A DNA stretch of 37,070 nucleotides from Desulfurivibrionaceae bacterium (lineage in GTDB: Bacteria > Desulfobacterota > Desulfobulbia > Desulfobulbales > UBA5123). A program made the position numbers and the translations under genes. The notes below the pieces were generated by a model. It made no database searches, had not been told where the DNA came from, and was given only the letters and a program-made list of their open reading frames with translations. The stretch lies in the NCBI GenBank assembly GCA_030145325.1, contig JAQYVW010000027.1, positions 1 to 37,070 of the forward strand, given 5' to 3'. How positions within the stretch are numbered: the first letter of the stretch is position 1; the number at the start of each line of letters is the position of its first letter. Of this stretch, positions 1 through 37,070 are shown piece by piece.

Positions 1-81
1 GTGAGCAGGGCGCTAAGGCAGCAAATTCGGTGCCCTGTGAGCAGTTATCAACCATCTTTTTTTATTCCAACACACTTCTTC

Positions 82-109
82 TTGCTACTTTCAGAACTGC
101 CGGTACAAT
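82..109 (+). promoter_or_regulatory. candidate sigma-70 promoter for the murI operon
   Basis: A -35-like TTGCTA at 82-87 and a -10-like TACAAT at 104-109 are separated by 16 bases, which would put the transcript start near base 116 and give murI a leader of about 85 bases. It is the best promoter-like pair in the first 200 bases. No gene is recognisable in 1-201. The call rests on pattern matching only. Confidence 0.35.
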
Positions 110-201
110 AGCCCTGCTAACGAAGAACGTTAAATATTACTCTTTGCTCATCAATTACCGCTTTCCAGGCGTTCTTCATTATTTCAACAAGTGACTCTTC
201 C

Positions 202-987
202 ATGATCGGCATTTTTGATTCAGGTGTTGGCGGCATGACCGTGGCTCGGGCAGTTGAACAAGCCTTGCCTGAGCATGGTCTTATCTATTTCGGCGATTTG
301 GCCCGCACCCCATACGGCTCCAAAAGCCCGGAGACCATTAGCAATTACGCCCGCCAGAATACCCAATTCCTCATTGAGCAGGGCGCGAAGCTGATCATTA
401 TCGCCTGCAATACCGCCGCCAGTATCGCCTCCGACACCTTACGGCGCGAATTCAACCTGCCGATCTTCGAGGTAATTACCCCCGCCGTCGCCAAGGCCGT
501 CGCCACCAGTAAAAGTGGCAGGATCGGGGTCATCGGCACCAGAGCCACCATCAACAGCAACATCTACGAAGAAAAAATTCGCCATCTTGCTGCCAAGGTC
601 AAGGTCTTTTCACAGCCCTGCCCGCTACTGGCCCCACTGGTGGAGGAAGGTTGGCTTAATAAACGCGAAACAAAAATGATCCTGCGCCGTTACCTGAGCC
701 CCCTAAAACAGCAGCAGGTCGACACCCTGGTACTGGGCTGCACCCATTACCCCCTACTGAAAGAACTCATCCAACCCCGAATCGGTAAGAGAACCAAGGT
801 AATTGACTCCTCCCACGAGGTAGCCGCCGAACTCAAAGCATTTTTGGCCGAAAACCCGGCTCTTGCCAGCCAGCTCTCTCCCGAAAAGGAAAAGCGGTAC
901 TATGTTTCCGATCTTACCGAGGCCACCCTCGCCACCGCCAACCTAATTTTCGGTCGCACCATTGAGCTGAGCAAGGTGACAATCTAA
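202..987 (+). CDS. murI: glutamate racemase
   Basis: This enzyme interconverts L- and D-glutamate in the cytoplasm and supplies D-Glu for peptidoglycan. The 261-residue product has the normal family length. It opens with the aspartate/glutamate racemase signature (DSGVGG, residues 6-11). The two catalytic cysteines are visible: Cys69 in the ACNTA motif and Cys180 in the GCTHYP motif, the latter followed by the usual His182. The ATG at 202 is the natural start because the catalytic Asp-Ser pair follows at the expected distance, although no strong ribosome binding site is seen. It is the first gene of a plus-strand run and lolA follows after 69 bases. Confidence 0.96.
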   Translation: MIGIFDSGVGGMTVARAVEQALPEHGLIYFGDLARTPYGSKSPETISNYARQNTQFLIEQGAKLIIIACNTAASIASDTLRREFNLPIFEVITPAVAKAVATSKSGRIGVIGTRATINSNIYEEKIRHLAAKVKVFSQPCPLLAPLVEEGWLNKRETKMILRRYLSPLKQQQVDTLVLGCTHYPLLKELIQPRIGKRTKVIDSSHEVAAELKAFLAENPALASQLSPEKEKRYYVSDLTEATLATANLIFGRTIELSKVTI

Positions 988-1056
988 TCCAATCAGGATA
1001 TACATCTCTAGGAAACCTTTTGACAAAATTAACCTTAGCTGTCCTTAGCCCACGCC

Positions 1057-1719
1057 ATGAAAATAATTAGCCAAGTCCTTATTCTTGCCCTGTCCCTGCT
1101 CCTTCTTAATACCATCGCCACCGCCAACGAACTCACTCCCCTGGCCGTAGCCGAAAAATTACAACAAACCTATAACCAGACCACCACCCTCAGCGCCGAT
1201 TTCAAACAACTATCCAGCATGCGCATGCAGCGGCGACAACGGCACGGTTCCGGCACCCTAATCATCAGCAAACCGGCCCGTATCCGCTGGAATTATTTAC
1301 AGCCCGACCAGCAGGTATTGATCAGTAACGGCGACACAGTGAAGATGTACTTTGCCAAAAACCACCAGATGATGGTGATGCCGTCCAACCGCTACCTGAA
1401 CTCAGACGTCACTTACGCCTTCTTTGTCGGCAACGGTGACCTCCGGCGCGACTTTGATATCCTCCCCCCCACCGCCGCCCCCTTTCTTGCCGACGACCAA
1501 TACTGCCTAAAACTGATCCCCAAAAAAACACACCCCCAACTCAACTACCTGCACTTGTGGATCAACCGCAACACCTGGACTGTACGGCGAATTCAGTTAG
1601 TGGATCAACTTGACAGCATCACTGACCTCTTTTTTACCAACATCATCATCAATAAACCCGTTGCCGACGACACCTTTCTTTTCAACCCACCGCCGGACAC
1701 GGAGATAATCGAGCAGTAA
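1057..1719 (+). CDS. lolA: LolA-like outer-membrane lipoprotein carrier protein
   Basis: This is the periplasmic chaperone expected to carry lipoproteins from the LolCDE transporter to the outer membrane. The 220-residue product starts with a signal peptide (residues 1-23, a hydrophobic leucine-rich core ending in ATA-N). The mature part has the LolA pattern of an N-terminal 'TLSADFKQ' strand, a 'GTLIISKPARIRWNY' strand pair and a C-terminal 'DDTFLFNPP' motif near residue 205. The stop codon at 1717-1719 is directly followed by the ATG of the next gene, so the two are almost certainly co-transcribed and translationally coupled. A member of the wider LolA-like superfamily with another cargo cannot be excluded. 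Confidence 0.88.
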   Translation: MKIISQVLILALSLLLLNTIATANELTPLAVAEKLQQTYNQTTTLSADFKQLSSMRMQRRQRHGSGTLIISKPARIRWNYLQPDQQVLISNGDTVKMYFAKNHQMMVMPSNRYLNSDVTYAFFVGNGDLRRDFDILPPTAAPFLADDQYCLKLIPKKTHPQLNYLHLWINRNTWTVRRIQLVDQLDSITDLFFTNIIINKPVADDTFLFNPPPDTEIIEQ

Positions 1720-3537
1720 ATGCCTTCCACCCCGACCCCATCCTTCAGGCTGGCCTTGATCTCCATGCCCTGGGCCCTCTTCAACCGGCCTTCCATCCAA
1801 CTTGGTGCGCTTAAATCCTTTTTGCGCCAACAGCCCTGGCTGGAAGTGGAAACCTTCCACCCCTACCTGGCCGTGGCAAAAAAACTGGGCACTGCTCGCT
1901 ATCACTGGATTTCACGAAATGTCTGGATCTGCGAAGCCTTATACGCATGCCTCCTTTTCCCTGAACTACGCCAACAGACCGACCAGCTCATCAGCCAGGC
2001 CAATGGCAAGGCCCCCAAAGAGGCGCGTTTCGACATTGACAAGACGGTGACCTTGCTCAATGAGGAGTTGCACCGTTGGCGTGACCAACAAGAATGGCAA
2101 CATTTCGACCTGATCGGCTTTTCCGTCTGCTTCAATCAATTGGCCCCCTCCCTGGCCTGCGCCCAAGCCCTCAAAGAAATCGCCCCATCCGCCACCATCG
2201 CCTTTGGCGGCTCCACCTGTGCACCACAGGTGGCCCAATCACTCCTGAACACCTTTGCTGATCTAGATTACGCCATCATCGGCGAAGGGGAGCAACCGCT
2301 CCTTGGCCTCTGTGAACATCTGGCCGGACATGGCCCCCTTCCCCACCAGGCTCTAACCGCTGGCAAGACCAGCCACCTCCAGCCGACAGCCGAAAAATGC
2401 GGGCAGATCCACAATCTTGACCAGTTGCCCACGCCCGACTATGACGACTATTTTCATGAAATGCAGCATCACTTCGCGGCAACACCTTTTATCCCCGAGT
2501 TGCCGGTGGAGTTCTCCCGGGGCTGCTGGTGGGGAAAATGCGCCTTTTGCAACCTCAACCTACAGTGGCAAGGTTACCGCGCTAAAAGCGCTGACCGGAT
2601 GCTTACCGAGGTAAAAACCCTTACTCAGCGCTACCAAAGCCTTGATTTCACCTTTACCGATAACGCCCTGCCGGTGCGCGCTTCGGTTGATTTCTTCGAC
2701 CGCCTCAGCAAACAGCACCGAGACTACCGCTTCTTCGGCGAAATCAGGGTCAGCCAACGGGGCGAACAACTGGCCCGCTGCCGCCGAGGCGGGCTCAGAT
2801 CAATCCAAGCTGGCTTTGAATCCTTGAGCAATAGCCTTCTCAAGCGGATTCACAAGGGAGCGACGGTGATGGACAACCTCGCCCTGATGAAAGACGCGGT
2901 GGCTTGCGGCATCATCGCCGACGGCAACCTGATCATCGAGTTTCCCGGCAGCACCGACGCGGAAGTGGCTGAGACCATGCAGAACCTGGACTTTGCCCTA
3001 CCCTTCACCCCTCTAAATACCGCCGCCTTTTTTCTGGGGATGGGTAGCCCGGTGGACGCTGCCCCCGCTCATTATGGAATCCGGGCCATCACCCATCACC
3101 CGGCTAATCAAAAACTATTCCCCAAAGAGATCCTCCCCCAGCTTGAACTATTGATCAAAGGCTATCGTGGTGATCGCAGCAAACAACGGCACCGCTGGCG
3201 ACCAGTGGCCCGCAAGATCAAAGCATGGCAGAATTTTCATCAGCGTCGTCAGTTTTCCCTGCTTGAAAAACCACCGCTCTCTTATCGCGACGGCGGTGAA
3301 TTTCTGATTATCCGCCAGGAACAATTGGACGGCAAAGTGCTACACCATCGCCTCAAAGGACTCTCCCGCCAAATCTATCTATTTTGTGAAGAGATACGCA
3401 CTATGAAAGAGTTATGTGAGCGATTTCCCGACCAGGAAGAGAAAAAACTTTTGACTTTTCTCCGTGACTTGATGAAAAAACGGATACTTTTTATAGATGA
3501 GCACCGTTTTCTTGCCTTGGCGGTGCGGAGAGGGTAA
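1720..3537 (+). CDS. B12-binding radical SAM protein, RiPP-maturase C-methyltransferase-like
   Basis: The 605-residue protein has an N-terminal cobalamin-binding-type Rossmann domain (about residues 10-205, with 'GFSVCFNQ' near 134 and 'IIGEGEQPL' near 187-195), a radical SAM core (about 255-480) and a C-terminal winged-helix-like tail. The opening 'LISMPWALFNRPSIQLG' and the 'SRGCWWG' lead into the cluster motif are typical of the family annotated as RiPP maturation radical SAM C-methyltransferase. The cluster cysteines are Cys269, Cys274 and Cys277, a CX4CX2C spacing instead of the canonical CX3CX2C. The gene abuts lolA and lies 6 bases before cobU. No precursor peptide gene is visible beside it, so the substrate is unknown. 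The domain architecture is well supported; the RiPP role is inference. Confidence 0.8.
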   Translation: MPSTPTPSFRLALISMPWALFNRPSIQLGALKSFLRQQPWLEVETFHPYLAVAKKLGTARYHWISRNVWICEALYACLLFPELRQQTDQLISQANGKAPKEARFDIDKTVTLLNEELHRWRDQQEWQHFDLIGFSVCFNQLAPSLACAQALKEIAPSATIAFGGSTCAPQVAQSLLNTFADLDYAIIGEGEQPLLGLCEHLAGHGPLPHQALTAGKTSHLQPTAEKCGQIHNLDQLPTPDYDDYFHEMQHHFAATPFIPELPVEFSRGCWWGKCAFCNLNLQWQGYRAKSADRMLTEVKTLTQRYQSLDFTFTDNALPVRASVDFFDRLSKQHRDYRFFGEIRVSQRGEQLARCRRGGLRSIQAGFESLSNSLLKRIHKGATVMDNLALMKDAVACGIIADGNLIIEFPGSTDAEVAETMQNLDFALPFTPLNTAAFFLGMGSPVDAAPAHYGIRAITHHPANQKLFPKEILPQLELLIKGYRGDRSKQRHRWRPVARKIKAWQNFHQRRQFSLLEKPPLSYRDGGEFLIIRQEQLDGKVLHHRLKGLSRQIYLFCEEIRTMKELCERFPDQEEKKLLTFLRDLMKKRILFIDEHRFLALAVRRG

Positions 3538-3543
3538 AGAGAC

Positions 3544-4086
3544 ATGATCAGTACTAATACTCAAACAGACTCGCTGCTGGTGCTGGGTGGTTGCCGAAGC
3601 GGCAAAAGCAGATACGCCGAAGAATGGCTCAACAGCCGTTTTCAACGCAAGCTCTTTATCGCCACTCTGGCCACAAGCAACGATCAAGAGATGAAAACCC
3701 GCGTGGCATTACACCGTCAACGGCGGGATGCAAGTTGGCAGACAGTTGAAGAACCGCTGCGTTTAGCGGCAATCATCAGGGGTAAACAAAGCGAAGTAGA
3801 TGCCATTCTGATCGATTGCCTGAGTATGTGGATCAGCAACTGCCTTTTCGCTGAGATGAGCGACACGGCCATTGAAGAAGAGGTGCAACAACTGGCCCTG
3901 GCCGTACAAAAACTTACCGTCCCGGTGGTAATGGTGGCAAACGAGGTTGGACTTGGGCTGGTGCCAGACAACCCACTGGGACGCCGCTTTCGCGATCTGG
4001 CAGGCTTGACCAATCAACAACTGGCCGCCGCCTGCACCAAGGTCATATTTGTCGCCGCCGGGCTGCCGCTACCCCTCAAAGGTTAA
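3544..4086 (+). CDS. cobU: adenosylcobinamide kinase / adenosylcobinamide-phosphate guanylyltransferase
   Basis: This bifunctional enzyme phosphorylates adenosylcobinamide and then attaches GMP, activating the corrinoid for attachment of the lower ligand. The 180-residue product matches the family length. It carries the P-loop GGCRSGKS (residues 15-22), the 'RVALHRQRR' segment holding the histidine expected to be guanylylated, the hallmark 'NEVGLGLVPDNPLGRRFRD' stretch and the C-terminal 'GLPLPLKG'. It begins 6 bases after the radical SAM gene and precedes cobD by 32 bases, forming a small corrinoid-assembly pair. Confidence 0.95.
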   Translation: MISTNTQTDSLLVLGGCRSGKSRYAEEWLNSRFQRKLFIATLATSNDQEMKTRVALHRQRRDASWQTVEEPLRLAAIIRGKQSEVDAILIDCLSMWISNCLFAEMSDTAIEEEVQQLALAVQKLTVPVVMVANEVGLGLVPDNPLGRRFRDLAGLTNQQLAAACTKVIFVAAGLPLPLKG

Positions 4087-4118
4087 GCCCCTGCCAACGC
4101 CGGGATCGATAGTTAACT

Positions 4119-5192
4119 ATGGACAACTCAACAAAACAACATGGCGGTAATATCATTGCCGTGGCTAACGAACTTGGCTGCTTGGTGGAAGACCTGCTGG
4201 ATATGAGCAGCAACCTGATGCCGTTACCCATGGTTGCAGGCTTACGCCAGGCGATTACCAACCGCCTTGAGGAAATCTCCTTCCTGCCGGAAACCAAAAG
4301 CGAAACCCTCCGCGATCTCTTTGCCGCCCAACATCACCGCGCCAGCAATGAGGTACTGGTGGGCAACGGCACCACCGATTTCATCTTCGCAGCCCCGGCC
4401 ATGAAAGGCCTCAAGAAAGCGATCATCGTCACCCCCACCTATAATGACTACCGATTGGCCTGTGCTTGGGCCGGTTTGCCAGTTGAAGATTTACCACTGT
4501 CTGCCGCCGACCACTTCCATCTTGATCTTGAACGACTCACCACCACCCTCAGCGGTGACGAACTGGTTTTCATCTGTAACCCCAACAACCCCAGCGGCGG
4601 GCTCATCGATTCCGCCCAGCTCCACGCCCAGATCAAAGCCAGACCGAAGAGCCTCTTCCTGGTTGATGAATCATACCTGCAATTTACCCGCGAGGTGTCG
4701 CTCCTCGAGATGGAGCCCCTCACCAACCTGCTGATCCTCACCTCCTACTCCAAGATATTCGGCATCCCCGGCCTCAGGCTGGGCTTCCTCACCGGCGCCC
4801 CAGAGCGACTGGCGGCAATCTCAGCCCACAACAAGCCATGGGGCGTCAACCGGGTAGCCCAGATTGCGGGCGAGTACCTGGTTAGCAACGGCGAAGACCA
4901 TGTACAAATGGTTCTACGTTATACAGAAGAACACCGGCCCGGCTTTATTGCCGACCTTAACGCCCTCCCCACAGTGGAAGTGGTGGATGGGGTCTGCAAC
5001 TTTATCCTCTGCCGCCTTACCGGCACAATGCGGGCCGGACAACTGCGTGAGGCCATGCTCACCCACCGGATCATCATCCGGGACTGTGAAAACTTCACCG
5101 GCCTTGATGACCGCTATTTCCGAGTCTGCCTCAAAGACCCTGACGGTAACAATCGTTGTCTAGCAGCTTTAAAAGAGATACTCAGCGCCTGA
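4119..5192 (+). CDS. cobD: threonine-phosphate decarboxylase (CobD-type PLP enzyme)
   Basis: This PLP-dependent fold-type I enzyme is expected to decarboxylate L-threonine-O-3-phosphate to (R)-1-amino-2-propanol phosphate, the linker of the cobalamin nucleotide loop. The 357-residue protein opens with the CobD-like 'HGGNI' (8-12) and 'DMSSNL' (28-33). The PLP site is the 'SYSKIFGIPGLRLGF' motif with Lys212, and 'NPNNPSGG' (154-161) and 'VDESYL' (182-187) are the usual cofactor contacts. A histidinol-phosphate aminotransferase has the same fold, but the N-terminal motif and the adjacent cobU favour CobD. Confidence 0.88.
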   Translation: MDNSTKQHGGNIIAVANELGCLVEDLLDMSSNLMPLPMVAGLRQAITNRLEEISFLPETKSETLRDLFAAQHHRASNEVLVGNGTTDFIFAAPAMKGLKKAIIVTPTYNDYRLACAWAGLPVEDLPLSAADHFHLDLERLTTTLSGDELVFICNPNNPSGGLIDSAQLHAQIKARPKSLFLVDESYLQFTREVSLLEMEPLTNLLILTSYSKIFGIPGLRLGFLTGAPERLAAISAHNKPWGVNRVAQIAGEYLVSNGEDHVQMVLRYTEEHRPGFIADLNALPTVEVVDGVCNFILCRLTGTMRAGQLREAMLTHRIIIRDCENFTGLDDRYFRVCLKDPDGNNRCLAALKEILSA

Positions 5193-5241
5193 ACCAACAA
5201 CGACCATCAACCCACAACCTCAACAAAAATACATATAAAAA

Positions 5242-5781
5242 ATGCGCGTAGCCATTCTTTCCGACACCCATGACCATATCCCCAACCTGCGGGCGGCAGT
5301 AAAATTCTGTAACGCCTACAGCGTAACCATGCTGATCCACAGCGGCGACCTGATCTCGCCCTTCATGCTGGATATTCTGGCCGAATTCGGCGGTGCAATC
5401 CACTTAATCTACGGCAACAACCTTGGTGACCAGCATATTATTTCCCAGTCCTGCGGCACCAAGTTTCCCACCATCAGCCACCACGGCATCCTGGGGGCGG
5501 TGGAAGCAGGAGGTCGCAAGATCGCCTTTACCCATTACCCGCAGATGGCCCGAGGGTTGGCCAGCCAAAGATTATTCGACGTGGTCTGTTATGGCCACAA
5601 CCACCTCCACAAAGTTGAGAAGGTTGGCGAAACCATGTTGATCAATCCCGGTGAACTGCTGGGCAAGGATGACCAACCAGGCTTCTGTATTCTCGACACC
5701 GAAACTCTCAAGGTGGAACGAATCGAGGTCGGCAAACCTTTTGACGAAGAGATCTCACCAACCAACCGGGATGCCGGATAG
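5242..5781 (+). CDS. YfcE/MJ0936-family metallophosphodiesterase
   Basis: This is a cytoplasmic calcineurin-like phosphoesterase with a dinuclear metal centre. The 179 residues show all metal-binding blocks in order: SDTHDH (7-12), HSGDL (33-37), YGNN (54-57), THYP (97-100) and YGHNH (117-121). Family members hydrolyse phosphodiesters such as bis-pNPP in vitro and their physiological substrate is usually unknown. It follows cobD by 49 bases. No good ribosome binding site precedes the ATG, so translation may be weak or coupled. Confidence 0.9.
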   Translation: MRVAILSDTHDHIPNLRAAVKFCNAYSVTMLIHSGDLISPFMLDILAEFGGAIHLIYGNNLGDQHIISQSCGTKFPTISHHGILGAVEAGGRKIAFTHYPQMARGLASQRLFDVVCYGHNHLHKVEKVGETMLINPGELLGKDDQPGFCILDTETLKVERIEVGKPFDEEISPTNRDAG

Positions 5782-5854
5782 ACAAATTGAACCGTACTTT
5801 TCCCAAAAAACACTGAAGAAGCAACTATCAGCACAGACTACAAAAGGTGACCAC

Positions 5855-7078
5855 ATGGACCAGAACGATCAGAACGAGAATAAAAGTTTCGCGGATATGC
5901 TTGATGAGGATTTCTCCGCCCCGGAACGGCTGGATCCTGGCCAAAAGGTGGAAGCCACCATTGTGCGGATCAGCAAGGAATGGATTTTTCTTGATGTGGG
6001 CGGCAAGAGCGAAGGCTCCCTGGCCCGCAAAGAACTGGCCGACAAGGAAGACAATCTAACCGCCGCCGAAGGTGACAAAGTCACCGTCTATTTCCTGGCT
6101 GTCCAGAAAGGTGAGCAACTTTTCACTACCAAGCTCGGCGGTGGCAACGCTGCTCTGGCTCACTTGGAAGAGGCTTACCACAACAAAATCCCAGTCCAGG
6201 GAGTTGTCGTCAAGGAAGTTAAGGGCGGCTACGAGGTAAAGGTAGCTGGTTCGGCACGCGGCTTCTGCCCCTTTTCACAGATGGGTTTGCGCCGGGTTGA
6301 AGACACCGACCAATTCATCGGTCAGGATATGACCTTCAAGATAACCGAGTTCAAAGAGAATGGCCGCAACCTCATCGTTTCCCACCGCGCCATCCTGGAA
6401 GAAGAACGGGAAGTACTAAAAGAGGAATTAAAGAAGACCATTGCCGTGGGCCAGACCGTCAAAGGAGTAATCACCTCCCTGCGCGACTTCGGCGCTTTCA
6501 TCGACATCGGCGGCATCGAAGGATTGATCCCGGTTTCGGAAATCGGCTGGGGGCGAGTGGAAGATATTCGTGGCGTTCTCTCTGAAGGGCAGGAGGTTGA
6601 AGCAGCGGTTATGAAGCTTGACTGGGAAAATGATCGCTTTTCCTTTAGCCTCAAGGATACCCTTCCCGATCCATGGGACAACGCCACCTCCAAATACTAT
6701 GAAGGCTCAGTCCACACCGGCCAGATCGCGCGCCTCACCGATTTCGGCGCTTTCGTTACCCTGGAACCAGGCATCGACGGCCTGGTACATATCTCCAAAC
6801 TGGGCGCAGGCCGCCGGATTAACCATCCCCGCGAGGTTGTGGCCCAAGGCCAGAGTCTGGAAGTGAAGGTGGAAGGCCTTGATCTTGACAAACGACGGAT
6901 CTCACTGGCCGTGATCGGCGACGAAAAGGAAGAAGCAGAACCCAAAAAGGGCGGCAAGAAGAAAGAGCCTCGCCAAAGCGATGACCGGGAGGCCATGCGT
7001 CAGTTCCAGCAGCAAGCAGGCAAAAGCCAATCCATGGGCACCTTTGCCGATCTGCTGAAAGCCAAGATGAAGAAATAA
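5855..7078 (+). CDS. S1-domain RNA-binding protein (four S1 repeats)
   Basis: The 407-residue protein has four consecutive S1/OB-fold repeats, at about residues 25-90, 105-170, 190-265 and 275-345. Repeats three and four carry the clearest S1 signature ('DFGAFIDIGGIEGLIPVSEI' and 'DFGAFVTLEPGIDGLVHIS'). A charged tail rich in Lys, Glu and Gln follows. The organisation resembles a shortened ribosomal protein S1 (E. coli has six repeats), so a role in mRNA or ribosome binding is likely. The ATG at 5855 is preferred over the longer open frame because AAAGGTGA lies just upstream and the first S1 domain begins soon after. It starts 73 bases after the phosphodiesterase gene. Confidence 0.9.
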   Translation: MDQNDQNENKSFADMLDEDFSAPERLDPGQKVEATIVRISKEWIFLDVGGKSEGSLARKELADKEDNLTAAEGDKVTVYFLAVQKGEQLFTTKLGGGNAALAHLEEAYHNKIPVQGVVVKEVKGGYEVKVAGSARGFCPFSQMGLRRVEDTDQFIGQDMTFKITEFKENGRNLIVSHRAILEEEREVLKEELKKTIAVGQTVKGVITSLRDFGAFIDIGGIEGLIPVSEIGWGRVEDIRGVLSEGQEVEAAVMKLDWENDRFSFSLKDTLPDPWDNATSKYYEGSVHTGQIARLTDFGAFVTLEPGIDGLVHISKLGAGRRINHPREVVAQGQSLEVKVEGLDLDKRRISLAVIGDEKEEAEPKKGGKKKEPRQSDDREAMRQFQQQAGKSQSMGTFADLLKAKMKK

Positions 7079-7094
7079 GCACCGGATCAACAGT

Positions 7095-7132
7095 GGTTCC
7101 ACGACCCCGAGCCAAGCTTGTGGTCGTGAACC
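7095..7132. terminator. hairpin in the convergent S1-gene / rlmB interval
   Basis: GGTTC-C-ACGACC at 7095-7106 pairs with GGTCGTGAACC at 7122-7132, an 11-bp stem with one bulged C, 17 bases beyond the S1 gene stop. No T-run follows on the plus strand, so it may be an mRNA 3'-end stabiliser or a weak terminator. Confidence 0.45.
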
Positions 7133-7178
7133 ATTGCCCCCCGTATCAAACTAATAATTGGGGCTCCCATGCGGCACT

Positions 7179-7217
7179 AAAAACAAAACCCAAGATGCAG
7201 TTAACACCTTGGGTTTT
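7179..7217 (-). terminator. rho-independent terminator downstream of rlmB
   Basis: AAAACCCAAG at 7185-7194 is exactly complementary to CTTGGGTTTT at 7208-7217 (10-bp stem, 13-base loop). Read on the minus strand the stem runs into a T-rich tract (GTTTTTA), as expected for an intrinsic terminator of the gmk-rlmB side. The A/T flanks of the stem make it plausible in both directions. Confidence 0.6.
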
Positions 7218-7308
7218 CATAAAAAGATGGTGAGAGAGTCGTAATTAAAACCTGCAACGCAACGGCTTGCAAACACAATCAGCAGCAAGTGTTAATCATT
7301 GCCACGAT

Positions 7309-8058
7309 CTATGCAGAATGCCACCGCTGCCGCATCATTTCAAAGAGAATCACCCCGGTGGCCACCGAGGCGTTGAGAGAATCCAGCCCATGCTGCATGG
7401 GAATGGAAATCAGATGGTCACACTGGCTCCGCACCAATGGCCGAATCCCCTTCCCTTCCCCGCCAACCACCAAACAAACCTTACCGGCAAAATCCGCCTC
7501 ATAGAGGGTGCCATTAGCTTCACCGGCTGCCCCGTAGATCCAGAAACCGTGTTCCTGTAGTTGCTTGAGAGAACTGACCAGATTGGTTACCGTACAGATG
7601 GTGACATGGGCCATTGCTCCCACCGCCACCTTGGCCACCGTCCCGGATAGCGGCGCGGAACGATCCTTGGGAAGGATGATCGCGGTAACGCCAACGGCAG
7701 CGGCCGAACGGATAATGGCACCCAGGTTATGTGGATCCTGAATGGAATCAAGGGCGAGGAGGATAGGTGGTTCAGAACATTCAGCAAGATCGTCCAACAA
7801 CGCCTCCAGGGAAACGGTGGTGACCTGCTGCATCCGCGCCATCACCCCCTGATGATTAACCTTGCCACCACCGGGGACTCTTAAACGGGTTTCAAAGCGA
7901 AGCCGGAGTTGATGCTTACGGGCCAGATCAATTATTTCCTGTAACTTGGGGCTGGCCTTACCTTCCTGGATGGTAAGATCGCGGATACGCCGGGGCTGAT
8001 CTCGCAACTGGCCGAGAACCGCATGGATTCCCCAGATCAAATCATCATCGTCAGGCAT
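7309..8058 (-). CDS. rlmB: 23S rRNA (guanosine-2'-O-)-methyltransferase, RlmB/TrmH family
   Basis: This SPOUT-class enzyme is expected to 2'-O-methylate G2251 (E. coli numbering) in the peptidyl-transferase centre of 23S rRNA. The 249-residue protein has an N-terminal substrate-binding domain starting 'IWGIHAV' and a C-terminal SpoU domain. All three SpoU motifs are present: 'DPHNLGAIIRSAAAVG' (about 108-123), 'VVGGEGKGI' (about 197-205) and 'SLNASVATGVILFE' (about 226-239). It begins 9 bases after the gmk stop and is the last gene of a six-gene minus-strand cluster. Confidence 0.93.
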   Translation of the reverse strand: MPDDDDLIWGIHAVLGQLRDQPRRIRDLTIQEGKASPKLQEIIDLARKHQLRLRFETRLRVPGGGKVNHQGVMARMQQVTTVSLEALLDDLAECSEPPILLALDSIQDPHNLGAIIRSAAAVGVTAIILPKDRSAPLSGTVAKVAVGAMAHVTICTVTNLVSSLKQLQEHGFWIYGAAGEANGTLYEADFAGKVCLVVGGEGKGIRPLVRSQCDHLISIPMQHGLDSLNASVATGVILFEMMRQRWHSA

Positions 8059-8067
8059 ACAATATTC

Positions 8068-8676
8068 TCAGGAAGAAGGGATGGACATGGGGGAGCCGTT
8101 GGCAGCCCGCCTTTGGCGACTACGCTCGGCATAAATGATGGCGCTCATGGTTGCCACCGCTGGGGCCAATTCATCGTTCACCACCACATAATCGTAGTGA
8201 CCAACATCGGCCATTTCCTGGCGAGCATTGGTCAACCGCAAAAGAATGGTCTCCTCGTTATCAGTGCCACGGCCAGTTAAACGGCGCTCAAGCTCCTCCC
8301 ATGACGGTGGCACAACAAAGAGAGAGACTGCGTCACTGGTCGCTGCCCGCACCTGCCGACATCCCTGCACATCGATATCCAGAATGATGTCAGTGCCATC
8401 AGCAAGAACGGCAGCAACCGCCTCCCGACTGGTGCCGTAAAAATTGCCATGCACCTCGGCCCACTCAAGAAATGCCCCCTGCTCACGCATGGCCACAAAA
8501 CGGTCACGGTCAACAAAATGATAGTCAACCCCGTCCTGCTCACCGGCCCGCGGAGATCTGGTGGTGTGCGAGATGGAAAAAGAAAGGCCGCCGATAGCAG
8601 CCATTACTTCTTTTAAAATAGTGGTCTTGCCGGTCCCGGAAGGAGCGGAAATAACAAAAAGGATGCCACGACTCAC
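8068..8676 (-). CDS. gmk: guanylate kinase
   Basis: This enzyme phosphorylates GMP to GDP with ATP. Read from the GTG at 8676 the product has 202 residues, close to the usual length of about 207. The P-loop SAPSGTGKTT follows within 20 residues of the start, and the GMP-binding 'SHTTRSPRAGEQDGVDYHF' and 'LDIDVQGCRQ' segments are typical. The GTG is favoured because GAGGAGAG lies 4 bases upstream and it clears the preceding gene by 10 bases. An ATG at 8703 in the same frame would overlap that gene by 17 bases and add nine residues. Neighbouring yicC and the DUF370 gene form a commonly conserved cluster with gmk. Confidence 0.94.
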   Translation of the reverse strand: MSRGILFVISAPSGTGKTTILKEVMAAIGGLSFSISHTTRSPRAGEQDGVDYHFVDRDRFVAMREQGAFLEWAEVHGNFYGTSREAVAAVLADGTDIILDIDVQGCRQVRAATSDAVSLFVVPPSWEELERRLTGRGTDNEETILLRLTNARQEMADVGHYDYVVVNDELAPAVATMSAIIYAERSRQRRAANGSPMSIPSS

Positions 8677-8686
8677 AGAACTCTCC

Positions 8687-8962
8687 TCACGCCGCCGGCT
8701 CATCGACCCGTGGCAGGAAATTACGGGGGTCAGCTGCCGGATACAAACGCTGGGTAATGGTTTCCGGCTGCACCGAGGAAAGAATGACATGACTGGTATC
8801 AAGGATGATAATAGAACGGGTGCGCCGCCCCTCGGTCACGTCGATCAATTTCTTACTCGCCTTGGCCTCCTCTTTCAACTTCTTCATTGGCGAAGATTTC
8901 GGGTTGACCACGGCCAGAACCCGACTGGCGACTACTGTATTTCCAAAGCCCACGTTGATCAT
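8687..8962 (-). CDS. DUF370 / RemA-like regulatory protein
   Basis: This small 91-residue protein belongs to the DUF370 family, whose Bacillus member RemA is a DNA-binding activator of matrix genes. Family hallmarks are 'MINVGFGN' at the start, '[11 protein letters not shown]' mid-protein and '[12 protein letters not shown]' after it. The ATG at 8962 is preferred because AAGGTGG lies 8 bases before it. A GTG at 8974 would fall inside that ribosome binding site. The gene sits between yicC and gmk. Its role in proteobacteria is not established, so only the family is certain. Confidence 0.88.
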
Positions 8963-9069
8963 TCTACTTTCCACCTTTTTAGCTCACTCAAAATTGATAG
9001 CGCTGCAGCTAAGCAAAGACTGCGAAATATCCGATTTACGGCGTCTTAGCGGGTTCGCGAAATGCTCGA

Positions 9070-9162
9070 CATACCTGTATGCCTCCGCCTTGGAGGCGCT
9101 TACCAATATCTTGAAATTTATTGATTAGCCATCATTAGCGGTACGACTCGCTTTTGCGAGTC
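9070..9162. repeat. cluster of small inverted repeats between yicC and the DUF370 gene
   Basis: This 212-base gap inside an otherwise packed operon holds three dyads. CATAC-CT-GTATG lies at 9070-9081, GCCTCC-GCCTT-GGAGGC at 9081-9097, and GACTCGC-TTTT-GCGAGTC at 9145-9162. None is followed by a T-run on the minus strand, so they do not look like intrinsic terminators. The arrangement resembles a dispersed intergenic repeat (REP/BIME-like) or a processing signal. Only one copy is present here, so repeat status is unproven. Confidence 0.45.
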
Positions 9163-9174
9163 CATCAATATTTG

Positions 9175-10059
9175 CTATTCCAGGTTCTGCACCTGCTCCC
9201 GCATCTTTTCCACTTCGTTCTTCAACTCTACGGCCAGATGGGCAACCCCAGCGTCGTTAATCTTTGAGGCCAAGGTATTGATCTCCCGCAAGAATTCCTG
9301 CATCAGAAAATCAAGCCGACGGCCCACCGGTTCATCAAGTTCCAGAAAGTGAAAAAACTGCTGACAGTGACTGCGCAGTCGGACCAACTCCTCGGTGACA
9401 TCAGCCTTATCGGCCATCACCGCCACCTCCTGAGCCAGACGAGCTGGGTCAATATCAACACCTTTCAGGAGATTGTCAAGGCGTTCTTTAAGGGTCGCTT
9501 CTTTTTTGCGAACCAGCTCTGGGGCCAGCTTTTCGACCTCATCAGCGGTGCTTTCCAAGGTGTGCAAACGAGCCAGCAAATCCTCTTTCAGGGTTGCCCC
9601 CTCCTGCTCCCGCATGGTTAGCCCCCCTTCCAAAGCCTGGATCAGGGCAAAACGAATGGCAGGCCAGATGGCTTCAACATCCTCTTCTGGCTCACGGGCG
9701 ACAATAACATCCCGATACCCGGCCACCAAGGCAAGATCATTGGGCGCAGGCAGCGACAATTCACCACTAATTGCCTGCAGGCTCCGCTGGTATTCACGGG
9801 CCAGATCCATATTGACCTCAAGGTTTGCTGAACCGACGCCACTGCTCACATACGAGAGCCCCACATCGATATGACCACGACTACAAAAGGAGATGATCTC
9901 CTTTTTCATCCGATCTTCGAGAACCGCATATTTACGCGGCAGCTTGAAACTGATATCACAGTAGCGATGGTTGACCGAACGAATCTCCACCGTCCAGACG
10001 GTGCCATCGGCTACAGATTCTCCCCGGCCGAAGGAGGTCATACTTAAAGGACGTTTCAT
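9175..10059 (-). CDS. yicC: YicC/YloC-family endoribonuclease
   Basis: The 294-residue product matches the YicC family end to end: 'SMTSFGRGE' at the N terminus, 'EIRSVNHRYCDISFKLPR' near 26-43, and the C-terminal acidic block 'GRRLDFLMQEFLREINTLASK' followed by 'VELKNEVEKMREQVQN'. Family members are metal-dependent endoribonucleases reported to take part in RNA turnover. Its start overlaps the rfaE1 stop by 4 bases, indicating translational coupling. Synteny with the DUF370 gene and gmk is typical. Confidence 0.93.
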   Translation of the reverse strand: MKRPLSMTSFGRGESVADGTVWTVEIRSVNHRYCDISFKLPRKYAVLEDRMKKEIISFCSRGHIDVGLSYVSSGVGSANLEVNMDLAREYQRSLQAISGELSLPAPNDLALVAGYRDVIVAREPEEDVEAIWPAIRFALIQALEGGLTMREQEGATLKEDLLARLHTLESTADEVEKLAPELVRKKEATLKERLDNLLKGVDIDPARLAQEVAVMADKADVTEELVRLRSHCQQFFHFLELDEPVGRRLDFLMQEFLREINTLASKINDAGVAHLAVELKNEVEKMREQVQNLE

Positions 10060-11045
10060 TTGATTGCCTCCTGAATTTCAAAAACGGAAACGGTGGCCGT
10101 GCCCACCTTGCCAACAACAATCCCAGCAGCAATGTTAGCTAAGGTCGCAGCGGTACCCAAAGGAAGACCAACCGCCAGCCCCACCGACAGGGTGGCGATA
10201 ACCGTGTCGCCGGCACCGGTAACATCAAAAACCTCCTTGGCCACGGTGGGGATGGTGACCAACGACTGGCCCCGCTCCAAGAGCGCCATTCCAGCTTCAC
10301 CCCTGGTAATCATGATCGCCTGGCAGGATAGTTCATCAAGAAGGGTTTGGGCGGCAGTAAGCAAGCTCTCTTCGTCGCGAATGACGATCCCGGCCATCTG
10401 CTCTGCTTCGTGATTATTGGGGGTAATTAAAGTGACACCGTGATAACAGCCGGAGCGCCCAGGCTTGGGATCAACGATCAACGGCACCGAGCGATGCCCG
10501 GCTAGACAATCTTGCAACCGTGCCATGAATGACTCGGTGATCAGACCTTTGGCGTAATCAGAAACAATGACCGCATCAAAATTATCGATATTGGCGTCGA
10601 TATGGGCGAGAATCTTCTCAACCGCCTCGGCTGGCACCTCACCACTATCCTCACGATCAACCCGCACCACCTGCTGATTGTTGGCGATAACCCTGGTTTT
10701 CTTGATGGTGGGCCGATCATCGACCTTGACCACCCCACCGGTGGCTGACGACAACTCCGCCAAAAGACCGAGGAGCTGATCGCCCATCACATCGTTACCG
10801 ATCACCCCACAGAGACTGGCCTTGGCCCCCAGGGCATACAGATTATGAAGAACATTGGCGGCACCACCCAGCATGATGTTCTCACGGGTAACATTTACCA
10901 CCGGCACCGGCGCTTCCGGGGAAATCCGGGAAACCGAACCCCAGAGAAAATGATCGAGGATAATATCACCGACAACCAGAACATTGGCTCCGGCAAACCG
11001 GGCCAACGCCTGCAACATGTCGGCAGAGGATACATTAAGGTTCAA
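10056..11045 (-). CDS. rfaE1: D-glycero-beta-D-manno-heptose-7-phosphate kinase
   Basis: This PfkB-family kinase phosphorylates C1 of D-glycero-D-manno-heptose 7-phosphate on the route to ADP-heptose for the LPS inner core. The 329-residue protein corresponds to the kinase half of E. coli HldE only; no nucleotidyltransferase domain is attached, so a separate rfaE2 is expected elsewhere. 'GDIILDHFLWGSVSRISPEAPVP' near residue 26 and 'GGAANVLHNL' near 58 are substrate-binding motifs, and 'VTGAGDTV' near 273 carries the catalytic Asp. Stop and start codons overlap neighbours on both sides by 4 bases. Confidence 0.94.
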   Translation of the reverse strand: MNLNVSSADMLQALARFAGANVLVVGDIILDHFLWGSVSRISPEAPVPVVNVTRENIMLGGAANVLHNLYALGAKASLCGVIGNDVMGDQLLGLLAELSSATGGVVKVDDRPTIKKTRVIANNQQVVRVDREDSGEVPAEAVEKILAHIDANIDNFDAVIVSDYAKGLITESFMARLQDCLAGHRSVPLIVDPKPGRSGCYHGVTLITPNNHEAEQMAGIVIRDEESLLTAAQTLLDELSCQAIMITRGEAGMALLERGQSLVTIPTVAKEVFDVTGAGDTVIATLSVGLAVGLPLGTAATLANIAAGIVVGKVGTATVSVFEIQEAIK

Positions 11046-12559
11046 CTTTCTTTCTCCTTTGTGATAATCGTGGTCATCGCTGCGACAACCTGCGCAACCA
11101 GATCGACAACAGCAGCATCATCCAGCTTCGCCTTGTCGGCAATGGGGATAATCACATTTCGGTCGGTTAGATCATATGGTCGCCACCGCGCGGCAAATCT
11201 TATATTGGGGGCACCGGCAAAAACAATCACCGCCGGGGTGGCCAGCGCCCCGGCCAGATGCTGGCAACAGGAATCATAGCCAAAAAAGACATCAGCGTTG
11301 GCAATTAAACTACCAATGGCGCCGATGTCACCATGGAAACCTATAACTCCATGGGAAAACGCAATCTTTTTGCCGACAAGCTCCCCTTCTTCCACAAAAT
11401 CCGTCTTTACCCCCATGGCCCGGTATCCGGCCAGTTGCTCATTCACTCGTTCCTTTTCATCACAGGCGCAGCCAGTATCAAGGATAACGATCAAATCATC
11501 CTGGCGGGCCAAGAGAGCTAGGGGTAAACGGGTCTCAAAGGGATCACCGAGCCGCTTCTTGCCGTCGCCTCCAACCCCGCAGTTGATAACCACAAGATGA
11601 CGGCAACCACCTTCCCGCAGGTTTTTAAAAAACATCTCCCCTTGCCGTTGCTGAACTAACGGCAGAGAAACAACCGGCGGCTGCAAAACGTCTTCAATCA
11701 GTACGGTGTCAAGCCAACCGTTAACCAGTTCAACCAGGCCGGGATTACCGCCATGAGGCGGATCAAGACGAGAAGGGAAAAAGCAGGTATCAGCCTCCGC
11801 CAGTAAAGGTAACAGACCAAGCTGAGACAAACGACTATCGGGGTCAACCAGCAGCATTTCGCCAGCTTGCAGCCCCTGGCTCTCTTGCCGAATGATCTCC
11901 TCAACGGTCTGCCAAACAAGCAACCTCTCCACCAAAGATCCATCCCGCTCGTAAGGGAGATGCAAACAGCGCACCCGCTCAAGCTCGGCAAAACAATGGG
12001 GCAAATGCGAAGGCCCCACCACCACCAATTCGGCGGCGGGGAAAGCGGCAAGAAAGCGATGGACAACAACCGAGGTGATTACGACATCCGCCCCCACCGT
12101 TACCCGCGATAGCACCATTATCCGGCGAACTGAACCTTTATCGCGAGCCCCCAAGGGAACTGGTTGCAGCAAGCGCTGATAACGATCAGCACAAGCTGAA
12201 GAATCGGTAAAGTCAAGGGCAAGAAGCCGTTCATCCATCTTGCCGCCTTGGGGGGTGTGACGAACAAAATCTATCACCCTTTGCAAGACCAAATTACAGA
12301 GATGAAGCCCGGCAGAAGAAAAATCATCGCAGAGGGGCTCAACAATCCGGCCATACAAAGCATGGAGGGCCGCATCCGCAAAGCGCTGATCGATGCTCAA
12401 CTCACAGAGGAAATCAATACAGCACAAATCGGGAACAACATCACCTGTCGCGGCAGCCATGAAAGAGTCCGCCAGCGCAACAGCCGGGCAAAGTTCAGGC
12501 AAAGAGACATCTTCAGCAAGCTGACGACGCCATGCGTCTTGTAAGGTTTGGCAATCCAA
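11042..12559 (-). CDS. glycosyltransferase family 9 (heptosyltransferase-like) protein
   Basis: The C-terminal part carries the GT9 signature around residues 405-450, including 'FFGYDSCCQHLAGALATP' and 'VIVFAGAP', where ADP-heptose is bound in WaaC/WaaF. The product is 505 residues, longer than the usual 340-360; the first 140 or so residues are a helical, cysteine-containing extension without recognisable homology. The position directly upstream of rfaE1 supports a role in LPS core assembly. The start is uncertain: base 12559 is a TTG without a clear ribosome binding site, an in-frame stop lies two codons upstream, and the first internal ATG is at residue 34. Confidence 0.8.
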   Translation of the reverse strand: MDCQTLQDAWRRQLAEDVSLPELCPAVALADSFMAAATGDVVPDLCCIDFLCELSIDQRFADAALHALYGRIVEPLCDDFSSAGLHLCNLVLQRVIDFVRHTPQGGKMDERLLALDFTDSSACADRYQRLLQPVPLGARDKGSVRRIMVLSRVTVGADVVITSVVVHRFLAAFPAAELVVVGPSHLPHCFAELERVRCLHLPYERDGSLVERLLVWQTVEEIIRQESQGLQAGEMLLVDPDSRLSQLGLLPLLAEADTCFFPSRLDPPHGGNPGLVELVNGWLDTVLIEDVLQPPVVSLPLVQQRQGEMFFKNLREGGCRHLVVINCGVGGDGKKRLGDPFETRLPLALLARQDDLIVILDTGCACDEKERVNEQLAGYRAMGVKTDFVEEGELVGKKIAFSHGVIGFHGDIGAIGSLIANADVFFGYDSCCQHLAGALATPAVIVFAGAPNIRFAARWRPYDLTDRNVIIPIADKAKLDDAAVVDLVAQVVAAMTTIITKEKES

Positions 12560-12613
12560 AGGTCAATACGCACGCTGTCAGGAGGAAAGTTATAATATTC
12601 AACGGAGCTGCGC

Positions 12614-12642
12614 ATTATAGACCGACAACGCCAGACAGGCAA
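12614..12642 (-). promoter_or_regulatory. sigma-70-type promoter for the GT9-to-rlmB operon
   Basis: On the minus strand TTGCCT (12642-12637) and a perfect TATAAT (12619-12614) are separated by exactly 17 bases. Transcription would start near 12607, about 48 bases before the glycosyltransferase start. It is the best promoter-like sequence on this strand and lies at the head of the six-gene cluster. Confidence 0.6.
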
Positions 12643-12685
12643 GCCCAGAAAGAGCTAAAAGAAATATTGTAACCGCCAGAGATTA

Positions 12686-13189
12686 TCAATTACTGGCTTT
12701 GGGTAAACGGCGCCCAGACAAGAGAGTACTTGCCAGATCAGGACCGATAAAAAGAAGGGGAAGGGCAATCAAGGTATTACGGAGGAGGAGAAGATAGGCC
12801 GGAGTTGGGATCCCGGTGCCGAAACAGCCACAATCAAGAGGCTCAAACCAGTAGCCATCGGCAGCAATGGCAATGAGGACCGCAAAGAAAAGATAGAGAG
12901 CGGCAAGGCCCCTGGCACACCACAAGGTTCTCCAACCAGAGAGAACAACAAGGGCAATGACAATCTCAAACCATCCTTGCCAGCGGGCCACAAAGATGAG
13001 TTGGGAAATAGATAAAATCTCCTGTTCAAGGAGACTTTGCAGCAATTCACTGACCCCAGACTGCCGCACCTTTAGAACCCCGGCAATCAGGAGCAACAAC
13101 ACTGCCAGATAAAAATCAGCCGCCAACAGCCTCTGCCGCCAACGATACTGACGACACTCAGCCGTCATAGCCAAGCAAGGATGATTCAT
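12686..13189 (-). CDS. MauE/DoxX-like redox-associated membrane protein
   Basis: The predicted integral membrane protein (167 residues from the ATG at 13189) has four hydrophobic segments and a 'DCGCFG' motif between the third and fourth. That CxC motif is characteristic of MauE-type proteins, which are thought to handle thiol/disulfide chemistry at the membrane. The start is unsure: the ATG at 13189 lies inside the chemoreceptor gene (32-base overlap) with GAGGAG only 1 base upstream, and an ATG at 13168 would overlap by 11 bases. Either way translation is probably coupled to the upstream gene. An exported rhodanese lies two genes upstream, a frequent partner of this family. Confidence 0.78.
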
Positions 13190-14654
13190 TCTCCTCACAA
13201 GAACCGTCGGTCCGGCAAACCGGCGAAGGCTTGGTGCCACCCTCCCAGAAGACCACCAATTCTTCCATTTGACATTGCAACCGCTGCGCCTGCTCCTTTA
13301 CTTCCTGCACGGTGCCAGAACTCTCCTCCGACATGGCGGCCAAGGACTGAACGGTTTGATCAATGGAGGCCATGGCATCCCTGATCTGGTCATGAATTTC
13401 GGCTTGGCGGCTGGAAGAATCGATAATCTTGTCCATCTCTCCCGCCACCAAATCCGACGCCTTCCGCACCTCGGGAAAGACCTCGGCAAGCCCACTGACC
13501 ACCCCCGAACCAAGCTGTACCTGCTTGTCCAAATCACCGACATGGGTGGTAACCTGATGCGAGGTTTCGGCAGTACGACCGGCAAGATTTCGCACCTCAT
13601 CGGCAACCACCGCAAAGCCCATCCCTGCTTCTCCGGCCCGAGCCGCTTCGACTGCCGCATTCAGAGCCAACAAGTTGGTCTGGAAAGCAATGTTCTCAAT
13701 CACCTTGACCAATGAAGAAATAGACTTACTCACCTCAATCATAGCCCCCATGGACTCAACCGCCCCGTCAACAGTCTCCCCAGAACTAATCGCCCGACTC
13801 AAAACTTCCTTAGCTAGACTATCAGCATTTTTGGCCAGATCTATATTGGCAGCAGACTCCTTGCTCATCATCTCAAAGGTAGTGGAAATCTCATCAAGAG
13901 ACGCCGCCGAAGAACTGGTTTCAACGGCAAGCTGATCCGCCATCTGGGCAACACTGGCAATGGCAACATAAAGAGCATTGACCGCACTTGTGGATTCGGA
14001 GGAAATCCGTTCCATTTGCCGCGACATCCGGGAAATAAGAAAGAGAATAAAAACCCCCATCATGGTCATGATCACGAAAGAGACCACCAAATTTCGCCGC
14101 ATCTGTTCAGCAAGAACCTGAACATAATCCATCCCAGCAGCGTGACGAGTAGAGCGATCATCAACAATGGCCGCGAGGCTGGCAAACAACTTCTGATTAT
14201 GCTCGTCAAAAACCACCGCCCGTTCTGCTTCTTCCTCAAACTCCTGTTCGATGCTGGCTTCGACCATTAAGCGCCCGGCCTGAAAGGAGGTGTCATAAAG
14301 TTTGCGAATCTTTTCCATCTCCGCCTTGGCCTTCTCAGAAACGGCCAGCCCATTCATGGTATCTAAAAGAGCAATGATCTGTTCATGGAGAGGAGTCACT
14401 TCCGCCAAGGCCCGATCACTGGCAGCAGCCTTGGCCATGTTCAGCCTGGCAACCATCTGCCCGACCTTGCCGCGCATCTCGATTGCCCCCTTGGCCTGAG
14501 GAAAGACTTCCAACTTTACTTCCTTAACCTCAACCCCAATCTCATTGACGGCAAAAACTGCGGTGAGAACAATCAAAGAGGAGATCGCCCCCAGAGCTAT
14601 CAGAAAGAAATAGAGCTTCGCCTTACTGCCAAACTTGCTCATCATCCGCAACAT
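13158..14654 (-). CDS. methyl-accepting chemotaxis protein
   Basis: This is a membrane chemoreceptor of 498 residues. Membrane helix 1 is at about 14-36, a helical periplasmic sensor region of about 150 residues follows, and membrane helix 2 lies at about 188-208. The cytoplasmic part has the conserved hairpin tip at about 321-362, including '[20 protein letters not shown]', which contacts CheA and CheW. The sensor region looks like a four-helix bundle, so the ligand cannot be guessed. The ATG at 14654 is preferred to the upstream TTG (14660) because GAGG lies 8 bases before it. No che genes are nearby, so it is an orphan receptor here. Confidence 0.93.
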
Positions 14655-14747
14655 GACCAAAACCTCAACGGCAGAGTAGACTTACTAAAAGTCCACCAAC
14701 CTTTTCACATATAAGTCCGCCAACTCCAGACTACAGGCAATAATAAA

Positions 14748-14781
14748 CGTTCGGACCGATTCAAAAAAACCAGCCCGAACG
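14748..14781 (-). terminator. hairpin downstream of the rhodanese gene
   Basis: CGTTCGG at 14748-14754 is exactly complementary to CCGAACG at 14775-14781, enclosing a 20-base loop with a seven-T tract on the minus strand. TTTATTATT follows the stem on the minus strand. It lies 27 bases after the rhodanese stop and fits a modest intrinsic terminator separating that gene from the chemoreceptor. Confidence 0.5.
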
Positions 14782-14807
14782 AAATAGACAATAACCACAG
14801 AAAACAA

Positions 14808-15545
14808 TTACTTCTCAACCGGTAAACCATCGCGAAGCCAAGCAAGCATCCCACCGTCGAGAACCGCCAAATTGGTGTAGCCCTTCATGTTGAGAAACTT
14901 GGCGGTGATATTCACCTGCTTTCCAGCATGATCGACAACAACAACCCTCTTACCCTTGGGCAGAGAAGAATACTTAACGTCTAAGTCATCGAGACTGATT
15001 TTCATCGCCCCCTTGATTAAGCCCAGCTTCAGATGCTTTTTGCCCCGAATATCAAGAACCGTCACCGCACCAAGCTCACTTTGCAACTGTTTGGGCGTCA
15101 AACGAACAGGCTTTACCTTGGGATACTTAACCGCCCGATCCATGGGATAACGGGCCTTGGCCCAACCGGGAATACCTTCATTATAAACCAGGACATTGGT
15201 ATAACCGAGTTTCATGGCCTTACCAGCCGCAACCCGACTCTTGTTACACTTAGGTCCCTTACAGTAAACAATAATAAGACTGCCCTTATCGGCGGGAAGA
15301 AGTGGATTCCCTGCCTTAAGCTTACTACTGGGGATGTTGACGGAACCCTTAATGGCCATATAATTAAATTCGATGGGACTGAGAGCGTTAACCAACAGAT
15401 ATGAATCCCCGGCATCCATCTTATGCTTCAATTCTTCGGTGGTGATAAACTTGAAATTTCCAGCCGCCATGGCCACACCCTGCAGCAGCAGCAACATGCA
15501 CGCAGAAACAACCCCAAACCTAAGCAACAAAGTCAACTTTTTCAT
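14808..15545 (-). CDS. exported double-rhodanese protein
   Basis: The 245-residue protein has a signal peptide (about residues 1-27, cleavage near AMA-A) and two rhodanese folds. The N-terminal domain keeps a candidate catalytic cysteine in the 'YCKGPKCNKS' loop. In the C-terminal domain the equivalent loop reads 'VVDHAGKQVN' and has no cysteine, so that domain is probably structural. Expected chemistry is sulfane-sulfur transfer in the periplasm, which would suit a sulfur-metabolising anaerobe. The ATG at 15545 is chosen over the TTG one codon upstream because GGGAGG lies 5 bases ahead of it. Confidence 0.9.
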   Translation of the reverse strand: MKKLTLLLRFGVVSACMLLLLQGVAMAAGNFKFITTEELKHKMDAGDSYLLVNALSPIEFNYMAIKGSVNIPSSKLKAGNPLLPADKGSLIIVYCKGPKCNKSRVAAGKAMKLGYTNVLVYNEGIPGWAKARYPMDRAVKYPKVKPVRLTPKQLQSELGAVTVLDIRGKKHLKLGLIKGAMKISLDDLDVKYSSLPKGKRVVVVDHAGKQVNITAKFLNMKGYTNLAVLDGGMLAWLRDGLPVEK

Positions 15546-15936
15546 CAACGCCTCCCGTTTCTGATTTCTTAAAAGCGAAGCAACAGCTTCCCTAAGCGAC
15601 GCCCTTGCCGCCCATAGCTTAAAATAATTACAAACAGCTATTTCACCTAACGATTACATATCTTTAGCGATATTGTAATTTATCACAAGTGAGACATCCT
15701 CCCATCCGTAGAACTACCTATTTTATAACAAATATTGGTTCTCAACGTTGGTTCCCATCTCTATTCTAAAGAGCAAAGAGGACAGCAAGGGCTGGCGCGT
15801 CCCTCTCCAGCGCTTGGCATGTTCCAACAAAGACAAATATGCCCTATCAGGGTAACACAAAATAAACCATTCCCCCAAAGTTCTACACAAGCCCCAATTT
15901 CATAAACATACCAATAAGGCTTTAAAGAAAAACAAA
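15546..15936. other. 391-base intergenic region with no gene recognised
   Basis: This AT-rich stretch lies upstream of the rhodanese gene and downstream of the radical SAM maturase. It must hold the rhodanese promoter, but no convincing -35/-10 pair stands out. A 62-codon open frame on the minus strand (15761-15949) has no ribosome binding site and an implausible composition, and it runs into the neighbouring terminator, so it was not called. Confidence 0.5.
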
Positions 15937-15970
15937 AAGGGGGCGACATTCCAAAGAACGCCGCCCCCTT
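15932..15970 (-). terminator. rho-independent terminator of the cbpA-cbpB unit
   Basis: GGGGGCG at 15939-15945 pairs with CGCCCCC at 15962-15968, with further partial pairing inside. On the minus strand the stem is followed by TTTTTGTTTTT. It lies about 72 bases after the cbpB stop and closes the peptide-maturase transcript. Confidence 0.8.
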
Positions 15971-16041
15971 CTTTTATTCTAATCGATACCAGACTGCCGA
16001 ATCAGGATAGATCACCCTGACCCCGTAATCTCATTACTTCC

Positions 16042-17430
16042 TTACGCCCAACGATAAGTCTCCTCGGTTTCATCATCGAAACCGTCCCACAGATAAGCAT
16101 CCTCGCGTCCCTGGGCGATAACCCTGAAGGCGTAACGAGCCTGCTCCTCGTAGAACTGACAGAAAGGACTCGGCGCGTAAACAGTGCCGGAAACCTCTTT
16201 AACCTCGGCCGGACAAGGCGCACCGCAGAAATGACGGATAGCACATTTCTTACAAGGCTCGATATCCTCGGCCTTGCGCCCGGTGATCTCCTTGAACGGC
16301 TCACTAGCAAGGGCCTTGGGGATCTCATCCTTGAACAGATTCCCGCCGTTGTACTCGGGAAAACCAATGAACTCGCTACAAGGGAAGAGATCGCCGGTGG
16401 CAGCCACCGCGAAGAAACACCTACCGCCGCCGCATGGCGAGATATCGCACATCAATCGCCGCCCAGTGGGAGCAATAACTCCAGCCAGAATATTGGCGAA
16501 GTTGGCAACCACCATCTTGCGACCGGTTTTTTCATAGAGCTCATGGGTCCGATCAAGAGCTTTAAAGAAATTCTCGGTCATTACATCGTTATCAGGCTTG
16601 AGATCCATACCGCCCTTACGGGTGCAACGCACCGGATTGAGCATAATTACCTTCACCCCCAAATCGTGGTAGAAATCCACCATCTCGGTGATGTACTCAA
16701 CATTGGCGCTGGTGACAGTGGTGATCACATTCAAGGCCGGATAATCAACCAGCTTCTTGATTACCGCCACCACTTGATCAAAATAACCGGTGCCGTTCCA
16801 GTTTTTGCGGGTGATATTGGCAATCTCAGCTCTGGGAGCATCAAGAGATAGACCTATACCAACCCCATGACTGGTAAGAAACGCGATGGCTTCGTCATCC
16901 AGAAGGGTGGCGTTGGTCTGGACCCCAAAATGGAAGCGGTCGCTATACTTTTCAATCCCAGCAAACATGGATTCCCGTGCCACCATGGGCTCGCTACCAT
17001 GGAAAATCAACTGGGGCTTAGCGCCTTCCGGTAACACGGTTTTGAAATAAGCAAGCAACCGCTCCAGGGCGTCGCACAGCTCTTCCGTCGTCATGGTAAT
17101 GCCGTCTCGCCGCATCTCTTCCGGGAGATAACAATAGCCGCAATTCAAATTACACCGTTCGGTGGGATTGAAATAGGCGGCAGAAGGAGTGAGACCGAAA
17201 CGTAAGGCATCCATCTCCTTCTTGAATTCTTCCGAGCGCTGGGCGAAATCAGCTGGCAGAGATCCGGCCAGGGACTCTCCCAACTCATCTTTGTTGACCA
17301 ATGCCCAATAGGCGGTATCAGCCTCAATCACGGCCACCGTATCCGGCAGACCGATATCAAGAACCGAAAAATTAGGGCCGAAACCAGTATTGGCGTAGCG
17401 GCTATCTTCCTTTTGCGGTGCGGTTTTCAT
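16042..17430 (-). CDS. cbpB: radical SAM/SPASM peptide maturase, CbpB-like
   Basis: The 462-residue protein is predicted to modify the small peptide encoded just upstream. After an N-terminal region of about 85 residues comes the radical SAM motif CNLNCGYC (Cys93, Cys97, Cys100), then the core barrel with 'FHGSEPM' (143-149), where GGEP is usual. A C-terminal SPASM-type region has cysteines at 328, 333, 338, 351, 393, 396, 402, 406 and 424, enough for two auxiliary Fe-S clusters. The start is 10 bases after the peptide stop, preceded by GGGAGAAG. Gene order (B12 riboswitch, short peptide, maturase) matches what I recall of the CbpA/CbpB family. The radical SAM/SPASM class is certain; the symbol is likely. 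Confidence 0.85.
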   Translation of the reverse strand: MKTAPQKEDSRYANTGFGPNFSVLDIGLPDTVAVIEADTAYWALVNKDELGESLAGSLPADFAQRSEEFKKEMDALRFGLTPSAAYFNPTERCNLNCGYCYLPEEMRRDGITMTTEELCDALERLLAYFKTVLPEGAKPQLIFHGSEPMVARESMFAGIEKYSDRFHFGVQTNATLLDDEAIAFLTSHGVGIGLSLDAPRAEIANITRKNWNGTGYFDQVVAVIKKLVDYPALNVITTVTSANVEYITEMVDFYHDLGVKVIMLNPVRCTRKGGMDLKPDNDVMTENFFKALDRTHELYEKTGRKMVVANFANILAGVIAPTGRRLMCDISPCGGGRCFFAVAATGDLFPCSEFIGFPEYNGGNLFKDEIPKALASEPFKEITGRKAEDIEPCKKCAIRHFCGAPCPAEVKEVSGTVYAPSPFCQFYEEQARYAFRVIAQGREDAYLWDGFDDETEETYRWA

Positions 17431-17440
17431 CTACTTCTCC

Positions 17441-17557
17441 CTATTTGCTGCTGTCGGCCTTGGGCGCGAGCAGAATGTAGTGGGAAAGACCGGTGTTCTG
17501 ACCCAGTTGCAGGCAACGACGACGGTAGCTGATCACTTTCTTGGCACTCTTTTTCAT
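17441..17557 (-). CDS. cbpA: 38-residue precursor peptide, CbpA-like
   Basis: A short reading frame starts at the ATG at 17557, with GGAGG 7 bases upstream on the minus strand. The product has 38 residues: a lysine/arginine-rich first part (MKKSAKKVISYRRR), a single cysteine at position 15, and the core-like stretch LQLGQNTGLSHYILL at 16-30. The small size, strong ribosome binding site, position directly before a radical SAM/SPASM gene (10 bases) and placement behind a riboswitch-terminator all mark it as a RiPP precursor. Which residue is modified is unknown; Cys15 and the Gly/Ser/His/Tyr segment are the obvious candidates. The same frame stays open upstream to 17680, but that extension crosses the terminator hairpin and is not translated in this model. 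Confidence 0.82.
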   Translation of the reverse strand: MKKSAKKVISYRRRCLQLGQNTGLSHYILLAPKADSSK

Positions 17558-17612
17558 GATGTGTCCTCCGTGTAAATTAAATTTCTTCAAGCCGGACAGG
17601 TTTCCAGCCCAC

Positions 17613-17649
17613 AAAAAAACCCGAATGTTCGCGCAAGCGAGCATTCGGG
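17613..17649 (-). terminator. riboswitch-controlled intrinsic terminator in the cbpA leader
   Basis: On the minus strand CCCGAATG (17649-17642) and CATTCGGG (17627-17620) form the base of a hairpin whose stem continues for about five more pairs (one G-T wobble) to a four-base loop. It is followed at once by TTTTTTT (17619-17613). It sits between the cobalamin aptamer and cbpA, about 55 bases before the start codon. This is the geometry of a transcription-attenuating expression platform, so cobalamin binding most likely switches cbpAB off. Confidence 0.88.
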
Positions 17650-17696
17650 CACCTTTTCCATCAGTACTATACAGTAACAACTATAACATTTTATCA

Positions 17697-17880
17697 ACAG
17701 GTCTTCTGGCTCTCGGATCGTCTGTGGATCAACAGCCTTCCCCTCGCTATACTTCACGAAAGTGACCGGGCCAAAGCCCTTGAAGCCGAACCACATCCCC
17801 GATTACAGCGGCGGGACCGCCACGGATTCACACCGTGTTCCTGGATGTTGCAAAATGTGCTATTTAATTTTCAGACTCCT
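17697..17880 (-). promoter_or_regulatory. cobalamin (B12) riboswitch upstream of cbpA-cbpB
   Basis: Read on the minus strand the conserved blocks occur in the right order: GGAACACGGTGTGAATCC, GCGGTCCCGCCGCTGTAAT, and GCCAGAAGACC near the 3' end (about 17710-17700). These match the B12-box core and the 3' closing segment of the cobalamin riboswitch class. The 5' P1 strand is not clear to me, so the upstream edge is approximate. The element lies in the gap between glgP and cbpA on the same strand, and the next element is an intrinsic terminator. Confidence 0.92.
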
Positions 17881-17935
17881 ATTTAAAATATGCCAACCAG
17901 TTTGTCAAGGAAGTGCTTACAAAGCGTCCCCGTTA

Positions 17936-20410
17936 CTACTTGCCTACATCAACGTTCCAGATCTCGCGGGCATATTCAGCCACGGTGCGATCACTGGAGA
18001 ACTTGCCCATTCTAGCGACATTGAGGATAGATTTTTCAGTCCAAGTACATTGATCTGTATAAGCCTCATCAACCTCGTCCTGACATTGCAGATACGCCTC
18101 CATATCCACAAGCAACAGATACGGGTCATTGTCATCAAGCAAACTTTCCAGCAAGGGCCGGAACAACTCCATATCCTCATTGAAACTGCCGTCGCAGAGA
18201 CTGTCAATGGTGCGCCGCACCTCAGCGGAATCGTTATAAACCGAACGCCCGGTGCGCCCAGGGTTACAACGCAACCACTCAGCCTCTTCAGCGGTAAGGC
18301 CGAAGATAAATATATTTTCCTCCCCAACCTCCTCCAGAATCTCGATATTGGCCCCATCCAAGGTGCCAATGGTGAGCGCTCCGTTTAAAGAAAACTTCAT
18401 ATTGCCAGTGCCGGACGCCTCGGTACCAGCGGTGGAAATTTGCTCGGAAAGATCGGCAGCCGGAATGATCTTCTCGGCTACGGAAACGCCGTAGTTAGGG
18501 ATAAACACCACCCGCAAGTTACCGTTAACCCGCTTGTCGCTGTTAACCTTCTCGGCCACCGAGGTAATCAGCTTGATGATCAGCTTCGCCTGCCAATATG
18601 AAGGGGCGGCCTTGCCAGCAAAAATAACCGTGCGCGGGGTGATATTCTTCTGCGGATTATCGAGAAGACGATGATAACGGGTAATAACATGCAAGATATT
18701 GAGCAGTTGCCGCTTGTACTCATGGATGCGCTTGACCTGAATATCAAACATCGTGGCCGGATTCACCTGCACCCCGCATTCTTCCAAGATATAACTGGCC
18801 AGACGCTCCTTGTTCTCCAGCTTAACCGCCTGCCACCGTTTCTTAAAGTCAGCGTCGGCAACATACGACTCCAGCCCCCGCAACTGATCAAGCTCGGTGG
18901 CCCAATCCATGCCGATCTTCTCGCTGATCAAAGCCGCCAGTCCGGGATTACACTTCAGTAACCAACGGCGGGGGGTGATCCCGTTGGTCTTGTTGGTAAT
19001 TTTCCCTGCATAAAACTCATGAAAATCCTTGAACAATCTGGTCTTCAGAAGTTCGGTATGCAATCGAGCCACCCCGTTTACCGCATGGCTGCCAACAATG
19101 GCAAGGTTGGCCATCCGCACATGCTTAAGCGATCCTTCACCAATGATCGACATTCGCTGTAACCTTTCGGTATCTCCGGGGTACCTCTGCGCCACCTCAT
19201 CAAGGAAACGACGATTGATTTCGTAAATAATCTCTAAATGCCGAGGCAAAACGCGCCCGAGCAGAACCACCGGCCAGGTTTCCAGCGCCTCCGGCATCAA
19301 GGTATGGTTGGTATAAGCAAAGGTTTTAACCGCAATCCCCCAGGCTTTGTCCCACTCCAGACCCTCGATATCAACAAGCAGCCGCATCAACTCGGGGATG
19401 GCGATGGCAGGATGGGTATCATTAAGATGAACGGCGATCCGATCACTGAACATGTCGAAGGTTTTGTTCTTTTTCTTGTAGCGACGGAACATGTCTTGAA
19501 AGGTGGCGGCAACGAAAAAATACTGCTGCTTGAGGCGCAACTCACGACCTTCCCTTACATGATCGGTGGGATAAAGAAGTTTAGAGATGGTTTCAGAACG
19601 AACCTTGCTCTTCACCGCGCCGATATATTCGCCCCGGTTAAAGTAGGAAAGATCAAGCTCACGGGAAGCCTTAGCAGTCCATAAGCGCATATTAATGACT
19701 CGATCGTTGTTATACCCCGGCACCAGATAATCACAAGCCATGGCCACCACTTCTTCGCTGTCCACCCATTCGGCCCGATAGTTGCCATCCTTATCAGTAT
19801 AACTATGAACCCGACCGTAAAATCGAACCGGAAAGAGATAATGGGGCCGTTTGAACTCCCAGGCGGTGCCGTAACGGAGCCAGTTATCTGGACTTTCCAC
19901 TTGAAAACCATCCACCAACCGCTGGGCAAAGAGGCCATATTCATAGCGAATACCATAACCGTAAGCAGGGATGCCGAGGGTGGCGAAGGAATCAAGAAAA
20001 CAGGCGGCAAGACGGCCCAGGCCACCGTTACCCAGGGCGGCATCCTCTTCTTCCTCACGCAGATCTTCGATATCGTAACCGAGTTTTTTAAGGGCGACGG
20101 CCATCTTGTCATAAAAACCCAAGTTAAGGAGGCTATTGCCCAGAGAGCGACCAACGAGGAACTCCAGGGAAAGATAATAGACCCGCTTCTGGTGCTTATC
20201 GTAATAGCTCTTCTGGGTCTCAATCCACTTAGCCACCAGAATGTCGCGCAAGGCAAAGGAGATCGCCTTACAAATATCACGCTTGTCAGCCCGATCCGGA
20301 TCACGGCCCTGATAACTGAGGATATACTGCCGAATAGAATCCTTCATCTCCTCGATATTTACCGACTCGACAATGGAACAGAGACCAACAGAAGGCTGTT
20401 TGTTTTTCAT
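17936..20410 (-). CDS. glgP: glycogen / alpha-glucan phosphorylase
   Basis: This PLP enzyme releases glucose-1-phosphate from glycogen or maltodextrin. The 824-residue length and motifs match GT35 phosphorylases: 'YYLSLEFLVGRSL' (near 78-90), 'EEEDAALGNGGLGRLAACFLD' split over 121-141, 'TNHTLMPEALETW', and the PLP-lysine motif 'EASGTGNMKFSLNGALTIGT'. No other glycogen gene is present in the window. It is transcribed toward the B12 riboswitch and no clear terminator was seen after its stop at 17936, so read-through into the riboswitch leader is possible. Confidence 0.97.
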   Translation of the reverse strand: MKNKQPSVGLCSIVESVNIEEMKDSIRQYILSYQGRDPDRADKRDICKAISFALRDILVAKWIETQKSYYDKHQKRVYYLSLEFLVGRSLGNSLLNLGFYDKMAVALKKLGYDIEDLREEEEDAALGNGGLGRLAACFLDSFATLGIPAYGYGIRYEYGLFAQRLVDGFQVESPDNWLRYGTAWEFKRPHYLFPVRFYGRVHSYTDKDGNYRAEWVDSEEVVAMACDYLVPGYNNDRVINMRLWTAKASRELDLSYFNRGEYIGAVKSKVRSETISKLLYPTDHVREGRELRLKQQYFFVAATFQDMFRRYKKKNKTFDMFSDRIAVHLNDTHPAIAIPELMRLLVDIEGLEWDKAWGIAVKTFAYTNHTLMPEALETWPVVLLGRVLPRHLEIIYEINRRFLDEVAQRYPGDTERLQRMSIIGEGSLKHVRMANLAIVGSHAVNGVARLHTELLKTRLFKDFHEFYAGKITNKTNGITPRRWLLKCNPGLAALISEKIGMDWATELDQLRGLESYVADADFKKRWQAVKLENKERLASYILEECGVQVNPATMFDIQVKRIHEYKRQLLNILHVITRYHRLLDNPQKNITPRTVIFAGKAAPSYWQAKLIIKLITSVAEKVNSDKRVNGNLRVVFIPNYGVSVAEKIIPAADLSEQISTAGTEASGTGNMKFSLNGALTIGTLDGANIEILEEVGEENIFIFGLTAEEAEWLRCNPGRTGRSVYNDSAEVRRTIDSLCDGSFNEDMELFRPLLESLLDDNDPYLLLVDMEAYLQCQDEVDEAYTDQCTWTEKSILNVARMGKFSSDRTVAEYAREIWNVDVGK

Positions 20411-20901
20411 CTAAAATGCCCCGAAATTTTGAAAGCAACAGCTTTAAAACGATAACAATCGTTTGTCACAAAAAATGATTATTTCTGAGAATGATAAAAC
20501 CTGTATTCTCAATATGTTTTACTCTACTAAGAGAAAACAAAGACGGTCAATGGCTTTTTGCGCTGACTGCGGCGGCAAGAAAGCTTGGCACCCTCTCTTC
20601 CGCCTCAACCTAGTGCCAATCTCAATTGATTACGACTTGTAACTACGCACAGAGTAGCGACCTTATCTACTCGCCCCCCGTAGCTGTAACTGTTTACAGG
20701 GTGGTGGTTAACCACTCGCTCCTGATCACGCCGGATTAGATCACGAACATAGTCACTGACATTACTATATCGCCCAACCTCAGCTCCTGCTGAAAATTCT
20801 TACCACCAAACTATCCATTTCCTTGCGAAAATCCACCTTGAGCTATACGATAAAAAGAATCGTCTTTTACTGGCTTATCCCCACGGGAGGTTTTGAGCGC
20901 C
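20411..20901. promoter_or_regulatory. 491-base divergent control region between glgP and fdhF
   Basis: No gene is present. The region holds several dyads: AAACGAT-AACA-ATCGTTT at 20447-20464, TGAGAAT-N12-ATTCTCA at 20486-20511, CTGTAA-CTGT-TTACAG at 20684-20699, the perfect palindrome GTGGTTAACCAC at 20704-20715, and ACGAT-N7-ATCGT at 20847-20863. The first and last share ACGAT/ATCGT arms and lie close to the glgP and fdhF starts respectively. No confident -35/-10 pair was identified, and a TTGGCAC near 20587 lacks the -12 TTGC needed for sigma-54. Confidence 0.45.
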
Positions 20902-22938
20902 ATGGAGCATATACTTACCACCTGCGTTTACTGCGGCTGCGGCTGCGGCGTCTATCTGCAAGTTGAAAACAATCAGGTCACCGGCTCGTTGCCCAGCCGC
21001 AACCATCCAGTATCCCGCAACAACCTTTGCGTAAAGGGTTGGCAACTGCACGACTTCATCCATCACCCTGACCGTCTCACTGAACCGTTAATGCGTAAAG
21101 ACGGTGAACTGGTGCCGGTTTCCTGGGACGAAGCCCTCGACTTTACCGCCAAGGAGCTTACCCGCATCCGCGATGCCAGCAACAACAAGGGGCTGGGGGT
21201 GCTGTCGTCGGCCAAATGCACCAACGAGGAGAACTTCCTCCTGCAGAAATTCACTCGGGCGGTACTGAAGACCAATAACATCGATCATTGCGCCCGACTC
21301 TGACACGCTCCCACGGTGGCAGGTCTTGCCACCACCTTCGGTTCCGGAGCGATGACCAACTCCATTAATGAGATTGAAGAGGCCGAGGTGATCCTCGCCA
21401 CCGGTTCCAACACCTCTGAGGCCCATCCCCAGATAGCCAGGAGGATGATGACCGCCGTGGACAAGGGGGCCAAGCTCCTGGTAATTGATCCGCGCCGAAC
21501 CAGACTGACGGAACTTGCCGACGTGCATCTGCAGATCCAACCAGGCAGCGATATCCCGCTTATGAACGGGATGATGCGGATTATCCTCGACGAGTCCCTG
21601 GCTGACCGGATGTTCATCGAGATGCGCACAGAGAACTTTGAAGCCTTACAGGAGATGCTCAACAAGATCGATCTTGCCGAGGTTGAAAGAATCACCGGCG
21701 TACCGCTGGCTGAGATCCGTAAGGCAGCCATCCTTTACGCCCGGGCGCGGCGGGCGGTGATCTGCTACTGCCTTGGCATCACCCAGCATGTGGCCGGGAC
21801 AAAAAACGTCCAGACCATCGCCAACCTGGCCATGCTCACCGGCAATGTGGAAAAGGAGTTCACCGGCGTTGACCCCCTGCGCGGCCAGAACAATGTCCAA
21901 GGCGCTTGCGACATGGGAGCTTTGCCCAATGTTTATCCAGGCTATCAGAAGGTTGATGATATCGCCTGCCGCGAAAAATTCAGCAAGGCCTGGTGCACCG
22001 AATTAGACCCTGCGCCGGGCCTGACCTTGCTGGACATGACCCACAGCGGCGCCAATGGGCCAATGAAGGGGATGTTCATCATGGGAGAGAACCCGGTTTT
22101 GAGCGACCCGCTGTTAGACAAGGTGGAAGAGACCCTGAGCAATCTTGAATTTCTGGCGGTTGCCGATATCTTCCTCACCGAAACAGCCCAATTCGCCCAT
22201 GTGGTCTTTCCGGCCGCCTCCTTTGCCGAAAAGGGCGGCACCTTCACCAATACCGAACGACGGGTGCAGATGGTGCGCCCAGCCATCGCCCCCATCGCTG
22301 ACTGCCGCACTGACAGCGAGATCATCTCAGAGATATCCACCCGCATGGGTTACCCCATGAGTTATGAATCCTCCACCGAGATAATGGAAGAGATCGCGCT
22401 GCTCACCCCCATTTACGGTGGCATCATCCACCAGCGACTGGGTGGCGACAAGTGGGGATTGCAATGGCCCTGCCCTGACCAAAATCACCCCGGCACCCCA
22501 TTTCTGCACAAGCATTATTTTACTCGTGGCAAGGGCCATTTCATTCCCGGCGAACATACCCCGCCGGTGGAGCCGCCCTGCGAGGACTTCCCCTTCTTCC
22601 TTAATACTGGACGGGTATATCACCACTATCACACCGGCACCATGACCAGGAAAAGTGAAGCCCTCAACCGGGAGAGCAATCAGGCCCTGTTGCAGGTTCA
22701 CCCCGATGATGCCAAGCGGTTGCAGATCAGGGAAGGCGACATCCTCTGCGTAGCCTCGCGGCGCGGCGCAATCCAGATCCCGGCCCAGATTACCCATGCC
22801 GTGGCCCCCGGCTCGGTTTACACCTCGTTTCATTTTTCGGAAACGCCGGTGAACCGGCTGACCATTGACACCCAGGACCCCATCGCCAAATGCCCCGAAT
22901 ATAAGGTATGTGCGGTACGAATTGAAAAAGCCCCATAA
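20902..22938 (+). CDS. fdhF: selenocysteine-containing formate dehydrogenase catalytic subunit
   Basis: This Mo/W-bisPGD enzyme oxidises formate to CO2 or runs in reverse. The 678-residue protein is read through an in-frame TGA at 21301-21303 (selenocysteine 134): the context 'DHCARL-Sec-HAPTVAG' matches E. coli FdhF around Sec140 and His141. An N-terminal 4Fe-4S cluster is bound by Cys8, Cys11, Cys15 and Cys43, with the conserved Lys45 after the last one. The C-terminal molybdopterin-binding domain includes 'NTGRVYHHYHTGTMTRKSE'. The ATG at 20902 is chosen because GGGAGG lies 11 bases upstream; a TTG at 20893 is too close to it. Standard gene callers would split this gene at the TGA. Two electron-transfer subunits follow. 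Confidence 0.96.
21301..21340 (+). promoter_or_regulatory. bacterial SECIS element with its UGA(Sec) codon
   Basis: The UGA at 21301-21303 is followed by a perfect 7-bp stem, GGTGGCA (21315-21321) with TGCCACC (21327-21333), capped by the loop GGTCT (21322-21326). The E. coli fdhF SECIS has the same GGUCU apical loop recognised by SelB, at nearly the same distance from the UGA. This directs selenocysteine insertion in fdhF. Confidence 0.93.
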
Positions 22939-22968
22939 CCACCGGGCCCTTGCCCACAGGAACCGAAC

Positions 22969-24006
22969 ATGGACGGAATGTACATTTTAAGCAAAGATCA
23001 CCTGCGGAGCTTTTTGCGCAAGATCAACAAGGCTAACCGGCTGGTGGCACCCATCGTCAACCGGCACGGCGACACCCTGTTCAGCGTCATTGATGATCTT
23101 GATTACGCCCCGTATGAATTCAATCAGCAGAGCCAAAACGGGATCAAATCCTTCTTCTTTCCACAGCAGGAAACCATCGCCACCTACTCCAGCCAGGACG
23201 GTGATTACTCCTTTACTGCCCCCAGCGACGAACCGGAACCAACCGTCTACTTCGGCGTCCGCTCCTGCGACCTGATGGCGATCATGCACATGGATGATGT
23301 TTTCATGGGTGAGATCAAGGATCAGCAGTATATGGCCAAACGGCAGCAGGCCATCCTCATCGGCCTGAACTGCAACCATCCTTTTGAAAACTGCTTTTGC
23401 AATGCCACCAAGAGCGGCCCCTTCCTGGGCTCTGGCTTTGACCTGCAATTCACCGACCAGGGCGATAATTATCTGGTTCAGGTTGGCCGCGAGAAAGGAG
23501 CAGCCCTGCTTAAGCAATGGAACCAATTTTTCACCCCGGCCAGCGAAGAGCAGATCCAGAACCAGTACCAGCTCTCCCTGGAGGCCATGGCCAATTTCCA
23601 GCTCAACGTCCACGCCGACCAGGCCATCCAACGATTACAAAACGGTCAGGTGCCGGAAGAGATCTGGCAGTCACTCTCCCTGCGCTGCCAAGACTGCGGC
23701 GGCTGCGCCTTCATCTGCCCCACCTGCACCTGCTTCACCATTGTCGACCGCAAACTCTCCGCCGACCATGGCATCCGCTTACGCAACTGGGACGCCTGCA
23801 CCTTTAGCGGCTTTACCCGTATGGCCGGAGGCCACAATCCGGTGCACCACAAAACCCAAAGTATCAAACAACGTTTCATGCACAAACTCTGTCATGACGT
23901 CAAGGAACATGGCAGCCCCAGTTGCGTGGGCTGCGGTCGTTGCGTAGATATATGTTTCGGCGGCGTTGATATTGTCCGCTTTATAAAGATGGCCGGAGAA
24001 GATTAG
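22969..24006 (+). CDS. 4Fe-4S dicluster electron-transfer subunit (sulfhydrogenase beta / AsrA-like)
   Basis: The 345-residue iron-sulfur protein resembles the beta subunit of sulfhydrogenase (HydB) and anaerobic sulfite reductase subunit A. The C-terminal ferredoxin-like region carries two cysteine clusters: Cys240, 243, 246 and 250 (with 253 and 255 nearby), and Cys319, 322, 325 and 329. The N-terminal part has the 'YFGVRSCDLMAI' block (94-105) and cysteines 135, 142 and 144 typical of this family. The gene starts 30 bases after fdhF behind AGGAA and is followed by a flavin subunit. In context it should shuttle electrons between the formate dehydrogenase and the flavoprotein. Confidence 0.85.
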   Translation: MDGMYILSKDHLRSFLRKINKANRLVAPIVNRHGDTLFSVIDDLDYAPYEFNQQSQNGIKSFFFPQQETIATYSSQDGDYSFTAPSDEPEPTVYFGVRSCDLMAIMHMDDVFMGEIKDQQYMAKRQQAILIGLNCNHPFENCFCNATKSGPFLGSGFDLQFTDQGDNYLVQVGREKGAALLKQWNQFFTPASEEQIQNQYQLSLEAMANFQLNVHADQAIQRLQNGQVPEEIWQSLSLRCQDCGGCAFICPTCTCFTIVDRKLSADHGIRLRNWDACTFSGFTRMAGGHNPVHHKTQSIKQRFMHKLCHDVKEHGSPSCVGCGRCVDICFGGVDIVRFIKMAGED

Positions 24007-24075
24007 GCATCTTTCGCCACCTTCTTTACAGAAAACTTACCACCATCTCCAGATCACAAAGGATACCTTGCCGCG

Positions 24076-24921
24076 ATGCAAACCATAGCCACCGAAAACT
24101 ACCTGCCCCAAAGCGCGATAATCCACAAGATCATCAATGAAAACTCCCAGATCAAAACCTTTGAGATTGTTTTCGCTAATCAGGCGGTCCATGACTCTTT
24201 GAAGTACCTCCCCGGCCAGTTCATGATGGTCTCCGTGCCCCATTGCGGCGAAGCGCCCATCTCTTTTTCCTCAAGTCCCACCCGGACTGATGCCATCTGC
24301 CTCTCAGTTCGCAAAGCCGGGCAACTGACCTCGGCCATGCACGACCTCAAGGCAGGTGACAACCTTGGCCTGCGTGGCCCCTACGGCACCCCCTTTGACA
24401 TGGTTTCTTTAAAGGATAGGGATCTACTCTTTGTGGCTGGCGGCATCGGCCTTGCCCCCTTACGAGGGGTGATCAATTATTGCCTGGACCATCGAAACGA
24501 CTACGGACAAATCTTCATCCTCTACGGCAGCCGCCTCCCTTCGGACATTGCCTTTCACGAGGATATCAAGCTGTGGCAACAAGAATCCGGCATCACCTGC
24601 CTGCTCACCGTGGATGCAAGCGAGCCCGGCTGGGACGGATCGGTGGGTCTGGTAACCAAGCTTTTGGCAGATATCAACATCGACCCCAGCAAGAGCAGCG
24701 GTATAGTTTGTGGCCCACCAATGATGATCGGCGCAACCCTAAAGGAGCTGAGCAACCGTGGTTTTGCCGATGAAAACCTTATCACCACCATGGAGCGTTA
24801 CATGAAATGTGGGGTGGGGATCTGCCGCCATTGCCACCTGGATGACAAACTGGTCTGCACCGACGGGCCGGTATTCACCAGAGCACAACTTAAGACCATG
24901 GATGTGGCTGAACTGCGTTAA
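24076..24921 (+). CDS. FAD/NAD(P)-binding oxidoreductase subunit (sulfhydrogenase gamma / AsrB-like)
   Basis: The 281-residue protein belongs to the ferredoxin-NADP reductase superfamily, in the branch with HydG of sulfhydrogenase, AsrB and the dihydroorotate dehydrogenase electron-transfer subunit. The FAD-binding beta-barrel is N-terminal ('PGQFMMVSVP' 46-55, 'ISFSSSPT' 62-69, 'GLRGPYGTPF' 98-107). The nucleotide domain begins at 'FVAGGIGLAPLRG' (119-131) and includes 'VCGPPMM' (211-217). A C-terminal 2Fe-2S motif has Cys245, 250, 253 and 261. As the last gene of the operon it probably provides the NAD(P)(H) site of the formate dehydrogenase complex. Confidence 0.88.
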   Translation: MQTIATENYLPQSAIIHKIINENSQIKTFEIVFANQAVHDSLKYLPGQFMMVSVPHCGEAPISFSSSPTRTDAICLSVRKAGQLTSAMHDLKAGDNLGLRGPYGTPFDMVSLKDRDLLFVAGGIGLAPLRGVINYCLDHRNDYGQIFILYGSRLPSDIAFHEDIKLWQQESGITCLLTVDASEPGWDGSVGLVTKLLADINIDPSKSSGIVCGPPMMIGATLKELSNRGFADENLITTMERYMKCGVGICRHCHLDDKLVCTDGPVFTRAQLKTMDVAELR

Positions 24922-25309
24922 GACAAAAGGCGAGAAATGATCAAACTCATCACCGTGAAAAAAACATTCCTAACCATGGGTGATTTTCCCCTTGCAATAA
25001 AACAATCCACAGAGTAAGTTGTAAAGATACCTTAAATGAAATTAAGAAGAAGCTCTCTTTTGCGTTATCCTCACGTTGTTCTCCTTGCATCGTTCGCCAC
25101 CGTAGATGTTTCTTGTTTATTACTATTTTAAGGAACATGTTTGGTAAAAAAATAATTCGGAATATAGTTATCCTTCCATCAACAGGACGGAAGGATTAGA
25201 GTATAAATTCAGTTTTGGTAACAAGACTGTTGCCGACGCGGACATTACCGATTCGGCTCATTTAAAAAGCGGTTCCAAATTGGGACCCAGTGCAAAGGAG
25301 TAGTACAAG
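24922..25309. other. 388-base interval: possible leader of the cold-shock gene
   Basis: No established gene is present. A 26-codon frame at 24937-25017 is preceded by AAGGCGAG and starts 15 bases after the formate dehydrogenase operon; it is weak evidence for a micro-protein. Closer to the cold-shock gene, ATCCTTCC (25170-25177) and GGAAGGAT (25189-25196) form an 8-bp stem without a T-run. With the AT-rich surroundings this suggests a long structured 5' leader, as in many cspA-type mRNAs. Promoter position is not clear. Confidence 0.4.
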
Positions 25310-25510
25310 ATGGCAGAAGGAACAGTAAAATGGTTTAACGATGCTAAGGGTTTCGGCTTTATCGATCAAGACGGTGGCAACGATGTTTTCGTTCACCACA
25401 GTGCAATCCAAGCTGAAGGCTTCAAGTCTCTGGAAGAAGGCGCCCGGGTAACCTTCGACGTAGTCGACGGCCCTAAGGGACCTGCTGCAGAGAACGTTGT
25501 ACAGCAATAG
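25310..25510 (+). CDS. CspA-family cold-shock protein
   Basis: The 66-residue single cold-shock domain binds single-stranded RNA and DNA and acts as an RNA chaperone. Both RNP motifs are intact: KGFGFI (RNP1, residues 13-18) and VFVHH (RNP2, 27-31). The start is supported by AAGGAG 9 bases upstream. A strong intrinsic terminator follows 20 bases after the stop, so it is a monocistronic unit. Which Csp paralogue it is, and whether it is cold-induced, cannot be told from sequence. Confidence 0.97.
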
Positions 25511-25529
25511 TAGCTGACATCGACCATTG

Positions 25530-25563
25530 AAAAGACCCCGCAGACTGCGGGGTCTTTTTTTTT
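25530..25563 (+). terminator. rho-independent terminator of the cold-shock gene
   Basis: AAAGACCCCGCAG pairs with CTGCGGGGTCTTT around a one-base apex (effective loop a few bases), followed by a tract of T residues at 25555-25563. This is a textbook intrinsic terminator 20 bases after the csp stop. Confidence 0.95.
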
Positions 25564-25612
25564 ATCACCGTCTCTTTTCCGACGAATAGAAAACATTCAC
25601 AAGGACAAGGTT

Positions 25613-25756
25613 TTGGCCAGAAAAACAAACTACTCATTTGAGAAACGCCAAAAAGAATTGGCCAAGATAAAGAAGAAAGAAGAAAAGAAACTGCGCAAGC
25701 TGGAGAAACTGCAGAATCCTGATGAAGAACAGGAAACCACTCCTCCGGAGGATTAA
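25613..25756 (+). CDS. 47-residue highly charged small protein
   Basis: A short frame begins with a TTG at 25613, preceded by AAGGA 7 bases upstream. The product is extremely rich in Lys and Glu: an N-terminal 'ARKTNYSFEKRQKELAK', a Lys/Glu heptad-like helix to about residue 33, then an acidic Pro/Glu tail ending PPED. Similar 'NYSFEKRxKELxK' small proteins occur in deltaproteobacterial genomes as far as I recall, but no function is known. Its position right after a cold-shock gene is noted without a claim. It has its own ribosome binding site and lies after the csp terminator, so it needs a separate promoter or read-through. Confidence 0.6.
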   Translation: MARKTNYSFEKRQKELAKIKKKEEKKLRKLEKLQNPDEEQETTPPED

Positions 25757-25903
25757 CCCCTGCCGCTCTGCTTTACAATTACCCCCCAATAAACATTAGG
25801 TAACGCAACCAAAATCACTTTGGTTGCGCCAACATTATTACCCGTAAAAAAACCTATTTGCCGCGGGAAGTCTCCTTGTGGCTTTAATTATAAGGATACG
25901 ACC

Positions 25904-27538
25904 ATGATAACCGCCACCAATGTTGCTCTCGCCTATGGCAAGAGAGTCATCTTCAAAGACGTCAACATCAAGTTCACCCCTGGCAACTGCTACGGCCTGA
26001 TCGGGGCCAACGGTGCTGGCAAATCCACCTTTTTAAAGATTTTGGCCGGACAACTTGAGCCTGATTCAGGTCAGGTCAGCAAAGGTCCAAAACAGCGCTT
26101 GGCAATGCTCAACCAGGATCAGTTCGCCTTTGATGATCACTCTGTTTTCGATACCGTGATCATGGGCCACAAGAAACTCTACAAGATAATGGCCGAACGC
26201 GAGGCCCTCTACGCCAAGGCTGACTTCAACGAGGAAGATGGCATTCGTTCCGGAGAGCTGGAAAGCCAGTTCGGGGAAATGAACGGTTACGAGGCTGAGG
26301 CCGAGGTGGCGGTACTATTAAAAGGGATCGGCATCCCGGAAGAGTTACGCCAAAAGAAAATGAAAGAGCTTGAGGGTACCGAGAAAGTTAGGGTACTGCT
26401 TGCCCAGGCCCTGTTCGGCAACCCCGACATTCTGCTTCTAGACGAGCCCACCAACCAACTTGACCTAAAAACCATCAACTGGTTGGAAGAATTCCTTTCT
26501 CGCTTCCAGAACACCGTCATCATTGTCTCCCATGACCGTCATTTCCTCAATCAGGTCTGCACCCATGTGGCAGATATCGATTTCGGTAAGATCCAGACCT
26601 TTGTGGGCAACTATGACTTCTGGTATCAGGCCAGCCAGCTCCAGTTTCACCAAAAGGAAACAGAGAACAAGAAGAACAAGGCTAAGGCCGATGAGCTCAA
26701 AGAATTTATCCGCCGCTTCAGTTCCAACGCTTCCAAGGCCAAACAGGCCACCTCCCGGAAGAAGCTGCTGGAAAAACTCACCTTGGAGGAGATGCCGATT
26801 TCCTCCCGCAAATATCCCTACATTGTCTTCACCCCGGAACGGCCCTGCGGTGATATCATTCTGGAGATCGAAGGTCTCTCCAAAGATATCGACGGAGTTT
26901 CCATGTTCAAGGATCTCACCCTCACTGTGCGCAAGGGCGACAAGATCGCCTTTGTCGGCGACAACTCTCTGGCCAAAACCACCCTCTTCCAGATTCTCTC
27001 TGGAGAGATAGAACCGGACAGTGGCAGCTACCGCTGGGGGGTGACCATCAAAAACTCTTATTTCCCCAAAGAGAACAGCGCCTACTTCAAAAATGACGAG
27101 ATGAATCTGATCGGTTGGCTGCGCCAGTACGCCCACCCCAAGGAAAGTGAAAGTTTTGTCCGAGGCTTCTTGGGCAAGATGCTTTTCTGCGGTGAAGAAG
27201 CGATGAAGAAGACTGCCGTCCTCTCCGGTGGCGAAAAGGTGCGCTGTATGCTTTCAAAGATGATGCTCTCGGGAGCCAACGCCCTAATCCTCGATGAGCC
27301 CACCAACCATCTCGACCTGGAATCAATTACTTCTCTGAATAATGGCCTGATCTCTTTTCCCGAGGTGGTACTTTTTGCCTCCCATGACCATCAGTTTGTT
27401 TCCACCATCGCCAATAGAATTGTCGAGATCACTGCCGACGGCATCAGCGATCTGATGATGGACTTTGACGATTATCTGGCCAGCAAGGATGCAAATTCCG
27501 ACGGAGACCATGATAATTCGGACACCCAGGCCGCCTAA
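25904..27538 (+). CDS. ABC-F family ATPase (YbiT-like)
   Basis: This soluble twin-ATPase protein of about 544 residues has no membrane domain; ABC-F proteins act on the ribosome as translation factors or antibiotic-protection proteins. ABC domain 1 has Walker A 'GANGAGKST' and Walker B 'LLLDEPTNQLD'. The inter-domain linker follows, with 'RFSSNASKAKQATSRKKLLEK'-type sequence split around residues 268-288. ABC domain 2 has Walker A 'GDNSLAKTT', signature 'LSGGEKVR' and 'LILDEPTNHLD'. In domain 2 the last Walker A glycine is Ala, but the nucleotide-binding Lys is kept. The ATG at 25904 is chosen because AAGGA lies 7 bases upstream and the ABC fold begins immediately. It most resembles YbiT. Confidence 0.93.
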   Translation: MITATNVALAYGKRVIFKDVNIKFTPGNCYGLIGANGAGKSTFLKILAGQLEPDSGQVSKGPKQRLAMLNQDQFAFDDHSVFDTVIMGHKKLYKIMAEREALYAKADFNEEDGIRSGELESQFGEMNGYEAEAEVAVLLKGIGIPEELRQKKMKELEGTEKVRVLLAQALFGNPDILLLDEPTNQLDLKTINWLEEFLSRFQNTVIIVSHDRHFLNQVCTHVADIDFGKIQTFVGNYDFWYQASQLQFHQKETENKKNKAKADELKEFIRRFSSNASKAKQATSRKKLLEKLTLEEMPISSRKYPYIVFTPERPCGDIILEIEGLSKDIDGVSMFKDLTLTVRKGDKIAFVGDNSLAKTTLFQILSGEIEPDSGSYRWGVTIKNSYFPKENSAYFKNDEMNLIGWLRQYAHPKESESFVRGFLGKMLFCGEEAMKKTAVLSGGEKVRCMLSKMMLSGANALILDEPTNHLDLESITSLNNGLISFPEVVLFASHDHQFVSTIANRIVEITADGISDLMMDFDDYLASKDANSDGDHDNSDTQAA

Positions 27539-27565
27539 GTTAGTATTGTTCGTCTTCCTTTTTCT

Positions 27566-27602
27566 ATGGAAATCAGAACAGAGAAGCTTTTCTGATTTCC
27601 AT
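27566..27602. repeat. 13-bp perfect inverted repeat between the ABC-F and methyltransferase genes
   Basis: ATGGAAATCAGAA at 27566-27578 is exactly complementary to TTCTGATTTCCAT at 27590-27602, with an 11-base loop. It starts 28 bases after the ABC-F stop and ends 3 bases before the AGGTG ribosome binding site of the next gene. No T-run follows, so it may be a weak terminator, an mRNA-stability hairpin or a translational control element for the downstream gene. Confidence 0.6.
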
Positions 27603-27617
27603 TGCAGGTGACACATT

Positions 27618-29003
27618 TTGCCGCGAAAACCAACCAGCCCCAAGCGTCCCTACTCAAAAAAACGGCCTGCCCAGGACAGAGCGCCGCGCCATGAACGGCG
27701 GCCACGGAAAAGCGGCTCAGCTACCGCCGCCAAGGGCAGACCACCACACGACAAGAAAGCGGCAGCATTATCCTTTGCCGCTCTCCTGAAACCCCTCACC
27801 CCCGCGCCCACCACCCCGCAAGCACCGGTGATTCTTTACAGCTCGCCCTTGGCCCATCTTGACTATGAGGATGAACTGGCCATCAAAAACAAAGGGCTGG
27901 CCCTGTTCTGGCAGAAACATCGCTTGCCGGGTAAACCCGAACCGGTTATCTCCTCCCCCAGGCGACGGCGCTACCGGACGACCTCCAAACGCAGGGCCTT
28001 CCTCAAAGGCAGCACCCTCTATCTCCTCTTTAACGACCGGGCGTTGCAATACCAGAAAAAGCCCTTTGTTACCTCGCCCCTTGAACCACAGGGGCATGGC
28101 CGGATCTATGAATACCTGCAAAAAAAAATCAGTGAACCAGGGTTCAAACTGGTGGCTGGCCACCTGAACTATCTCATTGTCCGGGGCACGTATCAGGAAC
28201 ATGCGGTGATCTTTAATGTCGACACCTTGAATGGTTCACTGGTGCGCAAGCTGAAGATTATCGCCGACAACCTACAGAAGTTCTACCCGAAAGTGACGGC
28301 AGCATATATCTATCCAGCCGCCGACTCAGAGTATTACTTAGAAGAACAGCAGCCCACCAATCTTCTCCAGTTCAAAAAGCTTTACGGCAAAGCAGAACTT
28401 GCCGCCAGCCACCATCAATGCCGCTACTTTTATCACCCTACCTCGTTTTCCCAGGTCAACGAGTCATTGGTGCCGAAGATGCTGGAGACGGCAAAAGAGA
28501 TGCTGGCCCCGCAAGCAGGGCAAAACCTGCTGGATCTTTACTGCGGCTATGGACTGTTCAGCCATTACCTGGCACCAAGCTACAAACAGGTGCTGGGGAT
28601 TGATATCGAAGGACCATCCATCCGTGCTGCCATCTCCAACAAGAAATTCAATCCCGGCTCAAGAAATGCCCGCTTCCTGGCCCGCCGGATCACCGAGAGA
28701 AGCACTGAAGAAATCCCGCCGCCCACCAGCCGCGCCGAGGAGTCCATTCTCCTTGATCCGCCCCGCTTAGGCCCGCAAAAAGGGGTTATTGCCACCCTGG
28801 CCCTCCGCGAACCAGCAAAGGTCCTTCATATCCACTGCGGCATCGACCAGATTCCGGCCTCCATTGAGCAATGGCAACTGTGTGGCTACGGGGTTGAGCG
28901 CATCGTCCCCTTAGATATGTTTCCCGGCTCGGCAAACCTTGAGGTACTAATCTTGTTCAGCGCCGATCAAGATAAAAAAGATGAAGTGGCTAGCGACAGA
29001 TAA
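27618..29003 (+). CDS. TrmA/RumA-like class I SAM-dependent RNA methyltransferase, divergent
   Basis: The 461-residue protein begins at a TTG with AGGTG 7 bases upstream. The first 50 or so residues are basic, Pro/Arg/Lys-rich and probably disordered. The C-terminal half is a Rossmann methyltransferase like the RNA m5U enzymes: 'LLDLYCGYGLF' (about 304-314), 'LLDPPRLGPQKGV' (about 376-388) and a C-terminal 'GSANLEVLILF' with the Glu that would act as base. The catalytic-loop position reads 'IHCGID' with Cys407, where TrmA/RumA enzymes have an SCNP-type motif. No N-terminal 4Fe-4S cysteine set or TRAM domain is evident. An RNA m5U or related methyltransferase is likely; substrate and position are unknown. 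Confidence 0.75.
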   Translation: MPRKPTSPKRPYSKKRPAQDRAPRHERRPRKSGSATAAKGRPPHDKKAAALSFAALLKPLTPAPTTPQAPVILYSSPLAHLDYEDELAIKNKGLALFWQKHRLPGKPEPVISSPRRRRYRTTSKRRAFLKGSTLYLLFNDRALQYQKKPFVTSPLEPQGHGRIYEYLQKKISEPGFKLVAGHLNYLIVRGTYQEHAVIFNVDTLNGSLVRKLKIIADNLQKFYPKVTAAYIYPAADSEYYLEEQQPTNLLQFKKLYGKAELAASHHQCRYFYHPTSFSQVNESLVPKMLETAKEMLAPQAGQNLLDLYCGYGLFSHYLAPSYKQVLGIDIEGPSIRAAISNKKFNPGSRNARFLARRITERSTEEIPPPTSRAEESILLDPPRLGPQKGVIATLALREPAKVLHIHCGIDQIPASIEQWQLCGYGVERIVPLDMFPGSANLEVLILFSADQDKKDEVASDR

Positions 29004-29109
29004 CCCTTGTCCTATCAAGACCGTCGAGCTTGCCGGTGAGAGATAAACCACTCCCCACCTCACCGTCAGTCCACCATGCCTAAATACTTATAATCAAAGG
29101 AGACGGGCC

Positions 29110-29661
29110 ATGAGCAACTCTCTCAGCGCGCAATTACTGAAGGCAGGTTTGGCCAACAAGAAACAGGCCAGCAAGGCCAAACAAGAGCAGTACCAGAAAC
29201 AAAAAGCCCAAAAAAAACAAAAGGGCCAGAAGGGAGCAGAAACAGTCTCGGAGAGTAAAAAACTGGCCCAACAAACCCAGGCTGCCCAAACCGAACGAGC
29301 CCGGCAACTTAATCGAGAACGTTTACAACAGGTTGAAAAAAAGGAAGTTGCAGCCCAAGTCAAGCAGATGATTGGCTCCAACAAGATAAAGATCGGCAAA
29401 GGCGATATAGTCTATAATTTTGCCGACGGCAGCAAGATCAAGAAGATCTACATCAGCAAAGAGATCCGCGACCAACTGGGCAAGGGGCAACTGGCCATTG
29501 TCAAGAGTAAGGGGCAATACCAGGTGGTGCCAGCGGCAATAGCGCACAAGGTTGCCGATCGTGACGCCACAGCCGTCATTGTCCTCAATGAAGCGCCACC
29601 AAAAGCTGCGGAAGACGACCCCTACGCCCAGTTCCCGATCCCCGAAGATTTGGAATGGTAA
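29110..29661 (+). CDS. DUF2058 (YaiL-like) nucleoprotein
   Basis: The 183-residue protein has a Lys/Gln/Ala-rich coiled-coil-like first half ('SLSAQLLKAGLANKKQASKA' at 4-23) and a small folded C-terminal domain ('GDIVYNFADGSKIKKIYIS' near 98-116) ending in 'PYAQFPIPEDLEW'. These are the DUF2058/YaiL hallmarks. E. coli YaiL is only described as nucleoprotein- or polynucleotide-associated; the function is unresolved. AAGGAG precedes the ATG. It lies about 105 bases after the methyltransferase gene and may be co-transcribed. Confidence 0.9.
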   Translation: MSNSLSAQLLKAGLANKKQASKAKQEQYQKQKAQKKQKGQKGAETVSESKKLAQQTQAAQTERARQLNRERLQQVEKKEVAAQVKQMIGSNKIKIGKGDIVYNFADGSKIKKIYISKEIRDQLGKGQLAIVKSKGQYQVVPAAIAHKVADRDATAVIVLNEAPPKAAEDDPYAQFPIPEDLEW

Positions 29662-29707
29662 AGACTAAAACCGAAGCAGGCTGACACTGTGGCCCAGACA
29701 CCCCGGC

Positions 29708-31078
29708 TCAATCATCCATCAGCCCGTATTTCTTCAACTTTTTATGCAGGGTTTTGCGAGTTATCCCAAGCCTTCTGGCCGTCTCACTCTTATTGCCAGC
29801 ACACTGGGCCAGGGTTTCTAAAACTGCAGCCTTTTCCACCTCCTCAAGGGGCTGCGCCAACAGCGACGCCACCGAACCTTGTTCATCCAACAGCTGCGTT
29901 TGTTGCACTGAAAGCGGCAGATCTGTCACATCGATGTAATCAGAACGTGCCAACACCGTGGCCCGCTCAAGGCCGTTCATCAATTCCCGCACATTGCCGG
30001 GCCAGCCATACTTTAGCAACCGATCCATCGCCTGCGGGGTCAAACCCTTTAATTCCTTGTGATTCTGTTTACCGAATTTTTTTATAAAATGAGCAGCCAA
30101 TAGGGGGATATCCTCATGGCGAGCGCGCAAGGGCGGCAGGTCAAGGGTTACCACCGCCAAGCGATAGTAGAGATCTTCGCGAAAGCGGCCTTTGGCAATC
30201 TCCTCTTCCAGATTACGGTTGGTGGCCGCAAGCAGACGTACATCCACCACAACCTCCTTACTTCCGCCCACCCTAGTTACCTTGCGCTCCTGCAAGACCC
30301 GCAGGAGCTTGACCTGCATGGTTAACGGCATCTCACTGACCTCATCGAAAAAGAGGGTCCCGGTGTCTGCCTGCTGAAAGCGGCCATCGGTACTGCGATG
30401 GGCACCGGTAAATGCCCCCTTTTCATGCCCGAAGAGCTCTGATTCAAAGAGGGTTTCAGTGATGGCCGCACAATTTAAGGAGATAAAGGGGCCGTCACGC
30501 CGAGAGCTATTACGGTGAATAGCCGCCGCCACCAACTCCTTGCCAGTGCCGGAATCCCCCTGAATCAAAACACTGGCCTCGGAAGGGGCCACTTGGGAAA
30601 CCGTCTCCAGAAAGCTTGTTATGGCCGGGCTGTTACCGATGATCTGCGCCCGCTGGAAATGGTCGTTGATGGTGGCACGCAGTTGCTGGTTTTCCTTTTG
30701 CAGTTGACGATGATCCAATGCTCGGCGCAGATTCAGACGCAGTTCATCAAAATCAAGGGGCTTGGTCAAATAATCGTAGGCTCCCTTTTTCATCGCCGCC
30801 ACCGCACTCTCCACCGAAGAATAAGCGGTAATAATAATAATCGGGATGGACGGATTGTACTTCTTGATCTCCTCCAGAGCTTCAATGCCCGAGACCTTAA
30901 CCATCCGCACATCCATGAGGATCAGGTCATAGGGTCGTTCACAGACCAGATCAATGGCAGTTTGACCATCGTCCGCCTCACTCACCAGATACCCCCAGCC
31001 AGAAAGCAACTTCCCCAACATGATGCGATGGGCAAGATCATCATCCACCACCAAGATAGAAAACCGCGTCGCCGTCAT
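29708..31078 (-). CDS. zraR: sigma-54-dependent response regulator (NtrC family, ZraR-like)
   Basis: The 456-residue activator has three parts. The receiver domain occupies residues 8-120, with the phospho-acceptor Asp56 in 'LILMDVRM'. The AAA+ domain (about 140-370) carries Walker A 'GDSGTGKE' and the sigma-54-contacting GAFTGA loop. A C-terminal Fis-type helix-turn-helix contains 'ETARRLGITRKTLHKKLKKY'. It shares one base with the upstream kinase stop (TGATG), so the two are coupled. The divergent zraP gene with a sigma-54 promoter is the expected target. Other NtrC-family names such as AtoC are possible from sequence alone; context favours ZraR. Confidence 0.92.
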   Translation of the reverse strand: MTATRFSILVVDDDLAHRIMLGKLLSGWGYLVSEADDGQTAIDLVCERPYDLILMDVRMVKVSGIEALEEIKKYNPSIPIIIITAYSSVESAVAAMKKGAYDYLTKPLDFDELRLNLRRALDHRQLQKENQQLRATINDHFQRAQIIGNSPAITSFLETVSQVAPSEASVLIQGDSGTGKELVAAAIHRNSSRRDGPFISLNCAAITETLFESELFGHEKGAFTGAHRSTDGRFQQADTGTLFFDEVSEMPLTMQVKLLRVLQERKVTRVGGSKEVVVDVRLLAATNRNLEEEIAKGRFREDLYYRLAVVTLDLPPLRARHEDIPLLAAHFIKKFGKQNHKELKGLTPQAMDRLLKYGWPGNVRELMNGLERATVLARSDYIDVTDLPLSVQQTQLLDEQGSVASLLAQPLEEVEKAAVLETLAQCAGNKSETARRLGITRKTLHKKLKKYGLMDD

Positions 31079-32826
31079 CAGCCATCCTCCTTATCCACCG
31101 GAACCAGCAAAGTAAACTCCGTGCCTTTCCCCACCTTGCTCTGCACCGAAATCTCGCCGCCCATGGCCTCGACGATTTTATGAACAATGGCCAACCCCAG
31201 ACCAGTGCCAGCAGGCTTGGTGGTAAAGTAAGGATCAAAAATGGAACCCATGGCCTCAGTCATTATCCCCCGGCCATTATCAGCGATCCTCACCTCCAAC
31301 ATCTTATCCGCCACAGTCATGAAAATATCTAAATGGCCGCCGTTATCCATGGCCTCAATCCCATTCAGATAGAGATTGAGCAGAACCTGGGTTAAACGGT
31401 CGCCGTCAAGCCAGACCTGTTCCACCCCCTGGCCGATTTTCTGCCGCACCTGCACCCCTTTCTGCTGTGCATCCTCTGCAATCATCCGCAGCGAGTGCGC
31501 CAACAACTCCGGCAACCACACCTGCGTCCGCTTAATCGCAAGGGGACTTGCAAACTCAAGCAACTGGCCAACCACCCGGTTAAGCCGTTCTACCTCCTGA
31601 ATCATGATCGTGGCAATCTCTTGATCCTCCTCAACCTCTTGATAGCGCTCCCGAAAATAGGTGGCAAAGCCCTTGATGGAACTCAGGGGATTACGTATTT
31701 CATGGGCCACTCCTGCGGCCAAACGACCAATGGCTGCCAGCCTCTGGCTGCGCAGGATTTCTAGCTTCAAAGCCTTTACTTCACTCAAATCCCGGAACAG
31801 AAAAACCTTTTCCGAAAATCTGCCGCCCGCATCGGCCAGTGGCGCTGCCATCACCTCCAACGGCAGTGAACGACCATCAGCTAGCAGGCAAGCAAGTTCA
31901 GTTGATACCACCGTGGCCAGGTCCTGCGGTTGCTCTACCAACTGGGCCAAGGTCGGCGGCAGACACTCGCCGGCTAACTGCCCGACAACCAAATCCTCGG
32001 CCAAACCCAAAAGGGCGGCACCATGACCATTGAGGGCCAACACCCTGCCGCTCTCAGCCAAGGCCAACAACCCTATGGGCATATTCTCGGTAAGACGCTG
32101 AGAAAAGATGGTGAGTCGAGCCAGAGAACTTTTGGTACTGTCATAGGCTTGAAGCAAAAAAACAATCAACAAACCGGCAAAACAAACCAACAACAGGATA
32201 ACCCCCATCACCACCGTGTGCCGGGCATCCTGACGGCGGGCGCTTTCCACCGAAGTCATCTCCAGCCCCACAAAGATGATCTGCTCATTATCCGGCGCGA
32301 GCCCTGGCTGGCTAAGAACACGCCCCAGATGACGGCCAGGGTGCTCACGCCTGAATCTCTGCAACGGATGAAAAGACCGATAGACCTCAAAGACCTTACC
32401 CCCGTTGTCTGCGCTCACCGTACGCCACTGCACCTCCTTGGCCCCGGCGACCTTCTCCAGATCCAGATCACGGCCATATCCGGAACCGACCTTGGCAAGA
32501 TCGCTATGCGCCAACACCTGGCCGTGCTTATCGGTAACCGACAGGAAGACGATATCCGGCTGTTTGGCGGTCTCGGTCAACAACCGCTGCACCCTAAAAC
32601 CACTGCCCCCCGGCCCCATCATCATCCCGGTTCTGGCCCCAGCCTCAAATGAACGAATCAAGGCAGCCCCCTTCTCCACCATGAGATTAGTGACATTATC
32701 CCGTTGCCGGTTAAGGGCCTGGACAGTGAGGAGAATAAAGATCGGCGCCAGAACCAGAAAAGCGCCGATGACCAACCGAGGCGGGAATCGTAGCCAGGGA
32801 TGTTTGTGATGAGAATTGGTTAGCAT
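31078..32826 (-). CDS. zraS: membrane sensor histidine kinase (ZraS-like)
   Basis: The 582-residue kinase has a first membrane helix at about 18-36, a periplasmic sensor region of about 165 residues and a second membrane helix at about 204-226. A PAS-like segment (about 240-345) precedes the HisKA/HATPase module, with His375 in 'AAGVAHEIRNPLSS' as the phospho-acceptor. The ATPase carries N ('NLYLNGIEAM'), G1 ('IADNGRGI') and G2 ('GTGLGLAIV') boxes. The periplasmic part holds His-containing stretches ('RREHPGRHLG'), consistent with metal sensing but not proof of it. It forms an operon with the response regulator and diverges from zraP. Confidence 0.9.
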   Translation of the reverse strand: MLTNSHHKHPWLRFPPRLVIGAFLVLAPIFILLTVQALNRQRDNVTNLMVEKGAALIRSFEAGARTGMMMGPGGSGFRVQRLLTETAKQPDIVFLSVTDKHGQVLAHSDLAKVGSGYGRDLDLEKVAGAKEVQWRTVSADNGGKVFEVYRSFHPLQRFRREHPGRHLGRVLSQPGLAPDNEQIIFVGLEMTSVESARRQDARHTVVMGVILLLVCFAGLLIVFLLQAYDSTKSSLARLTIFSQRLTENMPIGLLALAESGRVLALNGHGAALLGLAEDLVVGQLAGECLPPTLAQLVEQPQDLATVVSTELACLLADGRSLPLEVMAAPLADAGGRFSEKVFLFRDLSEVKALKLEILRSQRLAAIGRLAAGVAHEIRNPLSSIKGFATYFRERYQEVEEDQEIATIMIQEVERLNRVVGQLLEFASPLAIKRTQVWLPELLAHSLRMIAEDAQQKGVQVRQKIGQGVEQVWLDGDRLTQVLLNLYLNGIEAMDNGGHLDIFMTVADKMLEVRIADNGRGIMTEAMGSIFDPYFTTKPAGTGLGLAIVHKIVEAMGGEISVQSKVGKGTEFTLLVPVDKEDG

Positions 32827-32951
32827 GATAAGTGAGTCTGCAAATTCAATACCAGATAAGCAGTGGACAACTCCACCTGCTCGTTACCCACCCTAGGCGG
32901 GCGAGGAGGAAAAGACCGGTCAAGAACAAGAGAACCATGAGCGGCTACAAA

Positions 32952-32981
32952 GTATCCACCTGGATACCGAGCCATGGATAC
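32952..32981. promoter_or_regulatory. candidate response-regulator binding sites (UAS) upstream of zraP
   Basis: A perfect 16-base palindrome, GTATCCACCTGGATAC, lies at 32952-32967, and a third half-site TGGATAC follows at 32975-32981, 14 bases downstream of the second half-site. It sits about 100-125 bases upstream of the sigma-54 promoter, the normal distance for an NtrC-type enhancer. It also lies about 125 bases upstream of the kinase start, so it could control both directions. Binding by the adjacent regulator is inferred. The rest of the 360-base interval (32827-33186) holds no credible gene. Confidence 0.55.
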
Positions 32982-33078
32982 ATATTACTCAGCTTAGCAA
33001 TTAGGGATGAGCAGTGTCAAACAATGAAAAATAGCCATTCTGCTTTTATATCAAAGGATTGCCCGCCACCCAAATCAA

Positions 33079-33094
33079 TTGGCACAGCCATTGC
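33079..33094 (+). promoter_or_regulatory. sigma-54 promoter for zraP
   Basis: TTGGCAC at 33079-33085 and TTGC at 33091-33094 are separated by five bases, a full match to the -24/-12 consensus of RpoN promoters. Transcription would begin near 33105, leaving a leader of about 80 bases before the zraP ATG. The adjacent regulator has the GAFTGA loop needed to activate such a promoter. Confidence 0.88.
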
Positions 33095-33186
33095 TTTTGC
33101 AAATAGACAACCGGAACCGATGCATCGAGACTCGAATCCATTGCCAAAGAGAAGAACAAAGAAAATTTTACGGAGGACAGTAGACC

Positions 33187-33672
33187 ATGAAAAGAACCTT
33201 ACTCACCATCGCTGGAATCGGATTACTAAGTGCCTTTCTCGCCTACCCGGCCTTCTCCCATAACCCCGGCAGACACATGGGGCAACAGATGGAATTAGGC
33301 CAACGACTGGGCGCAGGACAACACTACGGACGCGGCCATTACCAATCATTGAGCACAGAACAACAACAAAGGATAGACAAACTGCACGAAAGTTTTACTA
33401 CCGACACCAAGGAATTGAGGCTCAAGCTGCACCAGAAAAGGGCAGAACTACAGGCGGTGCTGGCCAACCCAACCCCAAACAAGGCCGAGGCGATGAAAAT
33501 CCAAGAAGAACTCAACACCCTGCGGAACAGCATGATGGGGAAACGGCTGGAATTCAGACTGGAAGCCCAAAAAATTGCTCCGGAGGCCACGCTGGCCGGC
33601 AACGCCTTCTGCGCGGGGCCAGGATCAAGAGCAGGCCAGGGGGGAAGGCACCAACAGATGATGAATTGGTAA
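33187..33672 (+). CDS. zraP: periplasmic ZraP/Spy/CpxP-family metal-responsive protein
   Basis: The 161-residue protein has a signal peptide (residues 1-24, cleavage near AFS-H) followed by a His/Gly/Gln-rich N terminus ('HNPGRHMGQQM'). The body is a helical Spy-like core with 'LSTEQQQRIDKLHESF' (about 55-70), an LTXXQ-like signature, and a Lys/Glu/Leu-rich helical segment. A Gly/His-rich C-terminal tail contains Cys138. In enterobacteria ZraP is a zinc-binding chaperone that modulates ZraS. GGAGG precedes the ATG by 10 bases. The sigma-54 promoter and divergent two-component genes complete a ZraPSR-like envelope-stress module. Confidence 0.88.
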   Translation: MKRTLLTIAGIGLLSAFLAYPAFSHNPGRHMGQQMELGQRLGAGQHYGRGHYQSLSTEQQQRIDKLHESFTTDTKELRLKLHQKRAELQAVLANPTPNKAEAMKIQEELNTLRNSMMGKRLEFRLEAQKIAPEATLAGNAFCAGPGSRAGQGGRHQQMMNW

Positions 33673-33681
33673 CTAAAGCGC

Positions 33682-33726
33682 ATCACCTCAACGATCAGAT
33701 GCCCCGCACCTGCTCGTTGAGGTGAT
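33682..33726. terminator. bidirectional hairpin between zraP and the FAD dehydrogenase
   Basis: ATCACCTCAACGA at 33682-33694 is exactly complementary to TCGTTGAGGTGAT at 33714-33726 with a 19-base loop. It lies in the convergent gap, 9 bases after the zraP stop. No T-run follows on either strand, so it is either a factor-assisted terminator or a 3'-end stabiliser. Confidence 0.55.
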
Positions 33727-33778
33727 CCATCCTAAGCCCCCAAGAGAGACAGGTTCAATATTCCCCAGCCCCCCCCCC

Positions 33779-35350
33779 TTACGAGAAGTGAGTTGCCACC
33801 GCCCGGATCGCATCGGCAGCGGAACTGGTGATGCCGCCGGTATAACCAGCCCCTTCGCCCAGGGGATACAACCCCCGGGTATTCACGGATTGAAAATTAT
33901 CATCGCGGCTAATCCTTACCGGCGAAGAAGTTCTGGTTTCCGCTGCCAAAAGGATGGCCTGACTGGAAACAAATAACGGCACCTGTTCCTTCCACTTGGC
34001 AAAAGCGGCTCGCAACCCCTGGGTCACAAAAGATGGAAAGATCTCCTGCAGATCCGCTTCCACTACCCCCATCCGATACGAGTTTTCGACTATGCCATCG
34101 CCTCCTTTCTTGCCCAGAAAATCAAGCAGGTTTTGCGCCGGCGCCATCCAGTTGCCGCCACCGGCCAGAAAGGCCTTACCCTCAATCTTCTTTTGAAACT
34201 CAAGTCCGGCCAATACCCCTCCCCCCCCGTAATCACTGGCATGGCAGGTCACCACCAGGGCGGCATTTGAAAACGGCGAATCCCGCCGAGAGTAGCTCAT
34301 CCCGTTCAACACCAATCGGCCCTGCTGAGAAGAGGCATTCACCACCTCCCCGCCCGGACACATACAAAAGGTATAGACCCCACGCTTGATGCTGCGATCA
34401 GTATAGTTCAACGAATAGGTGGCAGCGCCCAAAGCAGGATAATCTACATACTTATCGCCATAGCGCATCAGGTTGATGGTTTCCACCGGATGCTCAACCC
34501 GCACTCCGACGAAGATCGGCTTCTGCTCCATGGCAATGCCCTTACCGGCCATCATCGCCATGGTGTCGCGGGCGGAATGGCCTAGGGCAAGATAGATACG
34601 GGAAGAAAGGAATTCCTGCTCATCATTGATGATGAGCCCCGCCACCTGCCCTGCCGTGATCAGGATATCGGTCATCCGGGACTGGTAAAAGATCTCCCCA
34701 CCCCGCGCCAAGATATATCTCCTGATATTGCCGACAATGGTGCAGAGCACATCGGTGCCCAGATGAGGTTTGCTGATGTACTCAATTTCTGCCGGAGCGC
34801 CAAATTTGACCAAGGTCTGCAAAACCCGATTTACTGCGCTGGTATTGTTGTTCCGCCGCGAGAAGAGTTTCCCGTCGGAGTAGGAACCTGCCCCGCCTTC
34901 ACCAAACTGGATGTTTGATTCCGGATTCAGCCGCCGCTCTTTGATAAAACTTTCCACATCCAGGGAGCGCTCTTCTATCTTTTTGCCTCGTTCAAAGATG
35001 ATCGGCTTGAGCCCATGCTCAATAAGCTCCAAGGCTGCAAACATCCCGGCCGGGCCAAACCCCACCACCAACGGCCGCTCCTTACTACCGGCAGGCATCA
35101 CTGCCTCCTTAACCGGCGCACTGTAAACGGCAAAACCCTGCCTATTAATAAAACTGTCGCTGACAGTGACAACCACTGCCAGTTTATAAAAAAACTGCTC
35201 CTGACTGCGCAAATCAAGGGCCTTGCTAAGAAGCTTGACGATGGAGATATCCCCAGCCCCAATCTTCATCTTTTTGGCAGCAGCAGCCAAGTACGCTGCA
35301 CCTCCGTCATCTTCAATGGGTATGGGCAAATTATTTATAATCAGATCCAC
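33779..35350 (-). CDS. COG2509-type FAD-dependent dehydrogenase
   Basis: The 523-residue flavoprotein has an N-terminal domain of about 90 residues (starting 'MDLIINNLPIPIED') followed by the dinucleotide-binding 'VVGFGPAGMFAALE' (about 94-107) and a GxGGxGxxSDGK-like segment 'FGEGGAGSYSDGKL' (about 149-162). The C-terminal FAD contact 'GLYPLGEGAGYTGGITSS' is near 493-510. This is the pattern of the widespread uncharacterised COG2509 dehydrogenases. Substrate is unknown. The GTG at 35350 is the start used, with GGAG 6 bases upstream. It converges on zraP and stands alone on its strand. Confidence 0.9.
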   Translation of the reverse strand: MDLIINNLPIPIEDDGGAAYLAAAAKKMKIGAGDISIVKLLSKALDLRSQEQFFYKLAVVVTVSDSFINRQGFAVYSAPVKEAVMPAGSKERPLVVGFGPAGMFAALELIEHGLKPIIFERGKKIEERSLDVESFIKERRLNPESNIQFGEGGAGSYSDGKLFSRRNNNTSAVNRVLQTLVKFGAPAEIEYISKPHLGTDVLCTIVGNIRRYILARGGEIFYQSRMTDILITAGQVAGLIINDEQEFLSSRIYLALGHSARDTMAMMAGKGIAMEQKPIFVGVRVEHPVETINLMRYGDKYVDYPALGAATYSLNYTDRSIKRGVYTFCMCPGGEVVNASSQQGRLVLNGMSYSRRDSPFSNAALVVTCHASDYGGGGVLAGLEFQKKIEGKAFLAGGGNWMAPAQNLLDFLGKKGGDGIVENSYRMGVVEADLQEIFPSFVTQGLRAAFAKWKEQVPLFVSSQAILLAAETRTSSPVRISRDDNFQSVNTRGLYPLGEGAGYTGGITSSAADAIRAVATHFS

Positions 35351-35765
35351 AAAACGCTCCAGCCTCTATTGTTTTCGGAGATAAACATCCAACGGCGGCG
35401 AACTTAACCACCAGCATGTCCACTGTACAAAAATATAAGTGCGTCGGCCAAATTAATGACCATGGCCATCTATATCAGAAATCCAGCAATTTAGCCGCAT
35501 CAGAGCACTTTTTCGTCATCACGAATTGCTGAATATACCTTGACTTGCTGCGGATGTCGCCCTATGTTGTCATGCTGATTGGCCAACCGGTTCTTTGCCG
35601 ATAAATGCCGTTACCGCTTATCTCACCTTAGCCATAATTATCAATTTCTTGTACCAAGAAACCAGTTCCTGAGAACCAATTAGCAAAAAAATGAACCGAC
35701 ACCATAACAACTGCGCCGTGTGGTTGTCCATGTCCTGCTCTGGTTACAATTTCGGAATTTAATAA
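35351..35765. other. 415-base intergenic region with a weak promoter candidate
   Basis: No gene was recognised. On the plus strand TTGACT (35540-35545) and TATGTT (35563-35568) are spaced by 17 bases and could drive the small CxxC gene about 200 bases downstream. The minus-strand promoter for the FAD dehydrogenase should also lie here but was not identified. Confidence 0.4.
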
Positions 35766-36026
35766 ATGAAGCATTATCAATATATTACAAAAGACAAAAC
35801 AATCCCAGAGCAAGAATTTTGGGTTTGTGAAAATTGCCGCAAACAGAACTGTAATCTTATCCTCGAAGGGAAATGGCGTTTGATCGGCAGGAAGGATACC
35901 GGCGACACAATCTGTAATGAATGCCTCAGAGGTAAACAAAAAGAAACCACTGGCTTACCAGCAGGTAACGCGCCAATCCCCAACAACAGTGACAACGGCA
36001 CCACTACACCGGACAGCAAGGTTTAA
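35766..36026 (+). CDS. small CxxC-containing hypothetical protein (zinc-ribbon-like)
   Basis: The 86-residue product is not recognised. It has two CxxC pairs, Cys21/Cys24 and Cys50/Cys53, plus Cys29, in an arrangement like a zinc ribbon ('FWVCENCRKQNC' and 'DTICNECLRGK'). The last 30 or so residues are Pro/Asn/Thr-rich and look disordered. The ribosome binding site is weak and the gene stands alone, so expression is uncertain. The paired CxxC motifs make a random open frame unlikely. Confidence 0.6.
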   Translation: MKHYQYITKDKTIPEQEFWVCENCRKQNCNLILEGKWRLIGRKDTGDTICNECLRGKQKETTGLPAGNAPIPNNSDNGTTTPDSKV

Positions 36027-36329
36027 CCCCGGCAAGATTCTTTTGTCACCACGATCATCTCCCAAGGACAAACCAATCCAGAAAACCTGCCCGCCAAGAC
36101 CACTTTGGCCACCGACAACGATTAAATCAAAACCGCCCCGCAGCCAATATCCAGCCGCACACTACCTGGCTTAATCGCGCCCAAGCCTAAGGATTCCCCT
36201 CCCCGCAAAAAGAACCCAACAACTCCCATGGGACATCTTGCCGAATAGTTGAATCATCCCCAAAGACCACCGCCCCATCCTTGCCGGATTCCAACCAAGG
36301 CAATGTTTTTTTGCAAACAAGAGACATCC
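36027..36329. other. intergenic stretch with nothing recognised
   Basis: About 300 bases between the small CxxC gene and the rubredoxin promoter. It is C-rich on the plus strand and has short open frames but none with a ribosome binding site or recognisable product. It could be decayed coding sequence, which cannot be shown from this window alone. Confidence 0.4.
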
Positions 36330-36358
36330 TTGGAACAACATTCACGATGGGTTATAAT
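36330..36358 (+). promoter_or_regulatory. sigma-70 promoter for the rubredoxin gene
   Basis: TTGGAA at 36330-36335 and a perfect TATAAT at 36353-36358 are spaced by 17 bases. The transcript would start near 36365, about 87 bases before the rubredoxin ATG. This is among the strongest promoter-like sequences in the window and would fit abundant rubredoxin expression. Confidence 0.65.
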
Positions 36359-36451
36359 GGACCTTACTCCATCTTAATTCATGGCATACTTATCAATGCC
36401 CTGAGCAGGAGCACAAGCCATCTTCGCCAACAAACCTTAAGGAGAATAGCA

Positions 36452-36610
36452 ATGGACAAATGGGAATGCCCCTGCGGCGATATCTATGACCCGGAAGAAG
36501 GAGATTACGAGCACGGTGTAGAGCCAGGCACCAAATGGGAAGACATTCCCGCCGATTGGGTTTGCCCCAAATGCGGTGCCGCCAAAGAAGATTTCTGGAA
36601 AGCCGCCTAA
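36452..36610 (+). CDS. rubredoxin with a CxC first cysteine pair
   Basis: This 52-residue one-iron electron carrier shows the full rubredoxin pattern: '[20 protein letters not shown]', then '[19 protein letters not shown]' and the terminal 'KEDFWKA'. The iron ligands would be Cys6, Cys8, Cys38 and Cys41. The first pair is Cys-Pro-Cys, one residue shorter than the usual CxxC, and Asp10 replaces the common Tyr after the Gly. The nucleotide sequence (TGC CCC TGC GGC) leaves no doubt about the reading. The ATG at 36452 has AAGGAG 7 bases upstream. The gene has its own promoter and terminator. Confidence 0.95.
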
Positions 36611-36635
36611 ACCGCTGCCCAAATAGATAATTAGC

Positions 36636-36680
36636 AAGGGGGATAATCAATGAAACCGTGATTATCCCCCTTTTATATTT
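36636..36680. terminator. strong (bidirectional) intrinsic terminator after rubredoxin
   Basis: AAGGGGGATAATCA at 36636-36649 pairs perfectly with TGATTATCCCCCTT at 36659-36672 (14 bp, 9-base loop) and is followed by TTTTATATTTT. It ends the rubredoxin transcript and could also serve the convergent PDZ gene. Confidence 0.92.
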
Positions 36681-36742
36681 TCAGTTACAAGCAACAAAAG
36701 TCAAAAATGGGTTTGCCAGCAGAATAACGACAATGCTTAAAT

Positions 36743-37070
36743 CTAAGGCGCCACCATAACAATTTTTGTAATCACCACTTCCCCATTTTTCCTTCGGGCA
36801 ACGGTGATCGGTAACTCTTGACCACTTTTTTTGCTGCGCATGGCCGTATAGATATAATCCAGATCCCCTTTCTGAATCTTCTTGCCATCAAGATTAATAA
36901 TTTTATCCCACACCTTTAGGCCGCTTTTCTTCCCCACCCCCCTTGAGTGCAATCTGACAATATAGGTGCCTTCATACTGACCATTGTCATCAAAATAGGC
37001 ATCAAAACTGATCTTAAACACGGCCTTGCCCCAATCGTCATAAGGGAAGCCGTTTTTATCGTATCGAAAA
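36743..37070 (-). CDS. C-terminal part of a PDZ-domain protein (runs off the window)
   Basis: The minus-strand frame is open from the end of the window to a TAG at 36743-36745, giving at least 109 residues. The C-terminal 75 or so form a PDZ-like domain: 'GTYIVRLHSRGVGKKSGLKV' (carboxylate-binding strand and loop) and 'WDKIINLDGKKI', followed by 'ELPITVARRKNGEVV'. The upstream part ('YDKNGFPYDDWGKAVFKISF') reads as continuous protein, so an internal GTG at 37021 is not the true start. Such C-terminal PDZ domains occur in trypsin-like or aspartyl-type proteases and in stand-alone membrane proteins. The missing N terminus prevents a firmer name. Confidence 0.75.
   Translation of the reverse strand, partial: FRYDKNGFPYDDWGKAVFKISFDAYFDDNGQYEGTYIVRLHSRGVGKKSGLKVWDKIINLDGKKIQKGDLDYIYTAMRSKKSGQELPITVARRKNGEVVITKIVMVAP

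Follow-up and report, generated by a model that had tools for sequence, protein, structure and literature searches.

The stretch of DNA analysed in this work (hereafter the window) comprises 37,070 nucleotides from a Desulfurivibrionaceae bacterium and carries a small operon in which a short gene, cbpA, is followed by a gene for a radical SAM enzyme, cbpB, both on the minus strand, a point on which the original prediction had given no indication. The features of the locus are the following:

17679..17901, minus strand, cobalamin riboswitch aptamer (RF00174; cmscan 68.6 bits, gathering threshold 31.5, E 4.8e-15)
17613..17649, minus strand, intrinsic terminator-like hairpin with a U7 tract in the interval between aptamer and cbpA (riboswitch expression platform)
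17565..17569, minus strand, Shine-Dalgarno sequence GGAGG of cbpA, with the ATG 7 nt downstream (read from the sequence)
17441..17557, minus strand, cbpA, 38-aa precursor peptide (38 codons and stop)
16042..17430, minus strand, cbpB, radical SAM/SPASM peptide maturase of 462 aa
15934..15969, minus strand, hairpin followed by a T tract 3' of cbpB, probable operon terminator (found by eye, unscored)

The architecture originally predicted for the two genes is in place. The strong ribosome binding site of the 38-codon gene is the GGAGG listed above, exactly 10 bases separate the cbpA stop from the cbpB ATG, the CX3CX2C motif of the enzyme corresponds to C93, C97 and C100, and its nine further C-terminal cysteines are located at positions 328, 333, 338, 351, 393, 396, 402, 406 and 424. 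The riboswitch had gone unmentioned, and it is the strongest functional clue at the locus. As a separate observation, the window also contains at 25190-25560 a cspA-type thermoregulator leader (RF01766, 91.8 bits), probably ahead of a cold-shock gene.

The assignment of the pair to the NCBIfam family CbpA/CbpB, made in the original prediction, is supported, with the reservation that the peptide scores below the cut-off of its own model. CbpB scores 695.2 bits against TIGR04163 (rSAM_cobopep; cut-off 375), covering positions 2-428 of the 428 of the model, and the Pfam models Radical_SAM (PF04055, 65.0 bits) and SPASM (PF13186, 29.2 bits, cut-off 21.5) match as well, so the predicted identity as a SPASM maturase is borne out. 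Judged by its sequence, and with its enzyme class resting on established knowledge, CbpB is a member of the SPASM radical SAM maturase family TIGR04163. Across 42 CbpB sequences the residues C93, C97, C100, C393, C396, C402, C406 and C424 are invariant, and C333 and C351 are conserved to at least 90%. The AlphaFold (AF2) model of the protein (pLDDT 90.3) finds its best structural match in CteB (5why/5wgg, E 1e-22), the thioether maturase of the SCIFF/ranthipeptides, followed by an anaerobic sulfatase maturase, TigE, ChlB and SuiB. CteB and CbpB have the fold and the SPASM clusters in common and can be aligned over nearly their full length, N-terminal region included, at an identity of only about 18%; the SCIFF peptide is rich in cysteine, whereas CbpA has a single one, and we know of no B12 regulation of CteB/SCIFF. 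In the AlphaFold model, residues 21-78 of CbpB fold into three strands and two helices, and this region may be read as an RRE-like (PqqD-like) peptide-binding domain. A fused CbpA-CbpB model, built purely as a modelling device from a locus with both genes in one frame (L037) by reading through the cbpA stop, docked CbpA residues 1-10 (pLDDT 82) and was unable to place the GLSHY core, and thus yields no evidence on the active site.

The translation of cbpA, MKKSAKKVISYRRRCLQLGQNTGLSHYILLAPKADSSK, has its sole Cys at position 15 and the Gly/Ser/His/Tyr core that had been described for it. Against TIGR04164 (cobo_pep) it obtains 20.5 bits, under the cut-off of 35, so that it cannot be named CbpA on that test alone. 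The low score is probably due to the length of the loop between the Cys and the GLSHY block, which in the window peptide belongs to the longest class (C-x7-GLSH). Nevertheless, 40 out of 40 non-redundant CbpA homologues match TIGR04164 at E < 0.01, and at each of the 70 cbpB loci whose upstream sequence extends to 300 bp or more one small ORF with the pattern R-x2-C-x5-7-G-L-[S/A]-H-[Y/F] is present upstream of the maturase gene, in nearly all cases with its own Shine-Dalgarno sequence; the original prediction had made its reading depend on such homologous peptides. Their alignment defines a core of invariant R12, C15, G23, L24 and H26, with S25 and Y27 at least 90% conserved. It could still be argued that cbpA is a chance ORF, an untranslated part of the leader, with another protein as the substrate of CbpB, and the score of the window peptide below the NCBIfam cut-off would agree with this. 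However, the invariant core recurs at every one of those 70 loci, and compared with the nearest relative (L036, whose CbpB is 93% identical) cbpA has four synonymous and zero nonsynonymous codon differences, which makes this explanation hardly credible. From these comparisons we regard cbpA as a genuine gene and treat its product, on account of its position, Shine-Dalgarno sequence, invariant core and graded relatives, as a CbpA homologue and not as a member of the NCBIfam family. With the same gene order and CbpA core as the 'cobopep' family TIGR04163/TIGR04164, a near-whole-model match in CbpB and a longer loop in CbpA, the window pair is a divergent member of a named family, since CbpB passes the family test and CbpA fails its own, and does not constitute a new kind. 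The family was likely named for a cobalamin context, judging by the word 'cobopep'.

A scan of 84,980 genomes together with a scan of 395 genomes of the phylum yielded about 70 CbpB loci, at which the riboswitch proved to be a nearly constant companion of the peptide gene. The riboswitch in the window is one of four cobalamin riboswitches in its genome, and 50 of 53 loci tested, which include one duplicate pair and loci beyond the Desulfobacterota, have a cobalamin riboswitch ahead of cbpA; the arrangement is also found in Planctomycetota, Actinomycetes, Azospira and Magnetococcales. Of the remaining three loci, two (L005/L077 and L006/L078) lie inside B12 operons that have a riboswitch on the same strand at their head, and the third (L057) belongs to a cobT-cobS operon on a 10.9-kb contig with no riboswitch. 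A strict detector found an intrinsic terminator between the aptamer and cbpA at 43 of 52 loci, where 0.25 would be expected in shuffled sequences, and a terminator is visible by eye at most of the loci missed by it. In a survey of 86 cobalamin riboswitch reporters, 38 were corrinoid-repressed, and 37 of those 38 had intrinsic terminators (PMC9600662). By analogy with that survey, and resting on established knowledge, the terminator in the leader suggests that cbpAB would be switched off when cobamide is abundant. As far as can be told, the conservation of riboswitch and terminator at cbpAB had apparently not been described before.

Most cbpAB operons are solitary, with no adjoining B12 gene. 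Those that are not have B12 genes as neighbours, and they occur in unrelated lineages. In the Desulfobacterales locus L057, the genes downstream of cbpB are cobT, cobS, a CobC/CobD-like gene and cbiB; the Actinomycetes locus L066 has the order riboswitch-cbpA-cbpB-cobT, with 12 bp between cbpB and cobT; in L077 and L078 the pair is embedded in the order cbiC-cbpA-cbpB-CbiX/CfbA-type chelatase gene-cbiM; and in three Planctomycetota loci (L060-L062) a cobU/cobT/cobS operon runs divergently from cbpAB. CobT, CbiM and CobU are identified above NCBIfam cut-offs, the chelatase and the CbiC-type methylmutase by family matches below cut-off, and the names of CobS, CbiB and the CobC/CobD-like neighbour were assigned by reading the sequences. 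Clustering of the neighbours of the roughly 70 loci revealed no recurrent transporter or exporter, protease or immunity gene beside cbpAB. Two further observations concern these surroundings: the Planctomycetota loci have two back-to-back cobalamin riboswitches, serving cbpAB and the divergent B12 operon respectively, the second being weak in L061; and in two loci from Actinomycetes (L064:9931-11199 and L065) cbpB is followed, after about 870 bp and in the same orientation, by a second CX3CX2C radical SAM gene, which by its N-terminal sequence looks like the sulfatase-maturase type.

The phyletic pattern points in the same direction as the riboswitch. CbpB was found above cut-off in 36 of the 395 genomes of the phylum, and cbiD, a gene of the anaerobic corrin pathway, is present in 35 of these 36 vs 161 of the 359 genomes lacking cbpB (p 9e-11); the sole cbpB-positive genome without cbiD is 79% complete. 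CobT was found in 38 of the 41 cbpB-positive genomes searched. Several peculiarities of single genomes may be recorded here. The genome of the window has two stretches containing cbiD (G000:C86 L120 and G000:C53 L108) that are 78% identical over 4.5 kb, which is explained either by a second cob operon or by admixture of a related strain, the stated contamination being 3.8%. A 172-aa frame in a cbiD-positive genome (G016:C14:31057-31524) matches positions 273-320 and 366-428 of the CbpB model and is possibly the remnant of a decayed cbpB. Another genome, already equipped with a complete cbpAB operon and two copies of cbiD, carries a second cbpB at a contig edge (G060:C108:3091-3861, L109).

The enzymes of anaerobic lower-ligand synthesis, BzaA/B/F, can be recognised by a second ThiC-type gene. 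Such a gene was counted in 72 of the 161 cbiD-positive genomes without cbpB and, before correction by a tree, in one of the 35 with it. An assignment of Bza through NCBIfam was tried and abandoned, because most of the paralogues score best as ThiC, and a tree was used instead. In this tree, the sampled second copies of ten cbpB-free genomes form one clade with a protein above the BzaB cut-off, the second copy of G278, the apparent exception among the cbpB-positive genomes, falls in a ThiC clade, and the ThiC genes of cbpB-positive genomes outside the phylum sample include none in the Bza clade. After tree correction a Bza-type lower-ligand synthase is found in 0 of 35 cbpB-positive, cbiD-positive genomes vs up to 72 of 161 without cbpB (p 2e-8), 'up to' meaning that only part of these 72 genomes were placed by the tree. 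Counted by family, the exclusion is 1 of 13 vs 32 of 59 (p 0.002); one family contains both cbpB and Bza, with no single genome in it having both, and the exclusion may partly be a lineage effect. In cbpB-free relatives the Bza genes stand directly behind a cobalamin riboswitch at seven out of ten loci and near cobT at seven out of ten, that is, they occupy the genetic slot that cbpAB takes elsewhere. The genome of the window has a single PF01964 gene, which lies outside the Bza clade, and CbpB itself is unrelated to ThiC. The exclusion of Bza by cbpB apparently had not been described previously, as far as can be told.

BluB makes the base DMB in an oxygen-dependent manner. It was found above cut-off in four cbpB-positive genomes (G263, G395 of Azospira, and G399 and G400 of Actinomycetes), and this coexistence argues against a simple replacement of base synthesis by cbpAB. 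Matches to TIGR02476 below the cut-off were set aside as probable generic nitroreductases. In G400, whose genome also contains the order riboswitch-cbpA-cbpB-cobT, the BluB and CobT matches fall in one 634-aa frame (G400:C169:6239-7900), an apparent fusion. A dedicated pairing of the cbp-linked CobT, beside the separate BluB-CobT frame, was considered and given little weight, because a BluB/CobT2 fusion is already known from Propionibacterium (PMC4657239). Of the 161 cbiD-positive genomes without cbpB, 89 also lack a second ThiC-type gene, so cobamide synthesis does not in general depend on cbpAB.

Taken as a whole, we consider it likely that cbpAB is a B12-repressed maturase-peptide pair of the RiPP type that serves cobamide biosynthesis, an assessment that applies to this core reading and from which the biochemical step is graded apart. 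With ample cobamide, the ligand would bind the leader RNA, the terminator would form and cbpAB would be off; with scarce cobamide, CbpA and CbpB would be produced, and CbpB, a radical SAM enzyme of the SPASM type whose N-terminal domain may resemble the RRE of CteB, would modify the short peptide. The modification, probably a cross-link, is likely to fall on the invariant Cys15, on the Gly-Leu-Ser-His-Tyr block or on both, and the product, for which a link with corrinoid or cobalt is a candidate, would probably be retained inside the cell, since the genes have no linked exporter or dedicated protease. The leading guess for the step itself is the lower ligand, to which the Bza exclusion, the genetic slot held in common and the cobT neighbours point: the product would supply, carry or activate the base attached by CobT, in the place that Bza has in other anaerobes.

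In the form we propose tentatively, CbpB would turn CbpA into the base activated by CobT, or into a carrier of that base, as an oxygen-independent alternative to Bza comparable to PQQ and mycofactocin, which are cut from ribosomal peptides. The position of cobT immediately 3' of cbpB in two phyla and the presence of CobT in cbpB-positive genomes, nearly all of them without BluB, add to the reasons already given. Against it stand, besides the four BluB genomes, the two loci where cbpAB adjoins cobalt genes instead, the lack of a linked releasing peptidase and a CbpA core without an obvious benzimidazole precursor, in which Tyr27 can be replaced by Phe and Ser25 by Ala and invariance is limited to His, Arg, Cys, Gly and Leu; moreover, cobamide producers without known base genes might use purines (PMC6461909). 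That cbpAB constitutes an oxygen-independent ribosomal-peptide route to the lower ligand, or to a cofactor for its attachment, and hence a non-homologous counterpart of BluB and Bza, we hold to be rather unlikely.

Cobalt or corrinoid handling, to which the cbiX and cbiM neighbours and the invariance of Cys and His point, ranks next, and we see it as possible though doubtful. Here the modified CbpA would, through Cys15 and His26, give cobalt to CbiX when B12 is short, or would hold a corrin intermediate with the His as axial ligand. At L077 and L078 the pair indeed has cbiC on one side and the genes of the chelatase and of CbiM, a cobalt transporter, on the other, Cys and His are residues that typically bind metals, and the lack of a linked exporter fits a product that stays in the cell; but CbpA has just one Cys and one conserved His, its binding role is putative, and the Bza exclusion and the cobT neighbours are left unexplained. 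An exported product made under B12 scarcity, either a scavenging peptide (corrinophore) or an antibiotic against B12 uptake, is compatible with B12-repressed control and with the TonB-type receptor gene at the head of the L078 operon. It is nonetheless improbable, given the neighbour clustering mentioned above, a CbpA core strongly conserved across phyla, unlike that of antibiotics, and the near restriction of cbpAB to cobamide makers.

In comparison with known systems, the Bza pathway (BzaAB/BzaF and CobT) uses the same slot in the Desulfobacterota, with a riboswitch ahead and cobT beside it, and its distribution and that of cbpAB are mutually exclusive; its enzymes, however, are ThiC-like, act on small molecules without any peptide and are unrelated to CbpB. 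PQQ and mycofactocin systems combine a short peptide, a SPASM radical SAM enzyme and a peptide-binding domain, the first two of which are shared by cbpAB, but cbpAB is not linked to any dedicated chaperone, peptidase or oxidase genes. In agreement with the original statement that the product and function of the family were undescribed, no published function for CbpA/CbpB was found, nor anything on the system under SPASM and cobalamin riboswitches or cobalt and RiPPs, in the part of the literature that was covered.

No known lower-ligand gene is present in about 42% of predicted cobamide producers (PMC6461909), a recognised gap that would be filled by a new part of the B12 pathway. The riboswitch ahead of cbpAB and the near confinement of the pair to B12 makers without known base genes suggest that it is such a missing part of B12 synthesis. 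What was an orphan RiPP pair becomes a specific prediction, namely a system switched off by B12, found almost only in cobamide makers and present where Bza is absent, which is open to test in cultured organisms, for instance Azospira oryzae and Desulfacinum. If a peptide-derived lower ligand proves true, cbpAB would serve anaerobes that have no known gene for base synthesis.
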